Below, one piece after another: positions 1-64,000 of a DNA stretch of 64,000 bases. The translations under genes and the position numbers were made by a program. The notes under the pieces are model-generated. The model was not told the origin of the DNA. It did not search any database and worked only from the letters and a program-made list of their open reading frames with translations. Origin of the DNA: Imtechella halotolerans (GTDB lineage: Bacteria > Bacteroidota > Bacteroidia > Flavobacteriales > Flavobacteriaceae). The stretch spans positions 1,955,501-2,019,500 of the forward strand of contig NZ_CP117969.2 of assembly GCF_028743515.2 (NCBI RefSeq). Reading direction: 5' to 3'. The stretch's first letter is position 1, and each line of letters starts with the position of its first letter.

Positions 1-112
1 AAGGCAATAACTAATTTTTTTTTCAACATAGAACAAACTATTTTAAGTTAATAAATTGTTTTACTGCAATTTACATTTTTTTTATAAACTCTTAACTTAA
101 ATTCATTTATAT

Positions 113-120
113 TACCTTTA
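113..120 (+). promoter_or_regulatory. Possible -7 element before rlmB
   Basis: TACCTTTA matches the Bacteroidota -7 consensus TAnnTTTG except in its last base. It ends only four bases before the rlmB ATG at 125, so a transcript from it would be almost leaderless. The rest of 1-112 is AT-rich with no gene that I can see. Support is weak because no clear -33 element was found. Confidence 0.3.
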
Positions 121-124
121 CCAC

Positions 125-859
125 ATGGAAAATAACTACCAAATTTATGGTATCCGTGCAATTATGGAAGCCATTCAGTCAGGAAAAAGTATTGACAAAG
201 TTTTTATACAAAAAGGCCTCAAGGGTGGCCTATTTCATGAACTAGAATTACTTATTCAAAAACATCAAATAAATGTATCCTTCGTTCCGGTAGAAAAACT
301 CAATAGACTTACCCGCAAAAATCATCAAGGTGTAATTGCCACAATCTCACCAATTGAATTTCATAATTTTGAGGAAATGGTAATTAAAATACTTGAAAGT
401 GGGAAAAATCCTATTTTTCTATTACTTGACCAATTAACCGATGTTCGCAATTTTGGAGCTATTATTCGCACAGCGGAATGCACTGGAGTATCGGGGATAA
501 TCATACAAAAAAAAGGTGCGGCTCCTGTTACGGCGGACACCGTAAAAACTTCGGCAGGAGCTGTCTTTAAAATTCCTATTTGCAAAGTAGAACATCTTAA
601 AGATGCCGTGTATTACCTTCAGGCAAGTGGTGTAAAAGTTGTAGCAGCTACCGAAAAAACAAACAACACTTTATATAATGTTTCTTTTAAAGAACCAGTA
701 GCTATTGTAATGGGATCTGAGGATACTGGTATTGCCCCTTCTCTACTTAAGATAGTTGATGATAAGGCAAAACTTCCAATGTTTGGAGATATTGGATCTC
801 TAAATGTTTCTGTAGCATGTGGAGTATTCTTGTACGAGGTTGTCCGTCAAAGACAGTAA
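125..859 (+). CDS. rlmB: 23S rRNA 2'-O-ribose methyltransferase (TrmH/SpoU family, RlmB)
   Basis: This 244-residue protein belongs to the SpoU (SPOUT) methyltransferases. RlmB methylates the ribose of a guanosine in the peptidyl-transferase loop of 23S rRNA (G2251 in E. coli). An N-terminal substrate-binding domain covers about residues 5-75. The three SpoU motifs follow: NFGAIIRTAE from residue 109, GSEDTG at 197-202 and SLNVSVA at 225-231. Length and the start (MENNYQIYGIRAIMEAI) fit the family. It stands alone and converges with the rhomboid gene, with one base between the stops. The exact target nucleotide is inferred from family membership; another TrmH-type target remains possible. Confidence 0.88.
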   Translation: MENNYQIYGIRAIMEAIQSGKSIDKVFIQKGLKGGLFHELELLIQKHQINVSFVPVEKLNRLTRKNHQGVIATISPIEFHNFEEMVIKILESGKNPIFLLLDQLTDVRNFGAIIRTAECTGVSGIIIQKKGAAPVTADTVKTSAGAVFKIPICKVEHLKDAVYYLQASGVKVVAATEKTNNTLYNVSFKEPVAIVMGSEDTGIAPSLLKIVDDKAKLPMFGDIGSLNVSVACGVFLYEVVRQRQ

Positions 860-860
860 A

Positions 861-1616
861 CTACTCCTTCCTTTCAGGTACATAGGTATAATTTAATTTA
901 GGGGCTTGGTTCACTATTTCAGAATCGTTCTCCAATTCTTGTTGCCTAATCTCACTTTCTGAGATAAAGTTTCCGTTCTCATCAAATTGCTTTATAAATG
1001 GATCTTCATTTTCATTGAAATCAGGGGATTCCCAAGCATAAACCACTCTTTTAAGTTCTGGTGTTTTGATATTAAAAGCCAATATCATCCCCACTAAAAA
1101 ACCACTTAAATGTCCTTCCCAGGAAATTCCTTCCTCTATAGGAAATAAATACCACATCATACCTCCATATAGAAAAACAATAATTAGAGAAAGTGCAATA
1201 AGCCTATAATAGCGCGTAATAATTCCTTTAAAAAAAATAAAACTTGTCAACATATATATAATACCACTCGCCCCTATATGATAAGATTCCCTTCCAATAA
1301 TCCATGTCAAAATTCCTGTAGCAATGTATCCAACCAATAATACATTCCAAGAAACTCGTCTATAAAAATAAAACAAGGCCGCAGACAACAACAGTAAGGG
1401 AATTGAATTGTTAAATAAATGTTCAAGTGACCCATGGATAAAGGGAGCCAAAAAAATGCCTGGCAAACCTTCAAATGTACGCGGCAATATACCCCAATGG
1501 GACCAACTGACTCCAAACTGAATTTCAAGCCAGTATACAATCCAAATACTTAACACAAAAGCAAATGGATAAACTATTACCCCATTATAAAATACAAATA
1601 TTTCTTTGGTTTTCAT
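861..1616 (-). CDS. Rhomboid family intramembrane serine protease
   Basis: This 251-residue integral membrane protein should cleave transmembrane substrates within the bilayer. The catalytic dyad is visible: Ser117 in GASG (115-118) and His169 in EGHLSG. The HxxxxHxxxN motif on TM2 (His61, His66, Asn70 region) supplies the oxyanion hole. About six hydrophobic segments lie between residues 10 and 190. A hydrophilic cytosolic tail of about 65 acidic residues follows. The substrate is unknown. It is monocistronic and convergent with rlmB. Confidence 0.85.
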   Translation of the reverse strand: MKTKEIFVFYNGVIVYPFAFVLSIWIVYWLEIQFGVSWSHWGILPRTFEGLPGIFLAPFIHGSLEHLFNNSIPLLLLSAALFYFYRRVSWNVLLVGYIATGILTWIIGRESYHIGASGIIYMLTSFIFFKGIITRYYRLIALSLIIVFLYGGMMWYLFPIEEGISWEGHLSGFLVGMILAFNIKTPELKRVVYAWESPDFNENEDPFIKQFDENGNFISESEIRQQELENDSEIVNQAPKLNYTYVPERKE

Positions 1617-1698
1617 TTCCTAAATTTAAGGAAATTAGACAAAAAAGAAACCAAAGTTAACGTATAAGAAAATTTGTCATATTTATTAATTTTACAAA

Positions 1699-2976
1699 AT
1701 GAACGAACCATTAGCCGAACGAATTCGACCAAAATCACTTGATGACTATGTCAGTCAACAACATTTAGTAGGGGAAACAGGCTCCTTAAGAAATCAAATA
1801 AAAAAAGGTCTCATCCCTTCCCTTATACTATGGGGCCCTCCAGGAACAGGTAAAACAACACTAGCAAATATTATTGCAAACGAAAGCGACAGACCATTTT
1901 ATACCCTTAGCGCGATAAGTAGTGGGGTAAAAGAAGTAAGAGAAGTTATTGATAAAGCAAAACAAAGTGGTGGACTTTTCACTTCAAAAAATCCCATATT
2001 ATTCATTGATGAAATCCATAGATTTAGTAAGTCTCAACAGGATTCATTACTTGCAGCTGTAGAAAAAGGGTGGGTTACTTTAATTGGCGCTACGACAGAA
2101 AATCCCAGCTTTGAAGTAATTCCTGCTCTATTATCTCGATGTCAAGTATATATCCTTAATTCTTTTGGCAAGGAAGATTTAGAAGCACTTTTACATAGAG
2201 CACTAATAAAAGATAAATGGTTGCAATCCAAAAATATACAATTGAAAGAAACAGAAGCTTTACTAAGACTTTCAGGTGGAGATGGACGTAAATTGCTTAA
2301 TATTTTCGAACTAATTGTCAGTGCGGAAGAAAGCGACACAGTTTTCATCACTGATGAAAAGGTAATGCAACGTGTTCAAAAAAATACTGTTCTCTATGAC
2401 AAAACAGGAGAGCAACACTATGATATCATTTCAGCCTTTATAAAATCAATTCGTGGAAGTGATCCCAACGGAGCAGTTTATTGGCTCGCTCGCATGATAG
2501 AAGGTGGAGAAGATGTAAAATTCATTGCACGAAGAATGCTAATTTTAGCTTCTGAAGATATTGGCAATGCGAACCCTACGGCATTAATAATGGCCAATAA
2601 CACTTTCCAGGCAGTTTCTACAATTGGATATCCGGAAAGTCGTATTCTTTTAAGTCAATGTGCTATATACTTAGCCACTTCACCCAAAAGTAACGCATCT
2701 TATACCGCTATTAATGAAGCGCAACAATTAGTACGACAAACAGGAGACTTAAGTGTACCTCTACATTTAAGAAATGCTCCTACCAAACTAATGAAAGAAT
2801 TGGGCTATGGTGATGAATATAAATATGCCCATAGCTATGAAAACAATTTTACTCAACAAGATTTTCTCCCTGAATCTATAAAGGGCACCAAACTTTATGA
2901 CCCTGGTCAAAATCAACGTGAAAATGGGATTAGAGAATTTTTACAAAACAGATGGAAGGGCTTTTATAAATATTAA
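1699..2976 (+). CDS. rarA: Replication-associated recombination ATPase RarA (MgsA)
   Basis: This 425-residue AAA+ ATPase belongs to the RarA/MgsA/WRNIP1 family, which acts at stalled replication forks and is related to clamp-loader subunits. Walker A (GPPGTGKT, 46-53), Walker B with a DEIH box (LFIDEIH, 101-107) and sensor-1 (GATTENPSF) are all present. The C-terminal half contains the tetramerisation region typical of RarA ([18 protein letters not shown]). Length is normal for the family. The gene is followed by a strong bidirectional terminator. Confidence 0.93.
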
Positions 2977-3003
2977 AAAATCCCTTGATTCACAAGGGAT
3001 TTT
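2977..3003. terminator. Bidirectional terminator between rarA and the next gene
   Basis: An 11-bp perfect stem (AAAATCCCTTG paired with CAAGGGATTTT) with a 5-base loop has A-rich and T-rich flanks. It serves rarA on the plus strand and the convergent gene at 3009 on the minus strand. Confidence 0.85.
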
Positions 3004-3008
3004 ATTTA

Positions 3009-3755
3009 TTAAAATTTCACTGAAATTGAATACTTTTTAAGCTGATCCGCTTCATAATACTCAAAATACCATTCATTTCCTGAACGATAAAACAACCCGT
3101 TCATACCATCCTTTTCTGCTATAAAAACATCCTTAACAGAAGTTCGATATAATTTCATGACCAACTTTGGGCTCATATCCACAAGTTGAAAACCAGTAGC
3201 TGTAGGCTGTGCGTACAAAGTATGTTCTGTCATCACAACCGCTTCCTCTGACGGCACCACTGCAACAGACTGAATTGGAACTTCTTTTACTATCTTAATC
3301 TGTTCTGGTTTTGACTTCGATATAGTCTCATTATATGAATACTTTATTGTTTTAAAAGATTGAAATGCATCCCGTAAAGCTTCATGATATGCTTTCTGAT
3401 AATCCTTTTCTTTACTTCTTCCCTCTTCAGAAGTAAACAATACCTGATTATAGCAATTACTCAAAGTCACTTTCATTTTGGTGGTAAACATATTTGAATC
3501 GTTTAACACATTAGCTCTCAATACCATACAAGGATTATATACGGCCTCCTCAGGCAACTCTCCTTCGAGAAAAGCAACAAACCCTTCTTTGTTCAACAAA
3601 AATTTAGTCAAAGAATTAATCTGATATAAATCTTCTGATTTCAAAAAATCAAATTTTTCAGGGACCACCACGTATTTATAGCCATTTAAACTTTCCTGCG
3701 CAGTTCCTAATAGTGTATTAACTAGTACTAAACAGGCAATCATTATTTTTCTCAT
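3009..3755 (-). CDS. Hypothetical secreted protein
   Basis: I do not recognise this 248-residue protein. Residues 1-20 form a clear signal peptide (MRKIMIACLVLVNTLLGTAQ). The mature part is predicted to be periplasmic or exported, with no cysteine cluster and no catalytic motif that I can see. It contains a hydrophilic central segment around 140-165 and ends in a beta-rich, aromatic region. It lies 21 bases downstream of yjjG on the same strand, so it may be the last gene of the radC-DUF7033-yjjG operon. Function unknown. Confidence 0.7.
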   Translation of the reverse strand: MRKIMIACLVLVNTLLGTAQESLNGYKYVVVPEKFDFLKSEDLYQINSLTKFLLNKEGFVAFLEGELPEEAVYNPCMVLRANVLNDSNMFTTKMKVTLSNCYNQVLFTSEEGRSKEKDYQKAYHEALRDAFQSFKTIKYSYNETISKSKPEQIKIVKEVPIQSVAVVPSEEAVVMTEHTLYAQPTATGFQLVDMSPKLVMKLYRTSVKDVFIAEKDGMNGLFYRSGNEWYFEYYEADQLKKYSISVKF

Positions 3756-3776
3756 GTGTTTTTGCTTTTTATAAAA

Positions 3777-4466
3777 TTAAAGATACTGTTTAATTTCTAA
3801 AAGATCATTAATGGTAATGCCAAACTCATTTGGTGTTCCATCATGCACATTAAAATGAATCGTGTGCATTCCAACATTCCGTGCTCCTAGAATGTCAGCC
3901 TCTAAATTATCTCCTATCATTACTGATTGTAAGGGTGTCGAAGATGCTTTATCCATGGCGTGTTCAAAAATCAAAGGGTTAGGCTTCTTTACTCCTACTG
4001 ACTCAGAATTGATAATATGATCAAAGTAATGGGCAATTCCAGAATTTTTTAATTTATCATTTTGAACTTCTTCAAACCCATTTGTAATAATATGGAGTTT
4101 ATATTTAGGTTGAAGATATGATAATATTTCATTTGCATTATTAAATAAATGATTATAACGAGGTAAAACTCGAATGTAATCCTCTGAAAGTTGGATAATA
4201 GTTGAGTTACTTACCGTAATTTTAAGTTCTTCAAAAGTTTTATTTAAACGCTCATAACGCAATACTTCCTTAGTAATTTGCTCATCTCTGTACAATTTCC
4301 AATAATGCAAATTAATAGGTACATATACCTCTAGAAAATCTGCTAAATCTACCCTAACATTGTGAATCTCCAATATTTCTTCAAAGGTAAGTGCTGAATT
4401 ACGTTCAAAATCCCACAAGGTATGATCCAGATCAAAAAACAGATCAGTTATCATTTCTTTTGTCAT
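3777..4466 (-). CDS. YjjG-family noncanonical pyrimidine nucleotidase (HAD superfamily)
   Basis: This 229-residue HAD hydrolase has the catalytic motif I FFDLDHT (Asp12 nucleophile, Asp14 acid/base). Motif II is IITNG, a conserved lysine sits in KKPNP, and motif III is GDNLEADILGA. The LWDFERN segment after motif I and the cap domain match the YjjG group, which dephosphorylates pyrimidine nucleotides including noncanonical ones (house cleaning). The start codon overlaps the DUF7033 stop as ATGA, which implies translational coupling. Assignment to the HAD superfamily is firm; the substrate is inferred. Confidence 0.82.
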   Translation of the reverse strand: MTKEMITDLFFDLDHTLWDFERNSALTFEEILEIHNVRVDLADFLEVYVPINLHYWKLYRDEQITKEVLRYERLNKTFEELKITVSNSTIIQLSEDYIRVLPRYNHLFNNANEILSYLQPKYKLHIITNGFEEVQNDKLKNSGIAHYFDHIINSESVGVKKPNPLIFEHAMDKASSTPLQSVMIGDNLEADILGARNVGMHTIHFNVHDGTPNEFGITINDLLEIKQYL

Positions 4467-5749
4467 AAGTTTACTATTTCTTTATAAAGTGTTTTCCAAT
4501 CTACATAAGATTTTCCACCAATTATTTCATTTGAAAATACCATTAAAAATCTACCATTAACAGCCTCAACTGCTGCATGCATGGATTGAACTTTTCTTAA
4601 AATTACTTTTTTATTGGAATAATGTTGAAAAGCTTTGTCTTGAAGACAAAACGAATTTACTAAAATTGGTAACTGAACCTCATACCCAACATCATAAAAA
4701 TAAAAAGGTGTACAAGTACCAGCTCTAAAACCTACATAATTAGTATACCCCATTGTATAGTCTTCATTAAATTCAGCATCTGTAAGGTTCCGATATGTTT
4801 CAGGGATTTGGATTCGATTAAATCGTACCCGTACTCTTTTTACAGGACGATTAATTACATTTATTAGCCTTTTTCGTTCCTTTTTAAGGTTAGCCAAATC
4901 ATTATGAGTTTCATATGAAGCCATTAAGGATACGATCGTGTAATCGGCTATTTTCTTAATTAATTCTTTAAAGCGCTTACTATTAACTGAACTATTTTTA
5001 TCATAAGTTGAATAGTCAGCAAAAAGAAAAAAGTATATAGTCTTCCATTTTTGATCTTTCTGAAATTGTAACAATTCATCAAAATTATCATATGCATCCC
5101 TTTGAATTCCAAACAATACTGAAAAACGCTCAAAAACCCTTCCAATATGTAATTTACTTAAATCAAGTAAAGTGGCTCCGATTGTCCGAAGAACATCCTT
5201 CTCTTTAAACTCATAGGAAGCTGAAACATCCATTAATAATTGCTTCTCAAAAATACGTGAAGGAAAAACTACCTCAGGAAACAATTTGAGTAAAATAGTT
5301 TTTAATTTATGTATCCATATATCAACTACAGGAAATTCCAAAAAACCATTCTTAAAAGCAAGGCTTTCAGAAGCTGGATATCTACCATGCTCATCTTTTA
5401 AATGAGGTAAATATTCCTCATACCGGCTCAACAAATAAAAACTCGCCGCAAATACATCAAAAGGAAGAAAACAATTCTTTGATGTTGGAAAAAAACATGG
5501 AATTTCATCCCAATCCTGAATATATATTTCTACATCATTTATTCCTTGTTCCAGCAACAAATCATGCATTCGAATAAATGGAGAATTTCCTATAGAATTA
5601 CGTGCATAAATGAATTTAGCACCTTGATATTTTAAAAAAAAATCTTGATCTGAAGTAAAACGAACATCCACGTTTAGCATTCTTCCAAAAATATGCTTAA
5701 ATATATAGGTAAAACGAGGAGTTATTTTTTCGGTATAAACGAGAAACAT
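4463..5749 (-). CDS. DUF7033 / polysaccharide deacetylase-like protein
   Basis: This 428-residue protein resembles the flavobacterial family annotated as DUF7033 or polysaccharide deacetylase family. The N-terminal part (about 1-150) is the conserved DUF7033-like region. The C-terminal part carries a GFRAGT segment followed by a Phe/Tyr-rich stretch, as in the last strands of NodB-type deacetylases. I do not see a signal peptide or a clean metal-binding His-x-x-x-His motif, so catalytic activity is uncertain. The gene lies one base after radC and overlaps yjjG by 4 bases, so the three are co-transcribed. Confidence 0.6.
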   Translation of the reverse strand: MFLVYTEKITPRFTYIFKHIFGRMLNVDVRFTSDQDFFLKYQGAKFIYARNSIGNSPFIRMHDLLLEQGINDVEIYIQDWDEIPCFFPTSKNCFLPFDVFAASFYLLSRYEEYLPHLKDEHGRYPASESLAFKNGFLEFPVVDIWIHKLKTILLKLFPEVVFPSRIFEKQLLMDVSASYEFKEKDVLRTIGATLLDLSKLHIGRVFERFSVLFGIQRDAYDNFDELLQFQKDQKWKTIYFFLFADYSTYDKNSSVNSKRFKELIKKIADYTIVSLMASYETHNDLANLKKERKRLINVINRPVKRVRVRFNRIQIPETYRNLTDAEFNEDYTMGYTNYVGFRAGTCTPFYFYDVGYEVQLPILVNSFCLQDKAFQHYSNKKVILRKVQSMHAAVEAVNGRFLMVFSNEIIGGKSYVDWKTLYKEIVNL

Positions 5750-5750
5750 A

Positions 5751-6449
5751 TTATAAGATTCCTTGATCGGAAAAGCTAAAATACGCTTTTTCGGTCACAA
5801 TAAGATGGTCAAGAATCTTAATATCTAAACTTTGGGATGCTGACTTAATTTTCTGTGTAATTAACCGGTCTGCATCGCTAGGAATAAGACTTCCTGAAGG
5901 ATGATTATGCGCTAATATTAGTGCGGTAGCACCTACTTCCAAAGCGCATTTTAATATTAATCTAACATCCACTAGTGTAGCCGTTATTCCTCCTTTACTA
6001 AGCTGTAATTTAAAAATGACTTTATTTGAGTTATTCAAATACACAACCCAAAATTCCTCATGCAACAAATCTCCAATGAAAGGATGTATTAACTCAAAAA
6101 CAGCTTTACTACTATCTATTTTCTTTTTATCAATTAAAGCTTCATTCCTTCTTCGACGTCCGAGTTCTAAAGCAGCTGCAATAGTAATGGCCTTGGCCTC
6201 TCCAATTCCATTAAACCTCATCAATTGTTTAACTGATAATTTACCTAATTCATTAAGATTATTGGAAACCGAAGACAAAATACGTTTACTTAATTCAACG
6301 GCACTTTCTTGTTTCGTACCACTTCCTATGAGAATTGCTACAAGTTCAGCATCACTTAAGACACCCCTTCCTTTGTGAAGCAGTTTTTCGCGAGGCCTAT
6401 CTTCTTCTGCCCATTGCTTAATCGATAAGGGATTTATTTTATCTTGCAT
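5751..6449 (-). CDS. radC: RadC family protein (UPF0758, JAB/MPN domain)
   Basis: This 232-residue protein has an N-terminal helix-hairpin-helix-like region (FNGIGEAKA, about 80-90) and a C-terminal JAB1/MPN metalloprotease-like domain. The JAMM signature HNHPSG followed by SDAD is intact, so a metal-binding site is probable. Despite the historical name, a role in recombination repair is not established. It is the first gene of the radC-DUF7033-yjjG operon and is divergent from the DUF1569 gene across a 46-base spacer. Confidence 0.9.
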   Translation of the reverse strand: MQDKINPLSIKQWAEEDRPREKLLHKGRGVLSDAELVAILIGSGTKQESAVELSKRILSSVSNNLNELGKLSVKQLMRFNGIGEAKAITIAAALELGRRRRNEALIDKKKIDSSKAVFELIHPFIGDLLHEEFWVVYLNNSNKVIFKLQLSKGGITATLVDVRLILKCALEVGATALILAHNHPSGSLIPSDADRLITQKIKSASQSLDIKILDHLIVTEKAYFSFSDQGIL

Positions 6450-6495
6450 GTCTTAAAGATAAAAAATGTAATTTTAATAAAATAGTATCTCAACC

Positions 6496-6945
6496 ATGAA
6501 AACACTCTTTGATAAAAACACCCTGGAAGAAATTCAAAATCGATTACAAAAATTGACCCCGGAAACAAAAGCAAAATGGGGAAAAATGAGTATTAATCAG
6601 ATGCTAGCGCATTGTCAAGAACCTATTTTAGTCTCACTTGGCGAAAAAACCCTCAAGAAGCCAAACTTCTTGATGAAAATGATTTATAGCAGATTCAAAA
6701 AATCTCTATATGATGATATTCCATGGAAACAAGGCTTACCCACTGCCCCAGCTTATCGGGTATTTGAAACAAAAAATTTTGAAACAGAAAGAAGCCAATT
6801 ATTAGAACTTATTCATAAAATATATCTTTCAAAAAACAAAACCCATTGGCCTGAGCACCCTATATTCGGTCAATACACAGGTGAACAAATTGGCAAAATG
6901 CAATATAAACACCTAGATCATCATTTCAGACAATTCGGAGTTTAA
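6496..6945 (+). CDS. DUF1569 domain-containing protein (DinB-like fold)
   Basis: This 149-residue protein has the DUF1569 features: an NxLxxLTPETKAKWGKM-like start, MSINQMLAHC (a metal-binding helix in related DinB folds), and a C-terminal KHLDHHFRQFG segment with two further histidines. The helical DinB/YfiT fold often binds a divalent metal. The reaction is unknown. The PaiB-like gene follows after 18 bases, so the two probably share a transcript. Confidence 0.75.
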   Translation: MKTLFDKNTLEEIQNRLQKLTPETKAKWGKMSINQMLAHCQEPILVSLGEKTLKKPNFLMKMIYSRFKKSLYDDIPWKQGLPTAPAYRVFETKNFETERSQLLELIHKIYLSKNKTHWPEHPIFGQYTGEQIGKMQYKHLDHHFRQFGV

Positions 6946-6963
6946 TCTACCTATTTCCACATT

Positions 6964-7584
6964 ATGAATTATCCACCAAAACATCATCAAGAACAAAATT
7001 TTGAAAACATTGTATCCCTGATTAAAGAATACCCCCTGGCTACGATGCTTTCAGTTAAAGACAATGACGTCCTAGCCACCCACGTACCTTTAATATATGA
7101 AAAAACGGAAAATTACGGAAAGTTAATTGGTCATTTAGATAAATTTAATCCCCAACTAGAGACCATCCAAAACGGAACTCAAGTAACAATCATTTTTCAT
7201 GGTCCTGACACCTATATCTCTCCTTCTGTATACAGCACCCCTCAACTTCCCACATGGAACTATCTAAAAGCTCACCTAAAGGGTAAGGTTAATTTATATA
7301 CAGATAAAGAAAAAATAAAGCGAAACTTAATTAGTATGACTGAATTTATGGAAGATCCTTCACCCAATTACATTTTAGCACCGGATAACCCAAGAATGTT
7401 AGCATATCTAGATTATATTGTTGGTTTTGAAATTACGATTACAAATTGGGAAGGTAAATATAAGTTCTCCCAAGATAAACTTTCAAAAGATCAAGAATTA
7501 GCAAAATTAGAACTAATTAATAAAAATCAACATCGTATAAATGACTTTATAGAACATATATTTTCAAATCATCAACAAGCTTAA
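6964..7584 (+). CDS. FMN-binding PaiB-like protein
   Basis: This 206-residue protein matches the PaiB family (FMN-binding split-barrel, annotated as a negative transcriptional regulator in Bacillus). The start MNYPPKHHQEQNF, the segment LATMLSVKDN, the phrase HGPDTYISPS and the motif LPTWNYLKAHLKG are family hallmarks. A flavin-binding role is likely, while the regulatory role is uncertain outside Bacillus. Its stop codon overlaps that of the convergent mpl gene by 4 bases. Confidence 0.82.
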   Translation: MNYPPKHHQEQNFENIVSLIKEYPLATMLSVKDNDVLATHVPLIYEKTENYGKLIGHLDKFNPQLETIQNGTQVTIIFHGPDTYISPSVYSTPQLPTWNYLKAHLKGKVNLYTDKEKIKRNLISMTEFMEDPSPNYILAPDNPRMLAYLDYIVGFEITITNWEGKYKFSQDKLSKDQELAKLELINKNQHRINDFIEHIFSNHQQA

Positions 7585-8933
7585 AGCAACGTTTTTACAT
7601 CATCAAAATTAAGTCCTCCATAATTTCCACTACTCATTAGTAGTAAGGCAGTGTTTTGGTATTTTCTACTAAATAAATATTCTTTAAACCCATTAGAATC
7701 TGTAAACACTTTTAAATTATTTCTCTGAAATGCAGCAGCTATTTGCTCCTGAGTAATATCCTTAAGTTTTTTTATGGTGACAGCTTCGGGAGAATAAAAA
7801 ACGACAGCTTCATCCGCATCTTCAAGGGTTCCTTCATATTCATTTAGAAACTCTGCATTCAAACTACTATAGGTATGTAATTCCAAACAGGCAATTAATT
7901 TTCGATTAGGATATTGACTCTTAACTGCCTGAGTAGTAGCCTTTACCTTGCTTGGGGAATGAGCAAAATCCTTATAAGCTACGTTACTTTCTGTCTCACC
8001 AATTTTTTCCAATCGTTTGGACGCTCCTTTAAAACTAGCTATTGCTTCATAAAAATCATTTTCATCAATTCCCATATTTTGACATATCCATTTTGCTCCT
8101 GAAAGGTTACTTAAATTATGTTTGCCAAATATTTCAACAGGCATATCTCCTTCTGGAGTAATTAAAAGTGTCTGTCCATTTTCAATATAATACTCTGCAG
8201 TTTTATATGGTAATTTTCGAATAGGATTTTCAGATGCCTCTACTACCGATACAACTTCTAGATCCTCCTCGTTATATACCATTATACCACCATTAATAAT
8301 ACTATCTGTAAAGATGCTAAACTGCTCTACATAATTTTCATACGTTGGAAAAACATTTATATGATCCCAGGCAATTCCGCTTAGTAACGCTATATTAGGG
8401 CGATATAAATGAAATTTAGGTCTCATGTCAATAGCAGAAGATAAATATTCATCTCCCTCAAGAACAATAAAATCATTATAATCTGTGAGATGAACCATAG
8501 TATCAAACCCATCCAATTGCGCTCCAACCATATAATCAACCTCAATTCCATGATAATTTAATACATGGAGAATCATCGAAGTTATGGTGGTTTTTCCATG
8601 ACTTCCTCCAATTACAACTCGAGTCTTATTTTTTGATTGTTCAAACAAAAATTCTGGATATGAATATATTTTCACCCCTAGTTCTTGTGCACGCTTAAGC
8701 TCTGGATTATCAACTTTGGCATGCATGCCTAAAACAATAGCATCGAGAGACTCTGTAATCTTTTCAGGAAACCACCCGAAATTTTCAGGCAATAGTCCTT
8801 GTGCCTTTAGTCGAGAGTACGAAGGTTCAAAAATGGCATCATCACTTCCCGATATTTGGTATCCTTTATAATGTAGGGCTAATGCTAAATTATGCATGGC
8901 AGCACCTCCAATAGCAATAAAATGTATACGCAT
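7581..8933 (-). CDS. mpl: UDP-N-acetylmuramate:tripeptide ligase (murein peptide ligase)
   Basis: This 450-residue Mur ligase is close to MurC but of the Mpl type, which attaches recycled L-Ala-D-Glu-meso-DAP to UDP-MurNAc. An N-terminal nucleotide-binding domain (IGGAAMHNLA, 8-17) is followed by the ATP P-loop GGSHGKTT (109-116). The LEGDEYLSS segment (metal-binding acidic residues) and the C-terminal Mur domain (DFAHSPSKV, LELHTYSS) come next. The KDFAHSPSKVKAT stretch and the phrase VVIGGSHGKTTITSM support Mpl over MurC. It sits 12 bases downstream of a TPR gene on the same strand. Confidence 0.85.
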   Translation of the reverse strand: MRIHFIAIGGAAMHNLALALHYKGYQISGSDDAIFEPSYSRLKAQGLLPENFGWFPEKITESLDAIVLGMHAKVDNPELKRAQELGVKIYSYPEFLFEQSKNKTRVVIGGSHGKTTITSMILHVLNYHGIEVDYMVGAQLDGFDTMVHLTDYNDFIVLEGDEYLSSAIDMRPKFHLYRPNIALLSGIAWDHINVFPTYENYVEQFSIFTDSIINGGIMVYNEEDLEVVSVVEASENPIRKLPYKTAEYYIENGQTLLITPEGDMPVEIFGKHNLSNLSGAKWICQNMGIDENDFYEAIASFKGASKRLEKIGETESNVAYKDFAHSPSKVKATTQAVKSQYPNRKLIACLELHTYSSLNAEFLNEYEGTLEDADEAVVFYSPEAVTIKKLKDITQEQIAAAFQRNNLKVFTDSNGFKEYLFSRKYQNTALLLMSSGNYGGLNFDDVKTLL

Positions 8934-8945
8934 GAGTATTGATTA

Positions 8946-9632
8946 TTATTTTTCAAAGGCAGCTTTTAACTGTGCAGCCTTCTCTGGTTCTTTTAAATGC
9001 TGTTGATATAGTTGATAGAGCTTTTGAAAGGTAGTTTTGGAATTTCCAGTGAGGTGAGCCTTCACATAATATTCCTCAGCCTTTTTATATCGTTTTTGAT
9101 ATACTTCAATCAAGCCAAATGCTAATAAACCGTCTATTTTGGATAAATTCATCAATTCCTGAGCATACAACCTTGCCTTACGTTCACTTCCTCCAACGAT
9201 TCCGGGAAGCTCCATATACAACTGTACTAAAGCCCAACGACAATCAATATGACCTTCATCCAACTGGGCAGCTTTTAAAAAAGCATCCTCCACCTCTCCA
9301 ATCATTCCCAGCGCTTTCCATTTTGAAGTTATTTTTGCTTTCATCCCAAGAACACCGCCATACTTATAGTGATAGTCTGCATTATTAGGAACACTCGCTT
9401 TCAATCTCCCATAATAGTCAATTGCCACATCCCAATTTTTTTGATGTCCAGCTATGTCTCCTAAATACTCAATAGTCTTTAGGTCGTTGGGATATTTCTT
9501 TAAATGATTTTGAAATTTCATTTTAGCAGCATCCCACTTCTGGTTATTAAAGAGATGCACTCCCAATTCGAAATCATTGAAAAGTGTTGCTAAAAAAAAT
9601 AATGTTAGCAGTATTGATTTAGGAAAGACCAT
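8946..9632 (-). CDS. Secreted tetratricopeptide repeat protein
   Basis: This 228-residue protein has an N-terminal hydrophobic segment (residues 3-18) that is probably a signal peptide or anchor. TPR-like helix pairs follow (for example WDVAIDYYGRLKASVPNNADY and KRYKKAEEYYVKAHLTGN). A conserved middle section (VEDAFLKAAQLDEGHIDCRWALVQLY and MELPGIVGGS) recalls periplasmic TPR proteins found beside cell-wall genes. It is upstream of mpl by 12 bases. A scaffold role in the envelope is inferred only. Confidence 0.7.
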   Translation of the reverse strand: MVFPKSILLTLFFLATLFNDFELGVHLFNNQKWDAAKMKFQNHLKKYPNDLKTIEYLGDIAGHQKNWDVAIDYYGRLKASVPNNADYHYKYGGVLGMKAKITSKWKALGMIGEVEDAFLKAAQLDEGHIDCRWALVQLYMELPGIVGGSERKARLYAQELMNLSKIDGLLAFGLIEVYQKRYKKAEEYYVKAHLTGNSKTTFQKLYQLYQQHLKEPEKAAQLKAAFEK

Positions 9633-9714
9633 TGTTTGATTTTGCTACCCAAAAATACATATTTACACTTTAAAAAGCATCCATTAAAACACCATTTGAT
9701 GCCATCCTATATTA

Positions 9715-9737
9715 AAATAGCGCCTAAGGCGCTATTT
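9715..9737 (-). terminator. Terminator of the hpt/adk-obgE operon
   Basis: A 10-bp perfect stem (AAATAGCGCC paired with GGCGCTATTT) with a 3-base loop sits five bases beyond the obgE stop at 9743. Confidence 0.8.
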
Positions 9738-9742
9738 ATTAA

Positions 9743-10750
9743 TTATATTTTTGGATTCAACATTAACCACAATCTATCTTTCAGCTCTTGAATACCCTGC
9801 TGAGCTACGGAGGAAATAAAAAGATAAGGTGTTTTTCCAAAATACATATCCAATTCCCGTTTCATCAATTCTTTCAATTCTCCATCAAGCATATCGCTCT
9901 TGGAGATTGCTACAAGACGCTCCTTATCTAATAATTCTGGATTATACTTTTGTAACTCATTCAATAGTATTTCATATTCTTCAGAAATATCTTTGCTGTC
10001 AGCAGGAATTAAAAACAAAAGTGTCGAATTACGCTCTATATGTCTTAAAAAATAATGTCCCAATCCCTTTCCTTCTGCAGCTCCTTCAATAATTCCAGGA
10101 ATATCAGCAATAACAAACGATTTAAAATCTCTGTACTGAACAATACCCAGATTAGGTTTTAATGTCGTAAATGGATAATCTGCTATTTTAGGTTTCGCTG
10201 AGGTAATAACTGATAGTAAAGTTGATTTTCCCGCATTAGGAAATCCTACCAATCCTACATCAGCCAGAAGTTTTAATTCAAGCAGTAGTTCTCTTTCCTC
10301 TCCTTGGATACCTGGTTGAGCATACCTAGGAGTCTGATTAGTTGCTGTACGAAAGTGCCAGTTCCCTAACCCGCCTTTTCCACCTTGTGCAACAATACGC
10401 TCTTCACCGTGTGTTGTAATCTCAAAAAGAACCTGATCTGTCTCAAAATCCTTAACAACAGTCCCTAACGGCACCTCTAAGAAAACATCTGCACCATCTG
10501 CACCCGTACTGCGACTGCTACCACCATGTTCGCCATGACCTGCCTTGAAATGACGCTGATATTTAAAATGTATCAATGTCCAAAGGTTTTCATTACCACG
10601 CAAAATAATATGACCCCCTCTTCCTCCATCACCACCGTCAGGCCCTCCTTTTTCCACAAACTTTTCTCTATGTAAATGTGAAGAACCTTTACCTCCGTTA
10701 CCAGAAGCAACCAATACCTTTACGTAATCTGTAAAATTTCCTTCGGTCAT
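9743..10750 (-). CDS. obgE: Obg family GTPase
   Basis: This 335-residue protein contains the glycine-rich Obg fold (about 1-158, with runs such as [12 protein letters not shown]) and a G domain. The G1 motif is GFPNAGKST (169-177), G3 is [10 protein letters not shown] and G4 is SKSD. Obg proteins act in ribosome assembly and stress responses. The variable C-terminal OCT domain of longer Obg proteins is absent, as is common in Bacteroidota. It is 33 bases downstream of the hpt-adk fusion and ends at a strong hairpin. Confidence 0.94.
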
Positions 10751-10783
10751 GTTATAATAATATAAATCTTTGCCTAAGCCTTA

Positions 10784-11905
10784 TTAACCGTTAACCGTTT
10801 CAAGGGAATCAATAACATTGGACAAACGTTGAGTAATCTCCTCAATAGACCCAATTCCATTAACACTAATAAACTTTCCTTGTTCAGTATAAAAATCAAT
10901 CAACGGCGAAGTTTTTTGGTTATACTCTTCAAATCGATTTCTAATTTTCTCTTCATCCTGATCATCAGTACGCCCGCTAACCTTACCGCGTTCCAAAAGT
11001 CGCTGTATAAGCTCCTCATCATCAGCCTCTAACGCAATTGTAGCATCAATTTTCATTTCTTTAGACTCTAAAAAGGAATCCAAAGCTTCAGCTTGAGCCG
11101 TCGTCCGAGGAAATCCATCAAAAATAAACCCCTTGGCATCGACGTTTTTATCAACTTCCTCTTGCAGCATATTTATGGTTACTTCATCAGGAACTAATTC
11201 GCCTCTATCCATATAAGACTTCGCTAAAGTTCCTAGGGCAGTTTCATTTTTTATGTTGTAACGAAATACATCTCCGGTAGAAATATGCACCAACTGGTAT
11301 TTTTCTTTTAAAAATTCAGCCTGGGTACCTTTCCCTGCACCAGGTTTTCCGAAGAGAACTAAATTAATCATGTTGTTTTGTTTTAATTGGTAAACTTCCG
11401 GCAAATTTCTTCCATATTCATCATAATCCAAGCCATAACCCAGAATAAATTTATTAGGAATAGAAAAGCCTATATAATCGAGAAAAATATCTTTTGTATA
11501 CGCTTCAGGTTTGAAAAAAAGAGTAGCAATTTTCAATGATTTCACATCATGACTTTCAAGAATACGCTTTAGTTCAACCAAGGTATGACCTGTATCTACT
11601 ATATCCTCCAACACTACCACGCTACGGCCTTTTAATTCATGGCTTATCCCTACCAACTCTTTAATTACTCCAGTAGTTGATGTACCTGAATAAGAAGCTA
11701 GCTTCACAAATGTGATCTCACAATCATTCGGAAACTTTTTTACAAAATCAGAAGCAAACATAAAAGCCCCATTGAGCACCGCAACAAAAATTGGCACTTC
11801 TCCATCTAAATCAGCACATACCTCCTTAACCAATCTATCTATCTGGCTATCAATTTCAGAGGCACCTATAAATGGGATGAAATATTTATCGTGGACACGA
11901 ATCAC
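10784..11905 (-). CDS. Fused hypoxanthine phosphoribosyltransferase-adenylate kinase
   Basis: One uninterrupted frame joins two purine enzymes. Residues 1-178 form a type I phosphoribosyltransferase of the HPRT kind, with the PRPP loop VLEDIVDTGHT at 98-108. From Met179 the chain is a complete adenylate kinase: P-loop GKPGAGKGT (186-194), IFDGFPRT, and RGKVSGRTDDQ in the lid region (short-lid type, no zinc cysteines). I place the start at GTG 11905 (373 residues). The next product residues IRVHDKYF then align with the usual HPRT start, and a promoter element (11929-11936) lies inside the alternative longer frame that begins at ATG 11953. obgE follows. Confidence 0.85.
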   Translation of the reverse strand: MIRVHDKYFIPFIGASEIDSQIDRLVKEVCADLDGEVPIFVAVLNGAFMFASDFVKKFPNDCEITFVKLASYSGTSTTGVIKELVGISHELKGRSVVVLEDIVDTGHTLVELKRILESHDVKSLKIATLFFKPEAYTKDIFLDYIGFSIPNKFILGYGLDYDEYGRNLPEVYQLKQNNMINLVLFGKPGAGKGTQAEFLKEKYQLVHISTGDVFRYNIKNETALGTLAKSYMDRGELVPDEVTINMLQEEVDKNVDAKGFIFDGFPRTTAQAEALDSFLESKEMKIDATIALEADDEELIQRLLERGKVSGRTDDQDEEKIRNRFEEYNQKTSPLIDFYTEQGKFISVNGIGSIEEITQRLSNVIDSLETVNG

Positions 11906-11928
11906 TGTATTCAAAAAATTTAAAGACG

Positions 11929-11936
11929 CAAAGATA
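11929..11936 (-). promoter_or_regulatory. Promoter -7 element for hpt-adk/obgE
   Basis: On the minus strand the sequence reads TATCTTTG, a full match to the Bacteroidota -7 consensus TAnnTTTG. It lies 23 bases upstream of the GTG start at 11905. No convincing -33 TTTG was found at the normal spacing. Confidence 0.5.
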
Positions 11937-11989
11937 CTATAATGATTCTTCATTTACGATTTTTTAAAGGAGCTTTTGAGAATTAAGCG

Positions 11990-11997
11990 TATTTTTG
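11990..11997 (+). promoter_or_regulatory. Promoter -7 element for purK-purE
   Basis: TATTTTTG is a full match to TAnnTTTG, 41 bases before the purK ATG at 12039. It lies back to back with the hpt-adk promoter, so synthesis and salvage genes for purines share a divergent control region of about 130 bases. Confidence 0.5.
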
Positions 11998-12038
11998 CGA
12001 GACTTTTGAAAGTATACTTTCTAAAAACAACGCAACAC

Positions 12039-13199
12039 ATGAATTATTTCTCATCTGATTTTACTCTTGGAATCCTCGGAGGAGGACAATTGGGCAAAAT
12101 GCTACTTTATGAAACTCGTAAGTACGATATCCGTACCATCGTATTAGATCCTAGTGCAGATGCACCTTGCCGAATAGCATGCAATAATTTCGAACAGGGC
12201 AGTCTAATGGATTTTGACACAGTTTACAATTTCGGAAAAAAGGCAGATGTACTCACCTATGAAATTGAATTGGTTAATGTAAAAGCACTTGAACAATTAG
12301 AAAAGGAAGGCGTAAAAGTATTTCCCTCTTCCAAAACCCTACGTACTATTCAAAACAAAGCCACTCAAAAACTTTTTTATGTAGATCACGAAATTCCAAC
12401 CGCACCCTTTACCAGGTTCGCCTACACTAGTGAAATACTACCTGCCATGGAACATGAAGCACTTTCTTTTCCATTTGTTTGGAAAAGCACCCAATTCGGG
12501 TATGATGGAATGGGCGTAAAAGTAATACGTAAAGCAGAAGATTTGAACGAACTTCCAAATGTCGAATGCATTGCTGAACATATGATACCATTTAAAAATG
12601 AGCTGGCTGTCATTGTGTCTAGAAATGTTTCAGGAGAAGTAAAAACATATCCAGTTGTTGAAATGGAATTTCATCCGGAAGCCAATCAAGTAGAGTACGT
12701 AATTTGCCCAGCACGCATTGATGAGAGTGTTGCACAAAAAGCTCAAGAAATTGCCCTTAAAGTTTCTAATGCAATCGAGCATGTTGGACTTCTCGCGGTT
12801 GAAATGTTTCAAACTGAAGATGACCACATTTTAGTAAATGAAGTAGCCCCAAGACCACATAACAGTGGACATTATAGTATTGAAGCAAGTTACACAAATC
12901 AATTTGAACAACACCTACGTGCTATTTTAGATTTACCACTTGGAAAGACAAATAGCAAACTAGCTGGAATTATGGTTAATTTAGTGGGAGCAGAAGGACA
13001 TTTTTGGGATGTTGTTTACGAAAACATTGAAGACATAATGAAAATGGACGGAGTAACACCTCATATTTACGGAAAGAGAGAGACACGTCCATTTAGAAAA
13101 ATGGGTCATGTAACCATTATACATGAAGAAGTTGCGGAAGCAAGAAAAATTGCCCAAAAAGTAAAGGAAACCATCAATGTGATAAGCAAAAACAACTAA
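12039..13199 (+). CDS. purK: 5-(carboxyamino)imidazole ribonucleotide synthase
   Basis: This 386-residue ATP-grasp enzyme makes N5-CAIR from AIR, bicarbonate and ATP in de novo purine synthesis. It has the N-terminal nucleotide-binding signature GILGGGQLGKM, the ATP-grasp loop KSTQFGYDGMGVKV and the metal-binding VNEVAPRPHNSGH. A longer frame opens with TTG at 11976, but a promoter element sits inside that extension and family members begin at the MNYFSSDF position, so I use ATG 12039. purE starts 9 bases downstream. Confidence 0.94.
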   Translation: MNYFSSDFTLGILGGGQLGKMLLYETRKYDIRTIVLDPSADAPCRIACNNFEQGSLMDFDTVYNFGKKADVLTYEIELVNVKALEQLEKEGVKVFPSSKTLRTIQNKATQKLFYVDHEIPTAPFTRFAYTSEILPAMEHEALSFPFVWKSTQFGYDGMGVKVIRKAEDLNELPNVECIAEHMIPFKNELAVIVSRNVSGEVKTYPVVEMEFHPEANQVEYVICPARIDESVAQKAQEIALKVSNAIEHVGLLAVEMFQTEDDHILVNEVAPRPHNSGHYSIEASYTNQFEQHLRAILDLPLGKTNSKLAGIMVNLVGAEGHFWDVVYENIEDIMKMDGVTPHIYGKRETRPFRKMGHVTIIHEEVAEARKIAQKVKETINVISKNN

Positions 13200-13208
13200 A
13201 CATACAAT

Positions 13209-13688
13209 ATGAGTAAAGTAGCTATAATTATGGGAAGCAAAAGCGACCTTCCTGTCATGCAGGAGGCCATAGATATTTTAAAAGGATTCGACATTGAGGT
13301 TGAAGTGGATATTGTTTCTGCTCATCGAACTCCTGAAAAATTATTTGATTTTAGCACAAATGCCCATAAAAGAGGTATTTCAGTGATTATAGCAGGAGCT
13401 GGCGGGGCTGCTCATCTTCCTGGAATGGTAGCATCAATGAGTCCACTACCTATAATCGGTGTACCTGTAAAAAGTAGCAACTCAATAGATGGATGGGATT
13501 CAGTCCTTTCCATTCTACAAATGCCCGGTGGAGTACCTGTAGCTACAGTAGCGCTAAACGGCGCAAAAAATGCCGGAATATTAGCTGCCCAAATTATTGG
13601 AAGTCATGACAAATGTGTTTTAGACAAAATCATAGTATACAAAGAAGGACTTAAACAAGCTGTAATAGAAAGCGCTAAAGGCCTATAA
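13209..13688 (+). CDS. purE: N5-carboxyaminoimidazole ribonucleotide mutase
   Basis: This 159-residue class I PurE converts N5-CAIR to CAIR, the step after PurK. Signature segments are GSKSDLPVMQEA near the start, SAHRTPEKLFDF, and the glycine-rich IAGAGGAAHLPGM. Length is normal. It is co-transcribed with purK and followed by a perfect hairpin terminator. Confidence 0.95.
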   Translation: MSKVAIIMGSKSDLPVMQEAIDILKGFDIEVEVDIVSAHRTPEKLFDFSTNAHKRGISVIIAGAGGAAHLPGMVASMSPLPIIGVPVKSSNSIDGWDSVLSILQMPGGVPVATVALNGAKNAGILAAQIIGSHDKCVLDKIIVYKEGLKQAVIESAKGL

Positions 13689-13692
13689 TTTA

Positions 13693-13720
13693 ATAAGCCC
13701 CTCCAGATGGAGGGGCTTAT
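13693..13720. terminator. Bidirectional terminator after purE
   Basis: A perfect 12-bp stem (ATAAGCCCCTCC paired with GGAGGGGCTTAT) with loop AGAT lies between convergent genes purE and the small gene at 13747. Confidence 0.85.
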
Positions 13721-13746
13721 TTGACAGACATTAGTTTCGCAAAAGA

Positions 13747-14004
13747 CTATGCTTGTTGGGAAACAATATATTTTGGAACTTCAGTTAACAAATTCAAGTA
13801 GTTCACATTAATTCCTTTTATTTTTGGCAAACGCTCTTTTTTAACCAAAAGCTCTATTACCTCTACTTTTTTAATTGCAATAACCTTGTCTTTTTGTTCA
13901 ACAGTAATCGTCACATCAAAAGGAACAATTTTAGCTTCAACTCCTGTCTGAGAATAGCCTACCACTCCTATTAATAAAAAAACGAAACTTACTATTGTTC
14001 TCAT
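13747..14004 (-). CDS. Small hypothetical secreted protein
   Basis: This 85-residue product has a signal peptide (residues 1-18, ending VGYSQ). The remaining 65 residues are lysine- and valine-rich, with an amphipathic pattern (KIVPFDVTITVEQKDKVIAI). I do not recognise a family. It has its own upstream spacer of 126 bases and shares the purE terminator. The clean signal peptide and a convergent terminator support it as a real gene. Confidence 0.6.
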   Translation of the reverse strand: MRTIVSFVFLLIGVVGYSQTGVEAKIVPFDVTITVEQKDKVIAIKKVEVIELLVKKERLPKIKGINVNYLNLLTEVPKYIVSQQA

Positions 14005-14130
14005 TTTGTTGTATTTTTGAACGATTTACAAAGCGAATGTACAGCAGGATTTTACACCTCAAAACTTTTTTCGTGCAATCGTAATGTATCTCCGATAAAC
14101 TGCAACTTTCTTACAAAAACATATAATTAA

Positions 14131-16167
14131 ATGAATACCAATAAGCTAATTACCTTATTCAACACGCCATACAACTCGGCTCCATTTAACAACATAAATG
14201 CAGATGACTACATCCAATTAATCACTCAAGCTATCGATGAGACCCGTAAGGAGATAGACATCATTACTTCAAACCCTGAATTACCAACCTTCAAAAACAC
14301 CATTGAAGCATTAGAATTTTCAGGAGAAATACTTGACAGACTAACCTCCATGTTTTTCAACCTTAATAACGCAGAAACAAATGAAACGGTTCAGAAGCAA
14401 GCACAGACAATTTCTCCCATGCTTTCTGAATTCGGAAACGACATCCGCCTCAATAAACACCTATTTGAAAGAGTTAAACTAGTTTATGATCAACGTAACT
14501 CACTTAATCTTTCTGCAGAACAAAGTACCTTATTGGAAAAAAAGTATAAAAGTTTTGCCCGCAATGGAGCTAATCTTCCTGATAACAAAAAGCAAGATCT
14601 CCGAAATATTGATAAAGAATTAGCAACATTGTCCCTTAAATTCGGCGAAAATGTTCTTGCAGAAACACAAGCGTTCCAATTACACATAATCAACCAAGAT
14701 GATTTAAAAGGACTTCCTGAAGGAACAATTGAAGCAGCCAAAAATTTAGCAGAGAGCACCCAAAAAGAGGGATGGATATTTACTTTAGATTATCCAAGTT
14801 ATATCCCTTTTATGACCTACGCTGAAAATCGCGAGCTGAGAAATCAACTCCACAAAGCCTTTGGAAGTAAAGCCTTTCAAAAAGAAACATATGACAATCA
14901 GGCTATTGTTCTTCGCATTGCTCAATTAAGGCATAATCGTGCATTACTACTAGGTTACAAGTCTCATGCTCATTTTGTTCTAGAGGAACGAATGGCAGAA
15001 ACACCTGAAAAAGTAAACCAATTCCTTAATGAGTTATTAGAAAAAGCTTTTGGAGCAGCTCAACGAGAATTCAATGAGTTACAAGATTACGCCAAACAAA
15101 TTGATGGAATAGATTCTCTACAAAAATGGGATAGCGCTTATTACACAGAGAAACTGAAACAACAGCGATTTGAATTAGACGACGAATTACTTAAACCATA
15201 CTTCAAACTTGAAAATGTAATTCACGGTGTATTTACAGTTGCTAAAAAATTATTTGGCCTTCATTTTGAAGAAATAAAGAACATTCCAACATATAATAAA
15301 GAAGTACAAACCTTTCGTGTGTTAGACGAAAACGGTAATTATTTAGCTTTATTTTACACTGACTTTCATCCTAGGCCAGGAAAAAGAAATGGTGCTTGGA
15401 TGACTTCCTATAAAAATCAATATATTAAAAATAATGAGAATTCCAGACCCCATATTTCCATTGTGTGCAATTTTACGCGACCTACACCAACTAAGCCATC
15501 CTTACTTACTTTCAATGAAGTAACAACCCTTTTCCATGAGTTTGGCCATGCTCTCCACGGCATTCTTGCTAACACAACCTATCCTAGTCTTAGCGGCACA
15601 AGTGTATATTGGGATTTTGTAGAGCTTCCTAGTCAGATTATGGAGAATTGGTGCTATGAAAAAGAAACTTTAGAGTTATTTGCTTTTCATTATCAAACAG
15701 GAGAAATAATTCCAATGGAGTATATTACAAAGATTAAAGAATCAGCAGCCTTTATGCAAGGTCTTCAAACATTAAGGCAACTAGGTTTTGGACTACTTGA
15801 TATGAGTTGGCACGGGCAAGATCCAAGCGCCATAACTAATGTCAAAAACCACGAAGAAATTGCAATGGCTGCAACAAACCTCTTTCCAGAATCTCCAGAG
15901 ACTTGTATGAGCACCTCTTTTTCTCATATTTTCCAAGGAGGATATTCATCAGGATACTACAGTTATAAATGGGCAGAAGTACTCGACGCAGATGCTTATG
16001 AATATTTTAAAGAAAATGGCATTTTTAATCGCAACGTAGCAGATAAATTTAAATCTTCCATTTTATCAAAAGGAGGCACCGAGAATCCAATGGAACTTTA
16101 TATACAATTTCGAGGAAAAAAGCCTACGCCAGAGGCATTACTTAAAAGAGCAGGTCTCCTTGTGTAA
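14131..16167 (+). CDS. M3 family metallopeptidase (peptidyl-dipeptidase/oligopeptidase A type)
   Basis: This 678-residue zinc peptidase degrades short peptides. The HExxH motif is HEFGH at 469-473, and the third zinc ligand glutamate should lie about 25-30 residues later, in the SVYWDFVELPSQIMENW region. That phrase is characteristic of Dcp/OpdA enzymes. No signal peptide is seen, so it is probably cytoplasmic. It is monocistronic and ends at a strong hairpin. Dcp and OpdA cannot be told apart here. Confidence 0.92.
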   Translation: MNTNKLITLFNTPYNSAPFNNINADDYIQLITQAIDETRKEIDIITSNPELPTFKNTIEALEFSGEILDRLTSMFFNLNNAETNETVQKQAQTISPMLSEFGNDIRLNKHLFERVKLVYDQRNSLNLSAEQSTLLEKKYKSFARNGANLPDNKKQDLRNIDKELATLSLKFGENVLAETQAFQLHIINQDDLKGLPEGTIEAAKNLAESTQKEGWIFTLDYPSYIPFMTYAENRELRNQLHKAFGSKAFQKETYDNQAIVLRIAQLRHNRALLLGYKSHAHFVLEERMAETPEKVNQFLNELLEKAFGAAQREFNELQDYAKQIDGIDSLQKWDSAYYTEKLKQQRFELDDELLKPYFKLENVIHGVFTVAKKLFGLHFEEIKNIPTYNKEVQTFRVLDENGNYLALFYTDFHPRPGKRNGAWMTSYKNQYIKNNENSRPHISIVCNFTRPTPTKPSLLTFNEVTTLFHEFGHALHGILANTTYPSLSGTSVYWDFVELPSQIMENWCYEKETLELFAFHYQTGEIIPMEYITKIKESAAFMQGLQTLRQLGFGLLDMSWHGQDPSAITNVKNHEEIAMAATNLFPESPETCMSTSFSHIFQGGYSSGYYSYKWAEVLDADAYEYFKENGIFNRNVADKFKSSILSKGGTENPMELYIQFRGKKPTPEALLKRAGLLV

Positions 16168-16175
16168 TAAATTAA

Positions 16176-16204
16176 AAATCGCCTATAATATAGGCGATTT
16201 TTTT
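16176..16204. terminator. Terminator between the M3 peptidase and rhodanese genes
   Basis: An 11-bp stem (AAATCGCCTAT paired with ATAGGCGATTT) with a 3-base loop is followed by a T-run on the plus strand. The rhodanese gene ends right at it from the other side, so it can act in both directions. Confidence 0.85.
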
Positions 16205-16586
16205 AATCTCTTACAAGAGGTAGCCCAGCTTCCTTCCAGCGCTCAACTCCACCATCCAAATTGATGATCTTTTTGAATCCTAACGAATCTAATATAGCTG
16301 CTGCTTTGGCACTTTTATTTCCTGTCCTGCAATACAAGTACATCGGAGTAGTCTTTTTAAAATCTACAAACATTAACGCAAAACCTGAATAGGTAAAATC
16401 TATATTGTTTGAACGTTTTAAATGACCTTCCTCATACTCTTGAGCCGTTCGTAAATCAATCAAAGGATATTTTCTTCCCTTCGACATCTTATACTCCGTG
16501 ATTGATATCGTTTTTACATTTGACTGCGAATACAATACACCTGTAATTAGCAAAAAAATCACCAATAACCATTCATTATTTTTCAT
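16203..16586 (-). CDS. Exported rhodanese-like domain protein
   Basis: This 127-residue single-domain rhodanese carries the active loop CRTGNKS (Cys86 counted from this start), so sulfurtransferase or redox chemistry on a persulfide is possible. I chose ATG 16586 because the product then begins MKNNEWLLVIFLLITGVLYS, a normal signal peptide. The longer frame from 16616 adds ten residues before it. The protein is predicted to act in the periplasm. The substrate is unknown. Confidence 0.8.
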   Translation of the reverse strand: MKNNEWLLVIFLLITGVLYSQSNVKTISITEYKMSKGRKYPLIDLRTAQEYEEGHLKRSNNIDFTYSGFALMFVDFKKTTPMYLYCRTGNKSAKAAAILDSLGFKKIINLDGGVERWKEAGLPLVRD

Positions 16587-16649
16587 GCTAAAAAAATTTA
16601 ATACCCTTAATTTCATTAATACAACACCAAATTTTAATAAAGATGCTAA

Positions 16650-17480
16650 TTATCTTTTTAATAACTGGAACATATCTAAAATAAAAATACTCATAACCCA
16701 TAAAATAGGGATACTTTCTACCCAAAAACTACAATAATATTTTGTTTGACGAACCTCCGATTTCAAAATTGCTAACCCTACGGCACTTACAACTAATCCA
16801 TTCATATACCATTCAAAATCAACCCCTCTAAAAACTGTCAGTACAAAAAAGAGTATTAAAATACTATACCCTATATACTTTGTTCCCTTAACACCATATC
16901 GCTGAGGCAAAGTGTCTAGTCTAGGATCATCATATTTTACATCACGTATTTCAAAAGGAATCATAAGCGCCAGAACCAATAAGATTCGTTGCAAAAAGAG
17001 TACCCATACAGAACCTGTTAACTCTAAGTTGGCATTTACTAATGGTAATAAAACAGTTAAAATAGCCCAGCATAACGCAACTATAATAGTTTTACAACTC
17101 CTAAGCGACCGAAAATTACGCTTTCCTGGCAATAAAGGCAATGCATATAAACAGGTTAATAAAGAAGCTACTAACAAAAGAATTTTTCCGGAAGTATTAA
17201 TCTGAACAAAATAATACCCAAACAAAATAAGGCATACAAGGCTAAATAGTTGCACACCCCTTAAATATGAATTAGGCATATAAAAATACTTCCTTGCGAT
17301 CGTGGCATATTTTACAAAATTGTAGCTAACAATTGTTCCATAAAATACGGAACATCCCACTGCTTGATTAAACGAAATTCCGTACTTCATGAATGTCAAA
17401 TACACCAATGCGCCAACTGCCAAAGCAACATGAACACTTGCATCTATGTAAAAATCAAACCATTTTTGCACCCATCGCAT
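16650..17480 (-). CDS. UbiA-like polytopic membrane protein, degenerate
   Basis: This 276-residue protein has eight or nine hydrophobic helices in the pattern of UbiA prenyltransferases. The second aspartate motif is present (IRDVKYDDPRLDTLPQRYG, Asp180/184/185/189). The first NDxxDxxxD motif is replaced by a YNFVKYA segment around 53-59. It may therefore be catalytically altered. A distant UbiA homologue of unknown substrate is the safest call. The 233-base region up to gcvP holds only the gcvP promoter. Confidence 0.6.
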   Translation of the reverse strand: MRWVQKWFDFYIDASVHVALAVGALVYLTFMKYGISFNQAVGCSVFYGTIVSYNFVKYATIARKYFYMPNSYLRGVQLFSLVCLILFGYYFVQINTSGKILLLVASLLTCLYALPLLPGKRNFRSLRSCKTIIVALCWAILTVLLPLVNANLELTGSVWVLFLQRILLVLALMIPFEIRDVKYDDPRLDTLPQRYGVKGTKYIGYSILILFFVLTVFRGVDFEWYMNGLVVSAVGLAILKSEVRQTKYYCSFWVESIPILWVMSIFILDMFQLLKR

Positions 17481-17666
17481 ATCACAAAAATAATGTATTT
17501 TTCACGGTATCCAATAGTTAAACTACACCTCTAATATTCAATCCAATATACCTGTAAACCTGATGGTCCTCAACCTCAACATTAGCTGTCATTTATTGAA
17601 CATTTTTAACGTCTCCATTAACACGAAATACACATCCTAATCGTTAGAAATAATATTTTTAATACG

Positions 17667-17674
17667 TACTTTTG
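17667..17674 (+). promoter_or_regulatory. Promoter -7 element for gcvP
   Basis: TACTTTTG is a full match to TAnnTTTG, 39 bases before the gcvP ATG. A -33 element is not clear. The rest of 17481-17713 shows no gene; I looked for a glycine riboswitch core and did not recognise one. Confidence 0.5.
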
Positions 17675-17713
17675 CAGTCTTAAACACAACTTATCACTCA
17701 ATCTCGATAACGA

Positions 17714-20563
17714 ATGAAAACAGATTCTTTTGCATTGCGCCATATAGGTCCCAATGAGACGGACTTAGCACAAATGCTTCAAACCGTAGGAGTAGAAAAT
17801 CTTGACCAACTTATCTACCAAACCATCCCAGATGATATTCGCTTAAAACAACCTCTCAACCTTCCTGAAGCACTTAGCGAAAATGAATTTTTAAATCATA
17901 TTCAACAACTTTCTCAAAAAAATAAGATATTCAAAACCTATATTGGGCTAGGCTATCATGAGACTATCACTCCTTCCGTTATCAAAAGAAACATTTTTGA
18001 AAACCCAGGGTGGTATACCGCCTACACTCCCTATCAGGCTGAAATTGCTCAAGGACGTTTAGAAGCACTTCTAAACTTTCAAACCATGGTTACTGACCTT
18101 ACAGGAATGGAACTTGCAAACGCATCGCTTTTAGATGAAAGTACAGCAGCTGCAGAAGCAATGACGATGCTCTACGAACTAAGAAATCGTGACCAGAAAA
18201 AAAACAATGTAACTAAGTTTTTTGTTTCAGAAGAAGTATTACCACAAACGATATCTTTACTTTATACCCGAGCTATACCTCTAGGCATAGAATTAGTTAT
18301 TGGCAATCATCAATCCTTCGACTTCTCTACTGACTTTTATGGTGCCTTAATTCAATATCCGGGAAAATATGGTCAAGTTTATGATTACGCATCCTTTACT
18401 GCCAAAGCCAAAAACAATGAAATAAAAGTTGCAGTTGCTGCTGATATATTAAGTTTGGTATTACTAGAAGCTCCTGGTAAATGGGGAGCTGATGTTGTAG
18501 TAGGAACAACTCAACGGTTCGGAATCCCTTTGGGCTACGGGGGCCCTCACGCTGCATTTTTTGCAACCAAGGACGAATACAAGCGTAATATCCCTGGACG
18601 TATTATTGGGGTCACCAGAGATACTGACAGTAATAGAGCACTTCGTATGGCCTTACAAACCCGCGAACAACACATTAAAAGAGACAAGGCTACTTCTAAC
18701 ATTTGTACGGCTCAAGTTTTACTTGCGGTTATGGCTGGAATGTATGCAGTATTCCATGGTCCTAAAGGACTTACATACATTGCACAAAAAGTACATCACA
18801 GTGCCACAACACTTGCGGCCCAACTAAACCGATTAGGTTACCAACAAACAAACGCTCAGTACTTTGATACCATTGTAGTAAAAGCAGAAAAACACATCAT
18901 TAAACCAATTGCAGAAGCCAACGGTGTTAACTTCCTCTATATTGATGAAAACACTATTAGTATTGCAGTAAATGAAGCCACATCACTCACAGACATCAAT
19001 ACAGTTTTACGCATATTCGCTGAAGCTGGAGGAAGAATCGCACTTACCACATCTTCATTACTCCAGGAGAGTCCTTTAAGTGAGGAAGTAAAAAGAAAAA
19101 GCGAATTTTTAACACTCCCTGTATTCAATTCGTACCATTCAGAAACTGAATTGATGCGTTACATTAAAAAATTAGAGCGTAAGGATCTTTCATTAAACCA
19201 CTCCATGATTTCTCTTGGATCTTGTACAATGAAACTGAATGCTGCTTCTGAGATGCTTCCGCTAAGTCAAGCAAATTGGTCTAACATACATCCATTTGTT
19301 CCTTTAGAACAAGCCCAAGGATATCAAGAAATGTTGAAGTCACTAGAAAACCAGCTCAACATTATTACCGGATTTGCAGGAACTTCACTTCAACCCAATT
19401 CAGGGGCCCAAGGGGAATATGCAGGATTAATGGTAATTCGTGCCTATCATGAATCTCGAGGAGAAGGTCACCGTCATATTTGTTTAATTCCTTCTTCAGC
19501 CCATGGAACCAATCCTGCCTCAGCTGTAATGGCAGGCATGAAGGTTGTAGTCACCAAAACTGACGAACGAGGTAATATTGATGTAGAAGACCTAAGGGAA
19601 AAGGCAATCAAATACAAAGATGAGCTTTCGTCATTAATGGTAACCTACCCTTCTACTCATGGAGTATTTGAATCTTCAATTCGTGAAATCACTCAGATCA
19701 TTCATGAAAATGGAGGTCAAGTTTATATGGATGGTGCCAATATGAACGCACAAGTTGGTCTAACAAATCCTGCCACAATTGGGGCAGACGTATGCCACTT
19801 AAATTTACATAAAACATTTGCCATACCTCATGGTGGAGGCGGTCCTGGAGTTGGCCCAATTTGTGTAGCCTCACACCTAGTACCATTCCTACCCTCTAAC
19901 CCAGTAATTGCCACTGGAGGCGCTGAGGCCATTACAGCCATATCAGCTGCTCCATGGGGAAGTGCAATGGTATGTCTTATTTCATATGCCTATATCACAA
20001 TGTTAGGCTCTGAAGGTCTTACCAACGCAACTAAATATGCCATCCTTAATGCGAATTACTTAAAATCTAAACTTGAAGAACATTTCTCTGTACTTTACAC
20101 GGGAGAATGCGGTAGAGCAGCTCACGAAATGATTTTGGATTGTAGACCATTTAAGAAAAATGGAATTGAAGTGACCGACATTGCCAAACGTTTGATGGAT
20201 TACGGATTCCACGCTCCTACAGTATCATTTCCTGTTGCTGGGACATTGATGGTTGAACCGACAGAAAGCGAAAGTAAAGCCGAATTAGACCGTTTTATAG
20301 AAGCCATGGTATCTATCCGAAAGGAAATAGAAGAAGCGGATTTGGATGATACAAACAATGTTCTTAAAAACGCACCGCACACCCTTAACATGGTCACTTC
20401 AGACAGTTGGACATTTCCATATAGCCGCGAAAAGGCGGCATACCCACTTTCTCACATAGCTGAAAATAAGTTTTGGCCTACTGTAAGAAGAGTAGACGAA
20501 GCCTTTGGGGATCGTAATTTAATTTGCACTTGCGCACCTATAGAGGCCTATATGGAAGCATAA
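17714..20563 (+). CDS. gcvP: Glycine dehydrogenase (decarboxylating), P-protein
   Basis: This 949-residue protein is the single-chain P-protein of the glycine cleavage system. It decarboxylates glycine with PLP and passes the aminomethyl group to lipoyl-H protein. The N- and C-terminal halves both show the class I PLP fold. The PLP lysine is Lys700 in [17 protein letters not shown]. The start [15 protein letters not shown] is typical. gcvT and gcvH are not adjacent, as is common in flavobacteria. The gene ends at a hairpin. Confidence 0.96.
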
Positions 20564-20589
20564 AAACAGAATATAAATAATTATAAAAC

Positions 20590-20627
20590 AACGCCTTGCA
20601 CAAATATCTCAATGCAGGGCGTTTTTA
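20590..20627 (+). terminator. gcvP terminator
   Basis: An 11-bp stem with one wobble pair (AACGCCTTGCA and TGCAGGGCGTT) is followed by a T-rich tract. Confidence 0.85.
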
Positions 20628-20730
20628 TTTATACTTCACAAAATAATGTTTGGACATCGTAGCAATTTTCCATTCCTTCACATCACAAAAAAAGGTAGTC
20701 GTACCTTTATTTCATCCTAAACAACAACAA

Positions 20731-21789
20731 ATGAATATTAAAATAACAGGAACCGGATGCTATATTCCTTCCGAAATTGAAACTAATAATAATTTTTCAA
20801 ACCATAAATTTTTACATACTGACGGATCTCTCTTTGAAAGCTCAAATGAAATAATTATTGAGAAATTTAAAGCTATAACTGGGATTGAAGAACGTCGTTA
20901 TGCTGAAAAGGAACACAAGGCTTCAGATCTAGCGTTCTTTGCAGCAGAAAAAGCAATAAAAGATGCCAAAATTGCTCCTGAAACATTAGATTACATTATA
21001 GTAGCGCATAATTTTGGAGATGTAAAACATGGAACATTACAAGGAGATAGTGTACCTAGCCTCGCTAGTAGGGTAAAGCATTCGTTAGGAATAAAAAACC
21101 CAAAATGTGTTGCTTATGACTTACTTTTTGGATGCCCTGGCTGGGTTGAAGGTGTCATTCAGGCTCAAGCATACATCAAAGCAGGGATGGCTAAAAAATG
21201 CTTAGTAATCGGAGCAGAAACATTGTCACGAGTAATAGATCCACATGACCGTGACAGTATGATATATTCTGATGGTGCTGGTGCCGCTATTATAGAAGCC
21301 ACCGATAGACCAGGTGGTATTATTGCTCATGAATCCGCTTCATTCACCGAAGAGGAAGCCTATTTTATTTTCTTTGGAGAGTCTTACAATCAAGCACTGG
21401 AAAAAGATCATCGCTATATTAAAATGCACGGGCGAAAAATATATGAATTTGCTTGTGTGCAAGTACCATTAGCCATGAAATCATGCCTAGACAAAAGTGG
21501 AATAACCATAGATCAAGTCAAAAAGATATTCATCCATCAAGCTAATGAAAAAATGGATGAGGCAATTGTTAAACGATTCTACAAACTTTATCAACGTACT
21601 GCGCCAGCTAATACTATGCCTATGAATATTCACTTTTTAGGAAACAGCTCAGTGGCAACCATTCCAACTCTTTATGATATGGTTAAAAATAAACAAATTG
21701 AAGACCAATCCATTGAAGAAGGTGACATTGTACTTTTTGCTAGCGTGGGTGCTGGTATGAACATAAATGCTATCGTATATCAAGTTTAA
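20731..21789 (+). CDS. 3-oxoacyl-ACP synthase III family protein (FabH-like)
   Basis: This 352-residue thiolase-fold enzyme has the complete KAS III triad: Cys135 (FGCPGW), His269 (IHQAN) and Asn305 (LGNSS). It should condense an acyl-CoA with malonyl-ACP or a related nucleophile. Insertions relative to the housekeeping FabH (SFTEEEAYFIFFG and the region following) suggest a specialised paralogue. A longer frame starts at 20650, but ATG 20731 gives the standard MNIKITGTGCYIPS start and a TAccTTTa element lies just upstream, at 20702. The EEP gene begins one base after its stop. Confidence 0.83.
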   Translation: MNIKITGTGCYIPSEIETNNNFSNHKFLHTDGSLFESSNEIIIEKFKAITGIEERRYAEKEHKASDLAFFAAEKAIKDAKIAPETLDYIIVAHNFGDVKHGTLQGDSVPSLASRVKHSLGIKNPKCVAYDLLFGCPGWVEGVIQAQAYIKAGMAKKCLVIGAETLSRVIDPHDRDSMIYSDGAGAAIIEATDRPGGIIAHESASFTEEEAYFIFFGESYNQALEKDHRYIKMHGRKIYEFACVQVPLAMKSCLDKSGITIDQVKKIFIHQANEKMDEAIVKRFYKLYQRTAPANTMPMNIHFLGNSSVATIPTLYDMVKNKQIEDQSIEEGDIVLFASVGAGMNINAIVYQV

Positions 21790-21790
21790 C

Positions 21791-22627
21791 ATGAAGTACA
21801 CCATATTACTTTCCCTTTTCTTTTTAACTATCAATAGTACTTTTAGTCAAGAAATCAAGGTTTTATCATATAACATTCGGTATGACAATCAAGATGATGG
21901 ACTAGACAGCTGGACAGCATCCAAACGAAACCAAAAAGTAGCTTCATTATTAAATGAATTAAATGCAGATGTCATAGGTATCCAAGAAGCCTTACATCAT
22001 CAATTAACCTATCTAAACAATCAACTAATCCAATACAAATGGATTGGTGTAGGAAGAGATGATGGTAAAATTGAAGGGGAACACGCTCCCATATTTTATA
22101 ATCACAAAAAACTCAAACTCAAAAAATGGGGGTATTTTTGGCTTTCAGAAACACCTAACAAACCCTCTAAAGGTTGGGACGCCAATTGCTGTAATCGAAT
22201 TGCAACATGGGCAATTTTTAAAGTAAAAAATCGCCAATTCTTCTTTATTAATACCCATTTCGACCACCAAGGAACACGAGCCCAATACGAAAGTGCCCAG
22301 TTAATTCTTGAAAAATCACAGCGTTTTTCAAAGGACTTACCAATCATCTTAACAGGAGACCTGAATGTTTCTCCTTCTTCAAGCGCCATTCAAACCCTAA
22401 AATCTAAACTAAAAGATAGTCACTCCACAGCACTCCAACTAATTGGACCGAACGGGACTTACAATGCCTTCAAGCATTCTATGGTACCAACTGATGAAAA
22501 AAGAATCGATTACATTTTCCATTCCTATAGTTGGAAAACTATTGAATTTAAAACCTTAGACATTAAGTACCAAAACAGATATCCCTCCGATCATTTTCCG
22601 ATTTTAGCCACCTTAAAGTTAGAATAA
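21791..22627 (+). CDS. Exported endonuclease/exonuclease/phosphatase family protein
   Basis: This 278-residue protein has a signal peptide (MKYTILLSLFFLTINSTFSQ) and the EEP fold. Catalytic segments are SYNIRYDN (metal-binding Asn), IQEA (Glu), NTHFDHQG, TGDLNVSP (Asp/Asn) and SDHFPI (Asp-His). It should hydrolyse phosphodiester or phosphomonoester bonds in the periplasm or outside. The substrate (nucleic acid, sugar or inositol phosphate) is not visible. It begins one base after the KAS III stop, so the two are translationally linked. Confidence 0.85.
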   Translation: MKYTILLSLFFLTINSTFSQEIKVLSYNIRYDNQDDGLDSWTASKRNQKVASLLNELNADVIGIQEALHHQLTYLNNQLIQYKWIGVGRDDGKIEGEHAPIFYNHKKLKLKKWGYFWLSETPNKPSKGWDANCCNRIATWAIFKVKNRQFFFINTHFDHQGTRAQYESAQLILEKSQRFSKDLPIILTGDLNVSPSSSAIQTLKSKLKDSHSTALQLIGPNGTYNAFKHSMVPTDEKRIDYIFHSYSWKTIEFKTLDIKYQNRYPSDHFPILATLKLE

Positions 22628-22676
22628 GCGTATTTTTACTCAAATTTAGATTGTTTAACAATGCCTAAACTACCAT

Positions 22677-23204
22677 ATGTACGAACATACTTATCCATCT
22701 AAACGTTTTAAACGAACAATTCAATTTGTCTCTAAACATATTTCAAAGGATGAATCACTTTTAGATCTAGGCGTTAAAAACCCTTTATCCTCCCTATTAA
22801 TTCAAGAAGGTTACAGGGTAAAAAACACAAATGGAGAAGATCTTGACCAAGAGCTCCGGGCTATCATGGAAGAAAATTATACCACTGTTACGGCTTTTGA
22901 AATACTCGAACATCTATTAAACCCCTACGGCATCTTAAAAAACATAAAAGCTTCTAAAATTGTCATTTCTGTTCCTTTGAGACTTTGGTTTGCACCTGCT
23001 TACCGTAGTAAAACAGATATACGTGACAGGCATTATCATGAATTTGAAGATTGGCAATTAGAGTGGCTACTAGAAAAAACAGGATGGAAAATAATGGCTA
23101 CTGAGAAATTCACTCACCCTGTAAAAAAAATCGGGATAAGACCTATATTAAGACTCTTTACACCTCGTTACTATCTTATTTATGCTGAGCGTGATACTAA
23201 ATAA
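22677..23204 (+). CDS. SAM-dependent methyltransferase-like protein
   Basis: This 175-residue protein has a weak class I methyltransferase pattern. SLLDLGVKN resembles motif I with most glycines replaced, EILEHLLNP resembles the post-motif acidic segment, and the C-terminal part (YHEFEDWQLEWLLEKTGW) matches family members in flavobacterial glycosylation clusters. The atypical glycine motif leaves activity uncertain. The glycosyltransferase gene begins two bases after its stop. Confidence 0.65.
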   Translation: MYEHTYPSKRFKRTIQFVSKHISKDESLLDLGVKNPLSSLLIQEGYRVKNTNGEDLDQELRAIMEENYTTVTAFEILEHLLNPYGILKNIKASKIVISVPLRLWFAPAYRSKTDIRDRHYHEFEDWQLEWLLEKTGWKIMATEKFTHPVKKIGIRPILRLFTPRYYLIYAERDTK

Positions 23205-23205
23205 A

Positions 23206-24063
23206 ATGAAATACTACGTAATAATTCCTGCTCACAACGAAGCCTCCTACATAAGTGAAACTCTAAATTCACTATTAATGCAATCTGTATTACCCGATAA
23301 AATAATCGTGGTAAATGATCATTCAACAGATACCACCGAGGAGATTATTGATCAATATAGTTGCTCACACTCAATAATAAAAAAAATTAACAGTGTCTCA
23401 TCAGTAACACATATGCCGGGAAGTAAAGTTGTCAATGCCTTCAATAAAGGCTTTGAATTGCTTGACCAGGACTTTGATATCATAGTAAAGCTAGATGCTG
23501 ACATTATACTGCCTCCAAACTATTTTGAAAAACTCACTGAAATATTTAAAGACAGTAGAGTCGGAATTGCAGGGGGTATTGCATATGAACAAGACAAAGA
23601 AGGAGAATGGATCCGCACTCACCCCATGAATAGAGATCATGTAAGAGGTGCCTTTAAAGCCTATAGAAAAAGTTGTTTTCAGGCCATTGGTGGTCTAAAA
23701 AGCAGTATAGGCTGGGACACTGTGGATGAACTTCTAGCAAAATACCATTCTTATATAATTCAAACAGACGAAACTCTTCAAGTTAAACATCTTAGACCAG
23801 TTGGCAAATCATATAACTCAAAGGCTCGACTATTACAAGGCGAGGCAATGTATAAAATGAGATATGGCTTGTGTATTACTTGTATTGCCTCTCTTAAAAT
23901 GGCTTGGAAACAGCGCTCATTTACCCCATTCAGAAACAATATCTTAGGCTATATAAAAGCTAAAAAAGAAAATAAAACATTTTTAGTTTCAAAGAAGGAG
24001 GGTGAATTTATACGAAATCTACGTTGGAAAGGAATTACACAAAAATTTTTTTCAACTGACTAA
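23206..24063 (+). CDS. Glycosyltransferase family 2
   Basis: This 285-residue GT-A fold protein starts MKYYVIIPAHNEASYI. The nucleotide-sugar-binding DxD is KLDADI, and GGLKSSIGWDTVDE supplies the ED-like acceptor-side acidic residues. No transmembrane segment is seen, so it is cytoplasmic or peripheral. It is coupled to the methyltransferase gene upstream, which suggests sugar modification of a lipid or polysaccharide. The acceptor is unknown. Its stop overlaps that of the convergent nuclease gene by 4 bases. A longer frame from 23182 is disfavoured because it overlaps the upstream gene. Confidence 0.85.
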   Translation: MKYYVIIPAHNEASYISETLNSLLMQSVLPDKIIVVNDHSTDTTEEIIDQYSCSHSIIKKINSVSSVTHMPGSKVVNAFNKGFELLDQDFDIIVKLDADIILPPNYFEKLTEIFKDSRVGIAGGIAYEQDKEGEWIRTHPMNRDHVRGAFKAYRKSCFQAIGGLKSSIGWDTVDELLAKYHSYIIQTDETLQVKHLRPVGKSYNSKARLLQGEAMYKMRYGLCITCIASLKMAWKQRSFTPFRNNILGYIKAKKENKTFLVSKKEGEFIRNLRWKGITQKFFSTD

Positions 24064-24890
24064 AAATGCCAATTCTCCCATTTTTCAAATGCCTCTATTC
24101 TATTCTCAACGTCATCATCCATGGATGAAAAAAAATCAATTCCAGAAATAACTTCTAAACTATCCACGGAAACAACAAAATCGTACAAGGGCTTATCGGA
24201 TTCTTCATGAGGAATCAAAAAAGCAATAACTTTAGGATTACCCGAATTATAATCGAGGACAATCTTATAAAATTGCTTTGGAACAGCCACCTGTTCTTCC
24301 CCTATAGTTATGTCAATTTCCTTCAGAATTCCTCCCGTAACGACATAAACTCCATCATAACGAGACGCCCAAAAACGCACCTTCTGTTCAAGACGATTCC
24401 AAATGCCTGAATTAAATTGATGTTCTTGTGGACTCACATTACTAGTTAAGAAAGTCTCAGTAAAAGCTTCTTTACTAAATTTACGATCAGCAGCTGGACA
24501 CAAATGACCTCTATCATAGCCAGAATCCTTATAATTCCTCCAATGAGCTGATCCAGATATTACCGCATCATCCATTTCAAAATATGGTCTTTTATAATCA
24601 ACCCCTGAAAGATGTTCTTTTTCCAATTTATATGCTACCCATTCGGCTTGTTCATGAGGCTCACTATAGGATAGCGAATACCCTTTGTGATGGATAATTT
24701 GTCCTGTTGTACTACTTGGTAAGAAATGAGAGCCATCCTGATATATGGTGTCATTTTTGGATGTGTTTCCTCCCCAATCTACATGTAATTGTTCCAGATA
24801 AGATTCTCTATCAACTCCTTTGGTTTCCAACCAATATCCAGCCGCAACTACCAAAAGAGCTAATAGAGTATACCATGTTTTTTTTCGCAT
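24060..24890 (-). CDS. Membrane-anchored DNA/RNA non-specific endonuclease
   Basis: This 276-residue protein belongs to the NucA/Serratia nuclease (beta-beta-alpha metal) family. The catalytic motif is DRGHLCPAAD (126-135, His129 general base), with conserved asparagines at NVSPQ and FNSGIWNRLE for the metal ion. Residues 7-20 are a hydrophobic anchor or uncleaved signal, so the enzyme faces the periplasm or outside. It is 5 bases downstream of a PafA-like phosphatase and probably co-transcribed with it, consistent with phosphorus salvage from nucleic acid. Confidence 0.88.
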   Translation of the reverse strand: MRKKTWYTLLALLVVAAGYWLETKGVDRESYLEQLHVDWGGNTSKNDTIYQDGSHFLPSSTTGQIIHHKGYSLSYSEPHEQAEWVAYKLEKEHLSGVDYKRPYFEMDDAVISGSAHWRNYKDSGYDRGHLCPAADRKFSKEAFTETFLTSNVSPQEHQFNSGIWNRLEQKVRFWASRYDGVYVVTGGILKEIDITIGEEQVAVPKQFYKIVLDYNSGNPKVIAFLIPHEESDKPLYDFVVSVDSLEVISGIDFFSSMDDDVENRIEAFEKWENWHF

Positions 24891-24895
24891 TATGG

Positions 24896-26536
24896 TTATT
24901 TTTCAATTAACGCCTCTCCAACAGGATTACCAGTTGTCCCATTTGGATATGCTATTCCTAATAGCGCTGCTACGGTAGGTGCAATGTCTGGAATTTCCGT
25001 GCGTCGAGTGGTCGAACCTTGCTTTATCCCATTCCCAAACATTAAAAAAGGCACTTGAGTATCATAATTAAACCCAGATCCATGCGTAGAGCCTGTACGA
25101 GAATAACTAATAAAAGAAGCGTCAAGGACCACCAATACATCTCCAGATCTTTTATGATTAAATCCTTTTTGAAGCATATAGGCCATTCCTTCTGTATAAT
25201 GTTGAGTTTTCATACTATGTGCTGTGTACACCTCAGCTATTCCATCATAATTCAAAATTTCTTCTGCAATTGCCTCTTGCACCTCTTTGGCACTTTGATT
25301 AATTGCTGCCAGCTCATCATAATCTAAAAACAGTTGGTTATTGGATACATTTTTTATCAACTTATCTGAATTGAATTTATTTTTCAAAAAATTCTTTAAC
25401 CGCCCAACAAATTCATTTTTCTCAAAATATCCTGCTGGTATGTTTAACGATTTTAGATAGGCAGGTACATGTACAGCCCCATGGTCAGCTGTAAGAAATA
25501 CGGTATAATTCCCTTTACCTACACGACTATCCAATGCTGAAAACAAACGTGCAAGTTCCAAATCTAAACGCAAATAACAATCTTCTACCTCTATAGAGTT
25601 CACCCCAAACGAATGGCCAATATAATCTGGACTGGAATAACTAATTGCTAAAAAATCAGTCGTCTTGCCCTGTCCTAATTGCTCACCTTCTAATGCAGCT
25701 AAAGCAAAATCCGTGGTTATGCTGTTTCCAAAAGGGGTAGCTTTTAATATATCATAGCTTCCATTATCTTTCCATAAATTAGGGAGATTATGAGGGAAAA
25801 CTGGAGCATTTTCTCCTTTAAATTTACCTTCAAACGTGTTGTCATCACTTCCACTAGCAACATAGGTATGAATATCATATAATGTATTCCACTCCTTCTT
25901 GTATTTGCTTACTGATTTTGCTTTATTAAAGTCCTTAACCCATTTTGGCAACTCTTCCATATAATAACTACTAGTTATCCAAGCTCCTTCGTTCTTTCCA
26001 TGAAACCAATATGCCGCATCCGCAGTGTGTCCAGCCGGTAAAATAGCACCTCTATCCTTTAGTGCTATACCAATTACCTTACTACGAGACTGTGTTGCCA
26101 ATTTAAGTTGATCAGTTACTGTAGTTGTTTTCATTCTATGTGGAGACATCTTCCCGGCTGCATCTTGAGTTCCTACCGGAGTCACATTATCATCTCCTGC
26201 ACAATATACACTCTTATCGATAGTTTTATCATACCAATCATTACCAATAATACCATGAACGGCTGGGGTTGTACCAGTATAAACAGAAGTGTGTCCTGGT
26301 CCAGTATAGGTTGGGACGTAATTAAAGTGATGGTTTCTAGCATTAAAACCTTCGCGAATCATTCGCTTAAACCCATCTTCCCTATAACGTTCCCAATATC
26401 TGGTAATATAATCATAACGCATTTGATCCACGACTATACCTACCACCAACTTAGGTGACTCATAAGGTGCAGATGTTTGACCCACAGCAGTTAAGCTGCA
26501 AATAAAAGCAATTAAAAAGCTTAGTATATTTTTCAT
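24896..26536 (-). CDS. PafA-like alkaline phosphatase (alkaline phosphatase superfamily)
   Basis: This 546-residue secreted protein has a signal peptide (1-19). The metal site includes Asp37 in VVDQMRYD and TADHGAVHVP further on. The nucleophile threonine lies in PTYTGPGHTS (75-84), as in the phosphate-irrepressible phosphatase PafA of Elizabethkingia. The phrases GIIGNDWYDK and GSTHGSGFNYDTQVPFLMFG are typical of the group. It should hydrolyse phosphomonoesters in the periplasm. It is the first gene of a two-gene unit with the nuclease. Confidence 0.85.
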   Translation of the reverse strand: MKNILSFLIAFICSLTAVGQTSAPYESPKLVVGIVVDQMRYDYITRYWERYREDGFKRMIREGFNARNHHFNYVPTYTGPGHTSVYTGTTPAVHGIIGNDWYDKTIDKSVYCAGDDNVTPVGTQDAAGKMSPHRMKTTTVTDQLKLATQSRSKVIGIALKDRGAILPAGHTADAAYWFHGKNEGAWITSSYYMEELPKWVKDFNKAKSVSKYKKEWNTLYDIHTYVASGSDDNTFEGKFKGENAPVFPHNLPNLWKDNGSYDILKATPFGNSITTDFALAALEGEQLGQGKTTDFLAISYSSPDYIGHSFGVNSIEVEDCYLRLDLELARLFSALDSRVGKGNYTVFLTADHGAVHVPAYLKSLNIPAGYFEKNEFVGRLKNFLKNKFNSDKLIKNVSNNQLFLDYDELAAINQSAKEVQEAIAEEILNYDGIAEVYTAHSMKTQHYTEGMAYMLQKGFNHKRSGDVLVVLDASFISYSRTGSTHGSGFNYDTQVPFLMFGNGIKQGSTTRRTEIPDIAPTVAALLGIAYPNGTTGNPVGEALIEK

Positions 26537-26638
26537 TTCTGTACTATTATTTCCACAAAAATAAGGGTTAAACTTTAGAGTAAAGTAAAATCAAGGTTAC
26601 TATTATTTTTTTTACTTTAGTGCTGTCAATTTTTGCGC

Positions 26639-27376
26639 ATGAAACATCTTAACGCTATAGGTCAATATTTTCTAATGATTAAGGAGGTTTTTCACAAACC
26701 TACAAAATGGTCTATCACCAAAAATCTTATTTTTAAAGAAATTGACGACCTCATTTACGGAGCTCTAGGTATCGTTATATTTATTTCATTTTTCGTTGGA
26801 GGGGTAGTTGCAATTCAAACAGCTCTAAACATCGATAATCCTTTAATTCCAAAATACCTAGTAGGATTTGCCACACGTCAATCCGTTATTTTGGAGTTTG
26901 CTCCTACCTTCACTTCCATTATTATGGCAGGTAAAATTGGATCCTACATTACCTCAAGTATAGGAACAATGCGTGTTACTGAACAAATTGACGCATTGGA
27001 AGTAATGGGTGTTAATTCAGTAAATTACCTTATTTTCCCAAAAATAGTCGCACTTATGTTCTATCCATTTTTAGTTGCCATAGGGATGTATCTAGGTATT
27101 TTAGGAGGCTGGGTTGCCGGAGTATACGGAGGCTACAGCACAAGTGCCGAATATATTATGGGAATACAGAGTGACTTCAAACCTTTTCACGTTTTTTACG
27201 CATTCACAAAAACATATGTTTTTGCTTTTATATTAGCTACCATACCTGCTTATCACGGCTATTACATGAAAGGGGGTGCGCTTGAAGTAGGTAAAGCCGC
27301 TACCACGTCTTTTGTTTGGACCAGTGTAGTTATTATTTTGGTAAATTATGTTATTACTCAATTACTTTTAGGATAA
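26639..27376 (+). CDS. MlaE-family lipid ABC transporter permease
   Basis: This 245-residue protein matches the MlaE/YrbE permease family: five to six hydrophobic helices, the conserved VGGVVAIQTALN segment, and the GTMRVTEQIDALEVMGVNS loop typical of MlaE. Together with the next gene it should form a phospholipid transporter at the inner membrane. The frame could start at TTG 26633, but ATG 26639 fits the family. The stop overlaps the next ATG as TAATG. An MlaD gene is not adjacent. Confidence 0.92.
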   Translation: MKHLNAIGQYFLMIKEVFHKPTKWSITKNLIFKEIDDLIYGALGIVIFISFFVGGVVAIQTALNIDNPLIPKYLVGFATRQSVILEFAPTFTSIIMAGKIGSYITSSIGTMRVTEQIDALEVMGVNSVNYLIFPKIVALMFYPFLVAIGMYLGILGGWVAGVYGGYSTSAEYIMGIQSDFKPFHVFYAFTKTYVFAFILATIPAYHGYYMKGGALEVGKAATTSFVWTSVVIILVNYVITQLLLG

Positions 27377-28143
27377 TGATAGTTGCAGAAAATGTACATA
27401 AATCTTTTGGAGATTCTCACATATTAAAGGGAATCTCCACGGTTTTTGAAAAAGGAAAAACAAACCTAATCATAGGACAAAGTGGATCAGGTAAAACTGT
27501 ATTTCTTAAATCACTACTGGGTCTTTTCACACCTGAGGAAGGATCCATTAGCTACGACGGAAAAATTTACCTAAACCTACAAAAAGATGATCAACGAAAG
27601 CTTCGTCAAAAAATGGGGATGGTTTTTCAAGGAAGCGCACTTTTTGATTCAATGACGGTGGAAGAAAATGTCATGTTTCCACTAAAAATGTTTTCTAATA
27701 AGTCAAGAGCTGAAATGAAAGAACGAGTAGATTTTGTATTAAATCGAGTTAATTTGGTTGATGCCCACCATAAATATCCTTCTGAAATTTCTGGAGGAAT
27801 GCAAAAAAGGGTAGCAATTGCGCGTGCCATTGTTAACAAACCAAAATACCTGTTTTGTGACGAACCAAACTCAGGACTTGACCCTAATACGGCAATGGTA
27901 ATTGATAACTTGATTAAAGAAATCACTGAAGAATACAACATCACTACTGTTATCAATACACATGATATGAATTCAGTAATGGAAATTGGCGAAAAAATTG
28001 TATTCTTAAAAAATGGATACAAGGAATGGGAAGGCACAAAACATGAAATCTTCAAAACCGATAATGAAGCCGTTACCAATTTCGTATATTCTTCGGAGTT
28101 GTTTAAAAAGGTTCGTCAAATGTATTTGGAAGAACGTGCCTAG
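27376..28143 (+). CDS. MlaF-family ABC transporter ATP-binding protein
   Basis: This 255-residue ATPase partners the MlaE permease. Walker A is GQSGSGKT (34-41), the signature motif is SGGMQ (139-143), Walker B is LFCDEP (159-164) and the switch histidine is in NTHD. An upstream in-frame start at 27316 lies inside mlaE and is rejected; ATG 27376 overlaps the mlaE stop by one base. Confidence 0.93.
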   Translation: MIVAENVHKSFGDSHILKGISTVFEKGKTNLIIGQSGSGKTVFLKSLLGLFTPEEGSISYDGKIYLNLQKDDQRKLRQKMGMVFQGSALFDSMTVEENVMFPLKMFSNKSRAEMKERVDFVLNRVNLVDAHHKYPSEISGGMQKRVAIARAIVNKPKYLFCDEPNSGLDPNTAMVIDNLIKEITEEYNITTVINTHDMNSVMEIGEKIVFLKNGYKEWEGTKHEIFKTDNEAVTNFVYSSELFKKVRQMYLEERA

Positions 28144-28156
28144 AGTGTATTAAATA

Positions 28157-29584
28157 TTATTGCGTGTTTACTATCAAGGTGTCAGACGCTATCTTTAATT
28201 GCAACCATTTTCTTAATTTTCTTAAATCGCGTTGCTGAGTTGCCTCACCTACTCCAGGCTTCCATTTCACCATAAATGTAGGTACTGTATCTATTTTAGC
28301 AAAATTAGACTTAAGAACATTAGCATATGAGAGTTCACTCAGGGATTCATAGTTAATCTGCGCTTCTTTAACAATCTGCTCAAATTCTGTACTCCCTTTG
28401 GTTAGCTTATTTAGGCGTTCCAATTCATTCTCCAATACATTTACCCTAGACTTACTATTTGCAAGCTCCTCTTTATGAGATTCGTATAACTCCATAATAT
28501 AGCGACCTTGCTGGGCACCATCTTTATTTCCCTGAATAACCTTGAGCTCTGTATTTTTTAAGGAATTATAGTTTCCTAATTGATGTTTCCAAGTATTGAT
28601 AACATTCTCTGGAATCACTTCATCTCCCATAAAAACCAATTCAATATAAGGATGACCATCATTATACTCAACATTTGAAAGCTCTTTTAAAAACATCCCT
28701 CCCTCTGAAAAACGATAAGGAACTATAGTATCCGAAATAAATTGAGATGCACTGTTATTAAAAGTTGATTTTTGCCATACTTTATAAAAAGTGTATCCAG
28801 CTGGAATCATTACCAACACAGCTAATATAGATACAAACCTAGAAAGACGTTTACGCTTAGAAGAATCCGCGTATTCAACCATTGGAAACTTAAGTACTTT
28901 AAGCACCAAAAAGGTCGCCAAAGCAATAAAAATGGTGTTTATAGTAAAAAGATACATGGCCCCAGCAGCATAATTAAAGTTTGCTATAGCTAAGCTAAAA
29001 CCAACAGTACATAAGGGAGGCATTAAGGCAGTTGCAATAGCAACTCCATAAATAACACTTGCAATGGTTCCTTTTTTAGCCCTAGCAATTACCAATGCAA
29101 GTCCTCCAAAGAAAGCAATTAAAACATCCCTAATATCTGGTGCTGTTCTGGCTAGCAGCTCTGATGAGGCATCCCGTAATGGAAAGAATTTAAAAAACAA
29201 AAAGGCTGTAAGAATACTTAACCCTACCATCACAGCAAAATTCTTAACTGATCTTTTAAGAGTGTCAACATCATTAATCGCTAAAGACAATCCAATCCCT
29301 AAGATTGGCCCCATTAATGGTGAAATAAGCATCGCTCCAATAACAACTGCAGTAGAATTGGCATTCAAACCAACTGAAGCAATAAAAATTGAACAGATCA
29401 AAATCCATGAAGTATGCCCTCTAAAATTAATATCGGCTTTTATACTTTCAACAGTTGCATCCTGATCGGTTTCATTACGGATATCCAATAAGTCTCTAAA
29501 AAAATTTTTAAACCAATCTATGCCATTGAATAATGCCTTGTCTTGCTCTTGGGGCGAACTGTCATTTGGGTGGGTTTGTTCCAT
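28157..29584 (-). CDS. DUF389 domain-containing membrane protein
   Basis: This 475-residue protein carries the DUF389 domain: a cytosolic N-terminus, then about six helices with the family hallmark VVIGAMLISPLMGPILGIG and the phrase ATALMPPLCTVG. A seventh helix (VSILAVLVMIPAGYTFY) precedes a large extracytoplasmic C-terminal domain with a coiled-coil section (ENELERLNKLTKG). Function is unknown for the family. It is the last gene of the SDR-SprT-manC-DUF389 operon, 7 bases after manC, and converges with mlaF. Confidence 0.87.
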   Translation of the reverse strand: MEQTHPNDSSPQEQDKALFNGIDWFKNFFRDLLDIRNETDQDATVESIKADINFRGHTSWILICSIFIASVGLNANSTAVVIGAMLISPLMGPILGIGLSLAINDVDTLKRSVKNFAVMVGLSILTAFLFFKFFPLRDASSELLARTAPDIRDVLIAFFGGLALVIARAKKGTIASVIYGVAIATALMPPLCTVGFSLAIANFNYAAGAMYLFTINTIFIALATFLVLKVLKFPMVEYADSSKRKRLSRFVSILAVLVMIPAGYTFYKVWQKSTFNNSASQFISDTIVPYRFSEGGMFLKELSNVEYNDGHPYIELVFMGDEVIPENVINTWKHQLGNYNSLKNTELKVIQGNKDGAQQGRYIMELYESHKEELANSKSRVNVLENELERLNKLTKGSTEFEQIVKEAQINYESLSELSYANVLKSNFAKIDTVPTFMVKWKPGVGEATQQRDLRKLRKWLQLKIASDTLIVNTQ

Positions 29585-29591
29585 ATAAATC

Positions 29592-30671
29592 TTACGCTAA
29601 TTGTTCTCCAAATTGCTTTTTTGCTTCTGCAAGCATCATTTTTATATCTTGTTCTTTACTTTTTGGACATATAAGCAACACTTCTTCTTTATCGACTACA
29701 ATATAATCATTCAAACCATCAATTACAACAACTTTTCCTTTTGCAGTACGTATCATGTTGCCTTCTGCCTTATAACATATCACTTGGGCATTAACAATGG
29801 CATTACGTGAAGAATCTTTAGGCAATTTTTCATATAAAGACCCCCAGGTTCCCAAATCATTCCAATCAAAAGATGCCGGCAATACATAGATATTAGGAGA
29901 TGACTCTAAAATTGCATAGTCAACCGAAATATTATCCGCCAATGCATAGTTGTCTTGTATAAAAGCTGACTCACTTTCTGTATTATAAAAGGGCAACCCT
30001 TTTTCAAATAATTGATAAAGTTTCGGCTGAAAGTTATGAAAGGCTCTTAAAACACTTGAAACACTCCAAATAAAGATTCCTGCATTCCACAAATAATTTC
30101 CTTCCGCTAAAAACGACTTCGCTGTTTGGTAATTCGGTTTCTCTGTAAATTGTTGGACCTTCTGAACTCCATCTGAATTCCCTTTTTCATATTGTATATA
30201 CCCATAACCAGTATTAGGAAATGTAGGTTTGACACCTAAAGTCATTAATACATCCTTGGAAGTAGCCTCATCAAAACTTCTCTGAATATCCTCTGTAAAA
30301 GCTACTTCATCCTCAATCCAATGATCACTTGGAGCCACAACCATTACTGCATCAGGATTTTCCTTCTGAATTTTAAAGGCTGCGTACAAAATACATGGTG
30401 CCGTATTTCGCATGGCAGGTTCCAACAGTATTTGCCTTTCAGTAATGTTAGGCAACTGCTCTAATACAAGAGAATTATACAGTGAATTAGTTAATACAAA
30501 TATATTTTCTTGTGGAATCAAACCTTCTAACCTTTTAAAAGTGCGCTGTAGAAGCGTTTCTCCGGTCCCTAGCATGTCGTGAAATTGTTTGGGAAATGCT
30601 AACGTACTTACAGGCCAAAAGCGCGAGCCTACCCCACCGGCCATCAAAATGGCATAATAGTTTTTTTTCAT
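29592..30671 (-). CDS. Mannose-1-phosphate guanylyltransferase
   Basis: This 359-residue nucleotidyltransferase converts mannose-1-phosphate and GTP to GDP-mannose for polysaccharide or glycan synthesis. The nucleotide-binding signature AGGVGSRFWP (11-20), the FPKQF segment with the catalytic lysine, and VVAPSDHWI are diagnostic of the ManC/RfbM group. The C-terminal mannose-6-phosphate isomerase domain of long ManC proteins is absent, which is normal for this length class. Confidence 0.93.
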   Translation of the reverse strand: MKKNYYAILMAGGVGSRFWPVSTLAFPKQFHDMLGTGETLLQRTFKRLEGLIPQENIFVLTNSLYNSLVLEQLPNITERQILLEPAMRNTAPCILYAAFKIQKENPDAVMVVAPSDHWIEDEVAFTEDIQRSFDEATSKDVLMTLGVKPTFPNTGYGYIQYEKGNSDGVQKVQQFTEKPNYQTAKSFLAEGNYLWNAGIFIWSVSSVLRAFHNFQPKLYQLFEKGLPFYNTESESAFIQDNYALADNISVDYAILESSPNIYVLPASFDWNDLGTWGSLYEKLPKDSSRNAIVNAQVICYKAEGNMIRTAKGKVVVIDGLNDYIVVDKEEVLLICPKSKEQDIKMMLAEAKKQFGEQLA

Positions 30672-30704
30672 TTTTTAAAGCTGTCTTCTTATCGTTTTTC
30701 AATC

Positions 30705-31301
30705 TTATGGCAATAACTCAACTTCGGCATTAGGCTGAAACAAGTAAGCCCTTCCTGTACTCACCTCAGTACATTCATAACGCTTCACTCGTTTGTTTCC
30801 TTTCTGAAATATCTTCCCGTTATAAATCCGAAAAAAACCACCATAAGGTACTTCAAAGATATAACTTTTCTCATTGGAAGGATCATACTGCTTTAATGCC
30901 AACGATAATTTAACGTCCGTATCACTACTAGCTGTTGGGTTTTTAAAATGGCGCGCCAAAACAGGCAATATAGAAGATGGAAATATCTCTGGATGAATCA
31001 ACGGCAACATTAAGAATTGAAATGTATACTTCCACTCAACACCATGAGGTTTAATAGTTGTACCATATTTCTTAAAGGCTGCCAAATGTGCAATTTCATG
31101 TATAAGTGTTATTAGAAAGCGATACTTATTAAGATTTGCATTAACAGTTATTTGATGTAAACCGTTCGGCAATCTCCTATAATCACCATGTCGTGTTACT
31201 CGCTCATTGACAATTTTAAGATGCACTTCATATGAAGTGATCAACTCCAAACAGGTTGATACCGCCTTTTCAGGAACATATTTATGTAATACTGGGTGCA
31301 A
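30705..31301 (-). CDS. SprT-like zinc metallopeptidase domain protein
   Basis: This 198-residue protein has a zinc-binding HEIAH (His68, Glu69, His72) and a further histidine in KPHGVEWK, the SprT-like arrangement (Spartan family). The C-terminal half (ending FQPNAEVELLP) contains only one cysteine, so the four-cysteine zinc ribbon of SprT is not present in usual form. Cytoplasmic. It lies 21 bases after the SDR gene and 33 bases before manC, within one operon. The substrate is unknown. Confidence 0.8.
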   Translation of the reverse strand: MHPVLHKYVPEKAVSTCLELITSYEVHLKIVNERVTRHGDYRRLPNGLHQITVNANLNKYRFLITLIHEIAHLAAFKKYGTTIKPHGVEWKYTFQFLMLPLIHPEIFPSSILPVLARHFKNPTASSDTDVKLSLALKQYDPSNEKSYIFEVPYGGFFRIYNGKIFQKGNKRVKRYECTEVSTGRAYLFQPNAEVELLP

Positions 31302-31322
31302 TTCTAAATGTAAAACCTAATT

Positions 31323-32003
31323 TTAAGGAGTACTATTTGAAACCTGTAATAGTTTTCCGTTATAATATTTGTGTCCCGTTAGGGCAAAACCAACAATATA
31401 TTGAGCCATTTCACTGGCAGTCAAAGAGGCCTTATAACCAGGAAATGCTTCTTCAAGCATTTCAGTCTGCACAGCCCCTAATGCCAATACGTTAAAAGAA
31501 GGACCGGTTTCTTTGTATTCTTCTGCCAAAAGCTCAGTAAGAGTAATTAAAGCACCTTTAGAAGAGCTATATGCTGAAAGTCCAGGGAATTTCACGCTAC
31601 CCTGCACACCGCCCATGCTACTGATATTCACCACATGCCCCTCTTTCGACATAAATGGAAGTATAGTTTTAATTAGGCTAGCTACTCCAAGAACATTTAC
31701 TTGGTAAACTTCTAAAAATTCTTCAGAAGTGATTTCACTAAATGGTTTATTAACTAATTTTCCAGCATTATTGATTACAATATCTATATGCCTCCACTGA
31801 TTTGTCACCCATTGTGACAATTTCAACATATCACCAGCTGTACTAATATCAAATGGCAAACAAGTTATATTAGGGTTTTTAAGAGAACTCAAAGGTTGCT
31901 GGTTTCTAGAAAGTGCTAAAACACTATGTCCTTCATTAGCTAAAAGTTGGGCCATTTCAAAACCTATCCCTCTGCTGGCACCAGTGATAATAACATGTTT
32001 CAT
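31323..32003 (-). CDS. Short-chain dehydrogenase/reductase
   Basis: This 226-residue SDR has the cofactor motif TGASRGIG (6-13), NNAG, a conserved Ser in NISSMGG, and the catalytic pair YSSSKG. It should oxidise or reduce a small substrate with NAD(P)(H). The arginine in GASRG after the glycine motif suggests NADP preference, by inference. It is the first gene of the SDR-SprT-manC-DUF389 unit. Confidence 0.88.
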   Translation of the reverse strand: MKHVIITGASRGIGFEMAQLLANEGHSVLALSRNQQPLSSLKNPNITCLPFDISTAGDMLKLSQWVTNQWRHIDIVINNAGKLVNKPFSEITSEEFLEVYQVNVLGVASLIKTILPFMSKEGHVVNISSMGGVQGSVKFPGLSAYSSSKGALITLTELLAEEYKETGPSFNVLALGAVQTEMLEEAFPGYKASLTASEMAQYIVGFALTGHKYYNGKLLQVSNSTP

Positions 32004-32042
32004 GGTCAGGTAATTTTATTTTGCTGTTAACAATAAAAAATA

Positions 32043-32067
32043 GTCAAACAACAGTAATGTGTTTGAC
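32043..32067 (-). terminator. Probable terminator of the M28 peptidase gene
   Basis: An 8-bp stem (GTCAAACA paired with TGTTTGAC) with a 9-base loop is followed on the minus strand by a T-rich tract. It sits between the M28 gene and the downstream SDR operon. Confidence 0.6.
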
Positions 32068-32099
32068 CTTTAGTTAGGATGTAATTCAAAATAATAATA

Positions 32100-33056
32100 T
32101 TAATACATTTTTATTTCCTTATCGGAAGTCCCTGCCATTTTTTCAATTACAGGTATCATATCATTTATAAGTGTTGACATAAAGCCAAAATCCATAAACT
32201 GCACCTCATCCTTTACATGATGATAATATTCATAATTGGTAAAATCAAAGGTTGAAATGGTTTGAGCAGGTAATTTAAATTCCTCGAAAAACGAATAATT
32301 ATCAGATCGTTTAAAAAGCTGATATTCTTCAGCCTGAGGTAAAAAACCTACTAATTCCTTCCCGGCATATTCGTTAATTTTTTGAGCCATATTCGACTTT
32401 TTAAATCCTGTTAAATAGGCTTTATAAGTTGAAGTCATCGGTACACCAATCATTTCAAAATTCACCATTGTATACATCGAAAAATTGTCTTCTTTCAATC
32501 GTTTTGCCAAATCCTTTGCGCCAACAAGCCCCATCTCCTCAGCTGTAAACAATACAAACAATAAACTTCTCTTATTCGTTTTTGCTCGCCCAAAATACTT
32601 AGCTAATTCAACCACAGCAGTTGTGCCAGTCGCGTTATCATTAGCACCATTAGCAATACTGTCATTTTCTATCGGTTTAACAACACCAATATGGTCATAA
32701 TGAGCACCGATAATAATAAACTCGTTCTTTAAAACTGGGTCTGTCCCCTCCAAATATCCAACTACATTAAATGCATTTGACATACGTTGAAGCGTATCCT
32801 TATAATATTCAAAATACGGCTTAACTCCATGCTTTGTAAAAATCCCTTCAATATGATCAGCAGCTAACTCAATTCCAATAGTTCCTGTATTTCGACCTTG
32901 CAATTCATCAGAGGCAAGAAACTTCATTAAATCACCTACAGACTCCTCGGTAGATAAAGGAATATTATCAGTAAATTTTTTTGAAGCCTTGTCCGTATTA
33001 TCAACAGATTTACATGAAACTGCAATTAAGATAAATAGTAGAAAAAAAATTTTCAT
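32100..33056 (-). CDS. M28 family zinc aminopeptidase, lipoprotein
   Basis: This 318-residue peptidase has a lipoprotein signal (lipobox near AVSC, Cys15). Zinc ligands of M28 enzymes are visible in IIGAHYDHIG (His, Asp), NGANDNATGT (Asp) and FTAEEMGLVG (Glu), with the final histidine near the YYHHVKDE segment. It should release amino acids from peptides in the periplasm or at the outer membrane. It is monocistronic. Confidence 0.88.
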   Translation of the reverse strand: MKIFFLLFILIAVSCKSVDNTDKASKKFTDNIPLSTEESVGDLMKFLASDELQGRNTGTIGIELAADHIEGIFTKHGVKPYFEYYKDTLQRMSNAFNVVGYLEGTDPVLKNEFIIIGAHYDHIGVVKPIENDSIANGANDNATGTTAVVELAKYFGRAKTNKRSLLFVLFTAEEMGLVGAKDLAKRLKEDNFSMYTMVNFEMIGVPMTSTYKAYLTGFKKSNMAQKINEYAGKELVGFLPQAEEYQLFKRSDNYSFFEEFKLPAQTISTFDFTNYEYYHHVKDEVQFMDFGFMSTLINDMIPVIEKMAGTSDKEIKMY

Positions 33057-33160
33057 GAGATTAGAATTGTTTTAATGGTTAAAGATAAAAAAAGAAGTTA
33101 ATAATATTCCTTTAAGTCAAAAAACAGGTCAAAATTCCCAACTAAATACACCGTTAAAAT

Positions 33161-33191
33161 AAAAAGCTGCCCATAAAATAGGCAGCTTTTT
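33161..33191 (-). terminator. Terminator of the pdhA-E2 operon
   Basis: An 11-bp stem (AAAAAGCTGCC paired with GGCAGCTTTTT) with a 9-base loop lies 22 bases beyond the E2 stop. Tails are A/T-rich. Confidence 0.85.
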
Positions 33192-33213
33192 AGTATTTAT
33201 TTTAGGAATTAGC

Positions 33214-34827
33214 TTATGCTAACATTGTTACAGGATTTTCTAAATATGCCTGTAGAGTTTGCAAGAACTGCGCACCTGTAGCCCCATCAACAGTTCGGTG
33301 ATCACAAGCTAAGGTAACTTTCATAGTATTGCCAATAACTATCTGACCATTCTTCACTACAGGTTTTTCAACAATAGCACCTACAGAAAGTATGGCAGAA
33401 TTGGGCTGATTAATGATAGATGTAAATTCCTGAATACCAAACATTCCAAGGTTTGATACCGTAAATGTACTTCCTTCCATTTCAGCTGGAGTTAACTTTT
33501 TACTTCTTGCTTTTCCAGCTAAATCCTTAACTTGGCTTCCTATTTGCGAAAGGCTCATCTGATCAGTAAATTTCAACACAGGAACTACCAAGCCGTCCTC
33601 AACTGCAACAGCTACTCCAACATGAACGTGATGATTATAACGAGTAGTATCAGCATTCCAAGTAGTATTTACCTGTGGGTGTTTTTTTAAAGCCATTGCG
33701 CATGCTTTAACTACCATATCATTAAAAGATACCTTGGTATCTGGAAGTGCATTGATAAAGCTTCTTGAAGCCATAGCATTTTCCATATCCACCTCTATAG
33801 TCAAATAATAATGAGGAGCTGTAAATTTAGATTCTCCCAAACGCTTAGCAATAGTCTTACGCATTTGTGAATTTTTCACTTCCTCAAAAGACTCTTGTCC
33901 TGCAGGTACAAATGGCATTACAGAAGCAACTTTACCTCCATCAGTCATCGATTTAACTTCCGAAGTTGATACAGCTTGAGGAGTAAAGTTCTCTACGTCT
34001 TTTTTAACAATGCGCCCATTTTCACCGGTACCTCTAATCTCCGCTAGATTAATACCTTTTTCTTGAGCTATCCTTTTTGCTAATGGAGAAGCAAAAACTC
34101 TCCCTCCATCATTTACAATAGAAGGTATATCTACTGTATTGGTTGCTTTTGGACTTTCATTAACGGATGACACCTCCTCTGTACTAGAGGTATGAGCCAC
34201 ACCGTCTTCTAATGCAGCTAAAACCGATTTAATATCTGTTCCCTTAGGTCCAATTACAGCCAATACAGAATCCACAGGAGCCGAACCTCCTTCTTCTATA
34301 CCAATATAAAGCAATGTTCCTTTATAAAAAGACTCGAATTCCATTGTGGCCTTGTCTGTCTCTATTTCTGCCAAAATATCGCCCTCAACTACTTCATCAC
34401 CAACCTTTTTCAACCAGCCAGCAACAGTACCTTCTGTCATTGTATCGCTAAGACGTGGCATAGTTACTATTTCTACCCCTTTAGGTATGGAAACAGTAGA
34501 AGTATTGTTAGAAACAACTTCTTTCGGCAGTTCTGAAATAACTTCTTTTGACACTCCTCCAGCTCCTAGTAATGATGAAATATCTTCCCCAGGTTGACCA
34601 ATGATAGCAAGTAGCGTATCTACTTTAGCTCCTTCTCCTTCTTGAATTCCAATATGAAGTAGTGTGCCTGAGTGAAATGATTCAAACTCCATGGTAGCCT
34701 TATCAGTTTCAATTTCTGCTAAAATATCGCCTTCACTAACGGAGTCTCCAACTTTTTTAAGCCACTTTGCAACTACACCTTCTTCCATGGTGTCGCTTAA
34801 TCGCGGCATATTGATAATTTCTGCCAT
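33214..34827 (-). CDS. Pyruvate dehydrogenase E2, dihydrolipoamide acetyltransferase
   Basis: This 537-residue E2 carries two lipoyl domains, with lipoyl lysines at Lys43 and Lys159, both in EIETDKATMEFES. A peripheral-subunit-binding domain follows (FASPLAKRIAQEKG and GRIVKKDVENF, about 248-290). The catalytic domain ends with HRTVDG. The two lipoyl domains are near-identical in their core, a recent internal duplication or conserved constraint. It begins 2 bases after pdhA, so the pair is co-transcribed. The core transfers acetyl groups to CoA. Confidence 0.95.
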   Translation of the reverse strand: MAEIINMPRLSDTMEEGVVAKWLKKVGDSVSEGDILAEIETDKATMEFESFHSGTLLHIGIQEGEGAKVDTLLAIIGQPGEDISSLLGAGGVSKEVISELPKEVVSNNTSTVSIPKGVEIVTMPRLSDTMTEGTVAGWLKKVGDEVVEGDILAEIETDKATMEFESFYKGTLLYIGIEEGGSAPVDSVLAVIGPKGTDIKSVLAALEDGVAHTSSTEEVSSVNESPKATNTVDIPSIVNDGGRVFASPLAKRIAQEKGINLAEIRGTGENGRIVKKDVENFTPQAVSTSEVKSMTDGGKVASVMPFVPAGQESFEEVKNSQMRKTIAKRLGESKFTAPHYYLTIEVDMENAMASRSFINALPDTKVSFNDMVVKACAMALKKHPQVNTTWNADTTRYNHHVHVGVAVAVEDGLVVPVLKFTDQMSLSQIGSQVKDLAGKARSKKLTPAEMEGSTFTVSNLGMFGIQEFTSIINQPNSAILSVGAIVEKPVVKNGQIVIGNTMKVTLACDHRTVDGATGAQFLQTLQAYLENPVTMLA

Positions 34828-34829
34828 TA

Positions 34830-35831
34830 TTATGAAAGTTTATGTGGTAAAAAAGGATAATTTTCTTGAGAGTATACTACATCGTACATTACATTCTTAT
34901 CAGGATATGCAGAATTTTCAGCAAACTCCTCACACTCTTTAACCAAATCCGTTACGCGTTGATTTATTGCTTCGATTTCTGTATCGGTAGCATACTTTTT
35001 CTCTTTAATAACATCTAAAACTTGAGTTATAGGATCTATCTTCTTGTACTCTTCTACTTCTTCTTTAGTCCTATAATGCTGAGCATCACTCATAGAGTGT
35101 CCACGGTAACGATATGTCTTCATTTCAAGGAAAGTAGGTCCACCTCCACTACGAGCTCTTTCAATTGCCTCGTGCATAGCCTCCGCTACTTTCACCGGAT
35201 TCATACCATCTACTGGACCACATGGCATTTCATAACCTAATGCCAATTTCCAAATATCAGTATGATTTGCAGTTCGTTGAACAGAGGTTCCCATTGCGTA
35301 TCCATTATTTTCAACAATAAACACTACTGGAAGATTCCAAAGCATTGCTAGGTTGAAGGTTTCATGCAATGACCCCTGGCGAGTTGCACCATCACCCATG
35401 TATGTTAGAGTAACTGAATCTCTTCCGAAGTACTTATCCCCAAAAGCCAATCCAGCTCCTAAAGGAATTTGTCCTCCTACAATACCATGACCTCCGTAAA
35501 AACGGTGTTCTTTAGAGAAAATGTGCATTGAACCTCCTAGTCCAAAAGACGTTCCGGTTCCTTTTCCATACAGTTCAGCCATCACCCTACGTGGATCAAC
35601 ACCCATACCGATGGGTTGTACGTGATTTCTGTAGGCGGTTATCATTCTATCTTTAGTAAGATCCATTGCGTGCAAAGCACCCGCCAATACTGCCTCCTGT
35701 CCGTTGTACAAATGGAGAAATCCTCTCACTTTTTGTTGGATGTAAACTGCGGCAAGTTTGTCCTCAAACTTTCTCCAAAAGAGCATGTCCTCGTACCACT
35801 TCAGGTACACTTCTTTAGTCACTTTTTTCAT
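34830..35831 (-). CDS. pdhA: Pyruvate dehydrogenase E1 component, alpha subunit
   Basis: This 333-residue thiamine-diphosphate enzyme subunit has the ThDP-binding motif GDGATRQGSLHETFN and NNGYAMGT, plus the phosphorylation-loop-like YRGHSMSDAQHYRTKEE. It oxidatively decarboxylates pyruvate together with an E1 beta chain, which is encoded elsewhere. The downstream E2 gene is in the same operon. Its promoter element lies at 35946-35953. Confidence 0.95.
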   Translation of the reverse strand: MKKVTKEVYLKWYEDMLFWRKFEDKLAAVYIQQKVRGFLHLYNGQEAVLAGALHAMDLTKDRMITAYRNHVQPIGMGVDPRRVMAELYGKGTGTSFGLGGSMHIFSKEHRFYGGHGIVGGQIPLGAGLAFGDKYFGRDSVTLTYMGDGATRQGSLHETFNLAMLWNLPVVFIVENNGYAMGTSVQRTANHTDIWKLALGYEMPCGPVDGMNPVKVAEAMHEAIERARSGGGPTFLEMKTYRYRGHSMSDAQHYRTKEEVEEYKKIDPITQVLDVIKEKKYATDTEIEAINQRVTDLVKECEEFAENSAYPDKNVMYDVVYSQENYPFLPHKLS

Positions 35832-35945
35832 TGCTAATGTTCTATTATTGCTTTGTTACCATGAAATCCACCTAATTTTTCAAAAAAAATAATAGTCAGA
35901 TATTTTGTAAAGCATTTTCTTTCGCACGTAATTTTATGCGAAGTA

Positions 35946-35953
35946 CAAAAGTA
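35946..35953 (-). promoter_or_regulatory. Promoter -7 element for pdhA
   Basis: On the minus strand the sequence is TACTTTTG, a full TAnnTTTG match, about 115 bases upstream of the pdhA start. The leader of roughly 110 bases (35832-35945) shows nothing else that I recognise. Confidence 0.45.
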
Positions 35954-36069
35954 GTGTTTTCAGCAAACGTGGAAAAATGAAAAAGTGCTTTTATAAGTGA
36001 TTTTTGTTAAAAAAAAAATTCATCTATAAAAAGCACACTTACTGCCCTAAAACTAAATCGATTTAGATG

Positions 36070-36555
36070 TTAGGATAATGCAGATCCATCAAAAATCAAG
36101 GGTAATAAATCTTTAAGAGAATCTGATTTTATTACCTTACCTGTTTCTCCCATAAAATAAATTTCAATAGGAGTTTGTTGCCCTACCTCATATTCAGCAA
36201 TAGTCTGACGACAAGCTCCACAAGGAGGAACTGGCGTCATTACAGTTTTATGATCCGAAGCAGCGGTAACTGCCATTTGAGTAATTTTCTGATTAGGAAA
36301 CTGCGCCCCTGCATGATATATTGCAACTCGTTCGGCACACAACCCAGAAGGATAAGAAGCATTTTCTTGATTACTTCCTATTACAACCTCTCCGTTTTCC
36401 AACAACAAGGCTGCACCCACCTTAAAATGAGAATATGGTGCATAAGCATTTCTACGAGCATCTACAGCCCTTTTCATAAGTTCTTGAACTTCTATAGGCA
36501 ATTCTTCTATCGAATCATAAACCGCATATTGTATCTTTATATCTATTGTTTTCAA
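36070..36555 (-). CDS. cdd: Cytidine deaminase
   Basis: This 161-residue zinc enzyme deaminates cytidine and deoxycytidine in pyrimidine salvage. The zinc ligands are Cys73 in LCAERVA (with catalytic Glu75) and Cys112/Cys115 in PPCGACRQ. The cytidine-binding FKVGAALLLENG is present. It belongs to the homotetrameric class by length. It starts 19 bases after porV on the same strand, the usual flavobacterial order. Confidence 0.95.
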   Translation of the reverse strand: MKTIDIKIQYAVYDSIEELPIEVQELMKRAVDARRNAYAPYSHFKVGAALLLENGEVVIGSNQENASYPSGLCAERVAIYHAGAQFPNQKITQMAVTAASDHKTVMTPVPPCGACRQTIAEYEVGQQTPIEIYFMGETGKVIKSDSLKDLLPLIFDGSALS

Positions 36556-36574
36556 ATTGGTAAAATATTGATTA

Positions 36575-37765
36575 CTAATACTCCGAGTATTCGTTCCCCA
36601 AGTTAAAGGTTAACCCAAAACGAAGTGTATTTTCTAAAGGATTACGCACCTTTGAAGCTGAAAATAGGTACGACAAATCTATATTAACAGCATTCAAACG
36701 GAAACCCGCACCTAAAGTAAAAAATTTACGCGCGCCTTTTTCTTCGCTTTCATTAAAATATCCAGTTCTAAAGGCAAATTGATCTTGATACCAATATTCG
36801 GCACCTACTGCCCAAGTAAATTCTTTCAACTCCTCGTTAAAACCACCAGGAGCATCTCCAAAAGATTGAAAGATTCCTTTGGCAAAAGACACATTATCAT
36901 CCTTTCCTTCAGCGATTGCCTCACGCTCTTCTTGGCCTGAAATCTGACCATCTTCATTAAGATCTACTCCTCTTATCGGTGGTGTTGGCACAAGTAATTT
37001 GTTAACCTCGGCCGAAACACTCAACTTATTAAACTGATCAAAAAGAAAATCAAACCCTGCTCCTAAACGTAAGTTTGTAGGTATAAAATTCTCTTGCCCT
37101 AAATCATCATATTTTAATTTCGGACCAACATTCGAAATGTTAAATCCAGCTCTCCATCTGCCATTAAAATCGTTAAATGCTACTTCTTCCGATTGGAAAT
37201 AACCAGCAATATCAACTGCGAATGAACTAGCCGCACTTGCATCAGTATCCACACTTAAACGAAGATCCGAACGAAGATACCTTCCAGCCACAGCCATAGA
37301 AAAATAATCACTTAATCTCAATGTATAAGAAGCATCAATTGCCAATTCATTAGGACGTTCAATACCTTGTGAAACAACATCATTTCCTACCAACTCGGTA
37401 AACTCCACATCACCCAAACTGAAATACTTAATACTGGCAGCCCATGCACTGCGTTCGCTTAGACGGTTATAAAAAGTTAAATTTCCTAAAAAAATATCAT
37501 TGACCAACTCACTCAAATAAGGAGTATAACTTATCCCAATTCCAATCTGTTTCTGAATAAAACCATATTTAGCTGGATTCCACTGTTGGGAATAGGCATC
37601 AGGCGAAGTCGCGACCCCCAACTCACCCATACCTGCTGATCGAGCATCAGGAGTTATCATTAAAAAAGGCACCCCCGTAGTAATCACCCTGGAATCTTGT
37701 GGCGCTTGAGCTTGCATGTGGCCCCCCAAAGCAACAGCAATAATTAACAATATAAGTTTTTTCAT
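36575..37765 (-). CDS. porV: Type IX secretion system outer membrane protein PorV (LptO)
   Basis: This 396-residue outer membrane beta-barrel shuttles type IX cargo to the PorU sortase. It starts MKKLILLIIAVALGGHMQAQ, a signal peptide; ATG 37765 is chosen over the longer frame at 37783. The FLMITPDARSAGMGELGVAT segment is diagnostic of PorV/PorQ-like proteins. The chain ends with an aromatic-rich beta strand (NTLRFGLTFNLGN). cdd follows. The usual neighbour porU is absent upstream (see findings). Confidence 0.93.
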   Translation of the reverse strand: MKKLILLIIAVALGGHMQAQAPQDSRVITTGVPFLMITPDARSAGMGELGVATSPDAYSQQWNPAKYGFIQKQIGIGISYTPYLSELVNDIFLGNLTFYNRLSERSAWAASIKYFSLGDVEFTELVGNDVVSQGIERPNELAIDASYTLRLSDYFSMAVAGRYLRSDLRLSVDTDASAASSFAVDIAGYFQSEEVAFNDFNGRWRAGFNISNVGPKLKYDDLGQENFIPTNLRLGAGFDFLFDQFNKLSVSAEVNKLLVPTPPIRGVDLNEDGQISGQEEREAIAEGKDDNVSFAKGIFQSFGDAPGGFNEELKEFTWAVGAEYWYQDQFAFRTGYFNESEEKGARKFFTLGAGFRLNAVNIDLSYLFSASKVRNPLENTLRFGLTFNLGNEYSEY

Positions 37766-38294
37766 AAAGTTGTTTTTCGACAAACAAAACAGGCTACAAG
37801 ATAACCAATTTCTCGTATTTGTACACTTTCTTACTTATTAACGTATATTTCACATTAATCTTGTATAACAATACACCTTTTCCTACTTTAAAGCTCTAAT
37901 CATCCTAACTTTACAAAACTACTAATGAAAGAAACTAGTTCTAACAGGAAAGAACTTTCAAATGCAACTTGTAAGAAACAAGCGAATTGGCTAAATTCAA
38001 CTACGATCCGTACTCACTTTCTCGTAACAAAATAATATCAATACAAATTAAACATCAACTACTCGAACATCTAACGAGTAATCCGACATTCTTTATTAGG
38101 TTGTCAGGTAAAAACAATTGAAAATACTAAAAAAGACAAAACAATAAATAATAAAGTAGGTACTTCTGCGTTTTGAGGATATTAGTAACCAAACGCACGG
38201 ATAGTACGATACGGGATAATTTTTTAAAGAGAATTGATTATTTCGTGTTAATTACTATCTTGCATACCAATTTAGACAACTCAAATCTTAACTA
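37766..38294. other. Gene-free porV-gldJ intergenic region
   Basis: About 530 bases separate the divergent porV and gldJ genes. No frame longer than a few dozen codons and no PorU-like remnant is visible. Weak promoter-like elements (TATCTTG type) lie near 37795-37802 on the minus strand and 38256-38263 on the plus strand. Neither fits TAnnTTTG fully. Confidence 0.7.
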
Positions 38295-39938
38295 ATGAGA
38301 AAGCAATCTTTAAAAATTGTGCTCTTTACCTTGATGATGTCAACCGCATTAATCGGTTGTAAAAATTCATCATCATCCAACAAAAATACGTCCAGAGCAA
38401 CCGGATGGGATATAAATTCCAAAGAAGGGGGCTTCCAGTACAACACTGATTTCAAAGACCAGGAGACAGCTCCAGGATTGGTGTTTATTGAAGGAGGTAC
38501 CTTTACTATGGGAAAAGTACAAGACGATGTTATGCATGACTGGAATAACACTCCGAACCAACAACACGTTCAGTCCTTTTATATGGATGAAACTGAAGTT
38601 ACCAATAAAATGTATACGGAATTCTTGGATTGGATTAAAGGTGTTTTTCCTCCAGATGATCCAAACTACACAAACATCTATCACGGAGTTTTACCTGACA
38701 CCTTAGTATGGAGAAACCGTCTTGGATTTAATGAAAATATGGTAACAAACTACCTACGTCATCCCGCATATGCCGAATATCCTGTAGTAGGTGTAAATTG
38801 GATACAAGCAGTTCAATTCAGTGAATGGAGAACTGAGCGTGTCAATGAGCATATCTTGGAAAGAGAGGGTTATATTGAGCGTAATTCTCGATATCAAGTA
38901 GACGCAGAAGGAACCTTCAGCACTGAGACCTACCTTAACCGTCCAGAAGAAACTTACGGAGGAAAAATAACAGAATTTCAAGGAAAAAATGGCACAAATA
39001 GAGAAGGTGAAATAACATTTGCTAAACAAACAAGTGGGGTGTTACTTCCTGAATATCGTCTACCTACTGAAGTAGAATGGGAATACGCTGCAAATGCTCT
39101 TAATGGCCTTAGAGAATACAATAATATAAGAGGTAGAAAAAAATATCCGTGGGATGGAGAGTACACACGTGATGGATCTAGAAATAGAAGAGGTGATCAA
39201 TTAGCCAACTTTAAACAAGGGAAGGGTGACTACGGTGGAGTTGCCGGCTGGTCTGATGACGGAGCAGATATTACAGCGGAAGTTAAATCATACCCACCAA
39301 ACGATTTTGGACTGTATGATATGGCAGGAAACGTGGCTGAATGGGTTGCTGACGTATATCGCCCTATAGTAGATGATGAAGCAAATGACTTCAATTACTA
39401 CCGTGGGAATGTATATACCAAAAATGCCATTGGAGATGATGGTAAAGTAATGATTGTCAAACCAAATGAGGTTAAATACGATACATTAAGTAATGGTCGT
39501 ATTATTGCCAGAAACTTACCAGGTCAATTAGCAAAGGTTGCGGTTGATGATCAAGAAACCTATTTGCGTCCTAACTTCTCCCAAAGCGACAATAGAGGAT
39601 ACCGTGATGGCGATCCAGGATCTTCCCGTTTCTTTGACAGATTTGGAGATGATATAACAGCACAAAAAAAGATGTACAATTCTCCTAAACACAACGTAAG
39701 TACTGACAGCACAGGCAACATGATTCGTGAATACGATAAATCTAGTAAGCGCACATCTCTTATCAATGATGAAGTACGTGTTTACAAAGGGGGGTCATGG
39801 AGAGATAGAGCTTATTGGCTAGATCCAGCTCAACGTCGTTATTTACCACAATACATGGCAACTGATTATATTGGATTTAGAAATGCCATGAGCCGATTAG
39901 GTTCAAAAACTAAAGAAAAGAAAAAACCAAGAGGTTAA
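38295..39938 (+). CDS. gldJ: Gliding motility lipoprotein GldJ
   Basis: This 547-residue lipoprotein (lipobox ending at Cys22) is needed for gliding and type IX secretion in F. johnsoniae. It carries an FGE-sulfatase (SUMF1-like) fold: FIEGGTFTMG near residue 65, YMDETEVTN, RLPTEVEWEYAA, DMAGNVAEWVADVY and VYKGGSWRDRAYW. GldJ has long insertions in this fold, matching its length. It is probably inner-leaflet outer-membrane anchored. A strong terminator follows; murF begins 60 bases on. Confidence 0.93.
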   Translation: MRKQSLKIVLFTLMMSTALIGCKNSSSSNKNTSRATGWDINSKEGGFQYNTDFKDQETAPGLVFIEGGTFTMGKVQDDVMHDWNNTPNQQHVQSFYMDETEVTNKMYTEFLDWIKGVFPPDDPNYTNIYHGVLPDTLVWRNRLGFNENMVTNYLRHPAYAEYPVVGVNWIQAVQFSEWRTERVNEHILEREGYIERNSRYQVDAEGTFSTETYLNRPEETYGGKITEFQGKNGTNREGEITFAKQTSGVLLPEYRLPTEVEWEYAANALNGLREYNNIRGRKKYPWDGEYTRDGSRNRRGDQLANFKQGKGDYGGVAGWSDDGADITAEVKSYPPNDFGLYDMAGNVAEWVADVYRPIVDDEANDFNYYRGNVYTKNAIGDDGKVMIVKPNEVKYDTLSNGRIIARNLPGQLAKVAVDDQETYLRPNFSQSDNRGYRDGDPGSSRFFDRFGDDITAQKKMYNSPKHNVSTDSTGNMIREYDKSSKRTSLINDEVRVYKGGSWRDRAYWLDPAQRRYLPQYMATDYIGFRNAMSRLGSKTKEKKKPRG

Positions 39939-39960
39939 TTCGCAAGCAAAATATAAACTA

Positions 39961-39988
39961 AGCCCTGAAATTTCAGGGCTTTTTTTTA
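39961..39988 (+). terminator. gldJ terminator
   Basis: A perfect 10-bp palindromic stem (AGCCCTGAAA paired with TTTCAGGGCT) is followed by a run of eight T. Confidence 0.9.
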
Positions 39989-39998
39989 CTTTTACTTC

Positions 39999-41270
39999 AT
40001 GGAAACAGCTCAATTGTACACGTATTTTTTAAAAGCGGAAGCACTAACTACAGACTCTCGTTCAATACCTAAAAACAGTATATTTTTTGCTCTGAAAGGA
40101 GAAAACTTCAATGGAAATTTATTTGCAGAAGAAGCGATACGGAAGGGGGCAATCTATGCAGTAGTAGATGAAGAACAATACAAAAATCACCCTAATATTA
40201 TTTTAGTAGATAATACTCTTACTGCACTCCAACAGTTGGCTAATTATCACAGAAAACAAATCGGAATCCCAATAATAGCACTTACAGGTAGTAATGGAAA
40301 AACAACCACAAAAGAACTTATTCACTCGGTTCTAAAAACCACGTACAAAACGATTGCAACCAAAGGAAATCTCAACAATCATATAGGTGTACCTCTGACC
40401 TTACTTTCAATGACTAAAGAAACAGAACTTGGTATTGTTGAAATGGGAGCCAATCATTTAAATGAAATTACAACCTTGTGTACAATTGCAGAGCCCGATT
40501 TCGGATATATAACAAATTTTGGAAAGGCTCATCTGGAAGGATTTGGAGGGGTTGAAGGTGTGATAAAAGGAAAAAGCGAACTTTATCAGTTTCTTATAAA
40601 ACACCAGAAAACAATTTTCATCAATGCTGACGACCCAATACAAAATAATAAAACGGCCAACTATCCCAGGAAATTTTCATTTTCACATGAGCATGGAGAT
40701 GTTATTATTAAGTTTATAAATGCCCAACCATTTGTTGAACTTTCAGTAAATAATATGTCTATTCATTCTCAATTAATTGGCTCCTACAATTTAAATAATA
40801 TCGCTGCTGCTGCAATGATCGGCTGTTATTTTAATGTTCCTATGGACAATATCAAAAACGCTATTGAAAACTACACTCCTACCAATAATCGATCTCAGAT
40901 AATTGAACAAAATGGACGTAAAATTATTTTAGATGCCTATAACGCAAATCCCAGCAGTATGCATGCGGCATTAGATAATTTTGCACTTCAAAAAGAAACA
41001 TCAAAACTCGCGATACTTGGAGACATGTTCGAACTGGGTGAAGCTGCAGCTAATGAACACCAACAAATTGCCGACTATGCGGCATCTTTAGTGAATACAG
41101 ATGTATGGCTAGTGGGCCATAATTTTTCAAATACAATTAGTTCATTAAAAAAATTTCCAAATTTTAAAGACTTAGAATACTTTTTGTCTGAATACCCTGT
41201 GAAGCAAAAACTACTACTAATAAAAGGTTCCAGAGGAATGGCTCTTGAAAGAACTATAAAATTCTTATAG
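39999..41270 (+). CDS. murF: UDP-N-acetylmuramoyl-tripeptide:D-Ala-D-Ala ligase
   Basis: This 423-residue Mur ligase adds D-Ala-D-Ala to UDP-MurNAc-tripeptide. The ATP P-loop is TGSNGKTTT (96-104). Other marks are GNLNNHIGVPLTLL, VEMGANHLNEI and the C-terminal DAYNANPSSM, all diagnostic for MurF. It follows gldJ after a terminator, so it needs its own promoter or read-through. It ends with a hairpin. Confidence 0.95.
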   Translation: METAQLYTYFLKAEALTTDSRSIPKNSIFFALKGENFNGNLFAEEAIRKGAIYAVVDEEQYKNHPNIILVDNTLTALQQLANYHRKQIGIPIIALTGSNGKTTTKELIHSVLKTTYKTIATKGNLNNHIGVPLTLLSMTKETELGIVEMGANHLNEITTLCTIAEPDFGYITNFGKAHLEGFGGVEGVIKGKSELYQFLIKHQKTIFINADDPIQNNKTANYPRKFSFSHEHGDVIIKFINAQPFVELSVNNMSIHSQLIGSYNLNNIAAAAMIGCYFNVPMDNIKNAIENYTPTNNRSQIIEQNGRKIILDAYNANPSSMHAALDNFALQKETSKLAILGDMFELGEAAANEHQQIADYAASLVNTDVWLVGHNFSNTISSLKKFPNFKDLEYFLSEYPVKQKLLLIKGSRGMALERTIKFL

Positions 41271-41280
41271 AATAAAAAAA

Positions 41281-41309
41281 AAGGGCTGCTCAAGTTGAAC
41301 AGCCCTTTT
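41281..41309. terminator. Terminator between murF and the repeat-protein gene
   Basis: An 8-bp stem (AAGGGCTG and CAGCCCTT) plus an inner partial stem lies between the convergent genes, with an A-run on one side and T-run on the other. Confidence 0.8.
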
Positions 41310-41331
41310 CATTGTAAATTGGGTTTATAAT

Positions 41332-44300
41332 TTAAAATTTAGCTGAAATCACTTTCTTAATGTAACTTCCCTTTTTAGTACTTATCTTAATAAAGTAAAC
41401 TTGTTCTGCAGCATATTTAAAATCAACTGGCATACTCATCACCTTACCAGGATAAGCCTGTTGATCTTTAACTGTTTTTACAAGTACTCCTCTCATATCA
41501 AATACCTCAATGGTTACATCTGATTTATAGTTAAACTTGTATTGGACATTCAATACATCCTTAAATGGTACTGGATACACATTAAAATCAGCTGAAGCAG
41601 TTTGCTCAGTTGGCATCACAATGACTTCCTCACTAGAATCATCACATTCAATAGAACCACCTTCAAATGATTGACCTCCGTTATCTCCAGAAATTATATC
41701 ATCTCCAGAACAAGCACAAATAACCTCACAAGCAACACCATGTACTATGACATAGAAATCTCCTGTTACATTAATTGGTCCAACGGTATAGGTGTCTACA
41801 TTTCCACCTAAATTAGGACTAAATGGATACTGTCCAGGTGCTATAATAGGATCACCATTTTTGGACATTGGATATGGTTCACATCCAACGTATACATGAG
41901 CTGCTGAAAGGACGAAACCTTCAACCATATCATACATCACTGTTACTTGAGATCCATCATATGAAATAGTTGCTGTACCACTGTAAACACCCTTATTAGT
42001 ATCACAATCAGCAGCACCCGCATATAGACTTAGAACATATTCACCTGGTTCAGTGATATAATTTGTCCAACCCCAACGGCTATTTTTAATTTCAGGCATG
42101 TCAAGGAAGCATGTCGACATTTCATCATCATAATAAGCAAAGACAGTCTCACATTCCATCTGTTCAATTTCTTGAACAATGAAAATCTCTTCTTTAGCCT
42201 CATTAAAACAAGCATCAGTAGCTACAAAAGTGTACTTATAGGTTTTGGTACAATCATCTTCTCCTACTAACTCAGCATACGCATCACTAGTACCTTCACC
42301 ACCACAGTTATCTACCCATGTCGCTGTTAACATTACAGGAACTTCTCCATTACATATATAGTCATCATAAGTTGGTAACGTAATTACTGGAGGAACATCA
42401 TCCTTCAATGTATAGGTGTAGGTCCAGTCATGCTCGAAGCCTGAACAATCTGTATAGGTCCATGTGTACACTACATCTCCCTCACATAATGGAAGATCAC
42501 TAGCGCCTTTAAAGACAGGAGTTATAGGATTGTTACAGTTGTCGGTTACCGCTGGAGGCTCTGGCTGGCTGATCTCACTAGCACATGCTACAGTACTACT
42601 TCCATTGGCAGGCATATTGTCTGCAAAGTCTTGGTAGTCGATTGTATAGGTGTAGGTCCAGTCATGCTCGAAGCCTGAACAATCTGTATAGGTCCATGTG
42701 TACACTACATCTCCCTCACATAATGGAAGATCACTAGCGCCTTTAAAGACAGGAGTTATAGGATTGTTACAGTTATCGGTTACCGCTGGAGGCTCTGGCT
42801 GGCTAATCTCACTAGCACATGCTACAGTACTACTTCCATTGGCAGGCATATTGTCTGCAAAGTCTTGGTAGTCGATTGTATAGGTGTAGGTCCAGTCATG
42901 CTCGAAGCCTGAACAATCTGTATAGGTCCATGTGTACACTACATCTCCCTCACATAATGGAAGATCACTAGCGCCTTTAAAGACAGGAGTTATAGGATTG
43001 TTACAGTTGTCGGATACCGCTGGAGGCTCTGGCTGGCTAATCTCACTAGCACATGCTACAGTACTACTTCCATTGGCAGGCATATTGTCTGCAAAGTCTT
43101 GGTAGTCGATTGTATAGGTGTAGGTCCAGTCATGCTCGAAGCCTGAACAATCTGTATAGGTCCATGTGTACACTACATCTCCCTCACATAATGGAAGATC
43201 ACTAGCGCCTTTAAAGACAGGAGTTATAGGATTGTTACAGTTGTCGGTTACCGCTGGAGGCTCTGGCTGGCTAATCTCACTAGCACATGCTACAGTACTA
43301 CTTCCATTGGCAGGCATATTGTCTGCAAAGTCTTGGTAGTCGATTGTATAGGTGTAAGTCCAGTCATGCTCGAAGCCTGAACAATCTGTATAGGTCCATG
43401 TGTACACCACATCTCCCTCACATAATGGAAGATCACTAGCGCCTTTAAAGACAGGAGTTATAGGATTGTTACAGTTGTCGGTTACCGCTGGAGGCTCTGG
43501 CTGGCTGATCTCACTAGCACATGCTACAGTACTACTTCCATTGGCAGGCATATTGTCTGCAAAGTCTTGGTAGTCGATTGTATAGGTGTAAGTCCAGTCA
43601 TGCTCGAAGCCTGAACAATCTGTATAGGTCCATGTGTACACTACATCTCCCTCACATAATGGAAGATCACTAGCGCCTTTAAAGACAGGAGTTATAGGAT
43701 TGTTACAGTTGTCGGTTACCGCTGGAGGCTCTGGCTGGCTGATCTCACTAGCACATGCTACAGTACTACTTCCATTGGCAGGCATATTGTCTGCAAAGTC
43801 TTGGTAGTCGATTGTATAGGTGTAGGTCCAGTCATGCTCGAAGCCTGAACAATCTGTATAGGTCCATGTGTACACTACATCTCCCTCACATAATGGAAGA
43901 TCACTAGCGCCTTTAAAGACAGGAGTTATAGGATTGTTACAGTTATCGGTTACCGCTGGAGGCTCTGGCTGGCTAATCTCACTAGCACATGCTACAGTAC
44001 TACTTCCATTGGCAGGCATATTGTCTGCAAAGTCTTGGTAGTCGATTGTATAGGTGTAAGTCCAGTCATGCTCGAAGCCTGAACAATCTGTATAGGTCCA
44101 TGTGTACACCACATCTCCCTCACATAATGGAAGATCACTAGCGCCTTTAAAGACAGGAGTTATAGGATTGTTACAGTTGTCGGTTACCGCTGGAGGCTCT
44201 GGCTGGCTAATCTCACTAGCACATGCTACAGTACTACTTCCATTGGCAGGCATATTGTCTGCAAAGTCTTGGTAGTCGATTGTATAGGTGTAAGTCCAGT

Positions 44301-47300
44301 CATGCTCGAAGCCTGAACAATCTGTATAGGTCCATGTGTACACCACATCTCCCTCACATAATGGAAGATCACTAGCGCCTTTAAAGACAGGAGTTATAGG
44401 ATTGTTACAGTTGTCGGTTACCGCTGGAGGCTCTGGCTGGCTGATCTCACTAGCACATGCTACAGTACTACTTCCATTGGCAGGCATATTGTCTGCAAAG
44501 TCTTGGTAGTCGATTGTATAGGTGTAAGTCCAGTCATGCTCGAAGCCTGAACAATCTGTATAGGTCCATGTGTACACTACATCTCCCTCACATAATGGAA
44601 GATCACTAGCGCCTTTAAAGACAGGAGTTATAGGATTGTTACAGTTATCGGTTACCGCTGGAGGCTCTGGCTGGCTAATCTCACTAGCACATGCTACAGT
44701 ACTACTTCCATTGGCAGGCATATTGTCTGCAAAGTCTTGGTAGTCGATTGTATAGGTGTAGGTCCAGTCATGCTCGAAGCCTGAACAATCTGTATAGGTC
44801 CATGTGTACACTACATCTCCCTCACATAATGGAAGATCACTAGCGCCTTTAAAGACAGGAGTTATAGGATTGTTACAGTTGTCGGTTACCGCTGGAGGCT
44901 CTGGCTGGCTGATCTCACTAGCACATGCTACAGTACTACTTCCATTGGCAGGCATATTGTCTGCAAAGTCTTGGTAGTCGATTGTATAGGTGTAGGTCCA
45001 GTCATGCTCGAAGCCTGAACAATCTGTATAGGTCCATGTGTACACTACATCTCCCTCACATAATGGAAGATCACTAGCGCCTTTAAAGACAGGAGTTATA
45101 GGATTGTTACAGTTATCGGTTACCGCTGGAGGCTCTGGCTGGCTGATCTCACTAGCACATGCTACAGTACTACTTCCATTGGCAGGCATATTGTCTGCAA
45201 AGTCTTGGTAGTCGATTGTATAGGTGTAGGTCCAGTCATGCTCGAAGCCTGAACAATCTGTATAGGTCCATGTGTACACTACATCTCCCTCACATAATGG
45301 AAGATCACTAGCGCCTTTAAAGACAGGAGTTATAGGATTGTTACAGTTGTCGGTTACCGCTGGAGGCTCTGGCTGGCTGATCTCACTAGCACATGCTACA
45401 GTACTACTTCCATTGGCAGGCATATTGTCTGCAAAGTCTTGGTAGTCGATTGTATAGGTGTAAGTCCAGTCATGCTCGAAGCCTGAACAATCTGTATAGG
45501 TCCATGTGTACACTACATCTCCCTCACATAATGGAAGATCACTAGCGCCTTTAAAGACAGGAGTTATAGGATTGTTACAGTTATCGGTTACCGCTGGAGG
45601 CTCTGGCTGGCTGATCTCACTAGCACATGCTACAGTACTACTTCCATTGGCAGGCATATTGTCTGCAAAGTCTTGGTAGTCGATTGTATAGGTGTAAGTC
45701 CAGTCATGCTCGAAGCCTGAACAATCTGTATAGGTCCATGTGTACACTACATCTCCCTCACATAATGGAAGATCACTAGCGCCTTTAAAGACAGGAGTTA
45801 TAGGATTGTTACAGTTATCGGTTACCGCTGGAGGCTCTGGCTGGCTAATCTCACTAGCACATGCTACAGTACTACTTCCATTGGCAGGCATATTGTCTGC
45901 AAAGTCTTGGTAGTCGATTGTATAGGTGTAGGTCCAGTCATGCTCGAAGCCTGAACAATCTGTATAGGTCCATGTGTACACTACATCTCCCTCACATAAT
46001 GGAAGATCACTAGCGCCTTTAAAGACAGGAGTTATAGGATTGTTACAGTTGTCGGTTACCGCTGGAGGCTCTGGCTGGCTGATCTCACTAGCACATGCTA
46101 CAGTACTACTTCCATTGGCAGGCATATTGTCTGCAAAGTCTTGGTAGTCGATTGTATAGGTGTAAGTCCAGTCATGGCTATTGCCTCTACAATCCTCATA
46201 GGTCCATGTATAAGAAACATCCCCTTCGCAATCGGGAGTCTGAGAAACTACAGGACCACTAGGAGTAATTGAATTTCCACAAACATCCACAACATTGGCT
46301 GGTGGTGTTGGTTGCTGTAATTCAGATGCACAGGCTATTACTAATGAACCATTTTCAGGAAGTGTAAAATCTCCTTCTTTCATAAAGACCTCTAATGAAC
46401 ATGAAGATTCACAACCATTTTCATTAGCCACCACAAGTGTCAATGTAAATGATAATAAACAATCTTCTCCAACTGTTACAGTTACCGTTTGTTGATCATC
46501 CGCTCCATCTATTGAAGCATTACCTTCTACACTCCATTGATATGAAGCCATACCTACAGGACCAGAATATTGCTTTGAATCTTCTGGACAAGCTTCTAAA
46601 TCACCTGAAATACTACAAACAGGGGAGCCATTAATAACTATAGTATCATCTACTGTACATCCTGGTATACCAGGCACAAATTGAGTTGTAGCTTCAACTT
46701 TGTATACACCACTCTTATCATCTCCAGATATCACAAGTTGATATGAAGTTTCACCAGGAATTTCCACATCATCTTTATACCATTTAAAAGTAAACTTACT
46801 AGGATCATTAGGAACAGTGGTAGCTGTAAGGGTAATATCCCCCTCAGCATTACAAATATCATCTCCCAAGTCAACCTGTCCAAGTGGAATATTTCCAAAA
46901 GGGATAGGCCCTAAGAAATCTTTCAACTCTGCAGTAAAAGAGTCAGAAGAACGTGTTTTAATTACAACATATCCTAAAGCTTTTCCACAAGAAGCTCCTC
47001 CTAGACCACTATTAAATCCAAAGGCATCAGAATTTAATGCAAATTCTGCCAAAGTAGTTTGAGTATACGTATTTGAAATATTACCACCACTACTTATAGT
47101 TCCCCACATAGGAGCTGGCACCATTGGATCAATACCCACAATACCCGTCTCATTAACTTGAGCGTGAAGTACATCTTGTGAATTATTCTTTAACACAATT
47201 TGAGCATATCCAAAATTAGGAGCTAATTTTCCATCTCCATGAAATACGTAAGTGTTGTTTGACATTACAAATTCAAATGGAACATTGGCATAATTACTAA

Positions 47301-48198
47301 TGGCTGCAAAGTCGGTATTCTCATGTACCCATATAAAAATACGGACATCCACTACACTCCCTCCATTAGTATAATTGGTAGAAAAAATAATATCTCCGTA
47401 TTGACTTGTACTTTGGGTAACTGGATCAAAATGCCAGGATGTTCGCCCATCGTCAAGTCCAGAAGATACGAACCCACTACCCAGTCCATTAAGAGTTACC
47501 TCATTTCTTAAAAATTCAAAATCCAGATAGCTAGTCCCATTATCTGCTCTTGTAGATGCTCCAAAGAAAGCCCATAATGCTCCCATTTCTTGCATATCAG
47601 GACGACCAATTCTTAAATGCCCAAACCCATCAATAATATCATTTTTTTGAGGATTACTACCATTGGTCGCTCCCCATGAAACAGGATTATCGAAGTTTTT
47701 ATTACTACCTTGAAAAATAGTGGCATCTTTGTTATTACCGGTCCAATGATTATCCCTGGCAAAAATTGCATCTACCCAAAGTCTCCCATCAACAACACTA
47801 AATTGTGGTACTGACATTGGAAGAAGTCCAGCAGGATTGGCCTGTCCTTGAAAAAGAGCATTTCCTTGTGTTTCATCAATTACACCCAGGCCGGATGCTC
47901 CTTGAAACCAATCATCAGTTCCGAAGGCAGCATCTCCAAAGCTGTTGTAAGTTACAACTCCTGAATGAACATCTGCATCAATTCCAAAATTAATAATCAC
48001 TTTTCCTTTGGAAACATTAAGCTGAGCATAGAGTCCAAAAGAGAACATCACTGCTACCATAAATGTTAGCAGTTTTTTTATCCCGACATATGACGGTTGC
48101 AAAACCCGCCAGGAAGGGTCACACCAGGGATCCGCAGGTTCTTCCACCAAACGATCTTCTGTGTCACCATTTTTTTTGCTTCGTGTAAAATAATTCAT
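41332..48198 (-). CDS. Giant secreted repeat protein with type IX sorting domain
   Basis: The product has 2288 residues from ATG 48198. A polar stretch of about 42 residues precedes the hydrophobic export segment (about 43-57, ending FGLYAQ). About 400 residues of unrecognised N-terminal domain follow, then an Ig/PKD-like section (LGDDICNAEG to YKVEATTQF). One divergent repeat then leads into 16 near-identical 78-residue repeats (DNA 42409-46152) with four cysteines each. An HYR-like domain (DDVPPVITLP) and a unique cysteine-rich region precede a type A sorting domain: YPVPFKDVLNVQY, IEVFDMRGVLVKTV and VYFIKISTKKGSYIKKVI. It should be a surface-bound or released adhesin-like protein, which is inference. 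ATG 48225 would add nine residues. Confidence 0.9.
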   Translation of the reverse strand: MNYFTRSKKNGDTEDRLVEEPADPWCDPSWRVLQPSYVGIKKLLTFMVAVMFSFGLYAQLNVSKGKVIINFGIDADVHSGVVTYNSFGDAAFGTDDWFQGASGLGVIDETQGNALFQGQANPAGLLPMSVPQFSVVDGRLWVDAIFARDNHWTGNNKDATIFQGSNKNFDNPVSWGATNGSNPQKNDIIDGFGHLRIGRPDMQEMGALWAFFGASTRADNGTSYLDFEFLRNEVTLNGLGSGFVSSGLDDGRTSWHFDPVTQSTSQYGDIIFSTNYTNGGSVVDVRIFIWVHENTDFAAISNYANVPFEFVMSNNTYVFHGDGKLAPNFGYAQIVLKNNSQDVLHAQVNETGIVGIDPMVPAPMWGTISSGGNISNTYTQTTLAEFALNSDAFGFNSGLGGASCGKALGYVVIKTRSSDSFTAELKDFLGPIPFGNIPLGQVDLGDDICNAEGDITLTATTVPNDPSKFTFKWYKDDVEIPGETSYQLVISGDDKSGVYKVEATTQFVPGIPGCTVDDTIVINGSPVCSISGDLEACPEDSKQYSGPVGMASYQWSVEGNASIDGADDQQTVTVTVGEDCLLSFTLTLVVANENGCESSCSLEVFMKEGDFTLPENGSLVIACASELQQPTPPANVVDVCGNSITPSGPVVSQTPDCEGDVSYTWTYEDCRGNSHDWTYTYTIDYQDFADNMPANGSSTVACASEISQPEPPAVTDNCNNPITPVFKGASDLPLCEGDVVYTWTYTDCSGFEHDWTYTYTIDYQDFADNMPANGSSTVACASEISQPEPPAVTDNCNNPITPVFKGASDLPLCEGDVVYTWTYTDCSGFEHDWTYTYTIDYQDFADNMPANGSSTVACASEISQPEPPAVTDNCNNPITPVFKGASDLPLCEGDVVYTWTYTDCSGFEHDWTYTYTIDYQDFADNMPANGSSTVACASEISQPEPPAVTDNCNNPITPVFKGASDLPLCEGDVVYTWTYTDCSGFEHDWTYTYTIDYQDFADNMPANGSSTVACASEISQPEPPAVTDNCNNPITPVFKGASDLPLCEGDVVYTWTYTDCSGFEHDWTYTYTIDYQDFADNMPANGSSTVACASEISQPEPPAVTDNCNNPITPVFKGASDLPLCEGDVVYTWTYTDCSGFEHDWTYTYTIDYQDFADNMPANGSSTVACASEISQPEPPAVTDNCNNPITPVFKGASDLPLCEGDVVYTWTYTDCSGFEHDWTYTYTIDYQDFADNMPANGSSTVACASEISQPEPPAVTDNCNNPITPVFKGASDLPLCEGDVVYTWTYTDCSGFEHDWTYTYTIDYQDFADNMPANGSSTVACASEISQPEPPAVTDNCNNPITPVFKGASDLPLCEGDVVYTWTYTDCSGFEHDWTYTYTIDYQDFADNMPANGSSTVACASEISQPEPPAVTDNCNNPITPVFKGASDLPLCEGDVVYTWTYTDCSGFEHDWTYTYTIDYQDFADNMPANGSSTVACASEISQPEPPAVTDNCNNPITPVFKGASDLPLCEGDVVYTWTYTDCSGFEHDWTYTYTIDYQDFADNMPANGSSTVACASEISQPEPPAVTDNCNNPITPVFKGASDLPLCEGDVVYTWTYTDCSGFEHDWTYTYTIDYQDFADNMPANGSSTVACASEISQPEPPAVTDNCNNPITPVFKGASDLPLCEGDVVYTWTYTDCSGFEHDWTYTYTIDYQDFADNMPANGSSTVACASEISQPEPPAVSDNCNNPITPVFKGASDLPLCEGDVVYTWTYTDCSGFEHDWTYTYTIDYQDFADNMPANGSSTVACASEISQPEPPAVTDNCNNPITPVFKGASDLPLCEGDVVYTWTYTDCSGFEHDWTYTYTIDYQDFADNMPANGSSTVACASEISQPEPPAVTDNCNNPITPVFKGASDLPLCEGDVVYTWTYTDCSGFEHDWTYTYTLKDDVPPVITLPTYDDYICNGEVPVMLTATWVDNCGGEGTSDAYAELVGEDDCTKTYKYTFVATDACFNEAKEEIFIVQEIEQMECETVFAYYDDEMSTCFLDMPEIKNSRWGWTNYITEPGEYVLSLYAGAADCDTNKGVYSGTATISYDGSQVTVMYDMVEGFVLSAAHVYVGCEPYPMSKNGDPIIAPGQYPFSPNLGGNVDTYTVGPINVTGDFYVIVHGVACEVICACSGDDIISGDNGGQSFEGGSIECDDSSEEVIVMPTEQTASADFNVYPVPFKDVLNVQYKFNYKSDVTIEVFDMRGVLVKTVKDQQAYPGKVMSMPVDFKYAAEQVYFIKISTKKGSYIKKVISAKF
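42409..46152 (-). repeat. 16 tandem 234-bp coding repeats
   Basis: Sixteen consecutive units of exactly 234 bp (78 codons) lie in frame inside the giant gene. They are almost identical in DNA as well as protein. I found four recurrent synonymous variable sites and one amino-acid change (Thr to Ser, third copy from the low-coordinate end). Conserved words per unit are NMPANGSSTVACASEISQPE, DNCNNPITPVFKGAS, and YTWTYTDCSGFEHDWTYTYT. A divergent seventeenth unit lies at about 46153-46386. Confidence 0.95.
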
Positions 48199-48689
48199 AA
48201 TGATAGTTTTTTGGTTAACTACCATTACATAAGTCTGCTATTAAATAATAAAACAGGGGCAAAACCTAGACCTAAATCATAGGGAAATAATTCTTTGGGC
48301 GAGTATATAATGTGGTTCTTAATTTTTGCTAAAAAGAAAAGGGGAGATGGCTTTTTAACAATAACGATCTAAATAGCTCACAACGAGCGCACTAACAAAC
48401 AATCAAAATTAACACTTTATTAATAAAAATGAGAGTCAGTTTATCGAGGAAAATACCCCTTTCAACGAATTTAATATTCAAGAAACATCTCATTTATAAC
48501 AAGATAAGGCATTAAAATGACTGCAATTCACTAAAATGAGAAAGTTAAATCCCTTTACTAATATAATCCAAGTTTAAACAAATAATTTCCAATTATTAAA
48601 TTGAAAGGCTGTGAGTGTCTCACAGCCTTTGCTAGCTAATTCAAATTTAAAATCAGTAAGATTTTAAGCGGTTTTACATGTTTATCATG
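48199..48689. other. Intergenic region between repeat protein and dsbD
   Basis: About 490 bases lie between the two co-directional genes. They hold the dsbD terminator at 48604-48630 and a possible promoter for the repeat gene on the minus strand at 48260-48268 (TAGGTTTTG, one base longer than the -7 consensus). The rest, roughly 48290-48600, is AT-rich with no gene or structure that I can see. Confidence 0.5.
48604..48630 (-). terminator. Terminator of the SusCD/thioredoxin/dsbD locus
   Basis: A perfect 12-bp stem (AAAGGCTGTGAG paired with CTCACAGCCTTT) with a 3-base loop lies 59 bases beyond the dsbD stop. It isolates this locus from the repeat-protein gene. Confidence 0.85.
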
Positions 48690-50666
48690 TTATTTAAATT
48701 GGGAGATTCCTTCTTGTAACCAGTTATGGTAGGCCTCCACATCTGGGGTATAGCCTACGGGCGTATTCAGATTCTCCTCCTGATGGTCCATAAGAACATA
48801 AAAAGGTTGAGAATTGGTCTGATATCGCAGCGTCTGTAGCTCACTCCACTTCTGACCTATATACTTCAACTTCTTACCAGGGCGAAGCTTCGAGTCTACC
48901 ACTTCATCCGCCTCTAAAGCTCGCTTGTCGTCTACATACAATGAGATTAGCACCACTTCATTCTTTAGAATGCTCAGTACCTCAGGCTTTACCCATACAT
49001 GCTGCTCCATCTTGCGACAGTTCACACAGGCATGGCCGGTAAAGTCTAGCATCACTGGTTTGCCTACTTCCTTGGCATAGGCTAGTCCTTTGTCATAATC
49101 GGTAAAGGCGACGATATTATGTGGGGCCAGTAGATGAGCTCCCTCTGGTAAGTTCTCTCCGCTTACATCAACACCGCCACTACCTAGTTGGGTATACCCC
49201 ACTCCATAAGGGGATTCACTATAGTGCTGTGGGGGTGGAAAGGCACTGATAAGGTTTAATGGGGCGCCCCAAAGGCCAGGGATCATATAGATGGTAAAGG
49301 ATAGTACTAAAAGGCCTAGACCTAGTCGTCCCACAGAGATATGACTCACAGGGGAATCATGGGGTAACTGAAGCTTCCCAAATAGGTAAAAGGCCAGGGT
49401 CCCAAATATAGCAATCCAGATGGCGATAAATACTTCTCGCTCCAATAGGTGTAACTGTAATACCAAATCGGCATTTGATAAAAACTTAAAGGCTAGGGCT
49501 AGTTCTAAAAAGCCCAGTACTACTTTCACTGTGTTTAACCAGCCTCCTGACTTTGGGAGACTGTTTAACCAGCCGGGGAACATCGCAAATAGCATAAAGG
49601 GTAAGGCTAGGGCCAAAGAGAATCCGAGCATCCCTATGATGGGGGCAATTCCCCCTTTACTGGCTGCCTCTACTAGAAGGGTACCTACAATAGGACCGGT
49701 ACAGGAGAAGGAAACTATGGCTAGAGCCAGGGCCATAAAGACAATCCCTAGTAGCCCGCCTCTGTCGGCCTGACGGTCTACCTTATTGGCCCATGAGTTG
49801 GGTAGCATGATTTCAAAGGCTCCTAAAAAAGAGGCAGCAAAGACCAGCAACAACAAAAAGAACAAAAGGTTAAACCATACATTGGTCGAAAGAGCATTCA
49901 AGGAGTCTGCTCCAAAGATTCCTGTGATTAACGAGCCTAGGAGCACGTAGATCACTATAATGGAGATCCCATACAAAATAGCATTCTTGATCCCTTTAGC
50001 TCTGGTCTTACTTTGCTTGGTGAAAAAGCTAACCGTCATCGGAATCATCGGAAACACACATGGGGTTAAAAGAGCCGCAAAACCAGAGAAAAAAGCGATG
50101 ATAAATATCGACCATAGGCCTCGTTGGGGGGTGGTATTTGAGGTGTCTGAATCAGAGGATATTGATGATTCTTGACCGTCCTTAATACTTGCAACTTCCT
50201 CAGTAGCACTATGATTTTCAGAAATGATGAAATTAACTTCGGTACTATCAAAAATACACTGTTCATCATCACAGGCTTGATATTCTATCTCCGCCAAGAT
50301 AGTGGACACATTTTGATTCAAAAGCCTTATTCTTTGAACAAAACGAGCTTTGTCCTCAAAATAAGTGAGGTTCATTTCAAATACTTTATCATAATCTGTT
50401 ATCGCTTCACTTTCTTCTGTTTCACCTACCAATTCATAATCAGTTCCTGCATTCGAAAAGGTGAATACAGTAGGTAGTGCGCCTCCTTCAGGCGAATGCT
50501 GTGAATACAGATGCCAATGAGGCTCTATTTTGGCATTAAAAATTAGATTGAATTCACTGGAGGATACTTCTTCTACCTCTACTCCCCATTCCACTGGCGT
50601 GACCATCTGAGAATATAAGGTGCCAGAAAAAAATAAAAGTACTCCTAAAAATATTTTTTTAAACAT
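48690..50666 (-). CDS. DsbD-type thiol:disulfide interchange protein
   Basis: This 658-residue protein has a signal peptide ([20 protein letters not shown]) and a periplasmic N-terminal domain (20-175). A CcdA-like membrane domain of about eight helices follows, with cysteines in LLTPCVFPM and [10 protein letters not shown]-terminal thioredoxin domain has CVNC (Cys547, Cys550). It should carry electrons from cytoplasmic thioredoxin to periplasmic partners. ATG 50666 is chosen over the frame start at 50720, which precedes the signal peptide by 18 residues. The part below about 50150 is markedly GC-rich and uses CTA, GCC and GGC codons unlike the 5' part. Confidence 0.87.
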
Positions 50667-50737
50667 ATTGCTCGATACACATGTGTTAACTTTTGTTATC
50701 ATAAAACGAAAGATTTTCACTTTATATAACCATTCAT

Positions 50738-52108
50738 TTACAATTCAAACTCATCAAAAATTGCTTCAAGTTCACCAGAAGAGGGTGTTGGTGAATTAGC
50801 ATCTATAATATTCCCTTTAGGATCAAGAATTATAAACCGAGGAATCCCCTTTATAAGATATGATTTGACAAATGAGGATTCCCAATCACTATCCGCTAAC
50901 AATTGCACACCTCCCAATTCTTTACTCTTAACCATTTCTTTCCATTTATCACGATCTTTATGTCTATCAATTGATATACTCACAAATCGAATATTTTTGC
51001 CATGGTACTTTTCTTCAAGTTTTTTCAAATATGGAATTTCATATCTACATGGACCACACCATGTTGCCCATACATCTATAAAAAGATATGAACCTTCCAA
51101 ATCACTAAGAGATGTTTTACCTCCTAAATAATTTTCATAATTTTCAAAATTTGGTGATGGTGCTCCTTTGGCCACCTTTCGTAAAATTTCATAATCTTCA
51201 GCCACGACTTTCTTATAATGAGCGTTGGTGGCTATTTCTACATACAATTCATAAAAAGCTTCTAAATCATTGGTATAGGTAATTCCATATTTTGCAAAAT
51301 CAAATGCTAAACTATTTTTAATAGTATCATTTCCGTTTTTTAAAATACTTTGCAAGTAGGCTATGTCTTGATCTCTTCCATTTGCTAAAGCAGAACTTTT
51401 AGCAAGATCCCTGTAGTAATCCTCCACAAGGCGTCTATAACTGCTTGAAAACAAAAAATCCATAGCATTATCATATGTGAGCTCTCTTTCCAAAACTTCT
51501 ATTTCCTTGTTCAAGCCTGTAACATTTTTTATCGTATCTCTTTTTTGAAGTCTTTTAAGGTCCAGTAAATACCCGTAGCCTATATTACGTTTTTCTAATG
51601 TTTTGAAGGAAGGCAAAAGAGTAGAATTTTGTTCTAAAAATAGCAAGGCTTGTTCTCTTAAAGTTTCCAATTGTATAAGACTAGAATCATTAATTATATT
51701 CATTGCTTCTTCTCTTAACCCCATTTCTGTACGTTGTTTTTGCAGTTTAGCAAAAACATAGGTGTTTTCATTCCCTCCAATTCCTTTATAGGCCAATGTT
51801 TCATTAAATCTTTTAGTATTGAATGAAATATCTAATTCATACCCATTCTCAGTGTACACTCTCCAAAAAAGTTTTCCATAGGATAACAAATAAGAACCCG
51901 GCATTAAATCCAATGTATCTCTAAACTTACCATTAGTATCAACTTTTATAGTATCCCTAAAATGATCACTACCAACTATGGTAAGTAGGGAATCCGTTGG
52001 GTTTATTATAGAACCCGTTAAAATTGTCTTGGGTGCAGGCGTAACATCTTTTTCACATCCCAATAAGAGAGTGAGCACCATCGTGATCGACAGAACTTTT
52101 TTTATCAT
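50738..52108 (-). CDS. TlpA-like thioredoxin lipoprotein
   Basis: This 456-residue lipoprotein (lipobox LLLGC, Cys18) has a C-terminal TlpA/AhpC-TSA thioredoxin domain with WCGPC (Cys351, Cys354) and the cis-proline region GIPRFIILD. The N-terminal 30-120 stretch resembles the DUF4369-type beta domain seen in Bacteroidota TlpA proteins. A helical linker follows. It probably reduces or isomerises disulfides in the periplasm, fed by DsbD. It lies between the second thioredoxin gene and dsbD on the same strand. Confidence 0.88.
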
Positions 52109-52136
52109 TTTCTTAAGTTTTAAAAAAGGAAAAGTA

Positions 52137-52161
52137 ACCGTCTTCCAAGTTGAAAGACGGT
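52137..52161 (-). terminator. Intercistronic hairpin
   Basis: An 8-bp stem (ACCGTCTT and AAGACGGT) lies in the 97-base gap between the two thioredoxin genes. There is only a weak T tract on the minus strand, so it may act as an attenuator or a message stabiliser rather than a full terminator. Confidence 0.4.
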
Positions 52162-52205
52162 ATTAATTATTGCATAAAATTGTTAAAGTACTTTACCTCG
52201 AAATC

Positions 52206-53411
52206 TTATTTTAAAGCTTTGATTTCTTCAAGGTTTTTCAAGGCACGATCTTTAACCTTACTACTTATTGTATCAGCCATTGCTACTGCTAACTCAGCAG
52301 CTTTAATAGCTTCTGTTTTTTCACCAATGTGCCCTAAAATTTGCGCATATGTACTAACAATCCCATAATTATCAGGAGCCATAGCGTACGCTTTCTTAAT
52401 AATTTTGGCTGCTTGTTGCATTAAGGCTTTATCCTCTGTATGATAATTTAATACGGATCTAGCTATAAATGCTATTGTTTCTTCATCCTGCTGGAGATAT
52501 TGGTCTACATACATGTCTGAAGTCTCTATATAGGATTCAACATCTAGATTTTGCAAATAAAAATTACTATGCATAATGGCAATATCACGAATAGGAGCGT
52601 TCAATGCCTTTAAAGAATCCAGACTTTGAAAAAACATTTCCTTTTCTCCATTTCTTGAATATTGATATAACTCTCTTTGTAAAATTCCTCGGTAAATAGA
52701 GTAAATTTTCTCTTTGCCGTAACTTCGCTCATAGAAATCCCTATTTGCATTCAAAACTTTAAACAATTCTGATTCCTTATCTTTAGTAAAACTCTCGATC
52801 AAATCCCAACCAATTTCTGACTTCATCCATTGGCTATCCGCCTTTTTTAGGATTTCATCAACTATCTTACCGCCATCACGACTTCCTAATTTATTTAATT
52901 GTATCGCATAAGAAGCCAATTGATTTAGATTCATAGTCCCACTTTGATATTTTTCAGTCAGTTTCCCAAATGCCTTTTCCGGATTTAAAGCATTTTTAGC
53001 CTCTTGAATAAACTCTTCCACCTCCATTCTAGATTTAGCTAAGTGAACTAGGTTCCCTTTACTATCTACAAATAGATATGTTGGATATGAATTTACATTA
53101 TATCGTTTTCCTAGAGCTGGACCTTCACCCTTCTCCATATCTATCTTATAATTGATAAAATTCTCATTGAAAAAAGTATATACCTCTTCTTTTACAAAAA
53201 CGTTTTTGTCCATCCATTTACATGGCGCACACCAAGAGGTATAGCAATCAATAAACACAAGCTTATCTTCAATGGCTGCCTTATCCAGCATTTCTTGAAA
53301 ATTACCTTCTAGAAAATTTATATCATCGTAAGTACTATTTTTTCTTTCTTCTTTCTGCTTACATGAAAACGAAATCAGAAAGGCAACTGTTATAATAAAT
53401 ATTTTTCTCAT
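52206..53411 (-). CDS. Thioredoxin-fold lipoprotein with helical C-terminal region
   Basis: This 401-residue lipoprotein (lipobox around SFSC, Cys17) has an N-terminal thioredoxin domain of about 110 residues with WCAPC (Cys61, Cys64), KNVF and the cis-Pro phrase VNSYPTYLFVDSKGN. The remaining 250 residues are helical with TPR-like spacing. Its ATG overlaps the SusD stop by one base (TAATG), tying it to SusCD. A periplasmic reductase or chaperone for the imported substrate is a plausible but unproven role. Confidence 0.82.
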   Translation of the reverse strand: MRKIFIITVAFLISFSCKQKEERKNSTYDDINFLEGNFQEMLDKAAIEDKLVFIDCYTSWCAPCKWMDKNVFVKEEVYTFFNENFINYKIDMEKGEGPALGKRYNVNSYPTYLFVDSKGNLVHLAKSRMEVEEFIQEAKNALNPEKAFGKLTEKYQSGTMNLNQLASYAIQLNKLGSRDGGKIVDEILKKADSQWMKSEIGWDLIESFTKDKESELFKVLNANRDFYERSYGKEKIYSIYRGILQRELYQYSRNGEKEMFFQSLDSLKALNAPIRDIAIMHSNFYLQNLDVESYIETSDMYVDQYLQQDEETIAFIARSVLNYHTEDKALMQQAAKIIKKAYAMAPDNYGIVSTYAQILGHIGEKTEAIKAAELAVAMADTISSKVKDRALKNLEEIKALK

Positions 53412-54790
53412 TAATATCCAGAGTTTTGTTTAACAACATTGTTTGACAATTCAACGGTTTGAATTGGTAATGGAAGTATTAATCGAGTTTCAGAAGAAAG
53501 CTCTTTGAAATCATTAATATTAATATCTCCTTCTTTGTGAAAACGTACAAGATCAAACCATTCTTCACCACTTTCAGCACCTAATTCTAGGATTTTTTCA
53601 ATTCTTATAGCCTCTAGTAATTCTGAGGGAACAGCTGTTGTTACTAGTGGATTAACACTACGCTCTCTAATAACATTAAGTGCCGATCTTGAAGCCTCTA
53701 CATCAGTTTCAGCTCTTAATATGGCTTCAGCATATATAAGGTAAATTTCATCCAATCTTAAGAAATACTCCGTATCGGCTGTAAGTGGAACACCGTTATA
53801 GGTTGCTCCATTGAATTTATTGTTTCGAATGCTACCTGCTGAGGTAACTGCTACAGCTGCCCCATAACGTGCATCATTTTCCATCAAGGCTACATATTCA
53901 TCAGACAATTCAAAATAGACTCTTAACATAAATGCCTTATTATTTCTATTATTTAGATTATCAAAAGGAGTTTGAAAAATAACCTCATTAGGACTTACCA
54001 CTTTTTTAGTAAAAATATCTGCATAGCTTTCCTCTAATTCTCTTTCATCAGAATCAAGTACTTCTCTAGCCAAAGAAGCCGCAGTACTGTAGTCCTTTTG
54101 GTATAGTGCCACTTTACTCTTTAGAGCTTTAGCGGCAATTTTAGAAACATAGAATGTACTAGAAAAATCAGGAGCGTGTGATATGGCATAATCTAAATCT
54201 TCTAGTATTAATTCATAAGTCTCTGCAACTGATGCACGAGGCTGGGCATCCGCATTACTAATAGGCATCGTCTTTAACACAATACCAAAAGTTGAATTCG
54301 TATCAAAAAATTCACCAAACAACCTAAGTAAATAGAAATGTGCCTGCGCTCTCAAAAACTTCGCTTCTGCAATTATTTCTTCCTTACGAGAATCCTCAGT
54401 ATTTAATAATTCAGTTTTAGTAATCACATGATTGGCATTGTTGATTAGAAAATACATCTTGGAATACATTAATTCTAAATAGGAGTTATCAGGATTGACA
54501 TCATTTATGAAAAATGCATTTTCTGAACCTCCTCCCCAAATTCCGGGTTTCATTGTAGTGCCCATTAGTGACGTTACAGAGGGCATATATACTATATAAT
54601 CTAATCCTTTTACCAAACTTCCGTACACTCCATAAAGTACTGTTTGAGCTTGATCAATATTAGTAATTACCTTGTCTTCAGAAACCTGATATACGGGATC
54701 AACATCCGTAACATTAATAATATCACACGAAGTTGTTAATAACCCTGTAAGGGTAAATATTGTAACTATTTTTCTATATAACTGTTTCAT
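53411..54790 (-). CDS. RagB/SusD family outer membrane lipoprotein
   Basis: This 459-residue lipoprotein (lipobox LTTSC, Cys22) is the substrate-capturing lid of a SusCD pair. The conserved helical features appear as AEAKFLRAQAHFYLLRLFG and the C-terminal LRLDEIYLIYAEAILRAETD followed by ERILELG-like phrase RIEKILELGAESGEEWFDL. ATG 54790 is used; the frame could start at 54796. The substrate is not visible; no CAZyme is nearby. Confidence 0.92.
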   Translation of the reverse strand: MKQLYRKIVTIFTLTGLLTTSCDIINVTDVDPVYQVSEDKVITNIDQAQTVLYGVYGSLVKGLDYIVYMPSVTSLMGTTMKPGIWGGGSENAFFINDVNPDNSYLELMYSKMYFLINNANHVITKTELLNTEDSRKEEIIAEAKFLRAQAHFYLLRLFGEFFDTNSTFGIVLKTMPISNADAQPRASVAETYELILEDLDYAISHAPDFSSTFYVSKIAAKALKSKVALYQKDYSTAASLAREVLDSDERELEESYADIFTKKVVSPNEVIFQTPFDNLNNRNNKAFMLRVYFELSDEYVALMENDARYGAAVAVTSAGSIRNNKFNGATYNGVPLTADTEYFLRLDEIYLIYAEAILRAETDVEASRSALNVIRERSVNPLVTTAVPSELLEAIRIEKILELGAESGEEWFDLVRFHKEGDININDFKELSSETRLILPLPIQTVELSNNVVKQNSGY

Positions 54791-54795
54791 AATCA

Positions 54796-57700
54796 TTATA
54801 AGTTTAAGTTTAATCCAAGGGTAAATGTTCTAACTGGTGGATATGCTGCACTATCATAACCTTGGTTGAAGTTACTAGCAGCACTGTAATTGACTTCGGG
54901 ATCTAGTCCACTATAAGAAGTAATTACAAAAACATTGCTGGCAGATAATGAAATGCTAGCTCTTTGAACAAAAATCTTTTTAAGTAGATTAGGGTTAAAC
55001 TTATAGGTGAGATGAATATTTTTCAATTTAATAAAAGAAGCATCTTCAATAAAGAAATCTGACGTTCTTTTGTTATTATTAGGATCGCCAGCCACTAATC
55101 TTGGAATACTGCTAGATGAATTAGTCGGACTCCATGCATTAAGAATATCGGTTGAATAATTGGACCCTTCATTGCTGTAAATTAACAAATCACGCTTATT
55201 GCTATTAAACAAGTAATTCCCAACACTATAATTAAACAGGGCGGAAAGTTCAAAGTTTCCAAAGCGTACGATATTATTCCAACCTCCAAAGAAATCAGGT
55301 TCCGCTTTTCCAATAACCCCATTATCATCAGTTCCAATAAATCCATCACCATTTACATCCACATATTTAAAATCTCCAGGAGCTGTATTTCCTGATTGGT
55401 ATACTCCAGTTGGAGAAGCTGAATTTAATGTATCGATCTCATCCTGTGATTGGAAAATCCCAGCTACTTTATACCCAGAAAAATAGCTAATAGGTTCCCC
55501 TTCAATCAAATTACGATAATAGCCTCCATTTAAATGCAGCACTTTACTTTTAATAGTTGACACATTAAATTCAGTTGTCCATTGAAACTTTCCTTCTCTA
55601 AATACATCAACTCCTACTTGAAACTCAAAACCTTTATTTCCAAAATCTCCTATGTTAGCAAACTGACTTGTACCTCCGGTTTCCAAAATAACATCTCTTG
55701 ACAAAATCTGATCTGAAGTCTTTTTATTGAAATAACCAAATGATCCATTTATTCTTCTATCCATTAATGAGTAATCAATGGCTATATCCAATTGATTGGT
55801 TGTTTCCCAGCGAATAGCAGGGTTAGGAATCGTGTTAGCTACTACTCCATTATTATTGTCATAGAAACTTCCTGAACCAAAAAAAGTAGCATATTGAAAA
55901 TCTGAGAAATTAGCTGAACCAGTTTTTCCAAATGAAGTTCTAAACTTTAAATCATCAACGAATGTTACATCATCCATAAACTTCATCCGAGATAGCCTCC
56001 ATGATACTGCACCAGAAGGAAAATATCCCCAACGGTTTTTGGGCCCAAATTTGGTTGACTTATCTGCACGCCCTGTAAATGTGAGATAAAGAATATCGTC
56101 ATAATTATAATTGGCTCTTAAAAAATAGGAAGACAAACCACTAATAGTTCCTCCACTAGAAAGGGTTTGACTAGAAGCAGCTCCAGGTGTTACCATTACA
56201 AAATCATCAGGGAAATCAGTAGCATTGATACTCAGATATTCACTCTCATTTTGGGTATACGATACACCTAACACTGAATTAATACTATGTTTATCTATGC
56301 TCTTATTATACGTAAGTGTATTGTCGAAAATACGCGAATAATATCCAGATTCATTCTGATTTAAAGTTCCTTTACGATTATTTCTCTTTTCAAAAACATC
56401 ATAACTAGGTGTATAGCGGAAACTAAAATTATCTCCCTTTGTATACGAATAAGTAGATTTAAAAACCATTCCCTTGGTCAACTGATATTCACCAAAAAGT
56501 GAAATCAATAAATTTTTTGAATCTACGTATGATGGATAGCGCACCTTAACCCAAGGATTGGAGTAAATACTATTTGGATCAGCAGCATACTCACCTGCTT
56601 CATCGTATATAGGTATATCAGGACGATAGCGTATTGTCTGATAATAGAAGGTAGTATTGCTACCTTTATTCTTTGAATCGGTATAATTAAAATTCACACC
56701 TATCCTTAACTTTTCAGAAGCTTTTGTTTCTAATTTAGTACGTATGTTATTTCTTTTATAGGAAGTATTATAGATAGGTCCATTTTGATCTGTAATTCCC
56801 GCAGAAACAGAATACATAGTATTTCCATTTAACGAACCACCATTCATATTCAAATAGTAGTTGGTGTTTACCGCTGGTTGACTTGTCTCCTTTTGCCAAT
56901 TGGTATAAACATCTTCACCAAAAGGATATAAATCTTCATCATCAGGTAGAGGTCTTCCTGCATTTGTGTATGCATCCTTGATCACCTTATGAAATCCATC
57001 ACTGTTTAGCATCTTGTACTTGTTAAAGAAACTTGAAACCGTAGTCATTGAACTAAAACTAATGCTTGGAACTGAGGAATAACTTCCCTTTTTGGTATTG
57101 ATAATAATTACACCATTTGCACCTCTTGAACCATAAATTGCCGTAGCTGATGCATCTTTAAGAATATCGATTGTTTCTATGTCCTGTGGATTAATAGATG
57201 CAAGTGGAGAAATGGAATTTGAAAAACTTTCAGAATAAAAAGAATTTCCCTGACCTTGACCTAATTCGATTGGAACACCATCTATAACATACAATGGCTC
57301 ATTATTTCCTAGTACCGAAGTAATTCCTCGAATTCTAATTGCAGCTGGTGCACCTGGCGCACCAGATGAAGGTACAACATATACTCCTGGAGCTCTCCCT
57401 ACAATTGCATTATCGAAATTAACCGGTGCCATTTTATTAATTTCTACCGCATTTACTCTTGAAACAGATCCAGTAATATCTTTTCTTTTCTGAGATCCAT
57501 AACCAACAAGTACCACTTCTTCTAGTTGACTTGCTTCTTCATCCAGGGTCACTGTAATTTCCTTTTGATTCCCAACTACCACTTCTTTTTTTGCAAATCC
57601 AAGATAAGTCAAAACCAAGATGTCATTTACATCCGCTTTAATTTCAAACTGTCCATCAGCATCGGTAGTAGTACCTGTTTGTGTTCCCTTGACCAAGATA

Positions 57701-58149
57701 GTCACCCCAAGTAATGGATTGCCTTTGGTATCGGTTACCTTTCCAATAATAGTTTGCTGTAAAACGCTATTTATAGAAAAATTATCTGAATGATTTGTAT
57801 GTAACACAATTTGTCTATCGAGAAGTTGATAGCGTATATCTGTATCCTTGAATACATCATCAAGTACTCTACTTAATGGTGTTTTAAAAACTGACACATT
57901 TACTTTACGACTAAGATTAACTCCTTCAACATGGTAAAGAAATTTATAAGGTGTAATCTCTTCAATCTTGCTAAATAACTCTTCCAACGTTACTTGTCTG
58001 AGTTCAAATGAAACTCTTATGTTTTGCGAGTAGGTGTTGGCGTTTATTCTTAACAAAGCGACAAAAACTAAAATTAGGGAAAGTCTCATCTTTAGCTTTA
58101 AATTTTGGGTACAGGACTGCATCCCAATTAATTTGGTGGTTTTTTTCAT
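54796..58149 (-). CDS. SusC/RagA TonB-dependent outer membrane receptor with STN domain
   Basis: This 1117-residue receptor has an export signal (about 20-42, ending NTYSQ) and a secretin/TonB N-terminal (STN) domain at 45-110 (VTLEELFSKIEEITPYKFLY). A carboxypeptidase regulatory-like domain lies at 132-215 (GKVTDTKGNPLLGVTILVKG), followed by the plug (VGYGSQKRKDITGSVSRV, ATAIYGSRGANGVIIINTKK) and the 22-strand barrel. The STN domain normally contacts a FecR anti-sigma factor, and that gene is just upstream. Import of an unknown substrate is predicted. Confidence 0.94.
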   Translation of the reverse strand: MKKTTKLIGMQSCTQNLKLKMRLSLILVFVALLRINANTYSQNIRVSFELRQVTLEELFSKIEEITPYKFLYHVEGVNLSRKVNVSVFKTPLSRVLDDVFKDTDIRYQLLDRQIVLHTNHSDNFSINSVLQQTIIGKVTDTKGNPLLGVTILVKGTQTGTTTDADGQFEIKADVNDILVLTYLGFAKKEVVVGNQKEITVTLDEEASQLEEVVLVGYGSQKRKDITGSVSRVNAVEINKMAPVNFDNAIVGRAPGVYVVPSSGAPGAPAAIRIRGITSVLGNNEPLYVIDGVPIELGQGQGNSFYSESFSNSISPLASINPQDIETIDILKDASATAIYGSRGANGVIIINTKKGSYSSVPSISFSSMTTVSSFFNKYKMLNSDGFHKVIKDAYTNAGRPLPDDEDLYPFGEDVYTNWQKETSQPAVNTNYYLNMNGGSLNGNTMYSVSAGITDQNGPIYNTSYKRNNIRTKLETKASEKLRIGVNFNYTDSKNKGSNTTFYYQTIRYRPDIPIYDEAGEYAADPNSIYSNPWVKVRYPSYVDSKNLLISLFGEYQLTKGMVFKSTYSYTKGDNFSFRYTPSYDVFEKRNNRKGTLNQNESGYYSRIFDNTLTYNKSIDKHSINSVLGVSYTQNESEYLSINATDFPDDFVMVTPGAASSQTLSSGGTISGLSSYFLRANYNYDDILYLTFTGRADKSTKFGPKNRWGYFPSGAVSWRLSRMKFMDDVTFVDDLKFRTSFGKTGSANFSDFQYATFFGSGSFYDNNNGVVANTIPNPAIRWETTNQLDIAIDYSLMDRRINGSFGYFNKKTSDQILSRDVILETGGTSQFANIGDFGNKGFEFQVGVDVFREGKFQWTTEFNVSTIKSKVLHLNGGYYRNLIEGEPISYFSGYKVAGIFQSQDEIDTLNSASPTGVYQSGNTAPGDFKYVDVNGDGFIGTDDNGVIGKAEPDFFGGWNNIVRFGNFELSALFNYSVGNYLFNSNKRDLLIYSNEGSNYSTDILNAWSPTNSSSSIPRLVAGDPNNNKRTSDFFIEDASFIKLKNIHLTYKFNPNLLKKIFVQRASISLSASNVFVITSYSGLDPEVNYSAASNFNQGYDSAAYPPVRTFTLGLNLNL

Positions 58150-58281
58150 ACTTTTGTATTGGTTGAATGTTTTTTAAAATTTTAAAATTCGTTCTATTTC
58201 ATCGGGAAATGTGGCAGCATTTCCCGATTCTTTCCTCATATCACATGGATGTTGGTTTTATCATAGGCTTTTAATTTATTA

Positions 58282-59445
58282 TTAGTTTAGGTTATTAATT
58301 ACTGACTTTATATAGATATCATCATCATTAATTACATACTCAAAATCATAACTTTGCTTCATTGACTCTAAAATTTGAGTAATTGACTCTCCTTGAAACT
58401 TAGCTACAAACTTTTGATTTTGAATAGCTTCATTTTCAAAATGAATTTTCACATTAAAGGAGCGTTCTAGAACCTTTGCAATAGCACTAAACATTTCCTT
58501 TTCAAAAATCAACTCTCCTTTTAACCATGCTATATAGGTAGACACATTAACATTTTCCACCTGAAATCCTTCACTTCCTTCATTAAAACTCCCTTTCATT
58601 CCGGGATCAAGCCTTACAGATGCTAAATCCCCATATCCATTCTGGTTCGTATACAAAGCCACTTTTCCCTCAATTAACACCGTCTCCACAGCACCATTAT
58701 CACGATAGGAATTAACATTAAATTCAGTCCCTAACACTCTAATGAAAACCTCACCAGAATTGACAATAAAAGGCCTATCAGCATCTTTAGCCACTTGAAA
58801 AAAAGCTTCTCCTTCTACTGCTACTTCCCTATTCCCTTTTAATTTAAAACTTTCTGGAAACTTAATCTTAGTCCCAGAGTTAAGCACTATCCTAGTATCA
58901 TCACTAAGCACTAACACAGATGTTTTACCATATGGAACATAAATCTGGTTGTACGCCATTTCCGCGGTTGAATTAGAGGTAGGTTTATACATAATTGTAT
59001 CTCCATACTGCTCTACTTGGACTCCTGATGGAGTTTCAAAAGTCAATGTGCCGTCTGGACCCAAATTCTTTATTGACTTGTCAGATAATTGAAGGGTTAT
59101 TGCGTCTTCATTCATTTGCTGTTCAGTAATTTTATGAGTTGGGAACAACAACTTATATCCGAGACTAATAAACAAGATACCTACTGCTGCATAAGGCAAC
59201 CACCTTTTATATGAGAAACTTTTTTTATTACCTTCATGAGATAAAAGTTTATTTAAAATCAATTCCTTATCAACTATAGTAGTATGCAGCGCTTTATTGG
59301 TGTCAATATGCAAACGAACTAGTTTTTTAAACTCTTCCGCATTCTCTTTATCTTTTAATAATAAATCTAACTGGATTAATTCACCTTCAGATATTTCACC
59401 TGAAAAATATAGTAATACCAATTCTGAAAACAAATTGTCTTTCAT
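58282..59445 (-). CDS. FecR-family anti-sigma factor
   Basis: This 387-residue protein has a cytosolic N-terminus (ELVLLYFSGEISEGELIQL), one transmembrane segment at about 83-105, a periplasmic FecR domain (VPYGKTSVLVLSDDTRIVLNSG, VEGEAFFQVAKDADRPFIV) and a C-terminal DUF4974-like domain (QKFVAKFQGESITQILESM). It should relay the state of the STN-bearing receptor to the sigma factor. It is 132 bases upstream of susC on the same strand and divergent from the sigma gene. Confidence 0.92.
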   Translation of the reverse strand: MKDNLFSELVLLYFSGEISEGELIQLDLLLKDKENAEEFKKLVRLHIDTNKALHTTIVDKELILNKLLSHEGNKKSFSYKRWLPYAAVGILFISLGYKLLFPTHKITEQQMNEDAITLQLSDKSIKNLGPDGTLTFETPSGVQVEQYGDTIMYKPTSNSTAEMAYNQIYVPYGKTSVLVLSDDTRIVLNSGTKIKFPESFKLKGNREVAVEGEAFFQVAKDADRPFIVNSGEVFIRVLGTEFNVNSYRDNGAVETVLIEGKVALYTNQNGYGDLASVRLDPGMKGSFNEGSEGFQVENVNVSTYIAWLKGELIFEKEMFSAIAKVLERSFNVKIHFENEAIQNQKFVAKFQGESITQILESMKQSYDFEYVINDDDIYIKSVINNLN

Positions 59446-59597
59446 ATTCCATTTTTATAAGTTTACCATTGCTTCACGGTAACTTTACTATATAATGACA
59501 AAAAAAATCAAAAAAGGCCCACGCGATTCTCATTTTTTTTTCATTTTTGTTAAATCATTGTTAGCATACCGTTAATCCCCCATACACCCATACTTCG

Positions 59598-60134
59598 ATG
59601 AAATTTTCACTCGAAAATCATTTCTATTTAATAGACCAGGTTAAAACCGGTAATCAGGAAGCGTACCGATTCATATTTGAATCATTGTATGACTCCCTAC
59701 TCTCCTATGTTTTTGGTCTCACCAATGATTTACAAACATCAGAGGATATAGTACAAGGTACATTTCTAAAAATATGGGAAAGAAGGGAAACTCTAAGCAT
59801 ACATTCATCAATTAAAAACTATTTTTTCAGGACATGTTACAATGAGTTTGTTAATCAATATCGAGGACGAACTGAAAACATCCCTCTTTCAGATGAACTT
59901 TACACAAATGTATTCCTAGAAGAAGAAAAAAATGAATCGGAATATAAAGAGGAATTATATCGTCAACTTCAAAAAGCAATTGACGCTCTTCCAGAAAAAT
60001 GTAAAGAAATTTTTCTACTTCACAAACTGGACGGTTATAAATACCAAGAAATAGCTGAAAAGCTTGAAATTTCAGTAAAAACAGTGAAAAACCAACTATT
60101 AAAAGCCTATCATAAAATTAGGGTAGACCATTAG
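59598..60134 (+). CDS. ECF RNA polymerase sigma-70 factor
   Basis: This 178-residue ECF sigma has region 2 (YVFGLTNDLQTSEDIVQGTF) and region 4 (LPEKCKEIFLLHKLDGYKYQ and the helix-turn-helix EIAEKLEISVKTVKNQL). It belongs to the Bacteroidota family that partners FecR. It should drive the adjacent susCD operon. It is divergent from fecR across 152 bases, whereas sigma and fecR are usually co-oriented. Confidence 0.92.
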   Translation: MKFSLENHFYLIDQVKTGNQEAYRFIFESLYDSLLSYVFGLTNDLQTSEDIVQGTFLKIWERRETLSIHSSIKNYFFRTCYNEFVNQYRGRTENIPLSDELYTNVFLEEEKNESEYKEELYRQLQKAIDALPEKCKEIFLLHKLDGYKYQEIAEKLEISVKTVKNQLLKAYHKIRVDH

Positions 60135-60351
60135 AAATATTGCATGCAAAAATACAGATTGAATTCACCTAGGTGTTTAGGAGTGATTATGTGAAACCAA
60201 GCAAACTCTTCCTTCTTGGTTAATCGTATAAATTTTACTTTAAATATCGTATAATCGAATTCTTTTTAATTTCAAACAAAAATCAGTTCGCCTTAAAAAA
60301 AATCAACCACAAGAAATATGATGAAGGATAAATAAGCATTCAATGAAGTAT

Positions 60352-60392
60352 TAAAAAAGCCTTCTGAACTTGTAATTCAAATGGCTTTTTTA
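60352..60392 (-). terminator. Terminator downstream of tRNA-Arg
   Basis: A 10-bp stem (TAAAAAAGCC and GGCTTTTTTA) with a 21-base loop and U-tract on the minus strand follows the tRNA 3' end by about 20 bases. The 218-base stretch 60135-60351 after the sigma gene shows nothing else. Confidence 0.7.
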
Positions 60393-60413
60393 ATAAATTT
60401 ATAAAATGAGGAG

Positions 60414-60487
60414 TGACCCCGGGAGGATTCGAACCCCCAACCCTCAGAGCCGAAATCTGATATTCTATCCAGTTGAACTACGGGGCC
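60414..60487 (-). tRNA. tRNA-Arg (anticodon TCG)
   Basis: The 74-base minus-strand sequence folds into a full cloverleaf. The acceptor stem is GGCCCCG with CGGGGTC, the D stem GTTC/GAAT, the anticodon stem TCAGA/TCTGA around loop TTTCGGC, and the T arm GGGGG-TTCGAAT-CCTCC. The anticodon is TCG, reading CGN arginine codons. The 3' CCA is not encoded. Confidence 0.95.
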
Positions 60488-60495
60488 TTTATACT

Positions 60496-60945
60496 CTAAC
60501 TCAATAATTTTTTAACAAGGGTAGAAATGGTTTTACCATCAGCCTGTCCAGCTAATTGTTTACTGGCTTCGCCCATTACTTTTCCCATGTCTTGCATTCC
60601 AGATGCACCAGTAGATTTGATAATTTTAGAAACTATTTCACCCACCTCGTCCTCACTAAGTTGAGCGGGTAAAAATTGTTCAATCACAGTAGCTTGAGCC
60701 AATTCAGGTTCAGCTAAATCTGCTCGACCTTGTTCCGTAAAAATAGCGGCACTATCCTTTCGTTGCTTGACCAATCGTTGCAACAATTTGATTTCAGCCT
60801 CTTCAGTCAATTCCTCTTTAGCACCACTTTCTGTCTGCGCCAACAATATAGCCGATTTTATAGCTCGTAAAGACTCTAAAGCTACGCTATCTTTAGCTTT
60901 CATTGCCGACTTCATGGCATCCATAATTTGGGCTTGTAAACTCAT
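60496..60945 (-). CDS. GatB/YqeY domain-containing protein
   Basis: This 149-residue protein is a YqeY homologue, related to the tail domain of GatB. Marks are MKAKDSVALESLRAIKSAI, the KLLQRLVKQRKDSAAIF segment and the C-terminal MGKVMGEASKQLAGQADGKT. Members may bind tRNA or assist tRNA-dependent amidation, but the function is uncertain. It lies directly upstream of tRNA-Arg on the same strand and downstream of ftsZ, the usual flavobacterial order. Confidence 0.92.
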   Translation of the reverse strand: MSLQAQIMDAMKSAMKAKDSVALESLRAIKSAILLAQTESGAKEELTEEAEIKLLQRLVKQRKDSAAIFTEQGRADLAEPELAQATVIEQFLPAQLSEDEVGEIVSKIIKSTGASGMQDMGKVMGEASKQLAGQADGKTISTLVKKLLS

Positions 60946-61047
60946 CCTTACTTTCTTTTTTTACAGATGCGAAGATACTAATTTCATTTAGTTATCAAAA
61001 GATTTTACAGTCACAAAATTTATTTTATACACTCAATTCCAAAATGC

Positions 61048-61084
61048 AAAAAGCCCGTTTTTAATACTAAAAACAGGCCTTTAT
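61048..61084 (-). terminator. Probable ftsZ terminator
   Basis: An imperfect hairpin (AAAGCCCGTTTTTA with TAAAAACAGGCCTTT, one bulge) lies 24 bases beyond the ftsZ stop. Confidence 0.6.
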
Positions 61085-61108
61085 AAGGTGTCTAATCTTA
61101 TTGCCGCA

Positions 61109-63106
61109 TTAATCTACATTATCATGTAGAAACGAATTATTACTGCGCAATTGAAGTTCATCATTACTATCTGTACCAACACTCATTCGAGATGTGTTAC
61201 TTTGTGGAGATTGCTGATCTAATTCAATACCCATTCTTTTATAGGCAGGCTCACGCTCAATCTCATCTATTTTCTGAGTACTATTATTTTTAAACTTGTA
61301 ATTAAACTCTTTAAGCTTCAATCGACGGTCAGCGACTCTGGATTTAAGACCTTCTTCAATGGAACTATTAAAAGGATTACATTCTTCTTTAATTACAGAC
61401 TGAGTTTCTGTTTCAGATACAACCTTTTTCTCAAAAGAAACTTCCTCCTCTACTACCTTAGCAGCAACTACAGACTTAGCCTTTGCTTGAGAAAGATTAT
61501 TCTCAAAATCCATATAATCATCAAGACTATAGCGTTTTTCCCCTTCATGAGAGGCTTCTGTCACAGGCACCACTTCTATAGCATCATTTACTTCATAATT
61601 ATTTACTGTTTCATCCAAGGTAAAAGTAACTACGGGAGCTTTTTCAGTATCATCTTGAACATGGTCCACTAATGGCATATCAAAACTTAATTGAAACAAA
61701 TCAGGTTCAGCTTGTACAAACTTTGGCTCAACAACTTCTATATCTTTTATTCGAGCAGTAGTATCAATTATTACAAAATCATCCTCAACCTCGGGCAAAA
61801 CAGTAACTTCCTCAAATACCACTGGCAAATTTTTAATTATTTCGGTAGTAGGTACTAAATCAATTAATGACTTCACATCGTCATCTTCTTCAACCAGCGT
61901 ATGAACAACAACTTGCTCTTTAATAGGTAAAACAGCCTCTGGAGTATTTGAAGGTCTTGGAGTTTCTAAACTAGTAGTTGATTGCCCGACTACTTTTTTT
62001 TCCTCAGGAAAAGGCAAGGTCCCGAAAGATGATTTAGGGGATAAATCTTGAGTAGCGCGTTGTTCTTCTTCCAGGGTATGTATTATTTTCTTTGCCTCAG
62101 TGTTTACTATCTCATGCTGTTGCTCTGCATTAAACCCAGTTGCAATTACAGTGACAGCCACTGCATCCCCAAGAGTTTCATCTTCACCAACCCCCATAAT
62201 AATATTGGCTCCGAATCCAGCTTCATTCTGGATGTGATCGTTAATTTCACCTATTTCATCTAAAGTAATCTCACTAGTACCCGAAACGATAAGCAGTAAT
62301 ACGTTTTTGGCTCCAGTAATCTTATTATCATTCAATAAAGGAGAATCTAATGCATTCATAATAGCTACTTGAGCCCGATTTTCACCGTGCGCTGAAGCAG
62401 ATCCCATAATTGCAGTACCACTATTAGATAATACAGTTTTAGCATCACGCAAGTCAATATTCTGGGTATAGTGGTGAGTAATTACTTCTGCTATACCACG
62501 AGAAGCAGTAGACAACACCTCATCGGCCTTAGAGAAACCAGCTTTAAACCCTAAGTTACCGTATACTTCTCTTAATTTATTGTTATTGATAACAATAAGT
62601 GAATCTACATGTCTACGTAAATTTTCAATACCTTTTTGTGCCTGTTCATTACGCATTTTCCCTTCAAACTGAAAAGGCATAGTAACAATCCCAACTGTTA
62701 GCACATCCATATCCTTAGCCATTTTAGCAATGATAGGAGCCGCACCTGTACCTGTTCCACCCCCCATTCCAGCGGTAATAAAAACCATTTTGGTATTGGA
62801 ATCAAGCATGTTTTTTATTTCTTCAAGACTTTCAATTGCCGACTGTTCACCAACCTCAGGATTAGCTCCTGCACCAAGTCCCTCAGTAAGTGAAACTCCT
62901 AATTGAATTTTATTAGGCACTGGGCTATTTTGTAAGGCTTGTGCATCTGTATTACAAATAACAAAATCGACTCCCTTTATTCCTTGGCGAAACATGTGGT
63001 TAATAGCATTGCTACCACCGCCTCCTACGCCTATTACTTTGATGACATTGCTTTGATTTTTGGGCAAATCAAATGAAATGTTTCCGAAATCGGTTGTACT
63101 GCTCAT
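61109..63106 (-). CDS. ftsZ: Cell division protein FtsZ
   Basis: This 665-residue tubulin homologue forms the division ring. The GTP-binding signature GGGTGTG is at 115-121, with GVGGGGSNAINHM near the N-terminus and the T7 loop NADEVL-like region (SKADEVLSTASRG). The globular domain ends near residue 335. About 330 acidic, low-complexity residues follow, rich in Val, Glu, Thr and Pro, far longer than the tail of E. coli FtsZ (383 residues total) but known in Bacteroidota. ftsA is 11 bases upstream. Confidence 0.96.
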   Translation of the reverse strand: MSSTTDFGNISFDLPKNQSNVIKVIGVGGGGSNAINHMFRQGIKGVDFVICNTDAQALQNSPVPNKIQLGVSLTEGLGAGANPEVGEQSAIESLEEIKNMLDSNTKMVFITAGMGGGTGTGAAPIIAKMAKDMDVLTVGIVTMPFQFEGKMRNEQAQKGIENLRRHVDSLIVINNNKLREVYGNLGFKAGFSKADEVLSTASRGIAEVITHHYTQNIDLRDAKTVLSNSGTAIMGSASAHGENRAQVAIMNALDSPLLNDNKITGAKNVLLLIVSGTSEITLDEIGEINDHIQNEAGFGANIIMGVGEDETLGDAVAVTVIATGFNAEQQHEIVNTEAKKIIHTLEEEQRATQDLSPKSSFGTLPFPEEKKVVGQSTTSLETPRPSNTPEAVLPIKEQVVVHTLVEEDDDVKSLIDLVPTTEIIKNLPVVFEEVTVLPEVEDDFVIIDTTARIKDIEVVEPKFVQAEPDLFQLSFDMPLVDHVQDDTEKAPVVTFTLDETVNNYEVNDAIEVVPVTEASHEGEKRYSLDDYMDFENNLSQAKAKSVVAAKVVEEEVSFEKKVVSETETQSVIKEECNPFNSSIEEGLKSRVADRRLKLKEFNYKFKNNSTQKIDEIEREPAYKRMGIELDQQSPQSNTSRMSVGTDSNDELQLRSNNSFLHDNVD

Positions 63107-63117
63107 AGTTACTGGTT

Positions 63118-64000
63118 TTATTCTGCGTTATCTAAAAATTCTTTAATCTTCTCGGTAAAACGTTCCATAAAGTTTTTCCTTGGTTCTTTGGTCGGTGCAG
63201 GTATTGGTTCGTTAGTTGCAGTTTCGGTTATAGGTTCATCTAAAGAAGCTTGGGGCTCTTCTTGAATTGTATTTGTAATCTGTATTCGTTTTTGATTTTT
63301 CAAAGCATTCATCACTAACCCAACAGCTGTAGCATATACAGGGCTAGCAATCTCAGGATCAGAATCACCAGCAAGATGTTCATTAGGGTATCCAATACGT
63401 GTATCCATACCAGTAATGTATTCAACCAACTGCTTTATGTGCTTGAGTTGACTTCCGCCTCCTGTAAGCACTATTCCAGCAATAAGCTTCTTTTTAGGAT
63501 CTTCATGACCGTAATTTTTAATCTCTACATAAACCTGCTCAACTATTTCAACCACTCGGGCATGAATAATTTTAGACAGATTTTTCAAGGTTATTTCTTT
63601 TGGTTCTCTACCTCTTAAACCTGGAATAGAGACAATCTCATTATCTTTATTTTCTCCAGGCCAGGCCGAACCAAACTTTATCTTTAACAACTCAGCTTGT
63701 TTTTCCAGAATGGAACAGCCTTCTTTAATATCATCAGTTATTACATTCCCTCCAAATGGAATTACCGCAGTATGACGGATTATCCCTTCTTTGAAAATTG
63801 CTAAATCGGTGGTTCCACCTCCAATGTCAATAAGAGCAACTCCCGCCTCCTTTTCTTCTTGACTTAAAACAGCATTTGCAGAGGCAAGTGGTTCCAAGGT
63901 AAGACCAGATAAATCTAAACCTGAGTTTTTAATACATCTACCCACATTCCTAATTGAAGATACCTGACCTACAACCACATGAAAATTAGCTTCAAGTCTT
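63118..64000 (-). CDS. ftsA: Cell division protein FtsA, partial (5' end beyond window)
   Basis: The visible C-terminal part is about 294 residues and runs off the window end; the frame is open to base 64000. The actin-like ATPase features are visible: DIGGGTTDLAIF (phosphate 2), VLTGGGSQLKHI (adenosine) and GFSA-type surroundings. A tail of about 60 residues ends KNFMERFTEKIKEFLDN, an amphipathic membrane-targeting helix. FtsA tethers FtsZ to the membrane. It is co-transcribed with ftsZ. Confidence 0.95.
   Translation of the reverse strand, partial: RLEANFHVVVGQVSSIRNVGRCIKNSGLDLSGLTLEPLASANAVLSQEEKEAGVALIDIGGGTTDLAIFKEGIIRHTAVIPFGGNVITDDIKEGCSILEKQAELLKIKFGSAWPGENKDNEIVSIPGLRGREPKEITLKNLSKIIHARVVEIVEQVYVEIKNYGHEDPKKKLIAGIVLTGGGSQLKHIKQLVEYITGMDTRIGYPNEHLAGDSDPEIASPVYATAVGLVMNALKNQKRIQITNTIQEEPQASLDEPITETATNEPIPAPTKEPRKNFMERFTEKIKEFLDNAE

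Follow-up and report, generated by a model that had tools for sequence, protein, structure and literature searches.

Uniform HYR_4C repeat array, probably kept so by recombination, in a predicted T9SS-exported surface protein of Imtechella halotolerans

Periscope Proteins, as presented in the main text of PMC8201768 and PMC9704523, contain long tandem repeats (over 50 residues) of very high DNA identity, and their change in length has been proposed to result from recombination between identical repeats. They are single chains whose domains fold one by one into a rod, with a functional head at the far end on the cell surface. No word beginning with 'Bacteroid' occurs in the main text of either paper. 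We analysed a 64-kb stretch of the Imtechella halotolerans genome, referred to here as the window, which encodes an array protein of this known kind. It resembles Periscope Proteins in that its repeats are 78 residues long and its 16 units have an identity of 0.9914. We consider it likely that the array forms the stalk of a T9SS-exported surface protein and that it is kept uniform by recombination together with selection on the protein. The features of the locus are listed in Table 1.

Table 1. Features of the array gene and its neighbourhood, in window coordinates.
Feature	Coordinates	Strand	Basis or remark
Repeat-protein gene, 2297 aa	41332..48225	minus	ORF list, translation, family matches
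Head region, residues 69 to ~460	46846..48021	minus	Alignment A1, BLASTP; conserved in four relatives
Diverged first HYR_4C domain, residues 620-692	46150..46368	minus	Pfam best stretch
Edge of homogenisation, 45 bp exactly identical to the unit consensus, entering the diverged first unit	46120..46164	minus	
Homogenised array, 16 x 234 bp	42409..46152	minus	TRF, per-site table, identity 0.9914
Cys-rich carboxy-terminal region, residues 1942-2175	41701..42402	minus	Common to many family proteins
T9SS type A sorting domain, residues 2216-2293	41347..41580	minus	PF18962 E 2.4e-08, TIGR04183 E 5.3e-08
DsbD-like protein	48690-50720		Upstream of array gene
Thioredoxin-like lipoprotein	50738-52108		Upstream of array gene

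The array was reported by TRF at 42409-46176 (period 234, 16.1 copies, 99% matches, 0% indels, score 7361), and the sole other TRF row of the window scored 58. Cutting the array at 42409-46152 gave 16 units, a count taken from the assembly alone, with a mean pairwise identity of 0.9914 and five variable sites. Four of these sites vary recurrently among the 16 units, with plus-strand states of G9/A7, T13/C3, G10/A6 and G9/A7. All four variants are transitions at third codon positions and are synonymous in the minus-strand frame of the 15 full domains. The fifth is a private T-to-A variant in copy 3 that changes Thr to Ser. A preliminary description of this DNA had listed 16 copies of 234 bp, four synonymous sites with their 16 haplotypes and a lone Thr-to-Ser change in copy 3; TRF, the unit cutting and the per-site table returned all of them. 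The HYR_4C unit on the amino-terminal side (residues 625-702) is diverged, and 131 of its 234 bases equal the consensus.

Four of the five variants in the window array are silent, against 21% expected (P 0.0076). All nine readable arrays, out of ten tried, showed a silent excess, with P < 0.05 in six; the tenth (L080, from genome G176) had no open frame through the array and was dropped from this count and from the GC counts below. Selection against amino-acid change would remove most protein-altering variants, and the remaining variation would be silent for that reason. An alternative is that assembly or base-calling errors underlie part of the unit count or of the silent variants, as might be suspected from the recurrent variants being transitions in four of four cases and from an array too long for short reads to bridge. 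Such arrays do break draft assemblies. After removal of five single-contig records from a set of 29, draft contigs ended within 1,100 bp of the C-terminal block on the array side in 12 of 24 cases and on the other side in none of 24, so array genes of this family are often lost at the contig ends of draft genomes. However, errors would ignore the limit to silent positions observed for all four recurrent variants, the host genome is assembled into a single contig (3,113,111 bases), and the same silent excess is found in arrays from other assemblies. We regard such errors as a very improbable source of the pattern.

The encoded protein consists of a head, 17 HYR_4C domains (PF23237), a Cys-rich region and a T9SS type A tail. 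Its start was taken as the first ATG of the open reading frame, although translation may in fact begin further downstream, ahead of a hydrophobic stretch at residues ~50-68. PF23237 matched 17 stretches with 1515 bits in total (cut-off 27), each array unit corresponds in circular phase to one 78-aa domain, and the cysteine columns 19, 35, 52 and 65 are invariant in the eight rows of alignment A2. With scores above the Pfam cut-off and four cysteines in each unit, the array units are assigned to HYR_4C by sequence and the array protein is a plain member of this family. Of 60 relatives, 28 have HYR_4C matches at E <= 0.001, 25 of these with scores over the cut-off; the 14 control genomes have none. 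The head matched no Pfam family in a scan of 46354-48225, and its structure model, built from five sequences, failed (pLDDT 34.1). PKD_6, MIF4G_like and FlgM gave only sub-cut-off or unplaced Pfam matches in the array protein, and Pfam recognised no known adhesive domain in it.

A sequence search found no solved structure for the HYR_4C unit at E <= 1. A three-unit model (pLDDT 88.0, pTM 0.63) contains beta strands within each unit, and its best fold match had a Z of 6.5, below Z 8, which may reflect a common beta arrangement only. The unit is predicted to be a small Ig-like beta domain. The tail scored 32.7 bits against a cut-off of 23 for TIGR04183 and 34.6 against 27 for PF18962, and genes for PorV and GldJ are present in the window. 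A tail above the cut-offs together with T9SS parts in the genome makes the protein a predicted T9SS type A substrate. The surface protein first proposed for this locus is thus upheld in outline, since the T9SS tail indicates secretion. The family matches and the three-unit model suggest that the T9SS would send out a cell-surface protein with the array as its stalk, and a change in stalk length would presumably alter its reach.

The silent variants are mixed among the units. All combinations occur for four of the six pairs of the four recurrent sites (four-gamete pattern), and the nine silent haplotypes lie in no positional order. Neighbouring units were no more alike than shuffles (lag 1, P 0.54), and no haplotype run longer than two units recurred at offsets of 1 to 13. 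Likeness was below shuffles at lag 6 (P 0.025, uncorrected for the eight lags, 1 to 8) and slightly above them at lag 5 (P 0.09); neither was expected and neither is explained. In a simple simulation with rates of our own choice, crossing-over alone produced at least nine haplotypes in none of 23 and ~1% of 72 kept runs, compared with 7% of 135 and 22% of 250 for conversion alone. Gene conversion, on its own or mixed with crossing-over, may account better than crossing-over by itself for the haplotypes, which derive from five variable sites only. Together, the four-gamete, lag, run-length and simulation results support the earlier proposal of repeated recombination rather than a single clean expansion.

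Related genes in other genomes bear on how the uniformity arose. The 356-aa C-terminus, tail included, was matched in 77 of 397 genomes at E <= 1e-20, and relatives with this C-terminus have arrays of 2 to 30 units that are uniform within and different between them. Four of them, G094, G034, G181 and G028, also share the head. Their arrays consist of 14.0 x 243, 3.0 x 228, 12.6 x 249 and 2.0 x 261 bp, respectively, and only the G034 unit matches the window unit at E <= 1e-4. At the upper end, G024 has 30 units at 99.7% and a C-terminus with 43% identity to that of the window. Both the number and the kind of unit therefore differ between genera in related genes. A second array in the same genome as the window is uniform around another unit; the two units have 58% protein identity, whereas identity within each array exceeds 99%. 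Since relatives' arrays are uniform within and different between, and the second array has its own uniform unit, concerted evolution of the array is well supported.

Recent expansion from a few units, too young to have diverged and without continuing homogenisation, would also give high identity and few variable sites. It does not readily account for nine scattered silent haplotypes with the four-gamete pattern in four of six pairs, and the uniform but mutually different arrays of relatives would require a fresh expansion in each lineage. We therefore consider it rather improbable. Under continuing recombination, near-identical units would exchange sequence, most likely by gene-conversion-like copying plus unequal crossing-over, with conversion as the probable main route. 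Variants would keep spreading through the array, which would evolve as one block. The same recombination should gain and lose units, so that stalk length is predicted to vary, presumably also within a strain.

The array also differs from its surroundings in base composition. Its GC3 is 0.37 versus 0.18 in its own flanks. With the codon use of the flanks applied to the array's amino-acid content, the expected value was 0.168, against 0.372 observed; codon use of the ribosomal region (23 ORFs, not checked one by one) predicted 0.234, indicating that simple translational optimisation is insufficient. Because array codon use departs from both flanks and ribosomal region, some directional force acts on the silent sites. 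This departure would fit an alternative in which identity is held by selection on the DNA or RNA itself, such as on codon choice or on a recombination-promoting sequence, in place of recombination. However, where relatives share the head and the C-terminus, their units are unrelated and each array is uniform, which selection on one fixed DNA sequence fails to explain, and we judge this alternative extremely unlikely.

What is new here is a silent GC excess in arrays that is linked to copy number. Silent-site GC of the array was above the expectation from flanks of the same gene in 28 of 36 genomes. The excess rose with copy number (Spearman 0.51, P 0.0016) and showed no relation to percent match (0.16, P 0.35); the genome set was picked by similarity to the array protein rather than at random and the statistics are not tree-corrected. 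The survey yielded 57 arrays from 82 of 146 sources (145 loci and the window), and one duplicate was removed (L089, a cut of L040). Most of the remaining sources are neighbourhood stretches or shorter pieces of genes already covered.

GC-biased gene conversion, which Lassalle et al. (PMC4450053) proposed for most bacterial species against its earlier exclusion, would give such an excess by driving silent sites to G/C in proportion to unit number while the flanks of the gene remain AT-rich. Three tests of our own do not support it. In an HYR_4C-only set of 19 genes, GC was not significantly correlated with sibling identity (Spearman 0.24, P 0.32), and no difference appeared between the five genes of the uniform set and the nine of the diverged set. 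At four-fold sites of 25 arrays the expected strand-symmetric fall of A and T was not seen: T falls in 23, and A rises in 11 with a mean change of -0.024 (P 0.29). Segregating sites of 21 arrays showed no excess of G/C alleles, with a pooled frequency of 0.492 versus 0.548 expected (309 sites), and the 13 arrays with a clear GC rise gave 0.518 versus 0.568; sites are not independent in either comparison. Decay after transfer would likewise predict a G/C excess, so allele frequencies do not discriminate between it and biased conversion. The GC excess may also stem from repeated transfer from GC-rich donors or from preferential amplification of GC-rich units. Biased conversion among units is in our view a doubtful explanation; if it held, long self-homogenising arrays in AT-rich Bacteroidota would be a natural bacterial laboratory for the process. 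The literature on biased conversion in bacteria contained nothing on such arrays among the matches listed. GC-biased gene conversion in bacteria is debated. Homogenised arrays inside single genes permit comparisons matched for gene, expression and place, and with a silent GC excess that rises with copy number the question can be tested directly, whichever way it falls.

With a DsbD-like protein and a thioredoxin-like lipoprotein encoded upstream in the window, and a related thioredoxin gene adjoining the array gene in several other genera, a dedicated thiol partner for the cysteine-rich stalk was considered. It was rejected for the window, where the thioredoxin belongs to a SusC/SusD locus: its best relative, in G138, lies in the same order as in the window (SusD, second thioredoxin, thioredoxin), and the ends of the array gene have no match in the 11-kb stretch around it. 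In the other genera the NAD(P)H-hydrate dehydratase gene is followed by the thioredoxin gene, in some of them by one for an aromatic amino acid lyase, and then by the array gene. In G287, G105, G400, G358 and G176 the thioredoxin stands beside the dehydratase without a matched array gene in the examined stretch. The dehydratase and lyase genes are adjacent in the window's genome, and neither thioredoxin nor array was matched in that 11-kb stretch.

Among the papers listed on HYR or T9SS repeats, titles and abstract openings contained no description of this protein type. Fibrillar adhesins, those of Bacteroidetes included, are, as far as the account in PMC8286594 goes, likewise long and multidomain with tandem stalk domains, but Pfam recognises no known adhesive domain in the array protein. 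The array protein shares with Periscope Proteins, as their papers outline them, a large number of tandem domains that form the stalk of a secreted protein, the stalk here being a putative one. It differs in its predicted export by the T9SS, whereas those described there are sortase-anchored or use inverse autotransport, and in the four cysteines of each unit. Repeat number in Periscope Proteins varies from strain to strain; the present analysis covered one genome of the genus. To the stalk proteins thought to change length by recombination, the array gene adds a probable T9SS-exported, cysteine-rich case.

The window, G000:C1:1955501-2019500 of the single 3,113,111-base contig of the genome, contains one strong array as detected by Tandem Repeats Finder, and this array resides within a long minus-strand ORF. 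The encoded protein is organized as a hydrophobic start read from the sequence, a head for which the family search returned no match, 17 HYR_4C domains and, on the carboxy-terminal side, a cysteine-rich region followed by a T9SS type A tail. The genes for MurF and GldJ lie immediately past the 3' end of the array gene, with that for PorV farther along. Within the carboxy-terminal region, a cysteine-rich module (residues about 2016-2175) is centred on the motif SRWGWTN; it has no Pfam or NCBIfam match and is the chief aligned stretch in many of the 77 matching genomes.

Positions and repeat dimensions of the array gene, other window features and related arrays. Positions are window coordinates unless a genome is named.
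Feature	Position	Strand	Size or repeat
Array-bearing ORF	41332-48225	minus	2297 residues
Window array	42409-46176	minus	16.1 copies x 234 bp
SRWGWTN-motif module	about 41701-42180		
DsbD-like gene	48690-50720		
Second HYR_4C array of G000, within L039	373269-375980 of G000		
L039, stretch of G000	G000:C1:367000-377500		11.1 copies x 228 bp; 273-bp array
L087, stretch of relative G024	G024:C2:943500-957000		10 x 366 bp; 13 x 348 bp
L080, stretch of G176	G176:C1:3922000-3928000		7.1 copies x 249 bp
Array of relative G094			14.0 x 243 bp
Array of relative G034			3.0 x 228 bp
Array of relative G181			12.6 x 249 bp
Array of relative G028			2.0 x 261 bp

Cutting the array (42409-46152) into 16 reproduced the units and haplotypes of the preliminary description, with a mean pairwise identity of 0.9914, and its four recurrent variable sites were indeed silent. 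A single change in a unit would be silent in about 21% of cases; four of the five observed were silent (P = 0.0076). When the same test was tried on ten arrays, nine were readable and all nine showed more silent variants than expected, six of them at P < 0.05. Selection on the protein therefore acts alongside homogenization of the DNA.

All four combinations of states were present in 4 of the 6 pairs of recurrent sites. Adjacent units were no more alike than in shuffled arrays (2.13 versus 2.13, P = 0.54), and the longest haplotype run recurring at the tested offsets was two units. Among the eight lags tested, likeness fell below the shuffles at lag 6 (P = 0.025) and was slightly above them at lag 5 (P = 0.09). 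Crossing-over, conversion and both together were simulated with 400 runs per setting, and a run was kept if it had 14-18 units and 3-6 common sites. Among the kept runs, those with at least nine haplotypes made up 0 of 23 and about 1% of 72 under crossing-over only, 7% of 135 and 22% of 250 under conversion only, and 2% of 41 and 13% of 109 when the two acted together. At these rates, which were our choice, and with the little data that five sites provide, the simulations favour conversion or a mixture over crossing-over alone as the explanation of the haplotypes.

The comparison with relatives is one between genera, the genus Imtechella being represented by G000 in the collection. Of 397 genomes of the family, 77, G000 included, matched the carboxy-terminal 356 residues (E <= 1e-20). 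The protein of G024, 43% identical over this stretch, carries 30 HYR_4C units, each 234 bp long; the 29 compared are 99.7% alike. Both head and C-terminus were clearly matched in G094, G034, G181 and G028; among their arrays, only that of G034 matched the window's unit (BLASTP, E <= 1e-4). Head matches were weak in G358 (24%) and G184 (21%), and in G314 the head and C-terminus matches were in separate frames. The second HYR_4C array of G000, in a T9SS type B protein adjoining a PorP/SprF gene, has ten units 99.6% alike with 58% protein identity to the window's unit. Being uniform within and different between, the arrays bear the mark of concerted evolution. The recombination originally proposed for the array is well supported, and a variable reach of the surface protein through unit number is plausible.

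Other stretches harbor comparable arrays. Within G000, the second HYR_4C array shares its T9SS type B protein of 2777 aa with the 273-bp array of L039. L087 holds two unlike homogenized arrays, each with 99% matches, in a single 3823-aa ORF. The related array of L080, in a one-contig genome, has 98% matches and no single frame open throughout; the frame break is either real or an assembly error.

The array also differs from the rest of its gene in GC at third codon positions (GC3). The amino-terminal 624 residues have a GC3 of 0.180 and the C-terminus one of 0.175; the value is 0.242 for the diverged first unit and 0.372 for the array, where flank codon use predicts 0.168. In a final set of 57 arrays with periods of 150-420 bp, found by Tandem Repeats Finder in the fetched repeat-protein loci after one duplicate was removed and initially omitted loci were added, 45 exceeded the value expected from the flanks of their own gene. 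When each genome contributed a single array, that of highest copy number, 28 of 36 did so (sign test, P = 0.0012). Across these 36 genomes the excess was larger where copies were more numerous (Spearman 0.51, P = 0.0016), averaging +0.145 at six or more copies (19 genomes) versus +0.020 at fewer (17 genomes; P = 0.0005), and was uncorrelated with percent match (Spearman 0.16, P = 0.35). An initial set of 50 arrays was compared with unit-length flank blocks: 21 arrays surpassed the blocks by more than two standard deviations, none fell below minus two, and 18 exceeded every block; one duplicate is counted in both the 21 and the 18. The silent-site GC excess is real within this set of genomes, which is non-random and without tree correction.

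GC-biased gene conversion, proposed for most bacteria by Lassalle et al. (PMC4450053), would yield an excess that rises with copy number. Three results do not support it and make it a little less likely. For HYR_4C domains alone (19 genes), GC3 had no significant relation to identity (Spearman 0.24, P = 0.32), nor did it differ between uniform and diverged sets. At four-fold sites of the 25 arrays with at least six copies, C was up in 23, G up in 21 and T down in 23; since A was up in 11, the shift is not strand-symmetric. Finally, G/C alleles had a mean frequency of 0.492 versus the approximately 0.548 required by such bias (309 silent segregating sites, 21 arrays), and 0.518 versus 0.568 among the 13 arrays whose rise exceeded 0.1.

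Among the 24 draft contigs in the 29 best matches, G000 excluded, a contig end lay within 1,100 bp of the C-terminal block on the array side in 12 and on the opposite side in none, a side effect on assemblies. In several other genera (L092-L109, L112-L123), the array gene adjoins a conserved group of NAD(P)H-hydrate dehydratase and thioredoxin-like lipoprotein genes, in some with an aromatic amino acid lyase as well; that of G000 is gone from this neighbourhood. The nearby DsbD-like gene has a GC3 of 0.405, versus 0.17-0.27 in 12 other sampled window genes, and two more full-length copies elsewhere in G000 at 82% identity.

A three-unit model (mean pLDDT 88.0, pTM 0.63) showed recurring beta strands, and the matches listed by Foldseek included bacterial adhesin repeats and cadherins. 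As Z values were no higher than 6.5, only a common Ig-like arrangement may be claimed for the modelled units. The four cysteines per unit, invariant across eight aligned rows, suggest two disulphides per unit. As a kind of system, the array protein is close to the Periscope Proteins, stalk proteins with near-identical tandem repeats, but differs from them in its export route.
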